This document shows, piece by piece, positions 1-64,000 of a stretch of DNA of 64,000 nt. A program made the position numbers and the translations under genes. Below the pieces are notes generated by a model, which saw only the letters and a list, made by a program, of their open reading frames with translations, did no database searches and had not been told where the DNA came from. How positions within the stretch are numbered: the first letter of the stretch is position 1; each line of letters opens with the position of its first letter. This stretch comes from an uncultured Thiothrix sp. Its GTDB lineage: Bacteria; Pseudomonadota; Gammaproteobacteria; Poriferisulfidales; GCA-002705445. The stretch covers positions 67,583-131,582 of the forward strand of contig CACJPG010000001.1 in the NCBI GenBank assembly GCA_902595225.1. The letters run 5' to 3'.

Positions 1-3000
1 TTGAACAGGTTAAACTTTTTATTTTTGATAACGATATTAATGATAAATTAATCCAACATCCTCAGTTTTATTCTAATTTTTTTGATAAAATGACAGAATC
101 ATTATTCTTCAATCTTAAAGATTATAATTTTTTACCTCCAAATATAGATAAGCCCAATATTTCTGAAGAAGAAATTTATCCTTATCTTGTCAAAAGCAAT
201 GAAACTCTTGGTTTAGCGCTTTCAAGTGATGAAATACAATATTTGTTAGATCAATATAGCGATTTAAATAGAAAACCGACAGATGTAGAGCTTATGATGT
301 TTTCTCAAGTCAATTCTGAGCACTGCAGACATAAAATATTTAATTCGAGCTGGGTTATTGATGGTGATAAAAAAAATAAGACTTTATTTCAGCATATCAA
401 ATCAACAGAACCAGAAAAATCTAAACATGTAATTAAAGCATATTCTGATAATTCAGCTGTAATTAGTTCATTTAAAACAAATAAATTATTAATAAATGAT
501 TGTAATCATTATGAATATAAAAATGTAGAAACTCACTCAGTGATTAAAGTTGAGACACATAATCATCCAACGGCTATATCTCCATTTTCTGGAGCGGCTA
601 CTGGTTCAGGAGGCGAGATAAGAGATGAGGCGGCTACAGGCCGAGGCTCTAGGACAAAAGCGGGTTTATGTGGATTTCATGTTTCCAATTTAAACATACC
701 TAACTTTATTCAGACTTGGGAGGATAATGAAAGCATTTCATATCCAAAAAGAATAGCGAGCGCCTTAGAAATTATGATCGAAGGTCCTCTAGGCTCATCA
801 GCATATAATAACGAATTTGGAAGACCTTGCTTGACAGGTTATTTCAGAACTTATGAAAAAAAAATTGAAAATAACTCATATTATGGATTTCATAAACCAA
901 TAATGATCGCTGGCGGTATTGGAACAATAGATAATTCTAACTTTGAGAAAAAATTTATAAAAGATTCTGATTTGATAATCGTATTAGGAGGGCCTTCAAT
1001 GTTGGTCGGCCTTGGTGGGGGAGCAGCGTCATCCAAACATTCGTCTAATGAAAATGAGGAACTTGACTTCGCATCCGTTCAAAGAGAAAACGCAGAAATG
1101 GAAAGAAGATGTCAAGAGGTCATTGATAGATGCTCCAATCAAGATATGAATATTATAATTTCTATCCATGATGTTGGTGCAGGAGGGTTGTCAAACGCGG
1201 TACCAGAGCTTGTGAACGACAGTGATAAAGGCGCCGTAATTGACATCGATAAAATTCCAACAGCAGACACAAGCATGACTCCGATGGAATTATGGTGCAA
1301 TGAATCCCAAGAAAGATATGTTTTATGTATTCCAGAAAAATCCTATGATTTATTTAAAGAGATATGTAAAAGAGAAAATTGTCCACATGGTTTAATAGGA
1401 TATGCAACTGATGAGAGAAATTTTATATTAAGAGATAAGCAACAATATCATATAAATATCCCAATGAGTTTGCTGTTTGGCGATAAAAATGAAAAAGTTA
1501 TAAATGTAAAATCTTCTGAAACTAAATTAAAAAATATAAAATATGATTATAAAAAGTTTTCAGATTATTTAGAAAAAGTTTTATCTCTTCCAGCAGTAGC
1601 ATCTAAGCAATTTTTAATTACTATAGGCGACAGATCTGTTGGCGGTCTTACTGTTCAAGATCAATTCGTAGGGCCTTGGCAAGTTCCAGTTGCTGACTAC
1701 TCACTAATATCTAATGACTTTAGTTTTGAGAAGGGTGAAGTCATGTCTATGGGTGAAAAAGCATCGCTAGCACCACATGATCCTGTATCATCTGCAGAAA
1801 TGGCAATTTGCGAATCGATACTAAATATTTGCGGTGCTCCGATTGGGAATATTGAGAAAATTTCTTTATCTGCGAACTGGATGTCAAGCTTCGAAAATGA
1901 TTTTGATAAGTATCAACTTTATAAAATGGCCGAATCGATAACAAAAAACATATGTAATAAGTTATCCATTTCAATACCTGTTGGTAAGGATTCTTTATCA
2001 ATGAAAATGTCTTGGCAAGAAAAAGAAAAAACTATAAATGTTAAGGCACCTAATACACTTGTAATTAGCGCCTTTGCTAGCACAGAAAATGTAAAAAATG
2101 CTGTAAAACCAATTTTTACAAATGATCCCGATACCTCAATTCTCTATATTGATCTTGCGCTAGGGCACATGAGGATGGGAGGCTCTGCACTCTCTCAAGT
2201 GCTAAAAAACGATGACACGGAGTGTCCAAAAGTTGAAAACGTTATTCAAATAAAAAAGTTTTTTAATTTAATTCAAGAGTTAATAAGCGAGAATAAAATT
2301 CTTGCATATCACGATAAATCTGATGGTGGACTTATAACAACTCTTTGTGAACTTTGTTTTTCAAGTCATATTGGATTAAACATTAATTATAATGGGGTTA
2401 GTGAAGAGCTTATAGAGCATATGTTTAATGAAGAACTAGGAGCTGTTATTCAGGTAAAAAATCATTTCTTAGAAGAGGTCAGAGAAAAATTCATAAATAG
2501 TGAAATTCAATTATCCAATATTGGTTGTTTAAATCAATCCTATGATTTGCGAATACTTCATGAAGACAAAGAAATTTTTAAAGAGTCTCTTGAAAATTTA
2601 CATAAAACATGGCACAGAACAAGTTATGAAATTCAAAAAATAAGAGATAATAAGATAACATCAGAAAATGAATTTAAATACATTGGAAAAAAAGAAAATA
2701 AAGGCTTGTACATATCTAAAAGTTTTACTTATAAAGAAATTCCAAAATCATTTGGAATAATAAAAAATAAACCAAAAGTTGCTATTTTAAGAGAACAGGG
2801 CGTTAATGGTCACTATGAAATGGCAAATGCATTTGCTAAAAGCGGCTTTATAGCTGTGGATGTTACTATGAATTCAATAATTGATAATGAAGAAAGTCTT
2901 AAGAGCTATAGTGGCATGGTTTTCTGCGGCGGCTTTTCCTATGGTGATGTTCTTGGTGCTGGCAGAGGGTGGGCGAATAAAATTTTACACAATTCAAAAC

Positions 3001-3533
3001 TTTTTGATGAGTTTTCAAACTACTTTGATAATAATGATAAATTTACTTTAGGTGTTTGTAATGGTTGCCAAACTTTATCCAATTTAAATTCAATTATTCC
3101 AGGGTCAGATCATTGGCCATCTTTTCTAAATAACCAAAGTGAAAGATTTGAATCGAGAATAGTAATGATTAATATCAATAAATCTAATTCAATTTTTACA
3201 ACGGATATGCAAAACTCAAAACTACCAATTGTCATATCTCACGGGGAAGGTAGGGCAAGCTTATCTAAAGAGCAGTTTAAAATTTTAAGTAAAAATGATC
3301 AGATTCTAATGAATTATATAGATGATTCAGGAAATTCAACCAACGAGTATCCATTTAATCCAAACGGTTCGTTTGAGGGTATTGCTGGAGTGTCTTCTGT
3401 AAACGGAAATGTAACGCTAATGATGCCGCATCCTGAGAGATATACAAATATTTGTCAATTTCCAGTTAATTCCGATGATAATACTTCTCCATGGTTGAAA
3501 TTTTTTTATAATGCTAGAATGCATCTAAAATAA
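1..3533 (+). CDS. purL: Phosphoribosylformylglycinamidine synthase (large PurL), 5'-truncated by window edge
   Basis: ORF 90..3533 stays open upstream to the window edge in the same frame (EQVKLFIFDNDINDKLIQHPQFYSNFFDK...); motifs SEHCRHKIF, VKVETHNHPTAISPFSGAATGSGGEIRDE, C-terminal GATase FGVCNGCQ-like (LGVCNGCQTLSNL) and PHPER. Confidence 0.97.
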   Translation, partial: EQVKLFIFDNDINDKLIQHPQFYSNFFDKMTESLFFNLKDYNFLPPNIDKPNISEEEIYPYLVKSNETLGLALSSDEIQYLLDQYSDLNRKPTDVELMMFSQVNSEHCRHKIFNSSWVIDGDKKNKTLFQHIKSTEPEKSKHVIKAYSDNSAVISSFKTNKLLINDCNHYEYKNVETHSVIKVETHNHPTAISPFSGAATGSGGEIRDEAATGRGSRTKAGLCGFHVSNLNIPNFIQTWEDNESISYPKRIASALEIMIEGPLGSSAYNNEFGRPCLTGYFRTYEKKIENNSYYGFHKPIMIAGGIGTIDNSNFEKKFIKDSDLIIVLGGPSMLVGLGGGAASSKHSSNENEELDFASVQRENAEMERRCQEVIDRCSNQDMNIIISIHDVGAGGLSNAVPELVNDSDKGAVIDIDKIPTADTSMTPMELWCNESQERYVLCIPEKSYDLFKEICKRENCPHGLIGYATDERNFILRDKQQYHINIPMSLLFGDKNEKVINVKSSETKLKNIKYDYKKFSDYLEKVLSLPAVASKQFLITIGDRSVGGLTVQDQFVGPWQVPVADYSLISNDFSFEKGEVMSMGEKASLAPHDPVSSAEMAICESILNICGAPIGNIEKISLSANWMSSFENDFDKYQLYKMAESITKNICNKLSISIPVGKDSLSMKMSWQEKEKTINVKAPNTLVISAFASTENVKNAVKPIFTNDPDTSILYIDLALGHMRMGGSALSQVLKNDDTECPKVENVIQIKKFFNLIQELISENKILAYHDKSDGGLITTLCELCFSSHIGLNINYNGVSEELIEHMFNEELGAVIQVKNHFLEEVREKFINSEIQLSNIGCLNQSYDLRILHEDKEIFKESLENLHKTWHRTSYEIQKIRDNKITSENEFKYIGKKENKGLYISKSFTYKEIPKSFGIIKNKPKVAILREQGVNGHYEMANAFAKSGFIAVDVTMNSIIDNEESLKSYSGMVFCGGFSYGDVLGAGRGWANKILHNSKLFDEFSNYFDNNDKFTLGVCNGCQTLSNLNSIIPGSDHWPSFLNNQSERFESRIVMININKSNSIFTTDMQNSKLPIVISHGEGRASLSKEQFKILSKNDQILMNYIDDSGNSTNEYPFNPNGSFEGIAGVSSVNGNVTLMMPHPERYTNICQFPVNSDDNTSPWLKFFYNARMHLK

Positions 3534-3554
3534 AAATAATATAGTATCTTATTT

Positions 3555-4565
3555 ATGAAAATTTCTGACAAAGTATCTGTTGTAGCTCCGGCAAGACTCC
3601 ACCTTGGATTTATGGATCTTAATGGTTCACTTGGAAGAAAATTTGGAAGTGTTGGTATGGCTATTGATAGTATTGAAACTGATATAATAGTTTCAAAAAT
3701 ACCTTTAGCCAATCGTTCTGATGTATCTAAAAATAACAAGAGAGCACATGAGTATGCCCAATTAATACTTAAGGCCTATGAGTTGGAAGAGTCTGTTAGT
3801 ATCAAAATTAATAAAAGTATCCCAGAACATTCAGGCTTAGGCTCAGGAACACAACTTGCTTTAGCAGTTGGATCAGCTGTATCAAAATTATTTAATCTAA
3901 ATTTAAGCTTGATGGATATCGGGAAAATTTTAGATAGAGGTAATAGATCTGGTATCGGTATAGGGGCATTTGAACATGGCGGTTTTTTAATTGACGGAGG
4001 CAAGGGTAAATCTGATGATCTTCCTCAAATAACAGTTCGTCATAATTTCCCAGATAATTGGAGAATAGTTTTATTAATTAATCAAAGAGAAAAAGGATTG
4101 CACGGTAAAAAAGAATTCAATGCTTTTAAAACATTAAAACCTTTTCCGATTAATAAAGCAGAAAAGCTGTGTCATCTTGTCAACATGGTAATTTTGCCGA
4201 GTATAGTTGAAAAAAACTTTAGGGACTTCGCTTGTGGAATTGGAACGCTCCAACAGATTGTTGGAACACATTTTGCTCCTATTCAAGGAGGAGTTTACTC
4301 GAACCCAGATATTGCAAGAATAATGAACTTTGTTGAGAACAAAGGTTTTACTGGTATTGGCCAAAGTTCGTGGGGACCTACAGGGTTCATCTTAACTGAT
4401 AGCGATACTTCAGCGCATAACTTAGTTAGAGAAATTAGGAGTAATTTTTTATGCAAAGATTTAACGATTGATATTATTAAAGGAAGAAATACTGGTTCAG
4501 TTTTTAAATCAAATTACAAAAAAAATGAAATTAAACAGATAAACAAAAAAATTAATAAGGAATAA
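3555..4565 (+). CDS. Beta-ribofuranosylaminobenzene 5'-phosphate synthase (GHMP kinase superfamily)
   Basis: APARLHLGFMDLNGSLGRKFGSVGMAI and IPEHSGLGSGTQLALAVG motifs of the beta-RFAP synthase family; adjacent to mtdB/mch/fae. Confidence 0.92.
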   Translation: MKISDKVSVVAPARLHLGFMDLNGSLGRKFGSVGMAIDSIETDIIVSKIPLANRSDVSKNNKRAHEYAQLILKAYELEESVSIKINKSIPEHSGLGSGTQLALAVGSAVSKLFNLNLSLMDIGKILDRGNRSGIGIGAFEHGGFLIDGGKGKSDDLPQITVRHNFPDNWRIVLLINQREKGLHGKKEFNAFKTLKPFPINKAEKLCHLVNMVILPSIVEKNFRDFACGIGTLQQIVGTHFAPIQGGVYSNPDIARIMNFVENKGFTGIGQSSWGPTGFILTDSDTSAHNLVREIRSNFLCKDLTIDIIKGRNTGSVFKSNYKKNEIKQINKKINKE

Positions 4566-4567
4566 AT

Positions 4568-5470
4568 ATGAGCAAACCATTAATTATGCATATGTTAACA
4601 ACTGCAAAAAATTTAAGTCCATTTGATGTAAATATGGCATTTGATGCTGGATGGGATAAGTGTGTGCCTTATACTTCTATAGAAGTAAATGAGGTCGAAG
4701 GTATTGTGCAAGATACTATCTTTTCAAGACCACCTGGATTAAATAAAACGGGTATATTTGTAGGTGGTAGAGATCCACATAAAGCAATTGAAATGCTTAA
4801 CATCTGCAAAAAATCACAAGTTCCGCCTTTCACAGTCTCTGGGTTTGCTGATCCAAGTGGAGCTTTTACAACAGCAGCTGGAATGATAGCCAAAGTAGAG
4901 CAAGCATTGAAAAATAATTACGATACTGATTTCAACAATCTTTCAATTCTAGTTTTTGGTGGAACTGGACCTGTTGGATGTATTGCAGCAGTTCTTGCAG
5001 CAGGTTCTGGTGCTGACGTAAAAATTTTAGGAAGAAAAAAAGAAAAATGTGATGAGATTGCAAGATTTTGCATTGATAATTATCTTGATTCGTCATCTAA
5101 ACTTAAGGGTGCATCAAATGATGAATTTAAAGATTATGTTTCTGAGGTAGACGTTGTTCTAGCAAGTGGTGCTGCAGGTATACAGCTTGTATCTAGCGAA
5201 GATTTAAAAATAGCAAAAAAACTAAAAGTTGCTGCAGATGTAAACGCTGTACCTCCGTCAGGAATAGCAGGTTTAGATGCAATGCAGGACTGTAAAAAGC
5301 TTGAAGACTCAATTTCGGAAGCCATAGGTATAGGAGCTCTAGCAATTGGGCAAGTTAAGTATCAAGCCCAAAGTAAGCTATTAAAAAAAATGGCAACAAG
5401 TGATAAACCTATTTACTTAGACTTTAATGATGCTTTAAATGAAGCTAGAGAGTATGTTTCCTCAAAATAA
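4568..5470 (+). CDS. mtdB: NAD(P)-dependent methylene-tetrahydromethanopterin dehydrogenase
   Basis: MtdB-type N-terminus (MHMLTTAKNLSPFDVNMAFDAGWD), TGIFVGGRD, Rossmann VFGGTGPVGCIAAVLAAGSGADV. Confidence 0.94.
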   Translation: MSKPLIMHMLTTAKNLSPFDVNMAFDAGWDKCVPYTSIEVNEVEGIVQDTIFSRPPGLNKTGIFVGGRDPHKAIEMLNICKKSQVPPFTVSGFADPSGAFTTAAGMIAKVEQALKNNYDTDFNNLSILVFGGTGPVGCIAAVLAAGSGADVKILGRKKEKCDEIARFCIDNYLDSSSKLKGASNDEFKDYVSEVDVVLASGAAGIQLVSSEDLKIAKKLKVAADVNAVPPSGIAGLDAMQDCKKLEDSISEAIGIGALAIGQVKYQAQSKLLKKMATSDKPIYLDFNDALNEAREYVSSK

Positions 5471-6572
5471 TTTAGTATTTATAGGGAATTCACTTGTAAG
5501 CATAAGCCAGTCAGTTAAAAAACTAAATAAAAGAGTTATTAATATAGACTCATTCAATGATACCGATTTAGTTGGGGAAAATTTTATAAACTCTGATCAG
5601 CGAGGATATGTTAATCAAGATGTCCTTTTGGTATTAGAGAAACTCAATCTTAGGAAAAATGATACGTTGATTGTAGTCTCTGGTGAATATGATTCTGATA
5701 AAGATTACTATAATGAACTTAGTGAATTTGGATATATTGCAGGAAACAAGCAATCTACCATACAAGAAATATACAATCATGAAAAACTTTTTTCAAAGTT
5801 ATCTAAAAATAATATTAAATTTCCAAAAAAAATTTCCCCTGATGAGGCTAAGAAATCAAAAAACTTTTTAAAGAAAAACTTTTATTCTTCTGGAGGCTTA
5901 GGCATTCAAAAGAATATAATCCAGAAACAAAAAAAGAAAACAGATTTTTACCAAGCTTATATTGAAGGTGATGTATTTTCAATTATCTTTATTTCAAATA
6001 AAGATAAAAAATTTTCAATAGTAGGAGTAAATAAAATATTTTCAAAAAATACTAATTTATCAGATTTTACATTTTCAGGAGCACAATCAAATGTGTTACT
6101 TGATAAAAAGTATATGAAGAGACTTGAACATATGATTAATTTTTTCGTATCAGAATATGGACTTGTTGGTATTAATGGAATTGATTTTATAATTAAAGAC
6201 GATATTTATTTTCTAGAGATAAACCCAAGGATAACCCAAACATGTTTCATGTATGACGATTTGTTCTTAAATGGCTTTATCGAAGCTCATATTGAAGCAT
6301 GCGCACAAAATAGTATTTCTTTTAATTTAAAAGATCGAGTTATTTCTTATGCTTTCGAGACAATGTTTGCTAAGAATTCCTTTAAATTTAACTTAGATTT
6401 AGATAAATTTAATTTCTTGATGAATATTCCTCATAAAAATACTTTTATTGAAGTTGGTCATCCTATATGTACAATATGTATAAAATCAACTAAGACTGAT
6501 GACTTGCAAATGCTTCTAAAAGAAAAAGTTGATTTTTTTAAAAGAGAACTTAATAACGCAGAGATAGTATAA
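5439..6572 (+). CDS. ATP-grasp protein of H4MPT-linked C1 cluster (Methylobacterium 'orf17'-like)
   Basis: ATP-grasp C-terminal signature GINGIDFIIKDDIYFLEINPRITQT; overlaps the 3' end of mtdB; true start may be Met at 5454. Confidence 0.75.
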   Translation: MKLESMFPQNNLVFIGNSLVSISQSVKKLNKRVINIDSFNDTDLVGENFINSDQRGYVNQDVLLVLEKLNLRKNDTLIVVSGEYDSDKDYYNELSEFGYIAGNKQSTIQEIYNHEKLFSKLSKNNIKFPKKISPDEAKKSKNFLKKNFYSSGGLGIQKNIIQKQKKKTDFYQAYIEGDVFSIIFISNKDKKFSIVGVNKIFSKNTNLSDFTFSGAQSNVLLDKKYMKRLEHMINFFVSEYGLVGINGIDFIIKDDIYFLEINPRITQTCFMYDDLFLNGFIEAHIEACAQNSISFNLKDRVISYAFETMFAKNSFKFNLDLDKFNFLMNIPHKNTFIEVGHPICTICIKSTKTDDLQMLLKEKVDFFKRELNNAEIV

Positions 6573-7532
6573 ATGATTAGCGTAAACCAAAGGTCGCAGC
6601 ATCTAATTGAAGATTTAATTGATAAATCTGACTATTACAGAGTAGGTATTAAAAAGGGCTATAAAAATTGCACTATTATTGATGCCGGGTTAGACGTTGA
6701 AGGCAATATGGAAGCTGGAAGGGTAGTCAGTGAAATTTGTTTGGGTGGTCTTGGTAGAGTTCACATTTTAAATTCTACTCAAACAAATGAATGGCCTTTG
6801 ACAATTCATGTAAACACAAATGACCCAGTAATTGCCTGCCTTGGCTCGCAATATGCAGGCTGGAGCCTGAAGTCCGAGGAAAGTGATAGTAAATTTAGCG
6901 CTTTAGGATCTGGACCTGGGAGAGCTCTTGCTCTCAAAGAGCCACTTTTCAATGATATAAATTACTCAGACAAATTCGATAGAACGTGCATTGTTCTTGA
7001 GGTCGATTCTTTTCCGCCAGATGATGTAATAGAAAAAATTTCCAAAGATACTAATGTCTCCGCAGATAATATAACTATAATTATTACACCAACATCAAGC
7101 ATTGTTGGGAATATTCAAGTTGTTTCTAGAGTGCTAGAAGTAGCCCTCCACAAAGCTCATGAACTAAAATTTCCAATGAGTAAGGTAATAGAGGGTTTTG
7201 GGAGTGCACCAATACCCCCAACATCACCAGATTTTTTAACTGCTATGGGAAGGACAAATGACGCAATAATTTTTGCGGGTATCACGCAGCTTATCGTTCG
7301 CTGTTCAGATGATGAGGCAAAAGAGTTATGCAGTAATATGCCAAGTTCTAATTCGAATGACTATGGAAAGCCTTTCGCTGAAATTTTTAAGGACTATGAT
7401 TATGATTTTTTTAAAATCGATGCTAATTTATTCAGTCCTAGTAAAGTAATTATCTCTAACGCAGATACAGGAAATACTTTTGTTAACGGTAAAATAGATA
7501 ATGACCTTATGAAGAAATCCTTTGGGATATAA
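6573..7532 (+). CDS. mch: Methenyltetrahydromethanopterin cyclohydrolase
   Basis: SVNQRSQHLIEDLID, GCTIIDAGLDVEGNMEAGR-like, LGSQYAGWSL, GSGPGRALALKE, GSAPIPPTSPDFLTAMGRTNDAIIFAG. Confidence 0.95.
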   Translation: MISVNQRSQHLIEDLIDKSDYYRVGIKKGYKNCTIIDAGLDVEGNMEAGRVVSEICLGGLGRVHILNSTQTNEWPLTIHVNTNDPVIACLGSQYAGWSLKSEESDSKFSALGSGPGRALALKEPLFNDINYSDKFDRTCIVLEVDSFPPDDVIEKISKDTNVSADNITIIITPTSSIVGNIQVVSRVLEVALHKAHELKFPMSKVIEGFGSAPIPPTSPDFLTAMGRTNDAIIFAGITQLIVRCSDDEAKELCSNMPSSNSNDYGKPFAEIFKDYDYDFFKIDANLFSPSKVIISNADTGNTFVNGKIDNDLMKKSFGI

Positions 7533-7538
7533 ATCATT

Positions 7539-8414
7539 ATGTATTTGATTTTTACTGAGGATGATGGATGGCATACAAATCAGTTAGTTGATGCCTTCAA
7601 TAAAAATACGAAAGATGTTCGTCTAATCAAAATTAATGAAACCTCAATTAGTATTAATGATAACCCAAAAATTTTATATGAAAATTGTGAAATTCCTTTC
7701 AAAGAGATTGATGGTGTTTTCGTAAGAGGCATACCAGGAGGCACTCTTGAGGAAATTTGCTACCATCTTGATATACTTCATTTCCTTGAACTGGAAAAAG
7801 TTACTGTCTACAACAATACTGTTTGCATTGAAAAAAGTGTCGATAAGGTAAGAACGTCATGTATATTAAATGCAAATGGAATAAAAACACCAGAAACATT
7901 TGTTACAACTAATATAAGTCATTTAAAGAACTTCCAAAGTTTGTATGATGAAAACGATCTTGTGTGCAAGCCAATTTTTGGTTCACAAGGTAAGGGGTTA
8001 GAAATCATAAATTCAGATAATCCGCATCCTGATTATGAATCACTTAATAAAGTTTATTATCTTCAGAAATTTATTAGTCATCCAGATAAAAAATTTATTG
8101 ATTGGAGGTTATTTGTTGTAAATAAAAAAGTTATAGCCTCAATGGCGAGAGAAGGGACTTCATGGATTAATAATGTTGCTAGCGGCGCATTATGTAAACC
8201 TTTTAAACCTTCTAAAGAAATGGTAAAACTTGCAGTCAATTCTTCTGACGCTCTTGGAATGTATTATGCTGGTGTAGACATAATGTTAGGACCTGATGGA
8301 TATACAGTTACTGAAGTAAATAGTATTCCTGCATGGAAAGGAATACAGTCTGTCTGCAAGGATATAAATATTGCAGAAATAATGATTAATGATTTTTTAA
8401 AAAAGTGTAATTGA
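7539..8414 (+). CDS. RimK-like ATP-grasp ligase of H4MPT cluster ('orf9'-like)
   Basis: KPIFGSQGKGLEII, DWRLFVVNKKVIASMAREG, GVDIMLGPDGYTVTEVNSIPAWKG: RimK/ATP-grasp signatures. Confidence 0.85.
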   Translation: MYLIFTEDDGWHTNQLVDAFNKNTKDVRLIKINETSISINDNPKILYENCEIPFKEIDGVFVRGIPGGTLEEICYHLDILHFLELEKVTVYNNTVCIEKSVDKVRTSCILNANGIKTPETFVTTNISHLKNFQSLYDENDLVCKPIFGSQGKGLEIINSDNPHPDYESLNKVYYLQKFISHPDKKFIDWRLFVVNKKVIASMAREGTSWINNVASGALCKPFKPSKEMVKLAVNSSDALGMYYAGVDIMLGPDGYTVTEVNSIPAWKGIQSVCKDINIAEIMINDFLKKCN

Positions 8415-8421
8415 ATAATAT

Positions 8422-9267
8422 ATGTTAAGCGAAACCCAAATAAAAATGGCATTTGAATATGCTTGTAAATTAGATGTTTTTTCTATAAAGCCAGGTAATG
8501 TGCTATTAAATTACCCGGCATATGGCATGACTCATAAAGATTTTTTACAAGCTTCTATGGCATGTTCAGATATTATTTGCGAGCCTAACATGGATATTGG
8601 AGACAAAGTATATGAATGCATAAGTGCATCTATGGACGTTGTTGGATGCAATGCAAATCTTGGAATTGTATTGCTCTGCGTGCCCATTGTTGAAGCTTTA
8701 TATTTGGATAAAAATCGAATATTTAAGCAAGAAAATTTGATGAGCACCATTTCTGAAATTAACGAAAAGCAGACAAAAAAAATATATAAAGCTATAAATC
8801 TTGCATCAGCAGGAGGCATGGGCGAGAAAGATAAATTTGATCTTAATTCATCAAATAACAAAAATTTTACTTTTATGGAGGCGATGAATTACGCAAGTTC
8901 ATACGATTACATAGCTTTACAATATAAAGAAAATTTTGACAATATTATCAATAATTTGGCGCCAAAATGGAGAGAATACTTTAAAAATTTTAATAGTGAT
9001 GAAAATGCAACGACCGCATTATTTCTTGATCTTATATCTGTTGTCCCTGACTCACTGATAGCCAGAAAGTATGGCATTGATAAAGCTAAAGAGGTTTCAA
9101 GCAAGTTTTTAGAGCTATCTAAGGAATATTCTTGCTCAAAAAACCCAAATTCATTAAATAATCAGTTGTTATTAATGGATTCTGAGCTTAAGATACAAGG
9201 GTTAAATCCAGGTACTACAGCAGATGTTGTTGTTGCAAGTATCTTTCTTAATCGCTTGGGTTTATAA
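8422..9267 (+). CDS. CitG/MdcB-like triphosphoribosyl-dephospho-CoA synthase family protein ('orf5'-like)
   Basis: ACKLDVFSIKPGNV...MTHKDFLQAS...GCNANLGIVLLCVPI; typical partner in H4MPT clusters. Confidence 0.8.
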   Translation: MLSETQIKMAFEYACKLDVFSIKPGNVLLNYPAYGMTHKDFLQASMACSDIICEPNMDIGDKVYECISASMDVVGCNANLGIVLLCVPIVEALYLDKNRIFKQENLMSTISEINEKQTKKIYKAINLASAGGMGEKDKFDLNSSNNKNFTFMEAMNYASSYDYIALQYKENFDNIINNLAPKWREYFKNFNSDENATTALFLDLISVVPDSLIARKYGIDKAKEVSSKFLELSKEYSCSKNPNSLNNQLLLMDSELKIQGLNPGTTADVVVASIFLNRLGL

Positions 9268-9294
9268 TACTATAGTTAGTCTCTAACAGATGTT

Positions 9295-9300
9295 TATAAT
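9295..9300 (+). promoter_or_regulatory. Candidate -10 box (TATAAT) upstream of fae
   Basis: Exact TATAAT in the 81-bp citG-like/fae intergenic gap; a clear AGGAG RBS follows before the fae ATG at 9349. The -35 is not clear. Confidence 0.35.
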
Positions 9301-9348
9301 GAGAATTAACTATTTTACTTAAATTATTATAATAATAGGAGTTTTATC

Positions 9349-9873
9349 ATGGCAATAAATAAAGTTTTAGTAGGGGAATGTCTAGTTAACGATAATGACC
9401 CAACAGGAACTATGGCAGAGATTGCTCATATCGATTTATTAATCGGTCCAAGAGGCTCAGCAGTAGAAACAGCATTTTGTAACGGACTTTGTAACAACAA
9501 AGACGGTTTTACATCTCTTTTAGCTGTAGTTGGTCCAAACCTAGTTTGTAAGCCAAATACAATGATGTTCAACAAAGTTACAATCAAAGGCGCAAAACAA
9601 GCTGTCCAAATGTTTGGCCCTGCGCAGAAAGCTGTAGCTATGGCGGTTGCTGATAGCGTTGAAGCCGGAGTAATTCCAAAAGGTGAAGCTGATGACTTAT
9701 ACGTATGTGTTGGCGTATTCATTCATTGGGAAGCTAACAGCGATGAAGCTATTTATGAAAACAACTATAAAGCTACCAAAGGTGCTATTGAAGCAGCTGT
9801 TAAAGGTACGCCTTCAGTTGATGACATGTTAGCTAAAAAAGATGCTACAGATCATCCTTTCCAAGGATTCTAA
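9349..9873 (+). CDS. fae: 5,6,7,8-tetrahydromethanopterin hydro-lyase (formaldehyde-activating enzyme)
   Basis: Fae signatures [70 protein letters not shown]. Confidence 0.97.
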
Positions 9874-9890
9874 GCAATCTTTTGATACAC

Positions 9891-9914
9891 GCGCCAACTC
9901 TTTGAAGTTGGCGC
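9891..9914 (+). terminator. GC-rich hairpin downstream of fae (terminator or 3'-stabiliser)
   Basis: gcgccaact-ctttga-agttggcgc: perfect 9-bp stem, 6-nt loop; the following T-tract is weak. Confidence 0.55.
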
Positions 9915-9958
9915 AATTTCAAAAACTATAGAGAGCTTGAGGGAGAATTATTTATTAA

Positions 9959-11116
9959 ATGTCCTCGGATGAAAAGAAAATAAATAAAGAAGGTTTAACC
10001 AACCAAGAATTCTCATTTAAATACTCAGTACCGATAGAATCTGTAATATCAGAAACCAAATCTCATAATCAAGCAAATAAGAAACTTCATATCAAAAAAA
10101 ATGGTCAATTACCACTTGATGATGATCAAAAAACAATACTTAAAGCTTACTTTGATTTAGGTCTTCTAATCTCAGAAGAAAATGATATACGAATTTATGA
10201 GGATGTAAGAAAACTTAATTATCTTTTTTGGATACAGGAAAAGTTAAAAAAATTAAATTTTCATTTTGTTGAAGAAAATTCATACAGCGATGAGTCACAC
10301 AAAATTATTACAAAAAATTATATTACAATACCAAAAAAAGAATTAAGTCTACTTGAAATAAAGGGTTTTGATATTAGAAATTTAGAATTATATATTTCGA
10401 TATTACTTCTACAGAAAGGATATGCGTCAAATAACTTTATTTTCTTGCAGAATGTAAATAAATCCTTGCACGAAAGTTTTGAAAAAATCTTATCTTTTTT
10501 TAATATAAATATTAAAAAGCTTGAAATTAATGAAAGTAGCAACTTAATCAGACTTGCTACGTCTAATGACTGCAAAAAAATAAGAAGCATTATTAATAAA
10601 TATCTTGAGGAAATACCTTGCTTAAATGAAAAGTTTTATTCAAAGAGCGTTAATTCTAGTATTACAAAAAAACTTGTTTTTGATTCTGCACATTATATAT
10701 CAGATCACGATGGTAAATGTAAAAATCTTCACGGAGGCAGATATAATATTGAGATTTCATTAAAGGATAGAATTGATCCCATGACTGGTTTTATAATTGA
10801 TTATAGCCTCATAAAAAAAATTACGAAAAATCTTATTATTAATAAGTTTGATCATAAAACTCTAAATCTAACTTGTTCTGAACTTGCCTGGCGTTCTAGC
10901 ACTGAGTTTCTTGCCATCGTAATATGGGAAATTTTAATAGAGTACTTACCAAGCTTAAGTAAAATCAAAATATTTGAAACTGAAACATCTTTTTGCGAAT
11001 TTGAGGGTCAATCACTTGATGAGTACTTGAAAAATGGGCCAAGTGAAATCTTATCTTATTTTAAAAATCTTTCAAGAAACCCATCAAGCAATGAAGACAT
11101 TGGTCATGTCGGATAA
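9959..11116 (+). CDS. Two-domain protein: N-terminal ~220 aa with LAGLIDADG_2-like pattern, C-terminal 6-pyruvoyl-tetrahydropterin synthase/QueD-like domain
   Basis: C-terminus VFDSAHYISDHDGKCKNLHGGRYNIEISL...GFIIDYSLIKK...FDHKTLN..ETETSFCEFEG matches PTPS/QueD layout (HGH replaced by HGG). N-terminus QKTILKAYFDLGLLISEENDIRI...RKLNYLFWIQEKLKKLNF. Confidence 0.75.
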   Translation: MSSDEKKINKEGLTNQEFSFKYSVPIESVISETKSHNQANKKLHIKKNGQLPLDDDQKTILKAYFDLGLLISEENDIRIYEDVRKLNYLFWIQEKLKKLNFHFVEENSYSDESHKIITKNYITIPKKELSLLEIKGFDIRNLELYISILLLQKGYASNNFIFLQNVNKSLHESFEKILSFFNINIKKLEINESSNLIRLATSNDCKKIRSIINKYLEEIPCLNEKFYSKSVNSSITKKLVFDSAHYISDHDGKCKNLHGGRYNIEISLKDRIDPMTGFIIDYSLIKKITKNLIINKFDHKTLNLTCSELAWRSSTEFLAIVIWEILIEYLPSLSKIKIFETETSFCEFEGQSLDEYLKNGPSEILSYFKNLSRNPSSNEDIGHVG

Positions 11117-11124
11117 AACTAATT

Positions 11125-12027
11125 ATGCATTCATGGTTAAAGGATAATTTTGACTATATTTCAGACCTTATAGCCAACAATCGCTTGCCAAATTGCATAA
11201 TAGTTACTGGTAATAAGTTAATTGGAAAAGATGATTTAGTTAGAAGTGTTTCACAGCTATATTTAGGGAGAGAAAATTTAGAACTAAAAGATAATCCAAA
11301 CTTTGTGACAATAGCTTGCGAAGATGGATCTAAAGCTATAAAAATAGATCAAATCAGGGATGTGCTTGATAATATCTATTTAAAATCAGAAAAAAGGGTG
11401 GTTTTTATCCAAGATGGCCATAAGCTTAATATAAATGCATCAAATGCCTTACTAAAAATCATAGAAGAACCACCATCAGGAACCAAATTTTTTATAACAA
11501 CTAGCAAAATACAATCTATAATACCGACAATACTTAGCAGAAGTTCTATTATAAAATGTAATAACCCTAATACAGACGATATTAATAAATATTTAACCGA
11601 TTTAGAAAAAATTGACCTTGATAACTATTATGTTTTATCGAACCTTAACAGTAATTATATTAAAAATAATTCTCTAAAGGAGAGCTTCTCAATTATAAAT
11701 GATTTTTTTTCTGAAATAGATAGGTTTATCAGTTCAGAGGAAAACATTATCGATGTTTCAAAAAAGTTTTCTGCATATAATATTGAACAATTAATAAACG
11801 TAATACTCTTTACTATAATTAATTTTCAAAAATCTGATATTTTAAAAAGTAAGACTAGATTCTATGAAGATAATAATAATTTTTTAAAAAATTATGATAC
11901 AAATAAACTATTTTTTATTTATGATAAATTAGTTAATATTAAGAAAAATATAAATATTATTCAAAATAATGAAACAATACTATTTTCAATATGTATATTA
12001 TTTAAAAAAACTGCTAAGTCGAATTAA
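11125..12027 (+). CDS. holB: DNA polymerase III subunit delta'
   Basis: IDQIRDVLDNIYLKSEKRVVFIQDGHKLNINASNALLKIIEEPPSGTKFFITTSKIQSIIPTILSRSSII. Confidence 0.9.
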   Translation: MHSWLKDNFDYISDLIANNRLPNCIIVTGNKLIGKDDLVRSVSQLYLGRENLELKDNPNFVTIACEDGSKAIKIDQIRDVLDNIYLKSEKRVVFIQDGHKLNINASNALLKIIEEPPSGTKFFITTSKIQSIIPTILSRSSIIKCNNPNTDDINKYLTDLEKIDLDNYYVLSNLNSNYIKNNSLKESFSIINDFFSEIDRFISSEENIIDVSKKFSAYNIEQLINVILFTIINFQKSDILKSKTRFYEDNNNFLKNYDTNKLFFIYDKLVNIKKNINIIQNNETILFSICILFKKTAKSN

Positions 12028-12958
12028 TTTAGTACTTTTATTTTTTTTGTTACCAATTAATTCCTATAGTTCAGAAGTTTTTTTTGTTGAGAAAGGCTCT
12101 GCAGTCATAGGAGATGTTAAAAAAATTAGGGTCTCTGGGTACGAGACTGTTGCTGATATTGCTAATAGGTACAAAGCCGGTTTTCAAGATCTTCTAATAG
12201 CTAACCAAGATTCGCATCACTGGACCCCTGAAGAGAATTCGGAATATATAATTCCATCAATGTATATATTACCCGAAGAGAATTATAACGGAATAATATT
12301 AAATCTTGCAGAATTAAGAATGTATTTTTATATGCCTGGTTCTGATTTATATGAAAATTCAAAAGTTATCACTTTGCCAGTTGGTATTGGCAGATTAGAT
12401 TGGAAAACTCCTTTAGGAGAAACCTTTATAAAAACTAAAGTTAAAAACCCTACTTGGTATCCACCTAAATCTATTATTTTAGAGCATGAACAAAGAGGGG
12501 AGTCTCTGCCGAGAGAAGTGAAATCTGGGCCAGATAATCCTTTAGGTGATTTTGCTCTAAAATTAAACGTTGATGGTGGTTATTTGCTTCATGGAACAAA
12601 TAAGAAATATGGAATTGGCATGATGGTCTCGCATGGGTGCGTTAGACTTCGAAATGAAGACATAAAATTGATTTACTATAATTCCTATATTGGCACGAAA
12701 GTTAAAATTATAAACACTCCAATTAAGCTTGGAGTGCATAAAGACCATTTGTATATGGAAGTTCATGCTTTTAATAATAAGGAGGTCTATTCAAATAATA
12801 TTGAAAATTTGTTAACAACTGAAAATATATACAAACCAATTACTCATGTAATGAATTTTTCAAAAAAAAATCCAGATTTTTTAATTAATTGGAAGAGTGT
12901 CTTAAAAGCTTATGAGGAATCATCAGGAATCCCGGTTATTATTGGTAAAAGAAGGTGA
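11969..12958 (+). CDS. L,D-transpeptidase (YkuD/ErfK family), exported
   Basis: Hydrophobic N-terminus (INLVLLFFLLPINSYSS), LNLAELRMYFY, PLGETFIKTKV, catalytic MVSHGCVRLRNEDI. True start may be further in than the overlap with holB suggests. Confidence 0.92.
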   Translation: MKQYYFQYVYYLKKLLSRINLVLLFFLLPINSYSSEVFFVEKGSAVIGDVKKIRVSGYETVADIANRYKAGFQDLLIANQDSHHWTPEENSEYIIPSMYILPEENYNGIILNLAELRMYFYMPGSDLYENSKVITLPVGIGRLDWKTPLGETFIKTKVKNPTWYPPKSIILEHEQRGESLPREVKSGPDNPLGDFALKLNVDGGYLLHGTNKKYGIGMMVSHGCVRLRNEDIKLIYYNSYIGTKVKIINTPIKLGVHKDHLYMEVHAFNNKEVYSNNIENLLTTENIYKPITHVMNFSKKNPDFLINWKSVLKAYEESSGIPVIIGKRR

Positions 12959-13053
12959 TATTTATAATAAAAATTTAAAAAAGGGCAAATATTATGGCAG
13001 TTTTCTTATTTCTTTTAGCTTTCACATGTATTTTAATAAGCAAAATATACTAA

Positions 13054-13794
13054 TTAAATCTTATCAGTGCCTTTTTTTACTAATGAAGAAATATAATTAC
13101 TTATAAAATTTGGTAATGTTTGCAATCCCTTCATTATTAAATACATTGGCAATGGAAAAGTAATTTCAAATTTTTTTGAGAACATGCCTCTTTCGATGAT
13201 ATCAGCCGCTTTATTAGAGCTAATAATAAATGGCATAGGAAATTTATTTTTATCAGTTAAAGGAGTTTTCACAAAACCTGGTGTAATTACTTTAACATCT
13301 ATCTTATTTTTTAATTCGATGTGAAGAGATGATGCCAAATTATATAAAGCAGCTTTTGTCATAGAGTAGGGTTGACTATAAGGAAGTCCTTTATAAGCAA
13401 CAAGACTTGAACATATTATTAGTTTTGATTTGTTCGCAGAATTAATCATAAAGCTTCTTGTAACATGTAAAATGTGCATGAATCCCATAATATTCACATT
13501 AATTATATTCTCATAGTCAGAGTAATCATCTGGGCTATATGCAGCTGACATAAAAATTATATTTAAAGAATCTGGATTTGATTCAACTATTTGTCGCGAA
13601 ATACTTAGACATTGATCCTTATCCGATAGATCTAAAGGTAAAACCTCATGATCATTATTCAGCAAGTTATTTAGTTCGTTTAACTTGTCTTCACTTCTTG
13701 AAGACAGTATTAGTTTATAACCCTTATTATCAAGTTTTTTTGCAAGAGCTTTTCCGATACCAGAGCTCGAACCGATAATCCAATATTTATCCAT
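13054..13794 (-). CDS. Short-chain dehydrogenase/reductase
   Basis: GSSSGIGKAL, SSLVAYKGLPYSQPYSMTKAAL; last gene of a tight four-gene operon. Confidence 0.88.
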   Translation of the reverse strand: MDKYWIIGSSSGIGKALAKKLDNKGYKLILSSRSEDKLNELNNLLNNDHEVLPLDLSDKDQCLSISRQIVESNPDSLNIIFMSAAYSPDDYSDYENIINVNIMGFMHILHVTRSFMINSANKSKLIICSSLVAYKGLPYSQPYSMTKAALYNLASSLHIELKNKIDVKVITPGFVKTPLTDKNKFPMPFIISSNKAADIIERGMFSKKFEITFPLPMYLIMKGLQTLPNFISNYISSLVKKGTDKI

Positions 13795-13796
13795 AT

Positions 13797-14966
13797 TTAA
13801 TCTTTTTGAAGTACAAATTGATAAACGTTAGTTCGCTTATTTATAAAGCCAGATGAGCAAGATGTCAGATAGTATTCCCATAATCTTAAAAACTTCTCAT
13901 CAAAATTTAATTTTGAAATAGTTTCAATATTAGATTTAAAATTTTTATGCCAAATATCTAGCGTTTTTGAATACGAATCGCCAAATGAGAATTTATCAAT
14001 TACTTTAAAGCCATTATTTTTTGCATATTTCATAAAAATTTCTTGGGATGGCAACATGCCTCCAGGAAAAATAAATGTTCTTATTGCGTCAGTGCCTTTT
14101 TTATATGAATTAAATAATTTATCATCAATTGTAATAGTCTGAATGACAGCTTTGCCTTTATTAACAAGTAAAGAATTAATTTTTTCAAAAAAAGTATTCC
14201 AATATTCATAGCCTACTGCTTCAAACATTTCAATTGAAACTATGGACTCATATTTTTTGTTAATATTCCTATAATCATCGTATATTATCTCAACATTTTT
14301 ATTGCTCTTATGTAAATTTTTTGAATAATCAAATTGTTTTTTTGAGATTGTGATACTGTCTAGTTTTTCATAATGATTTTTAGAAAAATTTAAGAAACCG
14401 CCCCAACCAGTCCCTATCTCTAAAAGATCTTTATTATTGTTTGTATCTAAAATATCCCTTATTCTTTTGTATTTATTCATTTGTGCTGTATATAAATCTT
14501 GATTATCGTTTTCAAATAAAGCTGATGAATAAGTTAATGATTTATCGAGCCATATTTGATAAAAATCATTGCCAAGGTCATAGTGTGACTCAATATTCTT
14601 TTTGCTACCTGATAGTGTGTTCTTGTTAAAAAAATATTTTAAATTTGAAAAAAAACGAACTAAGGACTCACCAAAAAGAAGTTTTTTCAAATGGTCATCA
14701 TTTATAATGACAAAGGTAAACAAGTTCTTTAGGTTCGATGATGACCAATTACCATTTTTATAATCAGAGGCAAAGCCAACATCTCCATTTTTCATCATAT
14801 TGCTAATTATTTTCCAATTTTTAATATGAATATCTGCAAAAACATCCGTTGTTTTTTTAATCTCGATAACATCATTATCAGGAGTAGTGATAGTAAGCGT
14901 ACCTTTTTTACAATTTTTTAATAAAGATATAAAAATTTTAATTTTTAAATTATTCGCTGCTTTCAT
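13797..14966 (-). CDS. Cyclopropane-fatty-acyl-phospholipid synthase family methyltransferase
   Basis: NIESHYDLGNDFYQIWLDKSLTYSSALF, LLEIGTGWGGF, SIEMFEAVGYEYWNTFF, FIFPGGMLPS. Confidence 0.93.
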   Translation of the reverse strand: MKAANNLKIKIFISLLKNCKKGTLTITTPDNDVIEIKKTTDVFADIHIKNWKIISNMMKNGDVGFASDYKNGNWSSSNLKNLFTFVIINDDHLKKLLFGESLVRFFSNLKYFFNKNTLSGSKKNIESHYDLGNDFYQIWLDKSLTYSSALFENDNQDLYTAQMNKYKRIRDILDTNNNKDLLEIGTGWGGFLNFSKNHYEKLDSITISKKQFDYSKNLHKSNKNVEIIYDDYRNINKKYESIVSIEMFEAVGYEYWNTFFEKINSLLVNKGKAVIQTITIDDKLFNSYKKGTDAIRTFIFPGGMLPSQEIFMKYAKNNGFKVIDKFSFGDSYSKTLDIWHKNFKSNIETISKLNFDEKFLRLWEYYLTSCSSGFINKRTNVYQFVLQKD

Positions 14967-14968
14967 AA

Positions 14969-15715
14969 TTAGGTAATTCTATTAATATTTTGTTTGGGTT
15001 TTTTATAAAACCTAACTTTTTTAAAAAATAATTTAGTAGCTTGGAAATGGATTAGCAGAATTACTCTAAATATTAAAAAAGATGAACTAAAGAAATTATT
15101 CAATACCCACAAACTATTTTTAATCTTTAATTTCTCACCATTAATCGATGTAACTAAAATATTCTTTTCGTTGTTATCAAAATAATCAATATCAAATCTA
15201 ATAAAATCATCTTGATTATCAAATCTAATTTTATAATATCCTTCCCTCGGTAGGAAAGGGGATACGTGAAATAATTTCTCTATGTAATAGTTTTGTTCAG
15301 ATTTACGCAGTTCGTGATTAACAAATTTGATGTAGTAGTGATCTTCTGAAAACGTATTATTTACTTTCAATATAGTACATATATGCTTTTCATCTTTATT
15401 ACAAAAAATAAAGGAAACAGGATTAAAGGCATAGCCTAGAACCCTAGGCATCGTTATTAACTCTATATTATTAATTTTACAATCTTGCTTTTTGTCATTA
15501 ATAACTTCGGCACACCAATTAAGCAGGTTGCTATGGCCATTTGCATAGTCTTTCTCATAAACAGAAAAAATATTAAATTTGTTTAACCCAAAAAACCTGG
15601 ATTTTTCCTTTTCTTCAAAGGGAAATTTAATACTTATATAGTTGCAGCTGTATCTAAAGCTGTTGGCTTTTGGCCAGATCCTTTTATGAAATACCAGTGC
15701 TTTTATTAATTTCAT
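14969..15715 (-). CDS. DUF1365 family protein
   Basis: VFHKRIWPKANSFRYSCNYISI...ITMPRVLGYAFNPVSFIFCNK...HVSPFLPREGYYKI; located between FAD oxidoreductase and CFA synthase genes. Confidence 0.85.
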   Translation of the reverse strand: MKLIKALVFHKRIWPKANSFRYSCNYISIKFPFEEKEKSRFFGLNKFNIFSVYEKDYANGHSNLLNWCAEVINDKKQDCKINNIELITMPRVLGYAFNPVSFIFCNKDEKHICTILKVNNTFSEDHYYIKFVNHELRKSEQNYYIEKLFHVSPFLPREGYYKIRFDNQDDFIRFDIDYFDNNEKNILVTSINGEKLKIKNSLWVLNNFFSSSFLIFRVILLIHFQATKLFFKKVRFYKKPKQNINRIT

Positions 15716-16968
15716 TTAATATCAATTGCTTTAAGTTTTTTAACGGCTTCTATTGAAGATAACACTCCATCTTCGTGGAATCCATACTTATGATAAGCAC
15801 CACAAAAAAAACTTAAATTTCTTCCTTGTAAAGCTGGAATTTTATTTTGAGCCTCTAAAGCTGCGTAATCAAAAATTGGATGTTCTAATTGGTGTGTATT
15901 GTAAATTTTATCTTTATTTATTTTTTCGCCAGGATTTAGTGAGACAAAAATAGGGTATTTTTTATCAATGTTTTGAAGCGAATTCATCCAGTATGTGAGA
16001 ATAGGGAGGTCTTTATCTGTTTTTTTGTAAATCCAGCTTGCCCAATACATCTTATTTTTAGGCATCACCGAGCTATCAGAGTGAAGAACTACACTATTTT
16101 TAGAGTATTTAACATCACGAAGCATATCTTTTTGTTCAATGTCTAAATTATTCCCTATTTTCAAGACCTCGTTAGAATGATTACTAAATATGACGTAATC
16201 ATAGTCAGAAACTCCTTTTTTTGATGAAATTTTAATAGTTTCTCCTGATCTTTCTACACCCAGGACCTCGTTATTTAGTCTAATCTTAGCTTTTAATCGA
16301 TTTTTTAATGCTTCTATATAAGATTTGCTTCCATTTTTAATAACATACCATTGAGGCTGATTTATTAAGCTTAAAAGGCCATGATTTTTCATAAATCTAA
16401 TATAAGACAGGTATGGAAACTGAAGGATTTGACTTGGTGTACAGCTCCATATTGAGCTTCCCATTGGCACAATATAACTTTCTATAAAAAATTTGGAAAA
16501 TTTATTTATTTTTAAGAAATCTGCTAAGCTTTGGTTATTGGTTTTATTAAGACTATTTAGAGTATTCTTTGATAAATTATTGAATCTATTGATATTATAA
16601 AGTAAATTATAATACTTAGGGTTTAATAATCTAGCTTTATTTGCGAAATAGCTATTAAAGTCCTTAAATTTTATTTCAGGATCTCCTGGTTTAGTGCTAG
16701 TAATCGCGAAAGACATATCACTTTGTTCAATATCTACATTTAAATCGCATATCATTTTGTAGAAATTAGGGTAGTTCTTTTTATTAAATACAATAAAGCC
16801 AGTATCAACATTAAAGTTTATAGAATCATTATAATTAATATTTAGTGTTCGAGTATGCCCACCAATGTAATTGTTTTTCTCATATATTGTTAGATCATAT
16901 GTTTTGTGTAATAAATATGCTGCATATAATCCAGAAATGCCAGATCCGACAATCGCTATTTTTTTCAT
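15712..16968 (-). CDS. FAD-dependent amine oxidase/desaturase-like oxidoreductase
   Basis: IAIVGSGISGLYAAYLLHKTYDLTIYEKNNYIGGHTRT dinucleotide-binding motif; DTGFIVFNKKNYPNF; C-terminal FFCGAYHKYGFHEDGVLSSIEAV. Confidence 0.9.
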   Translation of the reverse strand: MKKIAIVGSGISGLYAAYLLHKTYDLTIYEKNNYIGGHTRTLNINYNDSINFNVDTGFIVFNKKNYPNFYKMICDLNVDIEQSDMSFAITSTKPGDPEIKFKDFNSYFANKARLLNPKYYNLLYNINRFNNLSKNTLNSLNKTNNQSLADFLKINKFSKFFIESYIVPMGSSIWSCTPSQILQFPYLSYIRFMKNHGLLSLINQPQWYVIKNGSKSYIEALKNRLKAKIRLNNEVLGVERSGETIKISSKKGVSDYDYVIFSNHSNEVLKIGNNLDIEQKDMLRDVKYSKNSVVLHSDSSVMPKNKMYWASWIYKKTDKDLPILTYWMNSLQNIDKKYPIFVSLNPGEKINKDKIYNTHQLEHPIFDYAALEAQNKIPALQGRNLSFFCGAYHKYGFHEDGVLSSIEAVKKLKAIDIK

Positions 16969-17016
16969 TTAATTATATAACTTCGTATAATCATTATTAT
17001 GTTAAATTATATTAAG

Positions 17017-17796
17017 TTAACCATAAGTATTAGTTAAAGAGCCTATGCAATCAATAGATACTGTAACTTTTGAACCCTTCTCCATAGGACCTAATCCTTG
17101 AGATGTTCCAACACATACAATGTCTCCTGGATACAATGTCATGTTTTGGGAAAGATATAATATAATTTCTTCGGCTGAAAACATCATGTCACTGGCTGGG
17201 TAGTCTTGCTTGATTTCATTATCATTGATTATAGTTTTGATAGTAAGATTCTTTGGGTCTATCCCAGTGCATATGTATGGCCCAAAGACTCCAAAATTGT
17301 CAAAACCTTTACACCTAGTCCATTGATCAAAATTAGGATCATTTTTAAGCAGGCCAAAAGCAGTTACATCATTAATACAGGTATATCCAAAAATAGCTGA
17401 TTTAGCCTCCATTGTACTATCAAGATCTTTGACCTGTTTTCCAACAACAATACCAAGCTCCCCTTCAAAGAAAACTTCGCCATCATAATTTTTTGGGTGC
17501 TCAATATGATCGTTTGGACCAGCAAATGAGGTTGGCGATTTAAATATATATAAGGGCTTATCTGGGTAACTTAAACCTTTTTCATCAGCTAAAGCTTTAT
17601 AGTTATTCCATAAAGCTATCATTTTTGAGGGCCTACATGGGCTTTGCAGGTCAATATCGGAGACACTTACCTTTTTTTCGGTTGCTTCAGGTGAATCAAA
17701 TAAATCACCCTCATAAATAATAATATGACTATCGTCGTCATCAAGTTTCCCAAACTTTATATTGCCTTCGAATATAAATCTGGCCCATTTATCCAT
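17017..17796 (-). CDS. Fumarylacetoacetate hydrolase family protein
   Basis: PLYIFKSPTSFAGPNDHI, EVFFEGELGIVVGK, FGYTCINDVTAF, DFDQWTRCKGFDNFGVFGPYI, GTSQGLGPMEKG. Confidence 0.9.
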   Translation of the reverse strand: MDKWARFIFEGNIKFGKLDDDDSHIIIYEGDLFDSPEATEKKVSVSDIDLQSPCRPSKMIALWNNYKALADEKGLSYPDKPLYIFKSPTSFAGPNDHIEHPKNYDGEVFFEGELGIVVGKQVKDLDSTMEAKSAIFGYTCINDVTAFGLLKNDPNFDQWTRCKGFDNFGVFGPYICTGIDPKNLTIKTIINDNEIKQDYPASDMMFSAEEIILYLSQNMTLYPGDIVCVGTSQGLGPMEKGSKVTVSIDCIGSLTNTYG

Positions 17797-18773
17797 AGAT
17801 CCTCCTTAAATAATAATTCTTCTAGCTTTTTTAAAGGGTATTTTTCAAAGTTTAGCTCGTGACACATAAATGCTCTAGTGTGTTTTGAGCCTATGTAGCC
17901 TTTAAATAAGCATGTTAAATGTTTTGTAAAATCAGTTATTTTTACGTCTTTTTTAAAGTTTTTATTTATATAATCGAAATACTGCTCAATCACCCGTTTC
18001 TTACCAACGACTTCTTCTGAATTAATTAAAATATCAATATCATTTAACAGAAATGGGTTCGCACAAATCGATCTACCAAGCATTACTCCGTCAACATATT
18101 TTAGATGATTAAGTGCATCATTGGGACCATTTATTTCACCATTTAAAATTATTTTAAGATTTGGAAATAGTTTTTTTATCTCGTACACCCTTTCATAATT
18201 TATTTCTGGTATTGTCCTATTATGTTTTGGATTAATGCCTTTTTTCAATATTGCTATACGGGCATGAAGATGAAAAGTATTTACCCCTGAATTAGAAACT
18301 TTATCAATAAAATCTTTTAAATATATGATATCATTTAAATTATCAATACCCAATCTAGTTTTAACAGTAACAGGTAATGAAGAATTTTTGGTGATTTCGT
18401 TAACACACTTGGCAACAATGTCTGGTTGAGAAAATAGACATGCGCCAAAATTACCTGACTGCGCCCTCTTACTAGGACAGCCAACATTCAAATTAATTTC
18501 ATCGTAGCCATAAGATTCAACGATTTTTGCACATTCTGAAAGTTTTTTTGGGTCATCACCACCAAGTTGAAAGCCCACAGGGTTATCTTGTTCATGAGTT
18601 AACTTGTCGTATTTCTTTGATTTATTATGAAGTATTGAATTTGATGCAACCATCTCTGTATATAGCATCGCATGTTTTGATATCAATCTAAGAAAATATC
18701 TAAAATGCGCGTCCGTATGCCCCATCATGGGAGCTACACATAAGTTATACGAATTCTTGTTCATAATAGTCAT
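17757..18773 (-). CDS. dusA: tRNA-dihydrouridine synthase A
   Basis: VAPMMGHTDAHFRYFLRLIS, YTEMV, PVGFQLGG, YDEINLNVGCPSKRAQSGNFGACLF, LHARIAILKGI-like; 3' end overlaps the FAH gene by 40 bp. Confidence 0.9.
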   Translation of the reverse strand: MTIMNKNSYNLCVAPMMGHTDAHFRYFLRLISKHAMLYTEMVASNSILHNKSKKYDKLTHEQDNPVGFQLGGDDPKKLSECAKIVESYGYDEINLNVGCPSKRAQSGNFGACLFSQPDIVAKCVNEITKNSSLPVTVKTRLGIDNLNDIIYLKDFIDKVSNSGVNTFHLHARIAILKKGINPKHNRTIPEINYERVYEIKKLFPNLKIILNGEINGPNDALNHLKYVDGVMLGRSICANPFLLNDIDILINSEEVVGKKRVIEQYFDYINKNFKKDVKITDFTKHLTCLFKGYIGSKHTRAFMCHELNFEKYPLKKLEELLFKEDLWINGPDLYSKAI

Positions 18774-18822
18774 TATCTAATTAGTAGTTTATTATATATC
18801 TCTTTAAGGAAAAACATACATC

Positions 18823-19746
18823 ATGAATTCACCAGCTCTTTTAATAAATAATTTAACAAAGGTATATTCAAATGGTCATAAAGCTCTCCATGGAATTAAT
18901 TTGGAAATACCTCATGGAGATTTCTTTGCATTGTTGGGGCCAAATGGTGCTGGTAAATCAACCACAATTGGTATTATAACATCACTTATAAAAAAGACAG
19001 AGGGTGATATAAAAATCTATGGAATTGATATAGATAAAAATTTTGTTAAAGCAAAAACATTTATAGGATTAGTTCCTCAAGAAATTAATTTTAATACCTT
19101 TGAACCAATAAGCGAAATACTCACTAACCAAGCTGGTTATTATGGTGTGCTAAGACATAAAGCAATACCAGAGTCTGAAAAGCTTTTAAAAAAACTTGGC
19201 CTTTGGGAAAAAAGAGATCAATTTTCACGGAAACTTTCTGGAGGAATGCAAAGAAGACTTATGGTAGCAAGAGCGCTCATACATAAGCCAAAACTTCTTA
19301 TACTCGATGAGCCAACAGCCGGCGCAGATGTAGAAGTGCGAAGATTAATGTGGGATTATCTTAAGTTTCTAAACGAAAGTGGTACTACAATAATTTTGAC
19401 AACTCACTATTTAGAAGAAGCTGAAAATTTATGTAAAAATATTGCCATAATTGATGATGGAAAAATTCTTAGAAATACAAGTATGAGGAACTTTTTAAGC
19501 GAATTACAAAATGAAAACCTAATTCTATATACAGAAAATAAATTAGATAAAGATATCAATTTAAATGGAACCAATATTAGTATAATTGACGAAAATACAT
19601 GCGAGGTATCGTTATCTACTGATTCTAGCATTAATCAATTAATTGAAGAATTATCTAAACAAGGCATAAAAGTAAAATCATTAAAGAATAAAACAAGTAG
19701 ACTTGAAGAATTATTTATAAGGATGGTAGATAAAAATGGAAAATAA
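18823..19746 (+). CDS. ABC transporter ATP-binding protein (YadG-like)
   Basis: LLGPNGAGKSTTIG Walker A, LSGGMQRRLMVARAL signature, LLILDEPTAGAD Walker B. Confidence 0.93.
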   Translation: MNSPALLINNLTKVYSNGHKALHGINLEIPHGDFFALLGPNGAGKSTTIGIITSLIKKTEGDIKIYGIDIDKNFVKAKTFIGLVPQEINFNTFEPISEILTNQAGYYGVLRHKAIPESEKLLKKLGLWEKRDQFSRKLSGGMQRRLMVARALIHKPKLLILDEPTAGADVEVRRLMWDYLKFLNESGTTIILTTHYLEEAENLCKNIAIIDDGKILRNTSMRNFLSELQNENLILYTENKLDKDINLNGTNISIIDENTCEVSLSTDSSINQLIEELSKQGIKVKSLKNKTSRLEELFIRMVDKNGK

Positions 19747-20515
19747 CTTAAGCTTGCAAAAAACAGCATATAGTACGATTGTAAGAAAAGAGGTTTTGAG
19801 ATTTTCAAGGATTTGGAAACAGACTTTAATACCACCAGTTATTACTAATATTTTATATTTCATTATTTTTGGAAATTTAATTGGAGAGAGAATTGGAAAA
19901 ATCGACTCATTTACCTATACCGATTTTATTTTCCCAGGTTTATTATTAATGTCAGTAATAACACACTCTTATACAAATACAGTATCATCTTTATACATTT
20001 CTAAATATCATCGGTATATTGAAGAATTGCTAGTCTCCCCTATTCAAAATTACACTATACTCGCAGGCTTTATTACTGGCGGCGTTATAAGAGGATTAGC
20101 TGTTGGTATTGTTGTTATATTAGCAGCTCAATTTTTTGTTAATTTTACAGTGCATAATATAATCCTAATGCTTATTGTAATTTTCTTATCCTCTACACTA
20201 TTCTCAATGTGTGGTTTTTTAAATGGACTCTTTGCAAATGACTGGGATGATATAAATGTTATCCCTACATTTATAATGACTCCATTAACTTACCTAGGAG
20301 GAATATTTTTTTCTGTATCTATGCTTCCTGGTGTTTGGCAAGAAATTGCTTTAGCTAACCCAATTCTTTACTTGATAAATGCTTTACGGTTTTCGATGCT
20401 TGGTATAACCGATGTAAGTATTATTTTTGCTTTTTTTATAATTTTAATTTTTAATATTTTTGTTGCTTCTCTATGTATGTATTTTTTAAGTATTGGAAAA
20501 GGATTAAGAACATAA
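19736..20515 (+). CDS. ABC-2 type transporter permease (YadH-like)
   Basis: Multi-TM, FTYTDFIFPGLLLMSVI, MTPLTYLGGIFFSVSMLPGVWQEIALANPILYLINALR; overlaps the ATPase gene. Confidence 0.9.
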   Translation: MENNLSLQKTAYSTIVRKEVLRFSRIWKQTLIPPVITNILYFIIFGNLIGERIGKIDSFTYTDFIFPGLLLMSVITHSYTNTVSSLYISKYHRYIEELLVSPIQNYTILAGFITGGVIRGLAVGIVVILAAQFFVNFTVHNIILMLIVIFLSSTLFSMCGFLNGLFANDWDDINVIPTFIMTPLTYLGGIFFSVSMLPGVWQEIALANPILYLINALRFSMLGITDVSIIFAFFIILIFNIFVASLCMYFLSIGKGLRT

Positions 20516-20518
20516 TCT

Positions 20519-21097
20519 ATGAATAAAGAAGAAAAAATAATTGAAAGTATATGGGATGAGCTTGAGCTTAGTCTCACGGAAAGCGGTCATCCATTTCATA
20601 TATTCTCAATAGCATCTATTAATAATGGGCAGCCAGATGCTAGGAATGTTGTGCTAAGAGGAGTGGAAAGAAAAAAAAATATGATAAATTTTCATACCGA
20701 TAGTAGATCTAAAAAAGTATCTCAACTTGAGGAACAAGCAGATATATGCGCTTTATTTTATGATAAAAAAAAGAAAGTTCAGCTAAGAGTCTATGGAAAA
20801 ACATCTTATGAAAAAGATATACAAAAAATTGAAAACAAATGGCAAAATTCGAAAAGAATGAGTAAATTATGTTATTTGAATAAATATCCACCTGGGCAGA
20901 ATATATCTAACCCTAAAGATTATTTATATGATGATATTGCGCTTGAGAATATTGATAAAGGATTGAGTAACTTTTCAATAGTAAATATTAATATAAAATC
21001 GATTGACTGGTTATTTTTGAATCATAAAGGCCACGAAAGAATGCTAATTGAACTTATAAAGAAAGACTCTTATGAATATAATTGGATTGCACCGTAA
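20519..21097 (+). CDS. Pyridoxamine 5'-phosphate oxidase-like FMN-binding protein
   Basis: QPDARNVVLRGVE, INFHTDSRSKKVSQL, RVYGKTSYE, QNSKRMSKLCYLNKYPPGQNIS. Confidence 0.8.
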   Translation: MNKEEKIIESIWDELELSLTESGHPFHIFSIASINNGQPDARNVVLRGVERKKNMINFHTDSRSKKVSQLEEQADICALFYDKKKKVQLRVYGKTSYEKDIQKIENKWQNSKRMSKLCYLNKYPPGQNISNPKDYLYDDIALENIDKGLSNFSIVNINIKSIDWLFLNHKGHERMLIELIKKDSYEYNWIAP

Positions 21098-21103
21098 CAA
21101 TAT

Positions 21104-21661
21104 ATGAAAGAAATTGATAACATACTAACTAGAAACTCACCACTTCAGCTCTGTGAGCCTTATCCTAGCGATGAGCAGATGGATATTATTTATAAAGCAG
21201 CGCTTAGAGCACCAGATCATGCTTGGTTAAGACCATCAAGGTTCTTACAGGTTACTGGTGATGGATTAGATAAGCTTTCTAAAATTTTTTATCAATACGC
21301 TAAAGAAAATATGGGTGATATTTCTGAAGACAAACTTATAAAGTACAAAAAAGCCCCATTCAGAGCGCCAATGATAATTATATTAATTACAAATGTGACC
21401 AACCACCCTTCTGTTCCTGAACATGAGCAAATGTTTTCAACAGCAGCTGCAGCGCAAAATATTCTTCTAGCGCTCCATGCGTTCAAATTTGGAGGTATTT
21501 GGAGAACAGGAAAATTTGCAATGAATAAAGATATAGAAAAGTCTTTAGGATTAGCAAGTAATCAGAAAATTTTAGGGTTTTTATATGTTGGCACACCATG
21601 CGGAAAAGTAAAAAAGATACCAGAGATCAAAACCGACGATTTTGTTAGTAAACTTCAGTAA
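21104..21661 (+). CDS. Nitroreductase family protein (YdjA-like)
   Basis: ALRAPDHAWLRPSRFLQV, EQMFSTAAAAQNILLALHAFKFGGIWRTG. Confidence 0.85.
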   Translation: MKEIDNILTRNSPLQLCEPYPSDEQMDIIYKAALRAPDHAWLRPSRFLQVTGDGLDKLSKIFYQYAKENMGDISEDKLIKYKKAPFRAPMIIILITNVTNHPSVPEHEQMFSTAAAAQNILLALHAFKFGGIWRTGKFAMNKDIEKSLGLASNQKILGFLYVGTPCGKVKKIPEIKTDDFVSKLQ

Positions 21662-21664
21662 TAT

Positions 21665-21889
21665 CTAATACCACCACTTTTTGACCGACACGCCTCTTAA
21701 TATCCATACAAATAAATAGACAGACAACCCTAAAATTGCCAATTTTCCGACCTGAGCAAGCTTATATTCGTCCATTTGTCCTGCAATATTTGCCAGAGCA
21801 AAGATTGTAAGAAACAAAAATACAGTGAGCCAAGCCGTAGCAAGCCAAAAAAGTCCCTCAAGAATTGTTTCGATTGTATCTTTACTCAT
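21665..21889 (-). CDS. Small membrane protein of unknown function
   Basis: 74 aa, two predicted hydrophobic segments, convergent with neighbour, intact. Confidence 0.5.
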   Translation of the reverse strand: MSKDTIETILEGLFWLATAWLTVFLFLTIFALANIAGQMDEYKLAQVGKLAILGLSVYLFVWILRGVSVKKWWY

Positions 21890-21937
21890 ATCATTCTAAT
21901 ATCGTAATGTAATATATAAAAACAAAGGAGTCGATAA

Positions 21938-22147
21938 ATGTCTGATGAAATGTGTAAAAAGGATATAAGAGCCTTACTTAAAACTTTTGGAGTTTCTGCT
22001 GATGAAGCTATAGTTGGCCACATGGCTAAGAATCCTGGTGTCAAAACACTAAATTTAAAAGTTACTCTAGAGGACCTCACAAATTATGGTGACGACAGTA
22101 TAGAGAAATTAAATTTAGAAATTACAAAAGATATTCATTGTAATTAG
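21938..22147 (+). CDS. Small conserved-looking protein of unknown function
   Basis: 69 aa; AGGAG-like RBS upstream (aaaggagtcgataaATG); fills the intergenic space. Confidence 0.55.
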   Translation: MSDEMCKKDIRALLKTFGVSADEAIVGHMAKNPGVKTLNLKVTLEDLTNYGDDSIEKLNLEITKDIHCN

Positions 22148-22148
22148 C

Positions 22149-23030
22149 TTATTTTGTTACTTTTTTTAGAAATTCTAGCGTAATTTTTCTTACTTTAGGA
22201 TCGTGCATTATTCCGTGCTTTTTAGATAAGATTGGGTCATCTTCTATCACGACTGACTTGCTAAATTTATTCTCATTAATAAACTGCCCGCAATCACCTC
22301 TCAGGTAATCAGCTTGAAACCAAGGATCGTATTTTGCAACTATTGAGAGAATTGGCTCATTAAATGGACTGTTTACTCCTCGATACTCATCCCACCCTGC
22401 GTTACATGTCCACCCTTCAATGACTCTAGCGGTAACACTTGCGATTTTACTTTCTGGGTTATATCTTGCTGTTGTAATTCCACCCTCGCTATGACCTACT
22501 AAAAATACGTTATTTTTATCAACCCAATCAAGTTTCTTTGCTTGTGTAACTGCATGCTCAGCATCTATTAATCTGATTTTTAAAACACTTCTATATAAAC
22601 CTCCTTTTGAAATAGTGGTATCGCATGATTGCGCATATTTTTTTCGCGCCATACTTGCTGGGGCAATTACTGCATAACCATTTTTCGCAAAGAAATCAAT
22701 TCGTTTTGCACTCCCTGACCAAATTCCTGAACAGCCATGTAAATAAATAATTGTTTTATATTTTGTATTGTGTGTTTTATTCGAATTTAAGAAATCTTTC
22801 ATTTTGCCTCTAAATATTTCACCATTCGCTTTTGGTATCCTAACAAGGGCATTAAGCCATGGAAGACTAAGCTCTTTAGGATCGCGGAATTCGGACTCAT
22901 TCATATCAATTTTTTGAGTAAAAGTTTTATTATAATTATTAAAATCAGAATAAAATTTACTGTAATAATCCTCAGAAAAAGCAGAACTGCCAAAAAAGAT
23001 TAATAATAAAAAAGTTATAATAATTTTCAT
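22149..23030 (-). CDS. Secreted alpha/beta hydrolase (dienelactone-hydrolase-like)
   Basis: Signal peptide (MKIIITFLLLIFFGSSAFS), IIYLHGCSGIWSG, nucleophile elbow FLVGHSEGG. Confidence 0.8.
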   Translation of the reverse strand: MKIIITFLLLIFFGSSAFSEDYYSKFYSDFNNYNKTFTQKIDMNESEFRDPKELSLPWLNALVRIPKANGEIFRGKMKDFLNSNKTHNTKYKTIIYLHGCSGIWSGSAKRIDFFAKNGYAVIAPASMARKKYAQSCDTTISKGGLYRSVLKIRLIDAEHAVTQAKKLDWVDKNNVFLVGHSEGGITTARYNPESKIASVTARVIEGWTCNAGWDEYRGVNSPFNEPILSIVAKYDPWFQADYLRGDCGQFINENKFSKSVVIEDDPILSKKHGIMHDPKVRKITLEFLKKVTK

Positions 23031-23073
23031 AGTATAATCTTAATATTAAATAATAATTATGTATACTTAATTA

Positions 23074-23499
23074 ATGCCCTTAGATAAATATCCAAAAAAT
23101 GACGAACAAATTATTCAATGGAATAACTATATAAATTCAAAGAAAATATATCCAATAGAATTATTAATTAATAAAAAAAATAAAAATTATGAGCATTTAC
23201 AAAAAATATTCAAAACGCTAATATTAGATGAAATAAGCCCAGAAAACTTTATAAAAGTCTACATAAAGGCAAAAACTAAAAATGATATTGTATTCTTTAT
23301 TAGAACAATGACAGATCTTTTTTTATCACACAAAGTTAATAAATCTTTAAGCGAAGGACAATCTATTAAATCTGCAAGGACGCAAACAGTCGCACGACTA
23401 TTATGTCTATCTTTTGGTAGCCCTCAAAAAACTGATAATGAAAACTTTAAACATTTAAAAAAAATCGTAAGAGAAAATACTAAGGAAATGAGAATCTAA
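23074..23499 (+). CDS. Hypothetical protein
   Basis: 141-aa intact ORF filling a gap between two minus-strand genes; no family recognised. Confidence 0.5.
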   Translation: MPLDKYPKNDEQIIQWNNYINSKKIYPIELLINKKNKNYEHLQKIFKTLILDEISPENFIKVYIKAKTKNDIVFFIRTMTDLFLSHKVNKSLSEGQSIKSARTQTVARLLCLSFGSPQKTDNENFKHLKKIVRENTKEMRI

Positions 23500-24731
23500 T
23501 TATACATATAATCTCTAGTTAATGGTACGGTATCAATTTTTTTTGATAATAATATATGAAACACAACATTATTATTATATATAAAAGAATATTGGCATGA
23601 TGCTAGATAATATTCCCACATTCGTATAAATTCTTCATTAAACATATCTAGAACTTCTGCTCTACTATCTAAAAAATTATTTTTCCAATGATTTAATGTT
23701 TTTGCGTAATGAGTTCTCCATATTTCAAGATCACTAATCAATAATCTTGAGTTTTCAATTACTGGAGAAATCTCTGATAATGTTGGAACATATCCTCCAG
23801 GAAATATATATTTTGTTATCCAAGGCTCAACTGGTCGGGGAGTTCCAAGACTGCCTATAGTATGTAAAAGTGCAATACCATTAGTTTTGAGAAGACTATT
23901 AATTTTATTAAAAAAAGTTTGATAATATTCTCTTCCTACATGTTCAAACATGCCGACAGATACAATACGATCAAAAGACTCACTAACATCTCTATAATCC
24001 ATTAATCTAAACTCAACTAAATTATTTACGTCCTGACTTTCTGCGTAAGTCTTACTATGTGCAAGTTGATTTTCAGATAAAGTAATACCTAGAACATTCG
24101 CTCCGGTTTGTTTTGCAATCTCTACACTAAGTCCGCCCCATCCAGAACCAATATCGAGAACTTTACAATCTGAATTAATTTTTAGCTTTTTAATAATAAA
24201 TTTTATTTTATTATTTTGAGCCTCTTCTAGTGAATTTTTTTCATTTATAAAATAGCCGCAAGAATATTGCATTTTCTTATCTAAAAATATTTTGTATAAA
24301 TCGTCTGAAATATCATAATGATGCGCAACATTTTTTTTAGAATTAATAATACTATTTCTTTTTAAAAAACTTTTAAAATTCTGAAAAAGTTTTATGAAAT
24401 AGAATTCCTTAAAAACTGAACTTTTATTATTAACATTTTTTAAAATAATCTCGAGAAAATCTGAAATATCACCATTATGTATTTTAATCTTATTCTTCAT
24501 GTAAGCTTCGCCAAAATATAGCCCTGGAAATAAAACTATTTTTCCATACAAGCTTTTATCTAAAATTTTAATGTTTAATGATTTTTCAGTGACTTCTGAA
24601 ATTTTATATTTTTTATTATCATGACTTATAAGAGTAAATCCATTATCAACTACTAATTCTCTTAAAAATTTAATTAAAATTTTTAAGAAGATATTACTAT
24701 ATAAATTTGAGAAAAAATTTAACATAAACAT
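23496..24731 (-). CDS. Cyclopropane-fatty-acyl-phospholipid synthase family methyltransferase (second paralogue)
   Basis: NVAHHYDISDDLYKIFLDKKMQYSCGYF, VLDIGSGWGGLSVEIA, RIVSVGMFEHVGREYYQTFF, YIFPGGYVPTLSE. Confidence 0.94.
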   Translation of the reverse strand: MFMLNFFSNLYSNIFLKILIKFLRELVVDNGFTLISHDNKKYKISEVTEKSLNIKILDKSLYGKIVLFPGLYFGEAYMKNKIKIHNGDISDFLEIILKNVNNKSSVFKEFYFIKLFQNFKSFLKRNSIINSKKNVAHHYDISDDLYKIFLDKKMQYSCGYFINEKNSLEEAQNNKIKFIIKKLKINSDCKVLDIGSGWGGLSVEIAKQTGANVLGITLSENQLAHSKTYAESQDVNNLVEFRLMDYRDVSESFDRIVSVGMFEHVGREYYQTFFNKINSLLKTNGIALLHTIGSLGTPRPVEPWITKYIFPGGYVPTLSEISPVIENSRLLISDLEIWRTHYAKTLNHWKNNFLDSRAEVLDMFNEEFIRMWEYYLASCQYSFIYNNNVVFHILLSKKIDTVPLTRDYMYN

Positions 24732-24856
24732 AATTTACTCATACTGAAGACTTAATTCACAAAATGTTCAGTTTTATATATTTATACTAGAATATATCAT
24801 CTTTTATATGTTAACTATTAATTTTTAAGGTACTATGCTTCCTTATAAGGTGACCT

Positions 24857-25147
24857 ATGAATCACATAATTGATACTATAAATTGGATTAAAAAGGACTA
24901 TAAATCATACCCGGTAAGATTTTCTGCTGAAGTAATCGCTTGGGCCATAACTATCGGCTGTTCTGTAGTTATGGCTTTAACCGTCCCAAATCCACCTCTT
25001 TTTGAATTATATATCGTTTGGATTATTGGTTGCGTAATTTATACTTGGGCTGCTTGGACACGCGGATCTTTTGGTATGCTTGCTAATTATATTGCTTTAA
25101 CACTAATAGACAGTTTTGGTCTATACAGAATTATTATTTCAACATAG
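24857..25147 (+). CDS. Small multi-TM protein of unknown function
   Basis: 96 aa; INWIKKDYKSYPVRFSAEVIAWAITIGCSVVMALTVPNPPLFELYIVWIIGCVIYTWAAWTRGSFGMLANYIAL. Confidence 0.65.
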   Translation: MNHIIDTINWIKKDYKSYPVRFSAEVIAWAITIGCSVVMALTVPNPPLFELYIVWIIGCVIYTWAAWTRGSFGMLANYIALTLIDSFGLYRIIIST

Positions 25148-25478
25148 ATTTAATCAGCTCTGGAGGCCTTCCAACGATAGCTTTGTCACTTGATACAAGT
25201 ATAGGCCTCTCTATTAAAATTGGATATTCAATAAGCAGTGAAATAATTTCATCATCTGACATATCATCAAATTTTAACCCCTCTTCCTTTATAACTTTTT
25301 CATTTTTTCTTATTAAATCTTGAGGCTTCATTTTTAGTTTTTTGATCAAATTCTTAATCTCTGAAAAACTTAAATCTTCCGAAAGGTATAATTTAATTTT
25401 GTAATCTTTTTTGCTTTCTTCTAAAAGCTCAAGTCCTTTTCTTGATTTGCTGCATCTTGGATTATGATAGTAAATCAT
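25134..25478 (-). CDS. ArsC/Spx-family (YfgD-like) protein
   Basis: IYYHNPRCSKSRKGLELLEE, ...ILIERPILVSSDKAIVGRPPELI. Confidence 0.9.
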   Translation of the reverse strand: MIYYHNPRCSKSRKGLELLEESKKDYKIKLYLSEDLSFSEIKNLIKKLKMKPQDLIRKNEKVIKEEGLKFDDMSDDEIISLLIEYPILIERPILVSSDKAIVGRPPELIKSMLK

Positions 25479-25507
25479 AAATGATTCTTACCTATTATTG
25501 TAGTAAA

Positions 25508-25583
<76 letters not shown>

Positions 25584-25622
25584 CCAGAAAGTGCATGATT
25601 TTGAGGTGGATTATGACTAAAG

Positions 25623-27005
25623 TCAAGTAACCAAAGATTTTGCAACTCCTATTCGTTGTATACAAGATTTTTTACCCAATAAAAACATTGTCTTATCTAT
25701 TGAAGGCGAGGAAAGCGAGCCAGTAAGAAGAACCCTAACTGGCTTTGCAAACTCGGGGAGTTTAAGGCCAAGATCTACCATAGCGTTTTCTACAAGATCG
25801 TTAACAGCCTCTAATGTCCAATTATTCTGGTTTTCTAAACTTTTTAAAAGATAATCGAAAATCGGAAGGTTATCTTTAGTAATAAACTTGTCCCTTAGCT
25901 TTTCATCAATTTGCACTTTATCAGATATAAAAAATTTACTTTCATCTGCAATTTCACGAATCGTTTTACATCTATCTCTTTGAGCATCAATAATCTCTAA
26001 TATTTTTTCTTCACCAAGTGCTTCAAACTCATTTGATATGTATAAAAATTCCTTATATAAATCATATACTTCTGACTCTTTTATAAAATATTTATTAATA
26101 TTATAAAGTTTTTTATAATCAAAAATAGAAGATGATTTATTCAATTTTTCAAGATTAAACAGATGAATTAACTCTTCAATGGTAAATTTTTCTTTGTCAC
26201 CACTTGCCCAGCCTAATCTTGCTAAGTAATTGATCATTGCCAGTGGAAGGAAACCTTCTTTTCTAAAATCATAAGTGCTTGTGGCACCATGTCTTTTCGA
26301 TAACCTTTTTCTATCCTCTCCTAAAATCAAAGGTATATGTGTGTATATTGGTCTATCAATTCCTAATGCGTCAATAATATGCGCCTGCCTAAAGGTATTA
26401 TTTACATGGTCATCTCCTCTAATTACATTTGTAACCATCATATCTACATCATCCACAACTACCGTAAGATTATATGTTGGTGAGCCATCAGCTCTTTGAA
26501 TAATTAGGTCATCTAATTCCTCATTATTGACTGTAACTTCACCTTTTAAAGTATCTTTTATACAAATTTTACCATCTAAAGGTGTTTTAAAGCGTACCAC
26601 CGAGCCTGGCTCATTATCTAAATTTTTATCTCTATTTCTTCCATCATACTTAGGCTTTATGCCTTTTTCCTGTTGCTCTTGTCTAAGAAAATCAAGTTCT
26701 TTTTTTGTACAATTACAATAATATGCTAGATTTTTTTCAAGTAATTTATCAATTATTTCCTTGTACCTGTCTTCTCTGTCGCTTTGGTATATTACTTCTT
26801 TATCAGGATTTATTCCAAGCCATTCCAGAGAGTCTAGAATATTCTCGACATACTTCATTTCTGATCTTGCTTTGTCTGTATCCTCAATCCTCAGGAGAAA
26901 TAAGCCGTCATTACTCTTCGCAAAAAGCCAATTGAAAAGAGCAGTTCTAGCACCGCCAATATGCAAGTATCCTGTCGGGCTTGGAGCAAATCTTGTTATA
27001 ACCAT
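25623..27005 (-). CDS. gltX: Glutamyl-tRNA synthetase
   Basis: MVITRFAPSPTGYLHIGGARTALFNWLFA; KRLSKRHGA (KMSKS-like). Start set to 27005 rather than the ORF-track start at 27056. Confidence 0.95.
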   Translation of the reverse strand: MVITRFAPSPTGYLHIGGARTALFNWLFAKSNDGLFLLRIEDTDKARSEMKYVENILDSLEWLGINPDKEVIYQSDREDRYKEIIDKLLEKNLAYYCNCTKKELDFLRQEQQEKGIKPKYDGRNRDKNLDNEPGSVVRFKTPLDGKICIKDTLKGEVTVNNEELDDLIIQRADGSPTYNLTVVVDDVDMMVTNVIRGDDHVNNTFRQAHIIDALGIDRPIYTHIPLILGEDRKRLSKRHGATSTYDFRKEGFLPLAMINYLARLGWASGDKEKFTIEELIHLFNLEKLNKSSSIFDYKKLYNINKYFIKESEVYDLYKEFLYISNEFEALGEEKILEIIDAQRDRCKTIREIADESKFFISDKVQIDEKLRDKFITKDNLPIFDYLLKSLENQNNWTLEAVNDLVENAMVDLGLKLPEFAKPVRVLLTGSLSSPSIDKTMFLLGKKSCIQRIGVAKSLVT

Positions 27006-27076
27006 TATTATTACCTTGAAAAATAAGTATAAGGACTGTATTTTAATTTCTTTCAATCATAGATTGTAATCATATT

Positions 27077-28198
27077 ATGTTAATTGATGAATATAAAGCC
27101 CTCAGTGCTAGGAATGATTTTTTTTTAGATGCTGAGCAAGAAAAAGCTATTAACAAATTTCAAGAACTTTACAACAAGATTATAGGTCTAAAGGGTTCAA
27201 GTAATTCTATATTAGGCAATATAGGGTTAAATCTTTTTAACAGTAGCTCAAAAAAGACTGGTAAAGGAATATATCTTCACGGAGGTGTTGGAATTGGAAA
27301 AACTTTTATAATGGATATGTTTTATAAGGAACTTCCGATAAATAATAAAAAAAGAATACACTTTCATAGATTTATGAATGATATTCATGAAAAACTCAAT
27401 AATATAAAAAATATAGAAAACCCAATAGATCTAGTTGCAAATGAAATATCAAATAATATACAAGTTTTATGCTTAGATGAATTTATAATAAATGATATTG
27501 CAGATGCAATGATTCTTGGTGAACTTCTAAAAGGTTTATTTGCAAATAATGTTATTGTTATTTTTACATCAAATACCGAGCCAAAAAATTTGTACAAGGA
27601 CGGATTACAAAGAGAAAAATTCTTATATGCAATAGATTTAATTGAAAAACATACTGAAGTTATTCATTTGCAAGGCAAAAAGGACTATAGACTTCTAAAA
27701 TTTGGCAATGTTAGAACCTACCATTATCCTTGTAATGATCAATCTGACATAAATATGCAACAATATTTCTCTTCAATATCTCCTGATTGGTTTAATTGGT
27801 TTACAAGGAAACCTGTATTTGAGGGAGCAACAATAAGAATTAATGATAGAGATATTGATGTAAGATTTTTATCGTCAAACACAGTATGGTTTAAATTTAA
27901 AGTTATTTGTGGAAATGGGCGATCACAAAATGATTATATAGAAATATCAAAAATATATAAAAATGTTTTTATATCTGATGTACCAAAATTAAATGAATCT
28001 TATATCGATGAAGCTAGAAGATTTATAAACTTGATTGATGAATTTTACGATAGACATGTTAAAGTAATTATCTCTGCAGAAACTTCAATAGAAGACCTTT
28101 GTAATATTAAAAAAATTAATAATGATTTTAAGAGGACAAAAAGTAGATTAAAAGAAATGCAATCAGATGAATATATGAAAAAACAACATAAACAATAA
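27077..28198 (+). CDS. zapE: AFG1/ZapE family ATPase
   Basis: GKGIYLHGGVGIGKTFIMDMFY, RIHFHRFMNDIHE, LCLDEFIINDIADAMIL, VIFTSNTEPKNLYKDGLQREKFL. Confidence 0.93.
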   Translation: MLIDEYKALSARNDFFLDAEQEKAINKFQELYNKIIGLKGSSNSILGNIGLNLFNSSSKKTGKGIYLHGGVGIGKTFIMDMFYKELPINNKKRIHFHRFMNDIHEKLNNIKNIENPIDLVANEISNNIQVLCLDEFIINDIADAMILGELLKGLFANNVIVIFTSNTEPKNLYKDGLQREKFLYAIDLIEKHTEVIHLQGKKDYRLLKFGNVRTYHYPCNDQSDINMQQYFSSISPDWFNWFTRKPVFEGATIRINDRDIDVRFLSSNTVWFKFKVICGNGRSQNDYIEISKIYKNVFISDVPKLNESYIDEARRFINLIDEFYDRHVKVIISAETSIEDLCNIKKINNDFKRTKSRLKEMQSDEYMKKQHKQ

Positions 28199-28206
28199 TT
28201 ATAGGG

Positions 28207-29190
28207 GTGATAATGAATAAACCAGTAAATGTTTCAATAACAGGAGCTGCAGGAAATATTGCTTATTCAGCGATTTTTAGAATAGCTTCAGGCCAAATGC
28301 TTGGAAATGATCAACCAATTAATCTAAAGCTGATCGATATTGAGCCAGCAATGAATGCATTGAAAGGTGTAAAGTTTGAATTAGAAGACTGTGCATTTCC
28401 ATTGTTAAATTCTATTACAGTTACTCATGATCTAGGTGAGGGTTTTGGCGATTGTGATTATGCCCTTTTAATAGGAGCAAAGCCACGTTCAAAAGGAATG
28501 GAAAGGAAAGATCTTCTCAAAGATAATGGGAAAATCTTTCAACCTCAAGGCAAGGCTTTGAACAATAATGCCAAATCTTCTGTAAAGGTTCTGGTTGTAG
28601 GAAATCCTGCAAATACAAACGCTTTAATAGCAATGCACAATGCGCCAAATATTGATCCTCATCAATTCACCTCCATGATGAGATTAGATCATGATCGTTC
28701 AAAGGCCCAAGTTGCATTGAAATATAAAGTACAAATTAATGATGTGAAAAAAATTATTGTTTGGGGTAATCATTCAAATACGCAAGTACCTGATTTATCA
28801 AAGACAGAGGTAAAAGGTGAAGAGATTAAAGAAGTCATGAATACTGATTGGTATGTAAATGAGTTTATGCCAAGAATTCAAAAACGTGGTGCAGAGATTA
28901 TAGAAGCAAGAGGTTTGTCCTCAGCTGCATCTGCCGCAAATGCAGCTGTCTCACACATGAGGGACTGGGCAGCAGGAAGCAGTGATTGGCTAAGTATAGG
29001 TCAAATTTCAAACAATAATACATTTGGTATTACAAACAATATAATGTTCTCATTTCCATCTAGATGTAGCGGCGGAGTTTTTGAGATAGTAAATGAATTA
29101 GAAATGTCAGATTCAATTGAGAGTCTAATAAAAAAAACCGAATCTGAATTAGTTCAAGAAAGAGATTCTGTATTAGAATTATTGAAATAA
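28207..29190 (+). CDS. mdh: Malate dehydrogenase (long type)
   Basis: [70 protein letters not shown]. Confidence 0.95.
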
Positions 29191-29201
29191 ATTTATATTA
29201 T

Positions 29202-29236
29202 CCCTAAAGCTTTATTTGTTATATAGAACTTTAGGG
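29202..29236. terminator. Candidate bidirectional terminator between convergent mdh and hydrolase genes
   Basis: ccctaaag ... ctttaggg, 8-bp perfect inverted repeat with ~19-nt loop in the convergent gap. Confidence 0.4.
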
Positions 29237-29253
29237 TAATAGCATTTAACAAA

Positions 29254-30138
29254 TTACAGATTAACCCCTTCCCATTCAGTTATAAAGTCTTCGATATATG
29301 CTGATACAACATCTGGTCTATCCTCTTGAGACCAATGACCTGCTCTCTCGATAAATTGTAATCTTACTGGTCCGCCAATATCTTGTTTTAGTCTTTCACC
29401 AGATTCTTTTGGCATCCAAGCATCATGTAGAGCCCAAAAAACTGCTGTTGGGCAAGTTATTTTCTTATGATCAACTGCCAGTGTTTCAGCATTAGTTGGT
29501 TGCGAACAAATTTTTACTAAAGACTTAAAGCCATGTAAGCCATCACGACCCCAATGGCATAAATAATTTTCTTTAACATTTTTATCAGTAAATGCGATCT
29601 TATCATGACTACCTGTTCGCATTAGACCAGCGAACTGTGCGACCGCACCAGGCATTGCAGCAGCAAGAACATCATCGCTAGCTCCCACTAAACCATTAAA
29701 GGCTTCAACCTCCAAAACGGGCCAGTAATCATAAGCAACTGGGTTTAATAATACTAATCTGCTTATATAATCACAGTATTTCGAAGCAAAAATTTGACAA
29801 ACTCCCCCACCATGATCATGACCTACAAGAATAACTTTACCTTTAATTCCTAGTTCTTCAATTACTCCCTTGATTGCTTCTGCTTGATTATTAAAAGTGT
29901 GTTCAAAATCATCCAACGGCATAGAAGACTGACCATATCCAACCATATCCATGGCATATGAGTGAAACTTATTTTCCAAGTTTTTTTGAACATGTCTCCA
30001 AAGTCTTGCATTTGTTGGAATGCCATGAACAAAAAGAATTGGAGCGCCTTTGTTGCCTTTCCCATACTCCTCAAGATGAATCTCTAAGTCCTGATCGCAC
30101 GCTTTAATTTTTACCTTCATTAGATTTTCTCCCCACAA
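29254..30138 (-). CDS. Alpha/beta hydrolase with Asp nucleophile (haloalkane dehalogenase / epoxide hydrolase-like)
   Basis: ILFVHGIPTNARLWRHV, nucleophile elbow LVGHDHGGG, C-terminal ERAGHWSQEDRPD. Start probably Met at 30120 (MKVKIKACDQ). Confidence 0.82.
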   Translation of the reverse strand: MWGENLMKVKIKACDQDLEIHLEEYGKGNKGAPILFVHGIPTNARLWRHVQKNLENKFHSYAMDMVGYGQSSMPLDDFEHTFNNQAEAIKGVIEELGIKGKVILVGHDHGGGVCQIFASKYCDYISRLVLLNPVAYDYWPVLEVEAFNGLVGASDDVLAAAMPGAVAQFAGLMRTGSHDKIAFTDKNVKENYLCHWGRDGLHGFKSLVKICSQPTNAETLAVDHKKITCPTAVFWALHDAWMPKESGERLKQDIGGPVRLQFIERAGHWSQEDRPDVVSAYIEDFITEWEGVNL

Positions 30139-30202
30139 AACATTGTTTTTATTTATATTTATGTTTATATATTACATATTTTATTAAATAACTCAAATAA
30201 GC

Positions 30203-30643
30203 ATGATATACGCTATTTCTGCAATTATACTTGTTTTTTCAATTATTTATATATTGAGAAGATTTAAAAACAACTCTCAAAGAATATTTTTCTTATTAGC
30301 AATTATTGTAATTGCCTTAGTTTTGACCGGAAGAGCTCACTGGATATCAGCATTGGTTGTTGCTCTTATACCTTTAGCCAAAAAACTATTTCTAATTTTA
30401 AGGTATCTTCCACTCATTAGACGATTCACATCTTATTATAAACAGAGTAATAAGAATCAAAGAAGTCAAAACATGTCAGCTCAAGAGGCAGCAGAAATTT
30501 TAGGCGTTGATGAAAATGCATCAGATGAAGAAATAATCTTTGCTCATAAAAAAGCCATGCAAAAAAATCATCCTGATAAAGGAGGGTCAAAAGAAATGGC
30601 ATCGAAGATCAATGCTGCAAAAGATAGATTGCTAAACAAATAA
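30203..30643 (+). CDS. Membrane-anchored J-domain protein (TIM14/DjlA-like)
   Basis: N-terminal TM segments; C-terminal AAEILGVDENASDEEIIFAHKKAMQKNHPDKGG with HPD motif. Confidence 0.85.
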   Translation: MIYAISAIILVFSIIYILRRFKNNSQRIFFLLAIIVIALVLTGRAHWISALVVALIPLAKKLFLILRYLPLIRRFTSYYKQSNKNQRSQNMSAQEAAEILGVDENASDEEIIFAHKKAMQKNHPDKGGSKEMASKINAAKDRLLNK

Positions 30644-30653
30644 CTTAATAATG

Positions 30654-31403
30654 CTATTCACAAACTTTGCAACCTGGGTTATTACTAGTTTTTATAATGT
30701 CTACTGAAAGATTAAGCCCATTAACAATGAATAATTTCTTATCAAATGAAGATTTATTACCTGTTATAATATTTATGCATTCCATAGCCATCATTGAACT
30801 TATCATACCAACGAGAGGTGCTAATACTCCAGAGTCAGAGCAGCTATTTGTATCAATGAGATTTTCATATGTGCATTCATAACAAGGACTATCATTTGTT
30901 ATCACTGAGGTAAGTTGGCCAGTATACCCTTCAACTGCTCCTATAATTAACTTTCTCTTATTCTTAACACAAGCTTTATTTATAATTTTTCTAACTTCAA
31001 AATTGTCAGTACCATCAAGTACAATATCGGAATTTTTTATAATTTCTTCAACGTCAGTCAAAGTTTCAATCTTTTTTTTAAATTTTTTTATTTGTAAATT
31101 TTTAAATTTATTATTTAAGAAATTTTCAATAGAATCTACTTTCAGTGAGCCTACATCTTCAGAAGAAAAATTAATTTGTCTTTGTAAGTTTGTCTCTTCA
31201 ACAACATCAAAATCAACAATATTTATCTTTTTTATTCCAGAGGACGCAATATAAGTCGAAAGTAAATTACCTAAACCGCCTAGGCCAAATATTGTTACTT
31301 CTGCACAATTAAGTTTCTGTTGTCCTTCTATTCCGATTGTTGGCAGTAATATGTGTTTGGAGAAAAAAAGAAGATCTTTATCATTTAAATAACTAAATTC
31401 CAT
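30654..31403 (-). CDS. ThiF/MoeB/HesA family adenylyltransferase
   Basis: VTIFGLGGLGNLLSTYIASSGIKKINIVDFDVVEETNLQRQINF, DGTDNFEVRKIIN, CYECTYEN...CKVC zinc cysteines. Confidence 0.9.
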   Translation of the reverse strand: MEFSYLNDKDLLFFSKHILLPTIGIEGQQKLNCAEVTIFGLGGLGNLLSTYIASSGIKKINIVDFDVVEETNLQRQINFSSEDVGSLKVDSIENFLNNKFKNLQIKKFKKKIETLTDVEEIIKNSDIVLDGTDNFEVRKIINKACVKNKRKLIIGAVEGYTGQLTSVITNDSPCYECTYENLIDTNSCSDSGVLAPLVGMISSMMAMECINIITGNKSSFDKKLFIVNGLNLSVDIIKTSNNPGCKVCE

Positions 31404-31405
31404 AT

Positions 31406-31705
31406 TTATTTTTTCTTTGCATTAAACTTATCAAGTTGTTCCTTTGTTGCTTCTTTTTGATATTTCTTTTTCCATTCATCATATGGCATCCCATAAACAA
31501 TCTCTCTTGCTTCATCATATGATATTTCAATACCCTTTTCTTTAGCTGCTGAAACATACCATTTTGATAAACAATTTCTACAAAAGTCTGCAAGATTCAT
31601 CAACTCAATATTTTGAACTTCCGTTTTATCTTGTAAGTGTTTAATTAATGTAATAAACACATCTGACTGGATTTCCATCTTTAAACTATTATTGATATCA
31701 TTCAT
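31406..31705 (-). CDS. DUF1244 family protein
   Basis: DIMNLADFCRNCLSKWY-type motif (NLADFCRNCLSKWYVSAAKEKGIEISYDEAREIVYGMPYDEWKKKYQ). Confidence 0.85.
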   Translation of the reverse strand: MNDINNSLKMEIQSDVFITLIKHLQDKTEVQNIELMNLADFCRNCLSKWYVSAAKEKGIEISYDEAREIVYGMPYDEWKKKYQKEATKEQLDKFNAKKK

Positions 31706-31771
31706 AATAATATAACTCCATTATTTTTAAGCTTATTCTATTATAAGATATTATTTTAATTTTCTACAGAG

Positions 31772-32359
31772 GTGTTTGTGATTTGTAAAGATGATCTTAC
31801 AATTGGTATTTTAGCTGGAGGCAAAGCGACAAGAATGGGTAATAATGATAAAGGCCTAATAAATGTCGGCGGAACTCCATTTGTTGAAATCCTTATTAAT
31901 AAAATTATTCCTCACTCAAAAGATATCATCATTAACGCTAACAGAAATATTTCTCAATACAAAAAGTATAACTATCCTGTAGTTGAGGATGAGATTAAAG
32001 GCTTTAAAGGACCATTATCTGGTATATATTCAATGCTAAAAGCCACGAAAAAAGATTATCTTTTCACACTACCATGTGATTGCCCAAATTTCTCATGGGA
32101 AATTATTGAAACTTTTCTTAAGAATAAAAAAAGTAATGAGTTATGTATAGCGCATAATAATTTAAGATCACAGCCTGTATTTATGCTTATTTCAAAATTA
32201 AAACTAAAATCACTAGAAAACTACCTTAAAAATGGCGAAAGAAAAATAGACATATGGTATAAAAAAAATGGCTATGAATATATATATTTTGATAAAAATT
32301 CAAACTTTTTTGAGAATATAAATACAATGGAGCAATTAAAAGAATATAATGAAAAATAA
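31772..32359 (+). CDS. mobA: Molybdenum cofactor guanylyltransferase
   Basis: IGILAGGKATRMGNNDKGLINVGGTPFVE, GPLSGIYSML, LPCDCPNFSWE. Confidence 0.9.
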   Translation: MFVICKDDLTIGILAGGKATRMGNNDKGLINVGGTPFVEILINKIIPHSKDIIINANRNISQYKKYNYPVVEDEIKGFKGPLSGIYSMLKATKKDYLFTLPCDCPNFSWEIIETFLKNKKSNELCIAHNNLRSQPVFMLISKLKLKSLENYLKNGERKIDIWYKKNGYEYIYFDKNSNFFENINTMEQLKEYNEK

Positions 32360-32867
32360 TAAAATAATTGGTTTCGCTGCTTTTAGTGGAACTGGCAAAA
32401 CGACTTTAATAAAAAAGATTGTTGCCTTACTGAGTGAGAAAAATTATAAGGTTTCTGTTATAAAACATGCTCATCACGAGTTTGATTTAGATAAACCTGG
32501 TAAAGATAGTTATGAAATTAGAAAGTCAGGAGCAGAAAATATCTTAATATCGTCTTCTAAAAGATGGGCCTTAATCCATGAGAATAAAGAAAATGATGAG
32601 TTGAAACTTGAAGACTTACTAAGCATACTTGAAAATATTAAAACTGACATAATTTTAGTTGAGGGCTTTAAAAAAGAAAATTTTCCCAAAATAGAACTTT
32701 ATAGAAAAGATATAGGTAAAGAAATCCTTTTTTACAATGATAGTAATATTATTGCTATAGCTACTGATGAAAATATTAAAATAGAAAATAATATTCATAA
32801 GTTAAATCTAAATGATCCTCAGCAAATTGTTGATTACATAATAAATTTTTTGTCGTTAAATAAATAA
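32349..32867 (+). CDS. mobB: Molybdopterin-guanine dinucleotide biosynthesis adapter protein
   Basis: IGFAAFSGTGKTTLIKKIV, VSVIKHAHHEFDLDKPGKDSYEIRKSGAENILISSSKRWALI, LVEGFKKENFPKIELYR. Confidence 0.92.
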   Translation: MKNNKIIGFAAFSGTGKTTLIKKIVALLSEKNYKVSVIKHAHHEFDLDKPGKDSYEIRKSGAENILISSSKRWALIHENKENDELKLEDLLSILENIKTDIILVEGFKKENFPKIELYRKDIGKEILFYNDSNIIAIATDENIKIENNIHKLNLNDPQQIVDYIINFLSLNK

Positions 32868-32900
32868 ATATTTAATAACTTATAAAAACAAGCTCTTTAT

Positions 32901-32918
32901 GCTATTATTAATAATAGC
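32901..32918. promoter_or_regulatory. 18-bp perfect palindrome upstream of gltA (candidate operator)
   Basis: GCTATTATTAATAATAGC is its own reverse complement, ~51 bp before the gltA start codon. Confidence 0.35.
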
Positions 32919-32968
32919 AATTTGTGACGTTTTCGAATGTATTAACCTCTTAATTTATAAAAAGTTAT

Positions 32969-34267
32969 ATGGCTGATAAGAAAATTACAATTAAGGATGG
33001 ACAATCTGACAATGAAATTGATCTGCCAGTTTTAGACTCTATATTAGGACCAAATGTTGTTGATATTAGAGCTCTTGAAAAAAACTTAGGCTATCTGTCT
33101 CATGACCCAGGCTTTATAGCTACTTCAAGCTGTGAGAGCAAAATAACATTCATAGATGGAAACGAAGGTAAATTATGGTATAGGGGCTATCCGATTGAAG
33201 AGCTTGCTGAGAAAAGTAATTTTTTAGAAACAACATACCTGCTTTTAAATGACAAATTACCTAGTAAAAATGAACTCAAATCCTTTTCTGATGACATTAA
33301 AAGTGGTTACAATGTTGACAGGTCTGTTTTAAAAATTATTGAGGTTTTCGATAAAGATAGTCATCCAATGGCAATTATGACAGCATGTCTAAGCTATTTA
33401 TCTGCTAAATATCACCGAGATTTAAATATACAAAATAAAAATTATAGGTATAAATCTACAATAAATCTTATTTCAGGTGTGCCTATAATTTCAGCTTGGA
33501 TTTTAAATTTTATTCTAGGACAAAGTTTTAAAGATTCCGACAAAACATTATCAATTGCAGAAAACTTTATTAACATGGCATTTCCAAAGCTCAATGATGA
33601 ACAAAAAAAATTATCTGCAAGAGCAATGGACGTTATATTTTTGCTCCATGCAGATCATGAACAGAATGCCTCTACATCTACAGTTAGACTCTCAGGAAGC
33701 TCAGAAACAAGCCCATACGCAGCAATAGCAGCTGGTATATCAACCCTCTGGGGGCCAACTCATGGTGGAGCTAATGAGGCAGTAATCAATATGCTCGAGG
33801 AGATAAAAAATTCTGACAAAGATGTTGAGTTTTATATAGACCAAGCAAAAGATAAAGATAATCCATTTAGACTTATGGGTTTCGGTCATAGAATATACAA
33901 AAATTACGATCCAAGAGCTAAGATTATACAAAAAATTGCTCATGAATACCTTGAAACACTTGATAAAGATAACCCCAACAAACCTTTATTTGACATTGCA
34001 ATGAAATTAGAAAAATACGCTCTTGAGGATGAATATTTTGTAACAAGGAAACTTTATCCGAATGTTGATTTCTATTCTGGTATAGTACTAAAAGCAATTG
34101 GTGTTCCTCAAAGCATGTATACTGTTATTTTTGCTTTAGCTAGAACAGTAGGCTGGGTTGCTCATTGGAATGAAATGCTTGAGGATAAAAATTTCAGAAT
34201 AGGAAGGCCAAGACAACTCTATACTGGAAAAAACAAAACTAGTTATGTTGATATAAACGAACGTTAG
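32969..34267 (+). CDS. gltA: Citrate synthase
   Basis: LWYRGYPIEELAE, LLHADHEQNASTSTVRLSGSSETSPYAAIAAGISTLWGPTHGGANEAV, FGHRIYKNYDPRA. Confidence 0.96.
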   Translation: MADKKITIKDGQSDNEIDLPVLDSILGPNVVDIRALEKNLGYLSHDPGFIATSSCESKITFIDGNEGKLWYRGYPIEELAEKSNFLETTYLLLNDKLPSKNELKSFSDDIKSGYNVDRSVLKIIEVFDKDSHPMAIMTACLSYLSAKYHRDLNIQNKNYRYKSTINLISGVPIISAWILNFILGQSFKDSDKTLSIAENFINMAFPKLNDEQKKLSARAMDVIFLLHADHEQNASTSTVRLSGSSETSPYAAIAAGISTLWGPTHGGANEAVINMLEEIKNSDKDVEFYIDQAKDKDNPFRLMGFGHRIYKNYDPRAKIIQKIAHEYLETLDKDNPNKPLFDIAMKLEKYALEDEYFVTRKLYPNVDFYSGIVLKAIGVPQSMYTVIFALARTVGWVAHWNEMLEDKNFRIGRPRQLYTGKNKTSYVDINER

Positions 34268-35385
34268 TTTCGAAAAAAATCTCTAATAACTTTTGAAAAT
34301 CTATCCTCATCAACTAAAAATGAATCGTGTCCTTGAATGGAATCAAGCTGTTCAAACTGAAAATTCTTTTTTGCTTTTGCAAAACCATCTGCTAGCTCCT
34401 TTTGCTGATCCAAAGGAAATAAAATATCAGACTTAACCCCAACTATAAGATTCTTTTCGGTATGAATTTTTGCAAGCCCCGCATTAACAGTTCCACCATG
34501 TTCAGCGACATCAAATAAATCCATTGCTCTTGATAAGTAAAGGTAGCAATTTGGATCAAACATAGATACAAATTTTTCTGAATTGTGATCCAAGTAATTT
34601 TCAACCTCAAATTCAATATCAAACATTTTTTGATTAGACTTTTTTTGTATTCTAGCTCTATTAAACCTCTCTCTCCATTCATTTGCAGCTCTGTATGACA
34701 TTAGGCCTAATTTTCTAGCAAGCTTCATTCCATTAATTGGTGCTGTTTTTTTTGTATAATTTCCATTATTCCATTTTGGATCACTCCTAATTAACTCTCT
34801 TTGTAATGAGCGTATTGAAATAGTGAAAGGCAGAGCTCTAGCAGCAGCTGATATTACTATAAGATTCGACAAATCATTTGGATATAGTAAAGCATACGCA
34901 AGTGCTGTCATTCCACCCATTGAGGGACCAATAACTGTATGCGCCCTATCTATTTGTAATGATTGCAAAACCATATGGCCAGCTTTTGCAATATCTTCTA
35001 TTGAGAGCTCAGGAAAATTTGTTCCATAAATTGAACTACTTTCTTTATTTAACGAAGCAGGAGAAGTTGACCCAAAGCAACTGCCAAGTGAATTTACACA
35101 AACAACAAAATATTTCTCAGTATCAATCGGCTTGCCAGGACCTATCATGAAGTCCCACCAACCAGGATCATCATTTGTTTCGCTTGCAGCAGCATGCGAT
35201 GAAGGTGATAGACCAGTAAAAATTAAAATCGCATTATCATTATTGATTGATAATTCACCCCATGTTTCATATGCAATTTCAACATTATTAAGCACACCGC
35301 CCTTAAACATTTTAAAGCCAGTACTCCCATAATCACTTGGGAGTTTTGCAATTTTTACACCCTTAATTTTAAAATCATTCGACAT
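34264..35385 (-). CDS. metX: Homoserine O-acyltransferase (MetX family)
   Basis: IAYETWGEL, NAILIFTGLSPSSHAA, GWWDFMIGPGKPIDTEKYFVVCVNSLGSCFGSTSP, VIGPSMGGMTALAYA, ILFPLDQQKELADG. Confidence 0.93.
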   Translation of the reverse strand: MSNDFKIKGVKIAKLPSDYGSTGFKMFKGGVLNNVEIAYETWGELSINNDNAILIFTGLSPSSHAAASETNDDPGWWDFMIGPGKPIDTEKYFVVCVNSLGSCFGSTSPASLNKESSSIYGTNFPELSIEDIAKAGHMVLQSLQIDRAHTVIGPSMGGMTALAYALLYPNDLSNLIVISAAARALPFTISIRSLQRELIRSDPKWNNGNYTKKTAPINGMKLARKLGLMSYRAANEWRERFNRARIQKKSNQKMFDIEFEVENYLDHNSEKFVSMFDPNCYLYLSRAMDLFDVAEHGGTVNAGLAKIHTEKNLIVGVKSDILFPLDQQKELADGFAKAKKNFQFEQLDSIQGHDSFLVDEDRFSKVIRDFFRN

Positions 35386-35415
35386 AAATGCAATTAGTTT
35401 AGAAATTTTTTCAAA

Positions 35416-35892
35416 TTATACTTTAGAGTAAGCATCAAATGAATAGCCTTTTTTAAGACAATTTTTTATCCATAGATGTAAAAAATAATTTTTATACCAT
35501 TTTTTCAGTCTTATATCATGAAATTTTTGAATATTATTATAATTAATTTTCCTGTTCAATTTATCAAAATTAAGAATTTCAACTTGTTTTGAGTCAAAGT
35601 AAATTTTTAATGAAATATAATCTATATAAGTATTACTTTTGAAGTAGCTATATGAAAACTTAATTTCAGCTGTATGATTACTGATTCTGTTTATTGTAAG
35701 TCTAATATTGTTATCATCATTATCAGTTTTTCTAGTGAATTTTTTAGAAACATTATCTTTATTGAGAATTCTAAAATCTATCATTTCTTTTAATAGATAA
35801 TAGTTTCTTTCATAAGATTTCATCAATGAAAGAAAATTATTTTTGCGAACAGAGTTTGGATGCGTCCCTATATTCATAATATTATGATACAC
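35416..35892 (-). CDS. Hypothetical protein
   Basis: 158-aa intact ORF immediately upstream of metX on the same strand; no family recognised. Confidence 0.5.
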   Translation of the reverse strand: MYHNIMNIGTHPNSVRKNNFLSLMKSYERNYYLLKEMIDFRILNKDNVSKKFTRKTDNDDNNIRLTINRISNHTAEIKFSYSYFKSNTYIDYISLKIYFDSKQVEILNFDKLNRKINYNNIQKFHDIRLKKWYKNYFLHLWIKNCLKKGYSFDAYSKV

Positions 35893-36040
35893 ACCAAAAA
35901 CTTTACTGTCTATTTTTTGAAAGCGAATAAAATCACTTGTTAAAAAATAACAATCTCATTTTAAAGACAAATAGGATTAGATTTTAAACTGAATAAAAGC
36001 TAATTTTTACCTTTTTATAATTATTAAACTTATGATTTAG

Positions 36041-36256
36041 TTACTTAGCTTCTACATCTGTAGCGGTTAAACCTTTCTCGCTTTCAGTTACAGTAAATTC
36101 AACAGCCTGCCCTTCTTTAAGTGTTCTATAACCATCTCCCTCGATTTTTATAGCACCAAAGTGAACAAAAACATCTTTTCCGCTTTCTCGTTGAATAAAA
36201 CCGTAACCTTTTGAATCGTTAAACCATTTAACTGTACCGGTTTCTCTATCTGACAT
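36041..36256 (-). CDS. Cold-shock domain protein
   Basis: [30 protein letters not shown] (RNP1/RNP2 motifs). Confidence 0.96.
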
Positions 36257-36284
36257 ATTATTCTTCTATATATTTATTAATCAA

Positions 36285-36310
36285 AAAAAGTTATAAGCAA
36301 ATAACTTTTT
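36285..36310 (-). terminator. A/T-only hairpin plus U-run between sdhE and the cold-shock gene (terminator or leader element)
   Basis: Minus strand AAAAAGTTAT-TTGCTT-ATAACTTTTT followed by TT: 10-bp perfect stem and a U-tract. Confidence 0.4.
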
Positions 36311-36328
36311 AGCTTTATAAGTAAAAAC

Positions 36329-36574
36329 TCATCTAGAGTCTAAACTCATATTACGTATCATATCAGCAATTTCATTTACTGCAATGTCTTTTGAAGATAT
36401 TTTATTAAGTACTAAATCGTATATAGTTGGATCTTCGAAAGATAATAATTTGACAAATGCTTCTTTATGAGTGTCAGAAACTGTATGATAGAAATTATTT
36501 AAAAAACCAGTCATTAACATGTCAAGTTCTTTGGTCCCTCTTCTACATTTCCAAAGAATTTGTTTTTCGTCCAT
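36329..36574 (-). CDS. sdhE: FAD assembly factor SdhE
   Basis: WKCRRGTKELDMLMTGFLNNFYHTVSDTHKEAFVKLLSFEDPTIYDLVL; directly downstream of sdhB. Confidence 0.92.
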   Translation of the reverse strand: MDEKQILWKCRRGTKELDMLMTGFLNNFYHTVSDTHKEAFVKLLSFEDPTIYDLVLNKISSKDIAVNEIADMIRNMSLDSR

Positions 36575-36579
36575 ATTAC

Positions 36580-37365
36580 TTAAATTTTATTAGAAACCAT
36601 TAATGATTTAATTTTTGCAATTTGTTTTGCAGGATTAAGACCTTTGGGGCATGCGTTTGTGCAATTCATTATGGTATGACATTTATAAAGCTTAAATGTA
36701 TCTTCAAGTTTTTCTAATCTTTCTTTTTGATGTTCGTCTCTAGAGTCTGCAATCCATCTATACGCTTGCATCAGAGTGGCCGGACCCAAATATTTGTCAC
36801 CATTCCACCAATAACTTGGACAACTAGTTGAACAGCAAGCACAAAGTATACATTCATCTGAACCATCAAGCTCGGCAAGCTCTTCTTTTGACTGAAGTCT
36901 TTCAGAAGATAAGTCTTCAGGTTCTTCAGCCTGTAACCATGGTTGAACAGATTCATACTGTTTGTAAAAGTTTGATAAATCAGTAACTAGATCTTTTACC
37001 ACTGGCATATGTGGTAATGGATAGATTTTAATATCACCCTTAATATCATCAATACTTTTCGTGCAAGCAAGAGTATTTCTACCATCTATATTCATTGAGC
37101 ACGAGCCACAGATGCCTTCTCTACATGATCTTCTAAAGGTTATTGTTGTATCAATCTCATTTTTAATTTTCAGAAGTGCGTCAAGAACCATTGGGCCGCA
37201 GTCTGAAGTGTCAATTTCATATGTATCAACCCTTGGATTTTTTTCGTCATCAGGATCATAACGATAAATTTTAAAGATTCTAATATTTTTTTTATCTGCA
37301 CTTTCACACTTAAAGTGTTTACCAGTTTTAACAATAGAATTTAGTGGTAATGTGAATTCAGCCAT
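36580..37365 (-). CDS. sdhB: Succinate dehydrogenase iron-sulfur subunit
   Basis: [65 protein letters not shown]. Confidence 0.96.
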
Positions 37366-37367
37366 TG

Positions 37368-39158
37368 TTAATAAACCCTCTTCTTGGGTGGTACTGCTTC
37401 AACTTCGTCCGTTAAAGTTGTCAAGATTACTTTCCTATAACTCATTTCCACTATACCACTTTCATCTATTGATGCAATTGAATGTTTTAACCACTCATTA
37501 TCGTTTCTTTCTGGAAAATCATCTCTTGCATGCGCACCTCTTGACTCGGTTCTATTGTAAGCAGACTCAACTGAAACAATTGATTGGGTAATTAAATTTT
37601 CTAGCTCAAGTGTCTCTAATAATTCTGAGTTCCATTTTAAAGAATTATCATTTAATTTAATGTCTGAGAAGTCCTTATAAATTGAATGAATATTTTTTCG
37701 ACCCTCATCTAATGTTTTTTCGGTTCTGAATACAGCGACACTTTTTTGGTTTTCCTTTTGAAGTTTTGATCTAAGTTGAGAAGGGATATTTGAACCAGAT
37801 GAAAATCTAGTTTTATCAAGTCTAGATATTATTTTATCAATCTCTTGTTTGTTTGGTTCCGGATGTTTACTTCCGGGTTTTACAACTTTTGCTGCTTGTT
37901 TTGCAGCCGCCCTTCCAAAAACGATTAAATCTAGAAGAGAATTTGAACCCAGTCTATTAGCACCGTGAACAGAGACACAGGCTGTTTCTCCAATCGCCAT
38001 CAACCCAGGCACAACATTTTCTTCTTGTTCGTTTTTTGGAATAACAACTTCACCTAAATAGTTTGTTGGAATACCTCCCATATTATAGTGGACTGTTGGA
38101 ATAACTGGTATTGGAGCTTTCGTAACATCAACTCCAGCAAATATTCTTGCAGATTCTGCTATGCCAGGAAGCTTCTCGTTAATTACATCTTTACCTAAAT
38201 GTTCTAAATGTAATTCGATATGATCTTTATCTTTTCCAACACCCCTTCCTTCATTTATCTCGATTGTCATTGATCTACTTACAACATCGCGTGAGGCTAA
38301 GTCTTTTGCATTTGGAGCATATCTCTCCATAAATCTTTCGCCATCTGAATTTGTTAAATATCCGCCTTCACCTCTAGATCCTTCTGTAATCAAGCACCCT
38401 GCGCCATATATACCAGTTGGATGGAATTGAGTAAATTCCATATCTTGCAAAGGTATTCCTGCGCGTTGAGCCATGCCACTCCCATCGCCTGTGCAAGTAT
38501 GTGCTGAAGTTGCAGAAAAATAAGCTCTACCATACCCACCCGTAGCTAAAAGGGTTACATGACCTTTAAATAAATGAAGCTTCCCACTGGCTAAATCAAT
38601 AGCAACAACACCGGTACATTTACCTTCTTCCATAACGAGATCAATTGCAAAATATTCAATAAAAAATTCGGCTTTGTATTTAAGTGATTGTTGATACAAA
38701 GTATGTAAAATTGAATGGCCGGTTCTATCCGCTGCTGCACATGTTCTTTGTGCTGTACCATCTCCATAATGAGTGGTCATTCCGCCAAAAGGTCTTTGAT
38801 ATATCTTTCCTGCCTCTGTTCTCGAAAAAGGAACCCCGTAATGCTCAAGCTCAATAACAGAAGGTATTGCTTCTTTACACATATATTCAATAGCATCTTG
38901 ATCGCCTAACCAATCAGAACCTTTTATAGTATCGTACATATGCCATCGCCAATCATCTTCTCCCATGTTACCAAGGGCTGCACTCATTCCTCCTTGAGCA
39001 GCAACAGTGTGGCTTCTAGTTGGGAATACTTTTGTGATACAAGCAGTTCTTAAACCTTCCGTAGCCATTCCTAAAGTTGCGCGCAAACCTGAACCACCTG
39101 CTCCGACTACAATAACGTCATACTCGTGAATGGTCATCTCGTAATCTTTAGTATTCAT
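37368..39158 (-). CDS. sdhA: Succinate dehydrogenase flavoprotein subunit
   Basis: [73 protein letters not shown]. Start likely Met at 39137 (MTIHEYDV). Confidence 0.96.
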
Positions 39159-39164
39159 TAAAAA

Positions 39165-39512
39165 CTAAACTCCAAAATAAATTTTTGTAATAACAATTAG
39201 CCCAAATAGTGCGAGAAGATAATACACCAAATTTACAAGCTTAATGTAAAAATCTCTGAATTTTATTGTTGAGATATAATCCTCTAAAATTACTTGAATA
39301 CCAAGCTGAAAGTGTCTTGCTGAGACTAAAATTAATACTGATAATAAGATATAATTAGGTGTACGACTTATCCAAAGTACCATATTTTGGTGAGTAATTT
39401 CGGGCACAAGACTTAAAGAGTAAATTATCCAAAGGGCTAGTGGAAAGAAAAGAACCGTAGAAAATCTATGATATAACCAATGTTTTTTTCCATGTAAAAC
39501 TTTTAGTAACAA
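39165..39512 (-). CDS. sdhD: Succinate dehydrogenase membrane anchor subunit
   Basis: HWLYHRFSTVLFFPLALWIIYS, SARHFQLGIQVILEDYI; between sdhC and sdhA. Confidence 0.88.
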   Translation of the reverse strand: MLLKVLHGKKHWLYHRFSTVLFFPLALWIIYSLSLVPEITHQNMVLWISRTPNYILLSVLILVSARHFQLGIQVILEDYISTIKFRDFYIKLVNLVYYLLALFGLIVITKIYFGV

Positions 39513-39535
39513 TTTTAATTCTCCACTTGCTTATT

Positions 39536-39916
39536 CTATAGCAAATAAAGCAAGACTGTAATAACTGTCATCAGTGCTGTAGCTGATAGCACTATTAAGG
39601 ACCATATAAATGGAGCATTTCCGCTAAAACCATACCCCAGATCCCAAAAAAGATGTCTGATCTCATTGGACATATAAAGATATAGTGAAAATATCCAAAA
39701 AGTAGACAAAATTTTACCTATAGTACTAGTAAATATTGTATAGCTTATATTATAGATTTCACTTCCTGATGCAATCGAAATTAAGAAAATTATAAATAAT
39801 GCATAAGCTATGCTATTTGCAACAAAGCAAATTCTGCTTGATATTGACACAAGCGCAACAAGAGGTAATCTGTATACTTGCAGATGCGGTGAAAGTGGAA
39901 CCTTATTTAGTGACAT
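39536..39916 (-). CDS. sdhC: Succinate dehydrogenase cytochrome b556 subunit
   Basis: PLSPHLQVYRLPLVALVSISSRI, NEIRHLFWDLGYGF. Confidence 0.9.
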   Translation of the reverse strand: MSLNKVPLSPHLQVYRLPLVALVSISSRICFVANSIAYALFIIFLISIASGSEIYNISYTIFTSTIGKILSTFWIFSLYLYMSNEIRHLFWDLGYGFSGNAPFIWSLIVLSATALMTVITVLLYLL

Positions 39917-39960
39917 TTTTCTCCCAAATTATAAATAATTAAACATTACTAAACCCAAGT

Positions 39961-40950
39961 ATGATAAACGATTTTTTGACAAAATTCCTCTCAAAAAACC
40001 CTATTATGGATGATTATGGCCTTAAATATAACCATACTTTTTCAGAAGAAATTTTAAAGATTAAAGACAATTACTCTGTATCGCAATTATCAAATAAGGT
40101 TTTAATTAGGTGTAGTGGTGAAGGTCTAGAGGATTTTCTAAATAGTCAATTTACAAATGACATAAAAAAATTAAATAAAGAAAAAATTTTATTATGTGGG
40201 TACTGCAATCCAAAAGGAAGATTAATATCAGTTTTCTATATTTTTCAATTAGATAAAGACTATTACTTATATACTACATTAGATTCGAAAGATCTTTTAC
40301 TAAAAAAATTAAACATGTATAAAATGGCTTTGAAGATAGAATTTATGCCGTTAAACAATATATTAATTGGTATATCAAATATAAATCTTAATCAAAAAAT
40401 TCCATTTGATTATCTTAAAGAAAATAAAGTTATAAAACTGGAGAATTCTATTATTTTTATGCCTTATGACAACTATGCAATAATATCTACTAACCCTGAA
40501 GAATTTGATAAAAACTTATATATTGATAATTTATCGCTGCTTGGCTATAAATCATCAGATTTTTTTGATATAGATCATCACACGCCATTTATCACAAGCT
40601 CATTCATTGAAACTTATACGCCTCAAATGCTTTCTTTAGATATTTTAGATGGTGTTTCTTTTGAAAAGGGTTGTTATCCCGGGCAAGAAATTGTTGCGCG
40701 CACACATTATTTAGGAGAAGCAAAAAAATCATTATTTAAATTTTATATAAATAGTAATGCTGATCTAGATACATCAAAAAAAATACATAATGAAGAAAGA
40801 AAGGTTGCTGGTGATATACTAAATATTATAAAAATTGACGAATCTAATTACTTTTGTCTTGGTGTCTTAAGAAAAGAATTTTCAAGTAAAAAATTATATG
40901 TTGATCCAGATAGTTTGGTAGAAAATGTTAAGGGAGTATTAAGAACATGA
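39961..40950 (+). CDS. ygfZ: YgfZ/GcvT-type folate-binding protein
   Basis: FLNSQFTNDIKKL, GYCNPKGRLISVFYIF, FEKGCYPGQEIVARTHYLGEAKK. Confidence 0.92.
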   Translation: MINDFLTKFLSKNPIMDDYGLKYNHTFSEEILKIKDNYSVSQLSNKVLIRCSGEGLEDFLNSQFTNDIKKLNKEKILLCGYCNPKGRLISVFYIFQLDKDYYLYTTLDSKDLLLKKLNMYKMALKIEFMPLNNILIGISNINLNQKIPFDYLKENKVIKLENSIIFMPYDNYAIISTNPEEFDKNLYIDNLSLLGYKSSDFFDIDHHTPFITSSFIETYTPQMLSLDILDGVSFEKGCYPGQEIVARTHYLGEAKKSLFKFYINSNADLDTSKKIHNEERKVAGDILNIIKIDESNYFCLGVLRKEFSSKKLYVDPDSLVENVKGVLRT

Positions 40951-41093
40951 CTAAATATATAATAATATTAATAATTCTTCTCATACTGCTAATAATGTAC
41001 TTTAGCCAGAAAAATAAGGAGCTATTCTGGCCCTTAGCAATTCTTTTGATAATATTTACTATTGTAATTATTATGGCTTTTCTTGGAATATAA
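40947..41093 (+). CDS. 48-aa hydrophobic membrane microprotein (not in ORF track)
   Basis: ATGA overlap with the ygfZ stop; translation MTKYIIILIILLILLIMYFSQKNKELFWPLAILLIIFTIVIIMAFLGI; two TM segments around a charged loop. Confidence 0.55.
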   Translation: MTKYIIILIILLILLIMYFSQKNKELFWPLAILLIIFTIVIIMAFLGI

Positions 41094-41099
41094 AGTTGT

Positions 41100-42578
41100 T
41101 TATCTCATTAAAGGAAAAAGCAATACTTCTCTAATTGATGGTGAATCAGTCAATATCATTATAAGCCTATCTATACCAATACCCTCTCCTGCAGTCGGCG
41201 GCATTCCATATTCTAACGCTTCGATATAGTCATCGTCTAAATACATTGCCTCATTATCACCCTTATCTTTTAATTCTACTTGCTTTTCGAATCTACGCTT
41301 CTGATCGTCAGGATCATTTAATTCAGAAAAACCATTTGCAATCTCTTTGCCCATGATAAAAAACTCAAATCTATCTGCTATATCTTTATTTTTATCATTA
41401 ACTCTTGAAAGTGGAGAAACCTCTATAGGATACTCTGTAATAAAGGTTGGTTCGATTAAATTTGACTCAACATTTTTTTCAAATATTGAAAAATGGATTT
41501 CGCCTATTGTCTGATAATTTTTTATATGAATATTTTTATCCTTACAGTAACTTCTTAAGTAATTCTCATCTAATAATTTCACCTTATCAAGATCATCAGA
41601 AAACTCCAAAATTGATTCAATCAATGTCATCCTTTTAAAATTCTTCGAGAAATCTAATTCTTGTTCTTGATAAATAATTTTGTTCGACCCTTTAACTTCT
41701 TTTACAACTTTTCTAATAAGCTCCTCAGTAAGATTCATCATGTCAATATAAGTAGAAAAAGTTTTATAAAATTCAACCATAGTAAATTCTGGATTATGTT
41801 TTGAGGATACTCCCTCGTTACGGAAATTCCGGTTAATTTCAAATATCTTGTTAAAACCCCCAACAATTAATCTTTTAAGAAATAGCTCAGGAGCAATTCG
41901 CATATATAGATCCATATCTAAAGTGTTGTGATGTGTAATAAAAGGTCTTGCTGTTGCTCCGCCTGGAATTTTATGCATCATTGGAGTTTCAACTTCAATA
42001 AAACCCTTCTCATCAAAATAGTTTCTTATTGACCTTATTGCCTTAAATCTAATGTCAAAAATATTTCTTGTATCGTCATTGCATATTAAATCAAGATATC
42101 TTTTTCGATATTTTATTTCTTGGTCAGCTAGACCATGGTACTTCTCCGGTAGTGGGCGCAAAGATTTTGTCACTACTTCAAAATTCTTTACATGAATTGT
42201 TAATTCATCAGTTTTAGTTTTGAATAGATGACCACTCACATGGACGATATCACCAATATCTGACTCTTTAAATACTTTAAAAATTTCTTCATTTAAATCG
42301 GTTTTATCAACATAGAATTGTATTGTTCCTGTTTCATCTTTTACATTTGCAAAACTAGATTTTCCCATAACTCTTTTTGACATCATTCTTCCATTTACGA
42401 CTACCTCTTTATTTTTATTACTTAAAATTTTTTCATCTAAAGACATTTCAATAATTGAAGCACATGTCTGTCCCTTCGGAAAAATATTTCTATAGAAATT
42501 ATTATTATCCTTAAGTTTATTCAGTTTTTTTCTTCTCTCTAAAATAAGTCGATGTGTGTCGTTATCTTTTTTATCCAT
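41100..42578 (-). CDS. lysS: Lysyl-tRNA synthetase (class II)
   Basis: RYLDLICNDDTRNIF, EVETPMMHKIPGGATARPFITHHNTLDMDLYMRIAPELFLKRL, GEGIGIDRLIMILT. Confidence 0.96.
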   Translation of the reverse strand: MDKKDNDTHRLILERRKKLNKLKDNNNFYRNIFPKGQTCASIIEMSLDEKILSNKNKEVVVNGRMMSKRVMGKSSFANVKDETGTIQFYVDKTDLNEEIFKVFKESDIGDIVHVSGHLFKTKTDELTIHVKNFEVVTKSLRPLPEKYHGLADQEIKYRKRYLDLICNDDTRNIFDIRFKAIRSIRNYFDEKGFIEVETPMMHKIPGGATARPFITHHNTLDMDLYMRIAPELFLKRLIVGGFNKIFEINRNFRNEGVSSKHNPEFTMVEFYKTFSTYIDMMNLTEELIRKVVKEVKGSNKIIYQEQELDFSKNFKRMTLIESILEFSDDLDKVKLLDENYLRSYCKDKNIHIKNYQTIGEIHFSIFEKNVESNLIEPTFITEYPIEVSPLSRVNDKNKDIADRFEFFIMGKEIANGFSELNDPDDQKRRFEKQVELKDKGDNEAMYLDDDYIEALEYGMPPTAGEGIGIDRLIMILTDSPSIREVLLFPLMR

Positions 42579-43681
42579 TATCCTGCCCCATCTTTAAGCT
42601 TGCCTCTATAAACATATCAATATTACCATCTAAAACTGACTGAGTATTACTAGTTTCAACATTTGTTCGTAAATCTTTGATTCTTGATTGGTCCAATACG
42701 TATGACCTTATCTGGCTTCCCCAGCCTATATCAGCCTTTTGGTTTTCAATATTATCTTGTTCATTTCTTTTTTTTTGCAACTCTATTTCATAGAGTTTGG
42801 CCTTAAGTTGTTTCAATGCGGTCTCTTTATTTTTATGCTGAGATCTACCATTTTGACATTGTGTTACAACACCTGTTTTCAGGTGTGTTATTCTAACAGC
42901 AGATTCGGTTTTATTTACATGCTGTCCACCAGCACCACTTGCTCTAAAAACGTCTATTCGAAGATCGCTGGGATCTATATCAATCTCTATATCCTCATTA
43001 ATTTCAGGAGAAATAAATATTGATGCAAAAGATGTATGCCTTCTATTACCAGAGTCAAATGGAGATTTACGAACTAGTCTGTGCACACCTGTTTCAGTTT
43101 TAAGCCATCCAAAGGCATAATCACCATTAAACTTTAAAGTTGCGCTCTTTATTCCAGCTACATCGCCATTCATAATACTAATTACTTCAACATCAAAATG
43201 ATTCTTTTCGCCCCATCTTGAATACATTCTTTGAAGCATTTCTGCCCAATCTTGAGCTTCAGTGCCTCCTGAACCAGCCTGGATGTCTAGAAACGCATTA
43301 CATTTATCAGATTCATTTTGAAAAATTTTAAAAAAAGATAACTTTTCTAATGATTCTGAAATGTTTCTTACTTCTTTAGATAAATAATCATATAACTCAT
43401 CAGACTGGTCTTCATCATAGAGTTCCTTAAATTCTTTAATTTGCACCAAATCATCATTAATTTTTGTAAATTCAGAAACTTCTTTTTCTAAAGAAGAACG
43501 TTTTTTTGACAATTCTAAGGATTTATCTCTATCAGACCAAATTTTTTCATCTTGCAATTGAATACTGAGCTCACTAAGCTCGTTTATTTTAGAATTAATG
43601 TCAAAGATACCTCCTGGCATCTGTAATTTCTCTCTCTATTTGAGAAATCTGTATCTCAAAATCATCTTCATGTTTCTTCAT
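42571..43681 (-). CDS. prfB: Peptide chain release factor 2 with +1 programmed frameshift
   Basis: SGAGGQHVNKTESAVRITH; upstream minus-strand frame ATG AAG AAA CAT ... GCC AGG AGG TAT CTT TGA C gives MKKHEDDFEIQISQIEREITDARRYL then +1 shift into GAC ATT AAT (DINSKINEL...). TGA at 43603-43601. Confidence 0.95.
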
Positions 43682-43685
43682 TTAG

Positions 43686-44942
43686 TTACCTTATATTACC
43701 ATCACCAATTACTACAAACTTCTGATTTGTCAGACCTTCTATACCAACAGGTCCACGTGCATGCAATTTGTTTGTGCTTATGCCAATTTCAGCACCTAAA
43801 CCGTACTCATAGCCATCAGCAAATCTTGATGACGCATTATGCATTACCGAGCTAGAATCAACATTTCTTAGAAAAGTATTTGCTACATCGCTATTTTCAG
43901 TGACAATTACATCTGTATGTCCAGATCCATATTTTAATATATGACTCATTGCCTCATGAAAGTTATCTACAGTTATTATTGATAATATAGAATCTAAATA
44001 TTCTGTACTCCAGTCTTCTAAAGTTGCATCTTTGATATTTGGAAGAACTTTTTTTGTTTCTGAACAGCCTCTAATTTCAACATTTTTTTTAATTAGCTCT
44101 TTTTCAAGAGTTGGTAAAAATGTACTAGAAATTGTTTTATCAACTATTAAAGTTTCCATAGCATTACATACTCCGGTTCTTTGAGTCTTCGAATTAATTG
44201 ATATATCTAAAGCTTTTTTCAGATCTGCATCTTCATGAATATATACATGGCAAATACCATCCAAATGCTTTAGAACAGGAATCGAGGAAATTTCATCAAC
44301 AAGCTTTATAAGATTTTTCCCCCCTCTTGGAATAACAATATCTATAAAATCATTCTTAATTAATAGTTCATTTACAATTTTTCTATCAGTATTATCTATT
44401 AATTGAACACAATATTTATTTACCTTATTTTTTTCTAAAGCTCTTTTTACACAGGCTTCAAGAATAATATTTGTTTTAATAGATTCGGACCCACCTCTTA
44501 GAATTATTGAGTTACCTGATTTAATACTAAGAGCTGAAGCATCTATAGTAACATTTGGTCTAGACTCATATATCATTGCAATTACCCCTAAAGGCATTGA
44601 CATCTTACCAACCTTAATGCCGCTAGACATAGTTTTTAACTCTTTGATTTCCCCAACAGGATCTTCAATAGCAATAATTTCTTTTATACTTTCAATCATT
44701 GCATCAATACGCGTATCGTCTAATAAAAGTCTATCGATAAATGATTTTGCGAAGTTCTTATCTTTTTTTAAAATATCAATATCCTTAGAATTTTCCTCTT
44801 TAATAGAAATTCTACTTTTTTCAATTTCTATAATAAGATTGTTCAGAATTGAGTTCTTAACATCTTGATTAATACAGGATATTTCCGTTGAAGATTCTCG
44901 TGCATTCGCGCATATTGTTTCTACGTATTTATTTATATTCAT
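43686..44942 (-). CDS. proA: Gamma-glutamyl phosphate reductase
   Basis: MPLGVIAMIYESRPNVTIDASALSIKSGNSIILRGGSE, SSVMHNASSRFADGYEYGLGAEIGISTNKLHARGPVGIEGL. Confidence 0.95.
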   Translation of the reverse strand: MNINKYVETICANARESSTEISCINQDVKNSILNNLIIEIEKSRISIKEENSKDIDILKKDKNFAKSFIDRLLLDDTRIDAMIESIKEIIAIEDPVGEIKELKTMSSGIKVGKMSMPLGVIAMIYESRPNVTIDASALSIKSGNSIILRGGSESIKTNIILEACVKRALEKNKVNKYCVQLIDNTDRKIVNELLIKNDFIDIVIPRGGKNLIKLVDEISSIPVLKHLDGICHVYIHEDADLKKALDISINSKTQRTGVCNAMETLIVDKTISSTFLPTLEKELIKKNVEIRGCSETKKVLPNIKDATLEDWSTEYLDSILSIITVDNFHEAMSHILKYGSGHTDVIVTENSDVANTFLRNVDSSSVMHNASSRFADGYEYGLGAEIGISTNKLHARGPVGIEGLTNQKFVVIGDGNIR

Positions 44943-44954
44943 AATACAATTATA

Positions 44955-45983
44955 TTAATTATACTTTATAACTGAAAGTTTATTTTTAGCCATTGAAACT
45001 GATAAATCAATAATTGAATCCCATATTTTACCATCAAGAACATTTTTTGATTGCATATCCATTCTTACAAGAATAGCAATGTATGACTCAATTTTATTAA
45101 TATTTAGCTTATCAATAGAATTTGAAACTAGGTTTTTTCTCTCAAAGGGCCAAATATTTTTTAATATTTCTTGTTTTGATTTTCCTTCATCTATGGACTC
45201 AATATAAGATAATATTGATCTTAAATATCTAATGAAGGACCAAATTATATATTGGGCAGGATAATCGTTTTCTTTTAAGAAATGAAAACAGCTATAGACC
45301 TTTTTAATGTTACCCTCCATTGCATAATCAACAAGATTATTCGCAGCATAATCTGTATTTTCAGATAAAGTTTTATCTAAAAAATCAAGATTTACATCTG
45401 TATTTTCATTTTTCATAAGATCGATTTTTATTAATGCCTGACTAGCTGAAGTCATATTTCCTTCAAACATATCTGCTAAATAATTTATACACTCTCTATT
45501 AATATTGTATTTATTTTTTTGCACAAGATAGGTTAGCTCTTCAACCATATTCCTTTTTGTCATTGGATAGATTCTTATTAGGCCAACATTATTATTTTTT
45601 ACACCAAGGAATTTTTTCCTAAAGTCAGCTGCCTTTAACTCAGGTAGTCTAAAAATCATAATAATATCTGAAGATATATTTTCTGAATAGTCTAATATTT
45701 TTTTCTCAGCATTTATACCTACAGATTTTGTTAAAAATCTTACTTCGATAATTTTTTTTTCACTAAATAACGATAAATTTGAGTTATTTGTATCAAAATT
45801 ATCCCAGTCAAATGATTTTTCAACATACACAACTTGATGCTCTTCATATCCTTTTAACTTAGCTTTTTTTAAAACTTTTAAAACACATGAGTCTTCTTGG
45901 TAAGTTTCGCAACCAGTAATTATATATATAGGATGTAGCTTTTTTTCAAGCTGGTTAGTTAATTGATTGTAATATATTTGCAT
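44955..45983 (-). CDS. holA: DNA polymerase III subunit delta
   Basis: HPIYIITGCETYQEDSCV, SLFSEKKIIEVRF, YLADMFEGNMTSASQALIKIDLM; position beside proA. Confidence 0.85.
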   Translation of the reverse strand: MQIYYNQLTNQLEKKLHPIYIITGCETYQEDSCVLKVLKKAKLKGYEEHQVVYVEKSFDWDNFDTNNSNLSLFSEKKIIEVRFLTKSVGINAEKKILDYSENISSDIIMIFRLPELKAADFRKKFLGVKNNNVGLIRIYPMTKRNMVEELTYLVQKNKYNINRECINYLADMFEGNMTSASQALIKIDLMKNENTDVNLDFLDKTLSENTDYAANNLVDYAMEGNIKKVYSCFHFLKENDYPAQYIIWSFIRYLRSILSYIESIDEGKSKQEILKNIWPFERKNLVSNSIDKLNINKIESYIAILVRMDMQSKNVLDGKIWDSIIDLSVSMAKNKLSVIKYN

Positions 45984-46026
45984 TTTAATTATATTACCTT
46001 ATTAAACATCAAACGAAAATTTTTTT

Positions 46027-46908
46027 ATGAAAAGAAAACTTCACACTATTGGCTTCATAGGTACTGGAATAATTGGCCTTCCAATGGCATTTAACTTAAT
46101 AAAAAACAATTATAATATTTATGCGTATGTGCGAAATATTAAAAATCATAGAAAAGTAAAAAAAACTGGATGTTTAATAATCAATGATTTAACTGAATTT
46201 TATGAAAAGATAGATATCTTAATTTTAGCTGTTTCTGATACTAAAGATGTAGAAGAAATCCTTGTTGGCACTAATGGGCTTATTAAATTTAGCAAAACAC
46301 CAAAAATTGTTATAGATATGAGTACAATATGTCCAATAGAAACAATTTCTATGTCTAAAAAGCTTAGTAAATTTAAAATTTCATTAATTGATGCTCCAGT
46401 TTCAGGCGGGGAAATAGGAGCCATAAAAGGAAATCTTTCAATAATGGTTGGTGGGAAAAAGAATAAAGTCAATAAAGTCATGCCAATACTAAAAATTCTT
46501 GGAGAGAAAATAACCCATATAGGCGAGTCAGGTTCGGGACAAGTTGCCAAAGCGTGCAATCAACTTATCGTTGGACAAACTATAAATGCCGTAAGTGAAG
46601 CTTTTATAATGGCCGATAAATTTAAAACAAATAAGAATAAAATTAGAGAAGCTCTACTTGGTGGGTTTGCAAATAGTAAGATACTTGAAATTCATGGCAA
46701 AAGAATGCTTACAAATGATTATAAACCTGGTTTTAAGACAAAATTACATGCGAAGGATATGAGGATTGTAAAAAAAATTACGAAAAGAAAAAATATAAAT
46801 CTTGCTGGAACAAATATTGTTTATAAATATATGCAAATTGCAAATAAAAAAGGTCACGCTGAAAAGGATTCGTCTGCATATTATTTAACTTTAAAAAACA
46901 AAAAATAA
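46027..46908 (+). CDS. Beta-hydroxyacid dehydrogenase family NAD(P)-binding oxidoreductase
   Basis: IGFIGTGIIGLPMAFNLIKNNYNIYAYVR, LIDAPVSGGEIGAIKGNLSIMVGG, GSGQVAKACNQL. Confidence 0.9.
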   Translation: MKRKLHTIGFIGTGIIGLPMAFNLIKNNYNIYAYVRNIKNHRKVKKTGCLIINDLTEFYEKIDILILAVSDTKDVEEILVGTNGLIKFSKTPKIVIDMSTICPIETISMSKKLSKFKISLIDAPVSGGEIGAIKGNLSIMVGGKKNKVNKVMPILKILGEKITHIGESGSGQVAKACNQLIVGQTINAVSEAFIMADKFKTNKNKIREALLGGFANSKILEIHGKRMLTNDYKPGFKTKLHAKDMRIVKKITKRKNINLAGTNIVYKYMQIANKKGHAEKDSSAYYLTLKNKK

Positions 46909-47612
46909 TGCTCATATTAAAATCTCTATTGTTTACTTTTTATTATCTTAAGGTTTCTTACAGAAATTATATTCCCTTGGCTATTTTTTTAATATTATTC
47001 CATTATGCAATTAGTAATATTAATAGTTTTTTTATAATTTTTATGTTCTTTATGATTTATTTAGTTGTTTCTGCGCCAATATCAGTAAATATATTTAGAA
47101 GTATTGTTAGAAATGAAATATTAGAGAACTTTTACTTTAATTTTTATTACAAAACCTATACTAGGCTATTTTTAAAGAAATTATTTATTCTTATTTCATC
47201 TATAGTTGGAATTTATATCGCTATTTTAATTATACTATCACCTTTTCTTTCTAAAGATATTGCAAATATGACTTTATCTTTATATTTAATTTTTTTATAT
47301 ATTATCTATATATATACACGATTATTTTTTATACTTCCTGGGGCAGCATTAAATAAATCGTATTCTTTTAGTGACTCCTATTACATTACCAAAGGTTATT
47401 CTATTAGGATTTATCTTTTTTATGTGTCTTTGATTTTACCTTACGTTTTTTTAAGTAGCCTTTTAACAGAATTTAACTCAATGTTTAATCCACTAACAAT
47501 TTTGACGATCTCCTTTGTTTTTCAAATATTTTTTTCAGTTTTAAGTACATCAATTATTGGATATTTGTATAAAGATGTAATTGAAAAAAAGAATCCTAAT
47601 GCGAATATTTAA
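46908..47612 (+). CDS. Multi-TM membrane protein of unknown function
   Basis: 234 aa, several hydrophobic segments; start overlaps the stop of the preceding dehydrogenase by 1 bp. Confidence 0.6.
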   Translation: MLILKSLLFTFYYLKVSYRNYIPLAIFLILFHYAISNINSFFIIFMFFMIYLVVSAPISVNIFRSIVRNEILENFYFNFYYKTYTRLFLKKLFILISSIVGIYIAILIILSPFLSKDIANMTLSLYLIFLYIIYIYTRLFFILPGAALNKSYSFSDSYYITKGYSIRIYLFYVSLILPYVFLSSLLTEFNSMFNPLTILTISFVFQIFFSVLSTSIIGYLYKDVIEKKNPNANI

Positions 47613-48091
47613 ATTTTGCTTCTTACTAAGTTGACTACTTGGATTTGAAGATATTTCTCAATATCACTTTTAATTGTATTTTCTTCACTTTCAGAGCTAT
47701 TAATATTAGATGATGAAAATTTATGATCTTTTGACAAAGAAAAAACCTTATTTTGAATAATAATATTACCCTTGTTATCTTCAAGAGAGACTTCGATTTT
47801 CCCAGTAATTGTAAATTCATTCTCTGTTGCACTACTGGTAACAGATGTTGTTTCTTTACTATATGTTGGCCCTTCAATTTTTATCAAATATAAAAAATTA
47901 TCAGAGCTTATTGTGAATCCGGCATTTATAAAGGACTGTTTAAAATTATTTGGAGATAAAATCTTAACTTCAGCAACTTTATCCTGATTATCTCCAATAA
48001 CTTCTAAACCACCAAGTTTATAACCACAGGAGATTAAAGCAAATAATGGAAGCGCAAAAAAAGCTAATCTTAATATTGTTAACATTCTCAT
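47609..48091 (-). CDS. lptE: LPS-assembly lipoprotein LptE
   Basis: Lipoprotein signal FFALPLFALISCGYKLGG, overlaps leuS end; conserved leuS-lptE neighbourhood. Confidence 0.82.
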   Translation of the reverse strand: MRMLTILRLAFFALPLFALISCGYKLGGLEVIGDNQDKVAEVKILSPNNFKQSFINAGFTISSDNFLYLIKIEGPTYSKETTSVTSSATENEFTITGKIEVSLEDNKGNIIIQNKVFSLSKDHKFSSSNINSSESEENTIKSDIEKYLQIQVVNLVRSKI

Positions 48092-50499
48092 ACTACTATA
48101 TTAACAAGTTTATTTTGAATATATATTATTTTTTTTATTTTTTTATTTTCAATATATTTTTTTATCTCATCAAGGTCAGTAGCAATTTTTTCTATTTCTA
48201 CCTGTGGTGTATCAATATCTACTTCAATTTTTTTCCTTACTTTCCCATTAATCTGAATAATTATTAAAGTAGTATCACTTTCAAGAAAATTTTTATCAAC
48301 TTCAGGCCAACTAACTTTTTTATAAAATTTTTGTAGATTTAATACATCTGAAATTTCTTGACAAATATGGGGTGTAATCGGGTTTAATAATAATATAATG
48401 CTTTCATACGATTCCATTAATGTTTCTTTGCTAACATTATTGTTTTGTAAATTTTTATTCAAATTATTTAGTAGTTCCATACATGTCGAAACTATAGTAT
48501 TCAAACTTAATTTTTTTCCATAATCATCGCTAACTTTTAAAATTGCTTTGTTTGTTGCTATTTTTAAATTTTTCTCCTCATTATTATCATTACTTATATC
48601 TTCAATTTTTTTATTTATTAAATGATAGCCTGTGAGCCATAATTTATTTAAAAACCTATGTGCACCTTCAACTCCATTTTCTGACCACTCAAGTGAATTT
48701 TCTATTGGTGCAGCAAATATGACAAATAATCTTACAGTATCTGCGCCGTATTTTTGAATTAAATCCTGAGGATCGATTACATTACCTTTTGATTTTGACA
48801 TTTTAGATCCATTTTTTAAAACCATGCCTTGAGTTACAAGAGACATAAAAGGCTCATTTGTCTTTAAAAGGCCTTCGTCTCTTAGGAGCTTATGAAAGAA
48901 TCGAGCATATAATAAATGTAAGACAGCATGTTCTATTCCACCCACATATATGTCAACTGGCATCCAATAGTCTGCTTCCTTACCAATCATATTCTTTTCG
49001 TCTTTTGGTGAACAAAACCTAGCTTGGTACCAACTTGATTCAAAAAATGTATCAAGCGTATCTGTTTCTCTTATAGCTTTTAATCCAGTTTTTTTACACT
49101 TTGTATACTTCCATGTTGGATGATTTTCTAAAGGGTTTCCGCCCTTTGTAAAATCTATATCATGAGGAAGCTCAATTGGTAATTCATCCTCATCAAGAGT
49201 TAGAATTTCTCCATCCTCTCTGTAGATAACAGGAATTGGACATCCCCAATATCTTTGTCTAGAAATCCCCCAATCTCTTAATTTAAAATTTTTCTTTTTG
49301 CCTCCCTTTTTAACTTTTGAAATGTGTTTGACTATAGAATTTGATGCAGATGTACTATCGAGATTATTAAATTCAAATGAATTTATGAGCTTTCCTGTTC
49401 CAGTATATGCGGAGCTATTGGATTCATCATTTTCAATTACTTTTATAATTTCCAAACCATATTTTTTTGCAAAATCATAGTCTCTTTGGTCATGAGCAGG
49501 AACACCCATAACTGCTCCAGTTCCATAGCCTGTAAGAACATAATTTGAAAGCCAAATAGGGATTTTCTTGTTACTCAATGGGTGAATGGCATAGTAGCCA
49601 GTAAAAATTCCACAAATCAATTTATTTGACTTATCTTGATAATCTTTTTGGCTAATAATTTTCTTTGAAAATTCTTTAACTTCCTTAGAGCAACTCTCGA
49701 TTATTTCATGATCTGCAGCTACAGCCAGAAAAGTCACTCCATAAATCGTATCTGGTCGTGTTGTAAAAACACGAATATCAGATTTATTATCAATGCAAAA
49801 AGAAAATTCAGCGCCATCGGACTCGCCTATCCAATTTTTTTGCATTGATATCACATTATCTGGCCATAATTTTCTTATTTCCTCAAGGTCCTTTAACAGT
49901 TCCGCTGCGTATAAGGAAGTCTTTAAAAACCATTGAGAAATTTTCTTTTTTTCAACATCTGCACCAGATCTCCATCCCTTGCCATCAATTACTTGTTCGT
50001 TTGCTAGAACAGTTTTATCAACAGGATCCCAATTAACTAAAGATTCTTTTTTATAGACCAGATCCTTTTCATAAAGTTTTAAGAAAAACCATTGCTCCCA
50101 CTTATAATAATCTTTAGAGCAAGTTGATATTTCTCTATCCCAATCATAACTAAAGCCTAATGATTTTAGTTGCTTTTTCATATTATCAATATTTTTTAAA
50201 GTCCAATCTCTTGGAGAGAGATCATTTTCAATTGCTGCATTTTCGGCAGGAAGGCCAAATGCATCCCAGCCAATTGGATGAAGTACGTTTTCACCTAGCA
50301 TTCTATGATATCTTGCAATAACATCACTTATTGTGTAGTTTCTGACATGGCCGATATGAAGGTTTCCGCTTGGATATGGGAACATAGATAAACAGTAAAA
50401 CTTTTTATCTTTGTTTGGTTTGGCTTCAAAATCTTTAGCAGAATACCATTTTTCTTGTATTCTTTTTTCTAAATCTTTAGGGTTGTAACTTTCCTGCAT
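48088..50499 (-). CDS. leuS: Leucyl-tRNA synthetase
   Basis: FPYPSGNLHIGHVRNYTISDVIARY, HPIGWDAFGLPAENAAIEN, KMSKSKGNVIDP. Confidence 0.97.
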   Translation of the reverse strand: MQESYNPKDLEKRIQEKWYSAKDFEAKPNKDKKFYCLSMFPYPSGNLHIGHVRNYTISDVIARYHRMLGENVLHPIGWDAFGLPAENAAIENDLSPRDWTLKNIDNMKKQLKSLGFSYDWDREISTCSKDYYKWEQWFFLKLYEKDLVYKKESLVNWDPVDKTVLANEQVIDGKGWRSGADVEKKKISQWFLKTSLYAAELLKDLEEIRKLWPDNVISMQKNWIGESDGAEFSFCIDNKSDIRVFTTRPDTIYGVTFLAVAADHEIIESCSKEVKEFSKKIISQKDYQDKSNKLICGIFTGYYAIHPLSNKKIPIWLSNYVLTGYGTGAVMGVPAHDQRDYDFAKKYGLEIIKVIENDESNSSAYTGTGKLINSFEFNNLDSTSASNSIVKHISKVKKGGKKKNFKLRDWGISRQRYWGCPIPVIYREDGEILTLDEDELPIELPHDIDFTKGGNPLENHPTWKYTKCKKTGLKAIRETDTLDTFFESSWYQARFCSPKDEKNMIGKEADYWMPVDIYVGGIEHAVLHLLYARFFHKLLRDEGLLKTNEPFMSLVTQGMVLKNGSKMSKSKGNVIDPQDLIQKYGADTVRLFVIFAAPIENSLEWSENGVEGAHRFLNKLWLTGYHLINKKIEDISNDNNEEKNLKIATNKAILKVSDDYGKKLSLNTIVSTCMELLNNLNKNLQNNNVSKETLMESYESIILLLNPITPHICQEISDVLNLQKFYKKVSWPEVDKNFLESDTTLIIIQINGKVRKKIEVDIDTPQVEIEKIATDLDEIKKYIENKKIKKIIYIQNKLVNIVV

Positions 50500-50562
50500 A
50501 TCAAATATTTTGTTATAATTATTTTACAAAATTTAACATAAGTTGCATATAATGTCTGAATT

Positions 50563-51807
50563 ATGATTATAAATAAAGATACATTTAAGTTTAATCCAAA
50601 CATCAATCCTGCGAAATTTTTGTGGAAGTTTTTAAAAACTGAATCTGCATCAGGTGTTCTTCTAATTATATTTAGTATATTAGCTATCATACTCGCCAAC
50701 TCTGAACTTTCTTCATACTATTATTCGCTTAAAAATAGTTATATATCAATAGGTTTTAATGACTTTTATATAAAGGAGACAGCACACCATTTTGTAAATG
50801 ATGGGCTTATGGCGATATTTTTTTTAGTTATTGGATTGGAATTAAAAAGAGAAATGATTAGCGGGCAGCTGTCATCTGTGAAAAAAGTGCTTTTGCCAGG
50901 TGTTGCTGCAGTTGGCGGCATGGCTATACCTGCTCTTGTTTACTTGTATATAAATATTGACAATCCTTTAGCAACATCTGGTTGGGCCATACCTACAGCA
51001 ACAGATATAGCGTTTTCTCTAGCTGTATTAGCAGTTCTTGGCACAAGAGTGCCAATAAGTCTAAAAATATTTCTTTTGTCTCTTGCAATTATAGATGATT
51101 TAGGTGCTGTACTTGTAATTGCTTTGTATTATACATCAGATATATCTACAGGTTATTTGCTAAGCGCATTTGGTGTATTCATGATATTGATGTGGCTAAA
51201 TTTTAATAATGTTAAAAATGTTTCAACATACTTAATTGGAGGACTTTTCTTATGGTATTGTATATTACATTCAGGAATTCATACAACTATAGCTGGAGTA
51301 ATACTTGCAGCAACGATACCTTTTACAATTAAAGAGACAAACATTTCACCTCTAAGATTTTTAGAAGAAAAACTTCATACCTTTTCTGGTTTTATAATTT
51401 TACCCTTATTTGCTTTTTTTAATGCTGATATTGACCTTGATTCTTTGAGTTTCAAATCCTTATCAAATCCTGTCCCATTAGGAATAATGCTAGGACTCCT
51501 AATTGGTAAACCATTAGGCATTACTTTAATAACATATCTATCAGTAAAAATAAAACTATGTAGCTTGCCAAAAGAGTTAAATTATTATGATATTCTTGGA
51601 GTATCTTTTTTATGTGGTATAGGATTTACAATGAGTTTATTTATTAATACCCTTGCATTTCCTGAGTCGCTCAATACAGTAAGTTTTGGTCAAGAATATT
51701 CAAAATCAGGAATATTTTTTGGTTCGATTCTTTCTGGTATTTTAGGTTATGTGCTATTAAGGTTAAAATTAAAATCAAAATCAAATGAAATCCTAGAAAA
51801 TGAATAA
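50563..51807 (+). CDS. nhaA: Na+/H+ antiporter NhaA
   Basis: VNDGLMAIFFLVIGLELKREM, GWAIPTATDIAFSLAVLAVLGTRVP, LAIIDDLGAVLVIAL. Confidence 0.95.
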   Translation: MIINKDTFKFNPNINPAKFLWKFLKTESASGVLLIIFSILAIILANSELSSYYYSLKNSYISIGFNDFYIKETAHHFVNDGLMAIFFLVIGLELKREMISGQLSSVKKVLLPGVAAVGGMAIPALVYLYINIDNPLATSGWAIPTATDIAFSLAVLAVLGTRVPISLKIFLLSLAIIDDLGAVLVIALYYTSDISTGYLLSAFGVFMILMWLNFNNVKNVSTYLIGGLFLWYCILHSGIHTTIAGVILAATIPFTIKETNISPLRFLEEKLHTFSGFIILPLFAFFNADIDLDSLSFKSLSNPVPLGIMLGLLIGKPLGITLITYLSVKIKLCSLPKELNYYDILGVSFLCGIGFTMSLFINTLAFPESLNTVSFGQEYSKSGIFFGSILSGILGYVLLRLKLKSKSNEILENE

Positions 51808-52825
51808 TACAAATAAAATTTATAAGTCAATTTTAACTATTAGCGGGCTAATAGTTATTTTTGCTGGACTAAAAGTTGCTGATAAAATTGTAGTACCATT
51901 CTTACTGTCAATGTTTATAGCTCTTATTTCTTTTCCATTGCTTAATTTCTTTAAATCAAAAAAAATAAATACACCTATTTCTGTAACACTTGTTTTAATC
52001 ACTATTATTAGCATAAGTTTAAGCTTTGCAGCTTTAATAGGCACATCTATAAACGGTTTTCGAAAATCGCTACCGGCATATAAAGAAAAAATAAATCTAG
52101 GTATTGAGAATATTTCTTTGCTTGCTGAAAAACTTAACTTAAATATTAATCCGAATTTTCTTAGTGACTATATTGATCCAAGTTTTATAATGCAATCGGT
52201 TGCTAATACCATAAGTGCTTTTGGTAATGTTCTAACAAACTACTTTTTAATATTATTTATCGTAATGTTTACACTTCTTGAAGCGGCAATATTCTCCGAA
52301 AAACTAAAAAAAGCTTTTTCTGATAGCGGCAAACCAATGCCAAATTTGCAAAGTTTCAGTGAAAATATGAATAAGTATTTATCAATAAAAACTATTGTAA
52401 GTATTATTACTGGAATTCTTATATATTTTTCTTTAACCATTATTGGCTTAGATCACGCAATAATGTGGGGATTAATAGCTTTCTTATTAAATTATATACC
52501 AAATATAGGCTCTATAATTGCCTCAATACCTGCTATTTTAATAGCTTTAATACAATTCAATATATATTATGCATTGACTGTCGGTCTAGTCTATTTGATA
52601 GTAAATATCGTAATGGGTAGTATTATTGAGCCCAAGTATCTTGGAAAAGAGCTAGGTCTTTCAACTCTTATAATATTTTTGTCACTAATTTTTTGGGGTT
52701 GGTTACTGGGACCGGTTGGGATGCTTCTTTCAGTTCCATTGACCATGATAGTAAAGATTGCTCTTGAAAGTAATGATGACACAAGATGGATAGCAATATT
52801 GTTAAGCAGGAATGTAAAAGATTAG
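51800..52825 (+). CDS. AI-2E family transporter (PF01594-type)
   Basis: LLNYIPNIGSIIASIPAILIALIQF, GSIIEPKYLGKELGLSTLIIFLSLIFWGWLLGPVGMLLSVPLTMIVKIALE. Confidence 0.92.
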   Translation: MNNTNKIYKSILTISGLIVIFAGLKVADKIVVPFLLSMFIALISFPLLNFFKSKKINTPISVTLVLITIISISLSFAALIGTSINGFRKSLPAYKEKINLGIENISLLAEKLNLNINPNFLSDYIDPSFIMQSVANTISAFGNVLTNYFLILFIVMFTLLEAAIFSEKLKKAFSDSGKPMPNLQSFSENMNKYLSIKTIVSIITGILIYFSLTIIGLDHAIMWGLIAFLLNYIPNIGSIIASIPAILIALIQFNIYYALTVGLVYLIVNIVMGSIIEPKYLGKELGLSTLIIFLSLIFWGWLLGPVGMLLSVPLTMIVKIALESNDDTRWIAILLSRNVKD

Positions 52826-52841
52826 GGGAAATTTTTGTTTA

Positions 52842-54203
52842 CTACCATTTGAAGCTGCCTTTTGAAAAATACTTTAAAAAAATTGATACTTTTTCAAGAC
52901 TTTCTAGATATTCTTCCTCTGGATCTGAATCATAAACTATGCCACCGCCTGCAGCAAAATATAACTCATTATCACAAATCATAATTGTCCTTATGCAAAT
53001 ATTTGTATCCATATCATTGCTTAAATCAAAATAACCAATTGATCCACAATAAACTTCTCTTGGTCTCTTTTCTAATTCCTTGATAATTTCCATAGATCTT
53101 TTTTTTGGAGCGCCAGTAATTGATCCTCCAGGAAAGCATGACGCAAGAAGATCAATAGAACTTATATTATGCCTTAACTTTCCGCTAATAGTGCTAACCA
53201 TATGATGCACTGACGCAAAGCTCTCAATATCAAAAAGTTTATTTACTTTCACTGTATTTAGATTGCAGCATTTACTAAGATCATTTCTTAATAAATCAAC
53301 AATCATGAGATTTTCAGAGATATTTTTTTCATCTTTTCTCAATATCTCTTTCTGCTTTTCATCAAGTTTTTTATCACTTAGCCTTTTTAATGTTCCTTTA
53401 ATTGGTTTTGTTTCGACAATATTATCTTTTATAGAAATAAATCTTTCGGGAGAGCAACTTAATAAATATTTATCGCCAAAATTAAAATAGGATGAATATG
53501 GCGCTGGATTTATGTTTCTTAAATTCTTGTATAGATCCCAGGAATCACCGGTAAAATCAAGTTTAAAATTTTGTGAGTAATTTACTTGATAGCAGTCTCC
53601 ATCGGATATATATTTTTTTATTTTTTTTATATCATCTATATATTGTTCTTTAGGAGTAATTTGTTTTAAGTTCGAAAATACGTAAGAAGAATTAACTTTA
53701 CTTAAATATTCACTTGATTTAAACATATCAATAAGATTTGATATAAAAGTATTTTCTTGTTGGAAAGTAAGCCATGTAATTTTATTTCTATGATCTACAA
53801 TAATTGCCCATTCATATAATCCAATAGCTATATCAGGAAATGAACCTGCTGAATATAAATCTTCATCGCTAAATGCATCATATCCAAAGTAGCCCATATA
53901 GCCTGAATTAAAAGGAAGCTCGCTTGTGTGATCCACTACCCTATTCTTGAAGTACTTTTTTATAATTTCTAATGGCTTATCAATAACTAAGGAGCGATTA
54001 TCACCCTCTGTTACTGATATTTTATTCTGATGAGAAATAATTTTTATTGATGGATTACATGAAAGTATACTGTATCTACCAAAATTTCCTTTATCATGGC
54101 AGCTATCAAGTAAAATAAACCATTCAAAATCTTTTAGCGCATTACCATATATACAAGGATTTTCGTGATAGTTGATCTTGATTTTATTCATTATTCTTTT
54201 CAA
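52842..54203 (-). CDS. pabB: Aminodeoxychorismate synthase component I / anthranilate synthase component I family
   Basis: GYMGYFGYDAFS, CYQVNYSQNFKLDF, SCSPERFISIKDNIVETKPIKGT, LMIVDLLRNDLSKCC, CFPGGSITGAPKKRSMEII. Confidence 0.92.
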   Translation of the reverse strand: MKRIMNKIKINYHENPCIYGNALKDFEWFILLDSCHDKGNFGRYSILSCNPSIKIISHQNKISVTEGDNRSLVIDKPLEIIKKYFKNRVVDHTSELPFNSGYMGYFGYDAFSDEDLYSAGSFPDIAIGLYEWAIIVDHRNKITWLTFQQENTFISNLIDMFKSSEYLSKVNSSYVFSNLKQITPKEQYIDDIKKIKKYISDGDCYQVNYSQNFKLDFTGDSWDLYKNLRNINPAPYSSYFNFGDKYLLSCSPERFISIKDNIVETKPIKGTLKRLSDKKLDEKQKEILRKDEKNISENLMIVDLLRNDLSKCCNLNTVKVNKLFDIESFASVHHMVSTISGKLRHNISSIDLLASCFPGGSITGAPKKRSMEIIKELEKRPREVYCGSIGYFDLSNDMDTNICIRTIMICDNELYFAAGGGIVYDSDPEEEYLESLEKVSIFLKYFSKGSFKW

Positions 54204-55227
54204 AGTAGTTTAATATGACTAAAAATGATGTGAAATGTGAAAATAGGTCTACATTATTTAAGTGTTCGTCGTCAATAATTAGGTGGCTCTTCATTAAATT
54301 TTCGTGCTTAATTTTCTTTTCATAGCAAACTTCTTGTATTAACTTTCTACCTTCACCAATAGATGAAATAACGAGATCACTTTTTATAGTTTTACAGATA
54401 TGGCTTATATAACCTAACATATTTTCTAAAAAAATCTGTTTTAGCTGTTTTGAAATTGATATTACAATAGAATTATCTTTATAATTCTCATCTAAACCAA
54501 ATGATCTTAATATTCTTCTACGAGAGTTTTCCTTTGAAAAGGGTAAATTATCAGACCCAACATACGGTAATTTGCTAAAATCTATATCATCCAACATACA
54601 AAACACATCACCTGTTGTTGCATACACCTCCTTTATAATAGGCAAATCTTGATTATTAAATGATATTTTATCTGCTAACATTGCTAGAGGAGTACGAACA
54701 ACACCCTGGTATAAAAGTGTCTTATTTTTTAAACGAGAAAAATCGTCTATATTTGCATCTAAATTCATGCCTTTATATATAAAATCTGTTGTTGTTGATC
54801 CAATATCAATAATTAAATTTATATTATTTAATCTCCTAATATAGTTTAAAGTCAACATCCAGTTCGTAGAATACAATTGTTCTGGAAATTTATCAGCTTG
54901 ATAAAAATCTATATATGAATTGGAATTTGAGTAATATTTTATTTTACCAGATAAATTTTTTTCACATAAGTTTATAAGATAATTAATTCCTTCACTGCGT
55001 GATGAAAAATTATCACAGGACTCTGCTGTAAAGGTTATAAGATGTAAACAGTTAGCAGAAGAGAATTTATTTAATACAAACTGAAAAAAATCTTCCAAGG
55101 GTTTTGTAGACTCCCAAATTGGTATTACTTCAAAGTAGGATTCAATAACTTCACATTTTGAATTACAAATTGCTAATTTCGTATTAGCGCCCCCAATATC
55201 CCATCCAAAGTAAATTTTGTTGTCCAT
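54184..55227 (-). CDS. H4MPT/methanofuran-linked hydantoinase/kinase-fold protein (MfnF-like)
   Basis: FGWDIGGANTKLAICN, LIIDIGSTTTDFIY, YQGVVRTPLAMLADKI, YATTGDVFCMLDDI; typical one-carbon family protein. Confidence 0.87.
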   Translation of the reverse strand: MDNKIYFGWDIGGANTKLAICNSKCEVIESYFEVIPIWESTKPLEDFFQFVLNKFSSANCLHLITFTAESCDNFSSRSEGINYLINLCEKNLSGKIKYYSNSNSYIDFYQADKFPEQLYSTNWMLTLNYIRRLNNINLIIDIGSTTTDFIYKGMNLDANIDDFSRLKNKTLLYQGVVRTPLAMLADKISFNNQDLPIIKEVYATTGDVFCMLDDIDFSKLPYVGSDNLPFSKENSRRRILRSFGLDENYKDNSIVISISKQLKQIFLENMLGYISHICKTIKSDLVISSIGEGRKLIQEVCYEKKIKHENLMKSHLIIDDEHLNNVDLFSHFTSFLVILNYFEKNNE

Positions 55228-56195
55228 TATGATACACTTATAGAAAACTTCTTATTTTCTTTTATATTAAATTTAAAGCTTACATTATTATAAAGCTCTG
55301 CTGGATTAAAACCTATAGATTCTCTTAAAAAAGTATATGATGTTGTTAGTCTGGGATTGATTTCCAAAAAAAATATTTCTTTGTTTTCAGAGATTATAAA
55401 ATCCATTCCAAAAAAACCATCATACCCAGTAAACCCTTTTAATATATCTTGCACTATATGTTTAAAATCATTTATATGATCGTTAAAAGCACCGATTCTC
55501 ATTTCTTTTAAAAAAATTTCATTAGCGGATTTTCTTTCGTATATTTGTTCATTTAAAGATAAAATTTCAAAGATACCATCTTTTGAAAATATATTAACAC
55601 CAACAACTTGTCCCTTTATAAATTTTTGATAAATATGTTTTTTTGTTAAAAAATTTTTATTATTTTCCAAATCATTTCTATCTTTAAAAATATATAGCAT
55701 ATCAGCCCCAAGCCCATCTTTAATTTTTGCAACTATAGGTTCTTTTTCATTTATTTTCTTATAATCATTATGTATTAATTCTGTATTAGGTAATTTATTT
55801 TTAATTAAATTATTAGTTTTTTGCTTATCGTAGGTCTCTTGTATAAAAACACTTGAACAATTTAAGTGAGGAATTTTTTTTTCTTCAAGAAATTTAATAA
55901 TATTATATAAAATATTATTTTCTTCGGGAGCCAGTATAAAAGCCTTATCAAATTCATGAAATAAATTTAGTATTTCTAAATTTGCATTGATATTATCATT
56001 TCGATATATAATATTTCCTTCTTTGAATAATTTTTGATTTTCTTTATTTATTAGAATAGATGTCTTAGAATCGGAGTACTTATTAGATAAATTATTTATT
56101 TTTTCACTTATGATAATTTTTGCTTCATTAAGAAGAAAAGCATTTTTTTTAGTTATAACTTCGCCTAAAATATATTCGTATATTAAAATATTCAT
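55227..56195 (-). CDS. ATP-grasp ligase (MfnD, tyramine-L-glutamate ligase-like)
   Basis: N-terminus MNILIYEYILGE; VAKIKDGLGADMLYIF; GYDGFFGMDFIISENKEIFFLEINPRLTTSYTFL. Confidence 0.82.
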   Translation of the reverse strand: MNILIYEYILGEVITKKNAFLLNEAKIIISEKINNLSNKYSDSKTSILINKENQKLFKEGNIIYRNDNINANLEILNLFHEFDKAFILAPEENNILYNIIKFLEEKKIPHLNCSSVFIQETYDKQKTNNLIKNKLPNTELIHNDYKKINEKEPIVAKIKDGLGADMLYIFKDRNDLENNKNFLTKKHIYQKFIKGQVVGVNIFSKDGIFEILSLNEQIYERKSANEIFLKEMRIGAFNDHINDFKHIVQDILKGFTGYDGFFGMDFIISENKEIFFLEINPRLTTSYTFLRESIGFNPAELYNNVSFKFNIKENKKFSISVS

Positions 56196-56201
56196 CTAAA
56201 T

Positions 56202-56870
56202 ATGAAATTAATCCCTGCTATAGATTTAAAAAATAATAAAGTAGTCATTCCATATGGTAATAGCAGATCTGACTACAAAGAAATACCAAAAGATAAATCA
56301 CCAACGTCTGACCCTATAAAATTTATAGATTTCCTATTATCTATTCATAATTTTAGCACAATATATATTGCAGATTTAGATTCAATTAAAAGTTTCACAG
56401 AAAATAATTGCCTTATTAAAGAGATCCTGTGCAAATTTAATAATCTAAAATTTATTATAGATAATGGTACTCGCAAGTTCTCTCAAATTAACTTTATAGA
56501 TAACAATATGACTCAAATTATAGGTACCGAAACTTTTGTTGAATATGAAAAATTACATAAAAGTAATTTTAAAAATTTCATATTATCTTTAGATATGAAG
56601 GATGGTAATGTTTTATGTAAAAATTCTAATTACAACTTACTATCACCGATAAAAACTATATGCATGAACCTAGATAATATAGGAAAAAATTATGGTATAA
56701 ATAAAATTAATATAAAAAAAATTCATAATTTATATACAAATACTGAAGTTATATATTCAGGTGGAATTAGAAATCATAATGATGTATTAGAGCTTAAAAA
56801 TTTTGGAATCAATGAAGTAATACTTTTATCGTCAATACTCGACAAGAAGATTGATTATAAAATTCTCTAA
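56202..56870 (+). CDS. HisA/HisF-related TIM-barrel protein of H4MPT/methanofuran clusters
   Basis: MKLIPAIDLKNNKVVIPYGNSRSDY, IYIADLDSIKSF, VIYSGGIRNHNDVLELKNFGINEVILLSSI. Confidence 0.85.
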   Translation: MKLIPAIDLKNNKVVIPYGNSRSDYKEIPKDKSPTSDPIKFIDFLLSIHNFSTIYIADLDSIKSFTENNCLIKEILCKFNNLKFIIDNGTRKFSQINFIDNNMTQIIGTETFVEYEKLHKSNFKNFILSLDMKDGNVLCKNSNYNLLSPIKTICMNLDNIGKNYGINKINIKKIHNLYTNTEVIYSGGIRNHNDVLELKNFGINEVILLSSILDKKIDYKIL

Positions 56871-56874
56871 AAAT

Positions 56875-57495
56875 TTATTTTAGAAGTTTAGAAACTTCAT
56901 TAATAATTTGAGTACATACATCTTCAAGAGGTAGCTTTGAATCAACTTTTTTTACTCTGTTAGCATTTGAACTTGCTATTTTTAAATATCCATTATAAAC
57001 ATCATCAAAAAATTTATCAGACAAATTTTCAAATCTATCCTTAGATTTTGTCTTTGGAAATCTCTTCATTGCTAATTCGTATGATAAATCAAAAAAAATC
57101 GTAAGATCTGGAATTATTTTTTCTGTAAAATTTTCAATTAATAAATTTATTTTTTCCAAACTTACTTTTTTTCCATAACCTTGATATGCTATCGACGCAT
57201 CAATATATCTATCACATAAAACCCAAGTACCTTTATCAAGGTTAGGAATAATAATTTCGTTTATGTGCTGATTTCTGATGGAAAAAAGCAAAAGTGATTC
57301 TGACTCAGCTGTAATATTTGTATTATTATCAAGAAGAATATTACGTATTGATTCACCAAATTCCGTCCCACCAGGCTCTCTTGTACAACACACTTCAATC
57401 CCTTTCTCTTGTAAATAATTTTGAATTTTTTTAATTGTTGTACTTTTCCCAACACCCTCTATACCTTCAAAGCTTATAAATTTTCCTTTATTCAT
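56875..57495 (-). CDS. tmk: Thymidylate kinase
   Basis: FISFEGIEGVGKSTTIKKI, CCTREPGGTEFGESIRNILL, LCDRYIDASIAYQGYG. Confidence 0.95.
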   Translation of the reverse strand: MNKGKFISFEGIEGVGKSTTIKKIQNYLQEKGIEVCCTREPGGTEFGESIRNILLDNNTNITAESESLLLFSIRNQHINEIIIPNLDKGTWVLCDRYIDASIAYQGYGKKVSLEKINLLIENFTEKIIPDLTIFFDLSYELAMKRFPKTKSKDRFENLSDKFFDDVYNGYLKIASSNANRVKKVDSKLPLEDVCTQIINEVSKLLK

Positions 57496-57501
57496 ATTTC
57501 T

Positions 57502-58500
57502 TTATTTTTGATATTTGTTTACAGCTTTTAAATGCTCATCATAAGTTTCTGAAAAAATATGTTCACCCTTATTATTAGATACAAAATATAAATATTTACT
57601 AGTACTTGGCTTGCTTGCAGCTTTTATAGAACTTTCACTTGGCGAGCAAATCGGGGTTTTTGGTAAACCATTTATTTTATATGTATTATATTCGTTTTTT
57701 GCATTTAAATCTTTCTTTGTAATATTCCCTTGAAAATTTTTCATACCGTAGATAACTGTAGGATCTGCCTGAAGTCTCATATTCTTATTTAATCTATTTA
57801 CAAAAACACTTGCAACTAAGGGCTTCTCAGAGCTTTTTGAGGTTTCCTTTTCTATTATTGAGGCCATAATAAGCATTTCATACTTTGTTTTGTATGGCAG
57901 TGAAAAATCTCTTTCAGTCCAATATGTTGAAAGTATTTTATTCATTTTAGAAATACAAGTACTTATAAAAGCTTCATAAGTTATACCTTCGGCAAATTTA
58001 TAAGTATCTGGAAAACATAGTCCCTCCAAAGACTCATAATCAAGACGAGATATATAAATTTCTTCGTATTTTGTATCAAACTCTGAGCTATCAATTTTGC
58101 TGTTATTTAGGAGAGTTTGTTTTATATCACTATATGTCGAACCCTCTATAATAGTTATGTGCTCTTGAATAACTTTGCCGTTAATGAGCTTTCGCAATAG
58201 AGAATATTCAGTATCACCTTTCTTTACTCTATAAGTACCGTTTTTAAATATAGGATTGTAATCGTAAAGATATGCTAAAATTTTAAATCTTAATTCTGAA
58301 TTTATATATCCATTTTCTCTTAATTGTCTAATTGTTTTTCCAACTGAATCACCAGATTTAACTTTAATAAGCAAGTGGGAATTTTTTTTTATAATTATAT
58401 TATTAAATGAAAAATTTAAATATGATAAAAAAATAAAAGATATTAAAAAAGTGAAAAAAATTAAAAATTTCGCTGTGGTTTCTTTATTAAAATTTGTCAT
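57502..58500 (-). CDS. mltG: Endolytic transglycosylase MltG (YceG-like)
   Basis: LEGLCFPDTYKFAEG, LIMASIIEKETSKSSEKPLVASVFVNRLNKNMRLQADPTVIYGM. Confidence 0.94.
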   Translation of the reverse strand: MTNFNKETTAKFLIFFTFLISFIFLSYLNFSFNNIIIKKNSHLLIKVKSGDSVGKTIRQLRENGYINSELRFKILAYLYDYNPIFKNGTYRVKKGDTEYSLLRKLINGKVIQEHITIIEGSTYSDIKQTLLNNSKIDSSEFDTKYEEIYISRLDYESLEGLCFPDTYKFAEGITYEAFISTCISKMNKILSTYWTERDFSLPYKTKYEMLIMASIIEKETSKSSEKPLVASVFVNRLNKNMRLQADPTVIYGMKNFQGNITKKDLNAKNEYNTYKINGLPKTPICSPSESSIKAASKPSTSKYLYFVSNNKGEHIFSETYDEHLKAVNKYQK

Positions 58501-59306
58501 ACATTTTCGTCAATTAAAATTTTTATTCTATTTACAAGATCGCTATTTTGATATCTGGTGTTTCCAATTGATCTGATGTTCCATATTTTTCTTATAGAGT
58601 TACAAAAAAAAGCAGCATCGTAATTTATCACGTCGGCTTTCTTAATATTCAAAGTTTTTGTAGAAATACCATTCCTTTTTAAGATATTGATAATTATATT
58701 TTTCATTACACCTTCTACCCCATAGCCTTTAATATTAGGAGTAAAAATTTTATTTTTTTTTATAAAAAAAATATTACAAGATGTGCCCTCAATAATATAA
58801 TCTTTTTCATTGCATAAAATTATTTCAGGATATTTTTTTGAAATTTCATTTGTAGCTAAAATATAATCAACTTTATTACAATGTTTAATAGAATCTATAT
58901 TTTTATTAAGGAATAATTTAATATTTGAAAATTTTGTATTTATACCTTTTGTATAATATATTTTCGGATATTTAGGGATTTTTGATGTTGTAATAATGAT
59001 GCTAGGTTTATTTGATAATTTTAAATCGTACCCTCTTTTTGATGCTTCGCCTCTAGTAATATTTATTCCTAACACACAATTATTTTGATCACTTAATGCT
59101 TTTTTGATATGCTTTCTGAGCAACTCAATATTGAAATTTTTGATTTTTAGCTGGTTTATACCCTTTTTTAACCTTTGAAGATGTTGTGTAAGATTTTGTG
59201 GTATTTTATTTTCAACTAAAATCGTTTCAAAAACAGCATCGCCATATAAAAAACCCCTATCAAATATTTTAATACTTGAGTTTGGTTTGCCATTAACAAG
59301 ATTCAT
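58497..59306 (-). CDS. pabC: Aminotransferase class IV, 4-amino-4-deoxychorismate lyase-like
   Basis: DRGFLYGDAVFETILVENK, TRGEASKRGYDL, EGTSCNIFFIKKNKIFTP; position between fabF and mltG. Confidence 0.87.
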   Translation of the reverse strand: MNLVNGKPNSSIKIFDRGFLYGDAVFETILVENKIPQNLTQHLQRLKKGINQLKIKNFNIELLRKHIKKALSDQNNCVLGINITRGEASKRGYDLKLSNKPSIIITTSKIPKYPKIYYTKGINTKFSNIKLFLNKNIDSIKHCNKVDYILATNEISKKYPEIILCNEKDYIIEGTSCNIFFIKKNKIFTPNIKGYGVEGVMKNIIINILKRNGISTKTLNIKKADVINYDAAFFCNSIRKIWNIRSIGNTRYQNSDLVNRIKILIDENV

Positions 59307-59309
59307 AAA

Positions 59310-60560
59310 TTACATGCGTTTGAATATTAATGTTCCATTTGTTCCACCAAAACCAAATGAGTTTGACATGCTCACATCGATTTTTGTTTCCCTAGCATTA
59401 TTTGGAACATAATCTAAGTCACATTCTGGATCTTTTTCGTTTAAATTTATTGTAGGCGGAATAATGTTATCTCTTATAGATAAAATACTGAAAACTGCTT
59501 CTACCCCACCAGCTGCTCCTAACAAATGTCCTATCATGGATTTTGTAGAGCTAATAGGAGTTTTCTTTGCAATTTCAAGCCCTAAAGCATTTTTTATTGC
59601 GTCCGTTTCAGCCTTATCACCTGCAGGAGTGGAAGTCCCATGTGCATTTATATAATCGACATCATCTTTATTTAATTTTGCTTCACTTAATGCTTGCTGC
59701 ATACATTTTGATGCTCCGACACCACCAGCAGCGGGTTGCGTCATATGGTGCGCATCGCTATTCATCCCAAAGCCAGCAAGTTCACAATAGATTTTTGCAT
59801 TTCTTTTTTTTGCAGATTCATAGTCCTCTAATATTAAAATTCCAGCTCCATCGCCTAAAACAAATCCATTTCTGTTTATATCCCATGGCTTACTTGCTGT
59901 TTCAGGATCATCATTATTTGTTGAGCATAGCGCTTTAGCAGATGCAAAACCACCAATCCCTAAGGGGCATGTTGCCATTTCAGCGCCGCCAGCAATCATA
60001 CAATCAACATAACCATGCTTAATAAGTCTTGCCGCATCTCCAATACTGTGAGTTCCTGTAGCACAAGCTGAGACTAAAGACATGTTTGGTCCAGTAATAC
60101 CATATTTAATTGATAGGTTTCCTGAGACCATATTTATTATAGAGCTTGGAACAAAAAAAGGAGATATTTTTCTTGGGCCGCTTTGAAGAAAATTTCCATA
60201 ATTTTTTTCTATATAAGGTAAGCCACCAATGCCAGAGCCAATAGAAATTCCAATTTTATCAGCATTTGATTCATTAATCTCCAAACCTGAATCTTCGATA
60301 GCCATAACACTTGCACCAATGCCATAATGAATAAAAGTATCCATTTTTCTTTGCTCTTTTGGGCTTATGTAATCATCAGCATTAAAATCTATTATTGATC
60401 CAGAAATTTGAACTGAAAATGAACTGGCATCAAAGGAATCTATTTTTCTAATTCCACTGACCCCGTCTTTAATATTGTTCCATGCTTTTTCTACTAACGA
60501 GCCGACTGGTGAAACTAATCCTAAACCTGTTACAACAACTCGTCTTATACTATCTGTCAT
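59310..60560 (-). CDS. fabF: 3-oxoacyl-[ACP] synthase II
   Basis: VVVTGLGLVSPVG, VSACATGTHSIGDAARLI, NAHGTSTPAGDKAET, STKSMIGHLLGAAGGVEAVF. Confidence 0.96.
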   Translation of the reverse strand: MTDSIRRVVVTGLGLVSPVGSLVEKAWNNIKDGVSGIRKIDSFDASSFSVQISGSIIDFNADDYISPKEQRKMDTFIHYGIGASVMAIEDSGLEINESNADKIGISIGSGIGGLPYIEKNYGNFLQSGPRKISPFFVPSSIINMVSGNLSIKYGITGPNMSLVSACATGTHSIGDAARLIKHGYVDCMIAGGAEMATCPLGIGGFASAKALCSTNNDDPETASKPWDINRNGFVLGDGAGILILEDYESAKKRNAKIYCELAGFGMNSDAHHMTQPAAGGVGASKCMQQALSEAKLNKDDVDYINAHGTSTPAGDKAETDAIKNALGLEIAKKTPISSTKSMIGHLLGAAGGVEAVFSILSIRDNIIPPTINLNEKDPECDLDYVPNNARETKIDVSMSNSFGFGGTNGTLIFKRM

Positions 60561-60584
60561 ATTTTTAAATTAGACCAATTATGC

Positions 60585-60818
60585 TTACTTACTGTTGGCA
60601 TTAACATAAGCGTTAGCTTGGGCTACAGTAGTTATTTTTTCAGCTTCCTCGTCTGGGATTTCACAATCAAATTCTTCTTCGAGTGCCATTACAAGCTCAA
60701 CAGTATCAAGTGAGTCTGCACCTAAATCATCTACAAAAGAAGCATTATCTGTAATTTGTTCTTCCTTTACTCCAAGCTGTTCCATTATTACTTTTTTTAC
60801 TCTATCTTCGTTGCTCAT
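60585..60818 (-). CDS. acpP: Acyl carrier protein
   Basis: [33 protein letters not shown]. Confidence 0.97.
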
Positions 60819-60896
60819 GATGTCCCCTATTTGGTTAAAAGCTACATTTTGAAAACTCGCTTATTCTATTAAATATATGCAATTTAATCCATGCTT

Positions 60897-61640
60897 TTAT
60901 TGCATGTACAAACCACCGTTAACGTGTATTGTTTCTCCAGTTATATATTCTGCTTTTTCTGATGCTAAAAAAGCTACAGCATAGGCTATATCCGCAGCTA
61001 CACCCATTTTGGACATGGGGATATCCTTTGAAATTTGTTCTTTTTGAGCATCGCTAAGCTTATCTGTCATATCAGTAGTAATAAATCCAGGAGAAACACA
61101 ATTTACTGTAATTCCTCTTGTGGCAACCTCTCTTGCAAGTGACTTACAAAAACCAATCATACCAGATTTTGTAGTAACGTAGTTAGTTTGCCCAGCATTT
61201 CCGGTGTTTGCGACAACTGAAGATATACATATTATTCTACCTTTTCTCTTTTTTATCATAGGCTTAAGAAATATTTTTGATATTGTATATAAAGAGTTTA
61301 AATTTGTATTAATTGTTTTGAACCATTGATCATCAGACATCCTTATGAGCAAATTATCATTTGTAATTCCTGCATTATTAACAACAACATCAGGCGTTTC
61401 AGAGAAGTCTTTATTTATATCAGAATATAGCTTCTCAATAGAATGTTCATCTGTGATATCCAAAATGTAAGCAGAGCCTTCTATATTATTGCTCTTTAGC
61501 TCTTCCCTAAGTCCGTCAGTAGATTGCTGGCTTGTCCCTGTGCCAGCTATAAGGAAACCGTCGTTGGCAAGCTCCTTCGCAATGGCCAAGCCAATCCCTC
61601 GAGTTGCCCCAGTTATAAGTGCTATTTTTTTATTTTTCAT
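60897..61640 (-). CDS. fabG: 3-oxoacyl-[ACP] reductase
   Basis: ALITGATRGIGLAIAKEL, VVNNAGITNDNLLIRM, NYVTTKSGMIGFCKSLAREVATRGITVNCVSPGFITTDMT. Confidence 0.95.
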   Translation of the reverse strand: MKNKKIALITGATRGIGLAIAKELANDGFLIAGTGTSQQSTDGLREELKSNNIEGSAYILDITDEHSIEKLYSDINKDFSETPDVVVNNAGITNDNLLIRMSDDQWFKTINTNLNSLYTISKIFLKPMIKKRKGRIICISSVVANTGNAGQTNYVTTKSGMIGFCKSLAREVATRGITVNCVSPGFITTDMTDKLSDAQKEQISKDIPMSKMGVAADIAYAVAFLASEKAEYITGETIHVNGGLYMQ

Positions 61641-62563
61641 ATGCTTCCCACAATCTCTAAGGCTGTTTCTAAGCTATTTGAGTCTGATACTGATAGTGAT
61701 TTTATACTATTATCTATTCTTTTGTTAAAAGAAGTTAAAACTTTTCCTGGTCCAAGCTCAAGAAGTGTATCAACACCCTGCTGCTCCATATATTCTATCG
61801 TCTCAACCCATCTAACCGATGAATATAGTTGTCTTACCAAAGCATCTTTAATATTTTTTTCTATTTTTTCGTTTTTTACATCTACGTTATTAATAACCGG
61901 TATTAATGGTTCTGAAATCTTAATATTTTTAATAAATTCTTTAAAAATTTCTGATTGTTCCTGCATTAGATACGAATGAGACGCAACACTTACTGGAAGA
62001 GGTATAATTTTTTTCGCTTTTTTTAACATAGCAAGATCTGATAACTTTTTCACACCATTATTGGTTCCAGAAATAACTATTTGTCCAGGAGCATTAATAT
62101 TTGCTATGCTGACTTCAGTTAGCTTATTCTCATCATAAACACTTTTTAAATCATCATAATCAATACCAATGATTGCGGCCATAACTCCCTCAGGTGCAGC
62201 TTTCATGCATTCGGCTCTTTTTTTAACAAGCTTAACTGCGTCCTTAAATTTTACAGCTTCAGAAGCACAAAGGGCTGTATATTCTCCAAAACTGTGCCCT
62301 GCCAGAAAGATGGGTTTTTCTCCACCTTCATCGTTCCATATTTTCCAGACCGAAAAAGCAGAACATAGCATTATGGGTTGAGTAAATTCTGTGTCATTAA
62401 TTTTGGATTCGGGACCATTTTTTGTAATTTTCCACAAATCGCATGAAAGATAATCTGAAGCTTCTTCAAAAATTTCAGAAACTACTTTGAATGATGACTT
62501 TAAGTCTTTAAGCATACCTATACTTTGTGATCCCTGCCCAGGAAACAAGATACCTAAACTCAT
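61637..62563 (-). CDS. fabD: Malonyl-CoA:ACP transacylase
   Basis: LFPGQGSQSIGML, FLAGHSFGEYTALCASEAV, LELGPGKVLT. Confidence 0.96.
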   Translation of the reverse strand: MSLGILFPGQGSQSIGMLKDLKSSFKVVSEIFEEASDYLSCDLWKITKNGPESKINDTEFTQPIMLCSAFSVWKIWNDEGGEKPIFLAGHSFGEYTALCASEAVKFKDAVKLVKKRAECMKAAPEGVMAAIIGIDYDDLKSVYDENKLTEVSIANINAPGQIVISGTNNGVKKLSDLAMLKKAKKIIPLPVSVASHSYLMQEQSEIFKEFIKNIKISEPLIPVINNVDVKNEKIEKNIKDALVRQLYSSVRWVETIEYMEQQGVDTLLELGPGKVLTSFNKRIDNSIKSLSVSDSNSLETALEIVGSI

Positions 62564-62710
62564 CTAAATTTACCTCGTATGTTTTGACTTATTTTTTATA
62601 AACATTTGATAAGCCTTATTTCTATAAAAACAAAAATCTGTTATATTCACAATAAGTTTTTTAACTTAAATTTATTAATAATACAATATATAATTTACAA
62701 AAATTAATTT

Positions 62711-62929
62711 ATGGCAAAAGAAGAACATATAGAAATGGATGGCATTGTTGTTGAGACTTTGCCAAACACAATGTTTAGAGTAGAGTTAGAAAATGGGCAT
62801 ATCGTAACAGCGCATATTTCTGGAAAAATGCGTAAAAACTATATCAGAATTTTGACAGGCGATAAGGTCACAGTTGCTTTAACACCATATGATCTTACCA
62901 AAGGAAGAATTACTTTTAGAGATAGATAA
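62711..62929 (+). CDS. infA: Translation initiation factor IF-1
   Basis: [72 protein letters not shown]. Confidence 0.98.
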
Positions 62930-62955
62930 TATTATTTGATAAATATATTAAGAAA

Positions 62956-63408
62956 ATGTCATGGATTCCTCATATCACAGTAGCTTCGGTAATTGAAAAA
63001 GAGAAAAAATATCTTTTTGTTGAGGAATATGTAAAAGACCTAAAAGTACTTAACCAGCCTGCTGGACATCTGGAAGAAAATGAAACGATCGAAGAAGCCT
63101 GCGCGCGCGAGACCTTAGAAGAGACTGCTTACAAAGTGAAAGTTGATTACCTCATTGGTATTTACCAAGAGAGAGGAAAGGATGAAATTGATATGTGGTT
63201 GAGATTTTGCTTCAAATGCTCAATCATTGAAGAGTTTAACGAAAGAGCGCTTGATAAGAACATAATAAGAAAAGTTTGGCTTGAGAAAAAGGAAATTATA
63301 AATCCTGATATTAACTTACGCAGTAGCATGGTATTGAGGTGTATCAATGACTACGAAAAAGGTATCAAATTCCCAAAGGAACTGATTAGTTCATTTCTAG
63401 AAAAATGA
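62956..63408 (+). CDS. NUDIX hydrolase (NudJ-like)
   Basis: Nudix box GHLEENETIEEACARETLEETAYKV; precedes mnmA. Confidence 0.92.
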   Translation: MSWIPHITVASVIEKEKKYLFVEEYVKDLKVLNQPAGHLEENETIEEACARETLEETAYKVKVDYLIGIYQERGKDEIDMWLRFCFKCSIIEEFNERALDKNIIRKVWLEKKEIINPDINLRSSMVLRCINDYEKGIKFPKELISSFLEK

Positions 63409-64000
63409 AAGATAAAATTCTAATTGGGCTATCAGGTGGTGTTGATTCATCAGTATCATTAAAAATTCTCAAAGATAAAGGCTTTAAAGTCGAAGCTCTT
63501 TATATGAAAAATTGGGATGAAGATGATTCTCAGCAAGGATGTAATGCGAAAGAGGATTTGGAATATGCATCTGATGTTTGTAATAAGCTTAATGTCAAGC
63601 TCAATACAGCAAACTTCTCGGATGAATACTGGAATAAAATATTTACGCATTTTCTTGATAGCTATAAAAGTGGATACACTCCAAATCCAGATATTCTCTG
63701 CAATAAATATATAAAATTTAAAGTATTTATTGATCATGCAAAGAAACTTGGTTTTGATAAAATTGCAACAGGACACTATGCAAAAATAGTAAAAAAAAAT
63801 AATTATCTTTATCTTAAAGTACCATTAGATTTGGCAAAGGATCAAACTTACTTTTTACACTCACTTGATCAAAAACAATTAAGTAATGTTATTTTTCCAC
63901 TTTCTGATATTACAAAACAAGATGTTAAAAAAATAGCAGAAGTAAATAGTTTTAAATCATTTAATAAAAAGGAAAGCATGGGTATTTGCTTTATAGGTAA
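63405..64000 (+). CDS. mnmA: tRNA-specific 2-thiouridylase, 3'-truncated by window edge
   Basis: Not in ORF track (no stop in window). ATGA overlap with nudix stop; translation MKDKILIGLSGGVDSSVSLKILKDKGFKVEALYMKNWDEDD...YTPNPDILCNKYIKF...TGHYAKI...KDQTYFLHSL...SMGICFIG. Confidence 0.96.
   Translation, partial: MKDKILIGLSGGVDSSVSLKILKDKGFKVEALYMKNWDEDDSQQGCNAKEDLEYASDVCNKLNVKLNTANFSDEYWNKIFTHFLDSYKSGYTPNPDILCNKYIKFKVFIDHAKKLGFDKIATGHYAKIVKKNNYLYLKVPLDLAKDQTYFLHSLDQKQLSNVIFPLSDITKQDVKKIAEVNSFKSFNKKESMGICFIG

Follow-up and report, generated by a model that had tools for sequence, protein, structure and literature searches.

To our knowledge, the domesticated LAGLIDADG proteins described so far are nucleic-acid factors (WhiA, HO, and maturases). 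WhiA is an accepted case: its LAGLIDADG domain is degenerate, with catalytic residues lost and the DNA-binding surface altered, and an added helix-turn-helix (HTH) domain binds DNA (PMC3781837); an ATP-sensing role has been proposed for it in Mycoplasma (PMC11701221). The fusion protein analyzed here resembles WhiA (DUF199) in a predicted degenerate LAGLIDADG domain at the N-terminus, devoid of the metal-binding/catalytic residues and kept by the host. WhiA, however, is a transcription factor with a C-terminal HTH, whereas the fusion carries a PTPS domain C-terminally and no HTH was found in it by Pfam. With the LAGLIDADG homing endonucleases (I-DmoI, PI-SceI, I-SceI, and phage enzymes) the predicted model shares the two-repeat αββαββα fold; unlike them, the fusion lacks the catalytic acids, is mildly acidic, shows no detectable sequence similarity to them, and lies in a metabolic operon.

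In the second family concerned, QueD/6-pyruvoyl-tetrahydropterin synthase (COG0720, PF01242), a catalytic Cys, an Asp-His pair, and a pterin-anchoring Glu have established roles. The C-terminal domain of the fusion has the fold and all of these residues in common with QueD, from which it differs by HGG in place of HGH and by an N-terminal half of 230 residues. Three signatures have been published for the family, CxxxHGH for PTPS-I/QueD, CxxxxxHGH for PTPS-II, and ExxHGH for PTPS-III, and in archaea PTPS-III enzymes contribute to the synthesis of H4MPT (PMC5041015). A full-text search of the open literature retrieved no paper combining LAGLIDADG with ‘tetrahydropterin synthase’.

The fusion gene and its genomic island

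The window, i.e. the whole stretch of DNA that was analyzed, is 64,000 nucleotides long. The fusion gene occupies exactly the ORF of the initial annotation, starts with ATG, and contains no internal stops. It is separated by 85 bases from fae upstream and by 8 bases from a holB-like gene downstream. The features of the island and of the fusion are as follows.

3555–4565, + strand: beta-RFAP synthase family gene (mptG)
4568–5470, + strand: mtdB-like methylene-H4MPT dehydrogenase (Pfam)
5439–6572, + strand: orfY/myfA-like ATP-grasp_3 gene (Pfam, NCBIfam, PMC8141765)
6573–7532, + strand: mch, methenyl-H4MPT cyclohydrolase (Pfam, NCBIfam)
7539–8414, + strand: orf5/myfB-like RimK-type ligase (Pfam, NCBIfam, PMC8141765)
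8422–9267, + strand: orf7-type CitG-like gene (Pfam, synteny)
9349–9873, + strand: fae, formaldehyde-activating enzyme (PF08714)
9959–11116, + strand: fusion protein gene, 385 aa, with degenerate N-terminus, predicted LAGLIDADG-fold domain, and PTPS domain (ORF call, Pfam, AlphaFold2)
9959–10048, + strand: residues 1–30, zinc-finger remnant (C-C-H-C) with the cysteines lost and the GLT.QE(Y/F) helix kept (homologue alignment)
10109–10648, + strand: residues 51–230, predicted nuclease-dead LAGLIDADG-fold domain of two αββαββα repeats (AlphaFold2 with pLDDT mostly >90, Foldseek, active-site columns)
10121–10333, + strand: repeat 1, residues 55–125, catalytic-acid position G68 (model, motif reading)
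10376–10618, + strand: repeat 2, residues 140–220, catalytic-acid position K153 (model, motif reading, hhalign)
10652–11014, + strand: residues 232–352, PTPS/QueD domain with invariant C254, D298-H299, and E340, and with HGH changed to HGG (G260)

Homologues of the fusion were gathered from relatives and from GTDB species genomes. The resulting 57 loci, nearly all encoding full-length proteins, were gamma- or ‘beta’-proteobacterial in 54 cases, and an alignment of 52 homologues was the basis of the family residue counts given below. Members of the family occur in sulphur oxidisers, symbionts, and methylotroph-like lineages within the Gammaproteobacteria; Sedimenticola selenatireducens and Thiorhodococcus are cultured carriers. 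Because full-length homologues are conserved in different gammaproteobacterial orders, the ORF is not a chance one.

The initial annotation had placed the protein next to fae and the H4MPT genes, and the domain searches agreed with this. The position beside fae is also conserved in relatives: the order RFAP synthase, mtdB, ATP-grasp, mch, RimK ligase, CitG-like, fae, and fusion recurs in nearly every locus that extends far enough for the order to be read. The ATP-grasp genes likely correspond to orfY/myfA and orf5/myfB, judged by the names used for the Methylorubrum archaeal-like cluster (PMC8141765). Downstream of the fusion, the larger genomes contain an orf17-type HisA-like gene, an ATP-grasp gene, an mfnF-like hydantoinase-family gene, pabB, and an mfnE-like kinase gene, with mfnB in some. 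The sequence distances of the fusion correlate with those of Mch (r=0.91) and of the MyfB-like RimK-type ligase (r=0.93), which is consistent with long vertical residence in the island, although co-divergence would also be expected from plain vertical descent of a cluster.

Three further observations concern the surroundings. The spacer of 85 nt that separates fae from the fusion gene has a folding energy of -20.8 kcal/mol (z -2.5). At window positions 9891–9914 it contains a perfect inverted repeat of 9 bp (GCGCCAACT...AGTTGGCGC), and it has no T-run; the repeat could be an attenuator or a processing site. On the minus strand, convergent with the H4MPT operon, positions 13054–16968 encode an SDR, a cyclopropane-fatty-acid-synthase-like CMAS, a DUF1365 protein, and a flavin amine oxidoreductase. 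A second fae-family gene is present in the source genome outside the window (G000:C1:207393-207884).

The predicted N-terminal domain

With the 52 homologues as input to AlphaFold2, structures were predicted for the window protein (mean pLDDT 85.5, pTM 0.85, residues 51–230 mostly >90) and for the Sedimenticola selenatireducens protein (mean pLDDT 88.8, pTM 0.86); the two models are not independent tests, because most of their alignment is common to both. Residues 51–220 of the window protein were predicted to form a helix-strand-strand-helix-strand-strand unit that is repeated once, with helices at the end. Foldseek comparison of this model with the PDB gave, apart from PTPS structures, matches to WhiA/DUF199, PI-SceI, the bI3 maturase, I-Tsp061I, an intein, and I-DmoI, at E values of about 1e-4 to 1e-3 and mostly over approximately 175–190 columns. 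The WhiA domain was the best of them (E=7e-5 to 4e-4), and the match to I-DmoI had a TM-score, normalised by the target, of approximately 0.55–0.63. The Sedimenticola selenatireducens model additionally matched I-SceI. All matches of non-PTPS type below E 1e-3 were LAGLIDADG proteins; one further entry scored in this range, the uncharacterised 3jyg, which is PTPS-like in our reading. The best match in the viral library was a 237-aa DNA endonuclease from a Bacillus phage (242 aligned columns). LAGLIDADG endonucleases or viral PTPS proteins accounted for many of the matches after it, and a few weaker ones were otherwise named.

The initial annotation had read the N-terminal region as LAGLIDADG-like, and structure prediction followed by the fold search returned LAGLIDADG and, among PDB matches below E 1e-3, no other non-PTPS domain. 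The peptide stretches on which that reading was built coincide with helices 1 and 2 of repeat 1 (residues 55–66 and 83–95) and with helices 1' and 2' of repeat 2 (142–153 and 168–179). We consider it very likely, judging from the model, that residues 51–230 adopt the LAGLIDADG fold.

The sequence comparisons gave a different result. Residues 1–234 of the window protein had no meaningful Pfam-A match, and scanning the N-terminal half with Pfam, NCBIfam, and PHROGs gave nothing informative. Comparison with PF03161 (LAGLIDADG_2) and other LAGLIDADG models had been proposed as a check in the initial annotation, and no sequence model gave a match: the LAGLIDADG models of Pfam matched none of the 52 homologues even at E<=10, and PF03161 gave no match over its cut-off in 150 proteobacterial genomes and none in the source genome. 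Searching PDB sequences with a profile of the domain (hmmsearch) found no LAGLIDADG chain, only a chance match to uS15 (E 0.37). An hhalign comparison with archaeal LAGLIDADG_3 inteins was insignificant (probability 0.2%), the similarity between repeat 1 and repeat 2 was no better than that of shuffled controls, and no phage or viral relatives were found by sequence. Since these tests were negative, the LAGLIDADG assignment, and with it the proposed homology to LAGLIDADG proteins, rests on the predicted fold.

The possibility exists that the domain resembles LAGLIDADG proteins by convergence on the same αββαββα arrangement. The absence of sequence-level support and the moderate TM-scores (0.5–0.6) would fit this explanation, but we regard it as very improbable: two tandem repeats occur in order, LAGLIDADG proteins are the only matches among non-PTPS PDB folds, the N-terminal half aligns along the length of the phage endonuclease, and the hhalign alignment, weak as it is, has the expected register, with LLLQKGY under LLLGDGT and hence K153 opposite the catalytic Asp.

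The catalytic positions were assigned from the motif reading and from this alignment. Position 68 of repeat 1 is G, N, D, K, R, or Q in the family and acidic in 3/52 members, and position 153 of repeat 2 is V, I, A, K, N, R, Q, or another residue and acidic in none of the 52. The acidic catalytic residues, noted as missing in the initial annotation, are thus absent from nearly the whole family, and the window protein has G68 and K153. These substitutions suggest that the domain no longer cuts DNA. Estimated from the sequence, as a proxy for an electrostatic map, the median net charge is -2 both for the domain (pI 6.1) and for its strands; both are mildly acidic, where a DNA-binding β-saddle would be basic. 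The acidity argues against DNA binding by the domain, which is unlikely on this ground, although it is no proof. Of the two roles first suggested for the domain, nucleic-acid-binding or structural, the structural one fits better.

Preceding this domain, a C-C-H-C zinc finger with the pattern M.C..C...(L)..HL..C(C/S)(G)LT.QEYA.RH is intact in 40/52 homologues. Its CxxC...H...C arrangement and the LT.QEYA.RH stretch are similar to those of Ros/MucR zinc-finger regulators; the matches to PF05443 (ROS_MUCR), however, are weak, being found in 21/52 homologues with a best E of 0.002 and with the scored members below the family cut-off, and the window protein has no finger. The finger cysteines were lost, and the LT.QEY helix kept, in the genus of the window and its near relatives and also in three Thiorhodococcus/Lamprocystis members. 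This loss in two lineages suggests that the zinc finger is dispensable. A zinc finger followed by a LAGLIDADG domain could be the layout of a complete homing endonuclease, and we infer such an origin for the N-terminal half.

The PTPS domain and its possible functions

PF01242 covers residues 235–350 of the window protein (E=3e-27), and 2oba/QueD were the top fold matches, in agreement with the C-terminal PTPS/QueD domain of the initial annotation. The nearest solved sequence is that of Pseudomonas aeruginosa 2oba, and alignment to it assigns C254 as the catalytic Cys, D298-H299 as the Asp-His pair, and E340 as the pterin-anchoring Glu, each conserved in 52/52 homologues. All 52 fusion members have Gly (HGG) where the H...HGH set has its third zinc ligand, whereas HGH was present in 30/30 other PTPS sequences in the retrieved loci. 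The family is nearest to the PTPS-I pattern, yet it fits none of the three published signatures. The fusions of loci L214 and L215 have CENLHGG, with Exx ahead of the HG motif, a pattern like the PTPS-I/III hybrid one but lacking its final His.

The altered zinc ligand could mean that the PTPS domain is not a normal catalyst. It is one of the points in favor of a pterin-sensing transcription regulator, in which DNA would be bound by the finger and the nuclease-dead LAGLIDADG domain, and the PTPS domain would sense pterin and control the C1 island. The weak Ros/MucR resemblance of the finger and the presence of WhiA, itself a regulator, among the closest folds point in the same direction, as do the reports that the degenerate domain of WhiA adds to DNA affinity (PMC3781837) and that WhiA is an ATP sensor (PMC11701221). 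Against these stand the loss of the finger in the clade of the window and in the three Thiorhodococcus/Lamprocystis-type members (which have kept the rest of the protein), the mild acidity of the domain and its strands, the invariance of the catalytic PTPS residues (52/52), and the lack of any HTH detected by Pfam, and we find this explanation unlikely. There is a similarly small chance that a complete, phage-like zinc finger and LAGLIDADG protein was captured and is now a pterin-responsive regulator or an enzyme-regulator, in which the PTPS half senses H4MPT flux and controls the C1 island; if so, it would be a domesticated homing endonuclease acting as a cofactor sensor.

In a sample of 369 gammaproteobacterial genomes, the N-terminal domain was found in 15 (in frames of 382–817 aa), fae in 49, and both in 12. 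The remaining three genomes keep the fusion without fae, so its link to H4MPT is not a strict one. In 20 loci around fae, taken from genomes that have fae but not the fusion, no fusion relatives were found. Loci L048, L060, L063, and L068 have kept the fusion, with fae and the H4MPT genes absent from the genome or the locus, and in L048, L063, and L068 pabB lies directly downstream of it. Such loci are possibly island remnants, or the fusion has a role there in folate synthesis.

It could also be that the fusion is simply the QueD of queuosine synthesis in these organisms and that its place beside fae is incidental. The CxxxHG motif is of PTPS-I/QueD type (PMC5041015), the fusion is the sole PTPS in 9/9 genomes of the window genus having one, and queE adjoins queC in the source genome. 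True QueC, however, was found in 6/11 genomes of the genus, and two without it (97% and 93% complete) retain the fusion. Many larger genomes have other PTPS genes besides the fusion, often one of approximately 176 aa on the same contig; in addition, the window protein scores below the NCBIfam QueD cut-off, HGH is replaced by HGG in all members, and the synteny of the island is conserved. We consider that this explanation has little probability. The paralogue and QueC pattern suggests that the fusion may serve as QueD where genomes are small, while the C1/pterin island explains its retention better. The second PTPS paralogue (L077:15393-15902 and similar loci) is approximately 170–176 aa long and has a normal CxxxHGH, and it too scores below the QueD cut-off. 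A Methylobacterium bullatum match located between queE- and queC-like frames was read as a queuosine QueD and set aside.

Another candidate function is that of a PTPS-III-like enzyme replacing dihydroneopterin aldolase and making 6-hydroxymethyl pterin for H4MPT and folate. The adjacency to pabB in genomes without fae and the location in the H4MPT island elsewhere would be in line with it, and the archaeal PTPS-III enzymes of H4MPT synthesis are a parallel (PMC5041015). Nevertheless, the ExxHGH signature is absent from the fusion family, with Glu at position 255 in 4/52 members and HGG in all, and FolB was found in most of these genomes, so we judge this function quite improbable. Replacement of FolB as a general explanation was likewise rejected, FolB being usually present; for this reason the reaction of the fusion is not an obvious gap filler.

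Proposed role and significance

Taken together, we favor, as the probable explanation, that the fusion is a variant pterin enzyme of the PTPS family that carries a domesticated, structural homing-endonuclease-like domain and serves the C1 island; an enzyme with a structural domain is the most likely mechanism. A pterin-pathway enzyme with a repurposed LAGLIDADG-like domain was also what the initial annotation had proposed, and the fold, the dead site, and the synteny with fae support it as the best reading, its reaction being a prediction. A whole zinc finger and LAGLIDADG homing-endonuclease-like protein would have fused to a PTPS in an ancestor of many H4MPT-using gammaproteobacteria. The LAGLIDADG domain would then have been domesticated, with loss of DNA cutting and probably also of DNA binding, and its present role is most likely structural, or one of protein contact, within the PTPS oligomer. 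In the C-terminal domain, Glu340 would bind the pterin, and Cys254 and Asp298-His299 would act on the pterin side chain at a zinc site that has Gly in place of one of its three His ligands. The fusion would provide the dephospho-H4MPT/methylofuran C1 island with a pterin precursor, or process one for it, and it may double as QueD in small genomes that have no other PTPS.

The fusion is directly testable, since cultured species carry it. If the proposed role is correct, the LAGLIDADG fold would appear here as part of a metabolic enzyme. The fusion also points to an uncharacterised, zinc-site-altered PTPS subfamily in the bacterial H4MPT/methylofuran islands.
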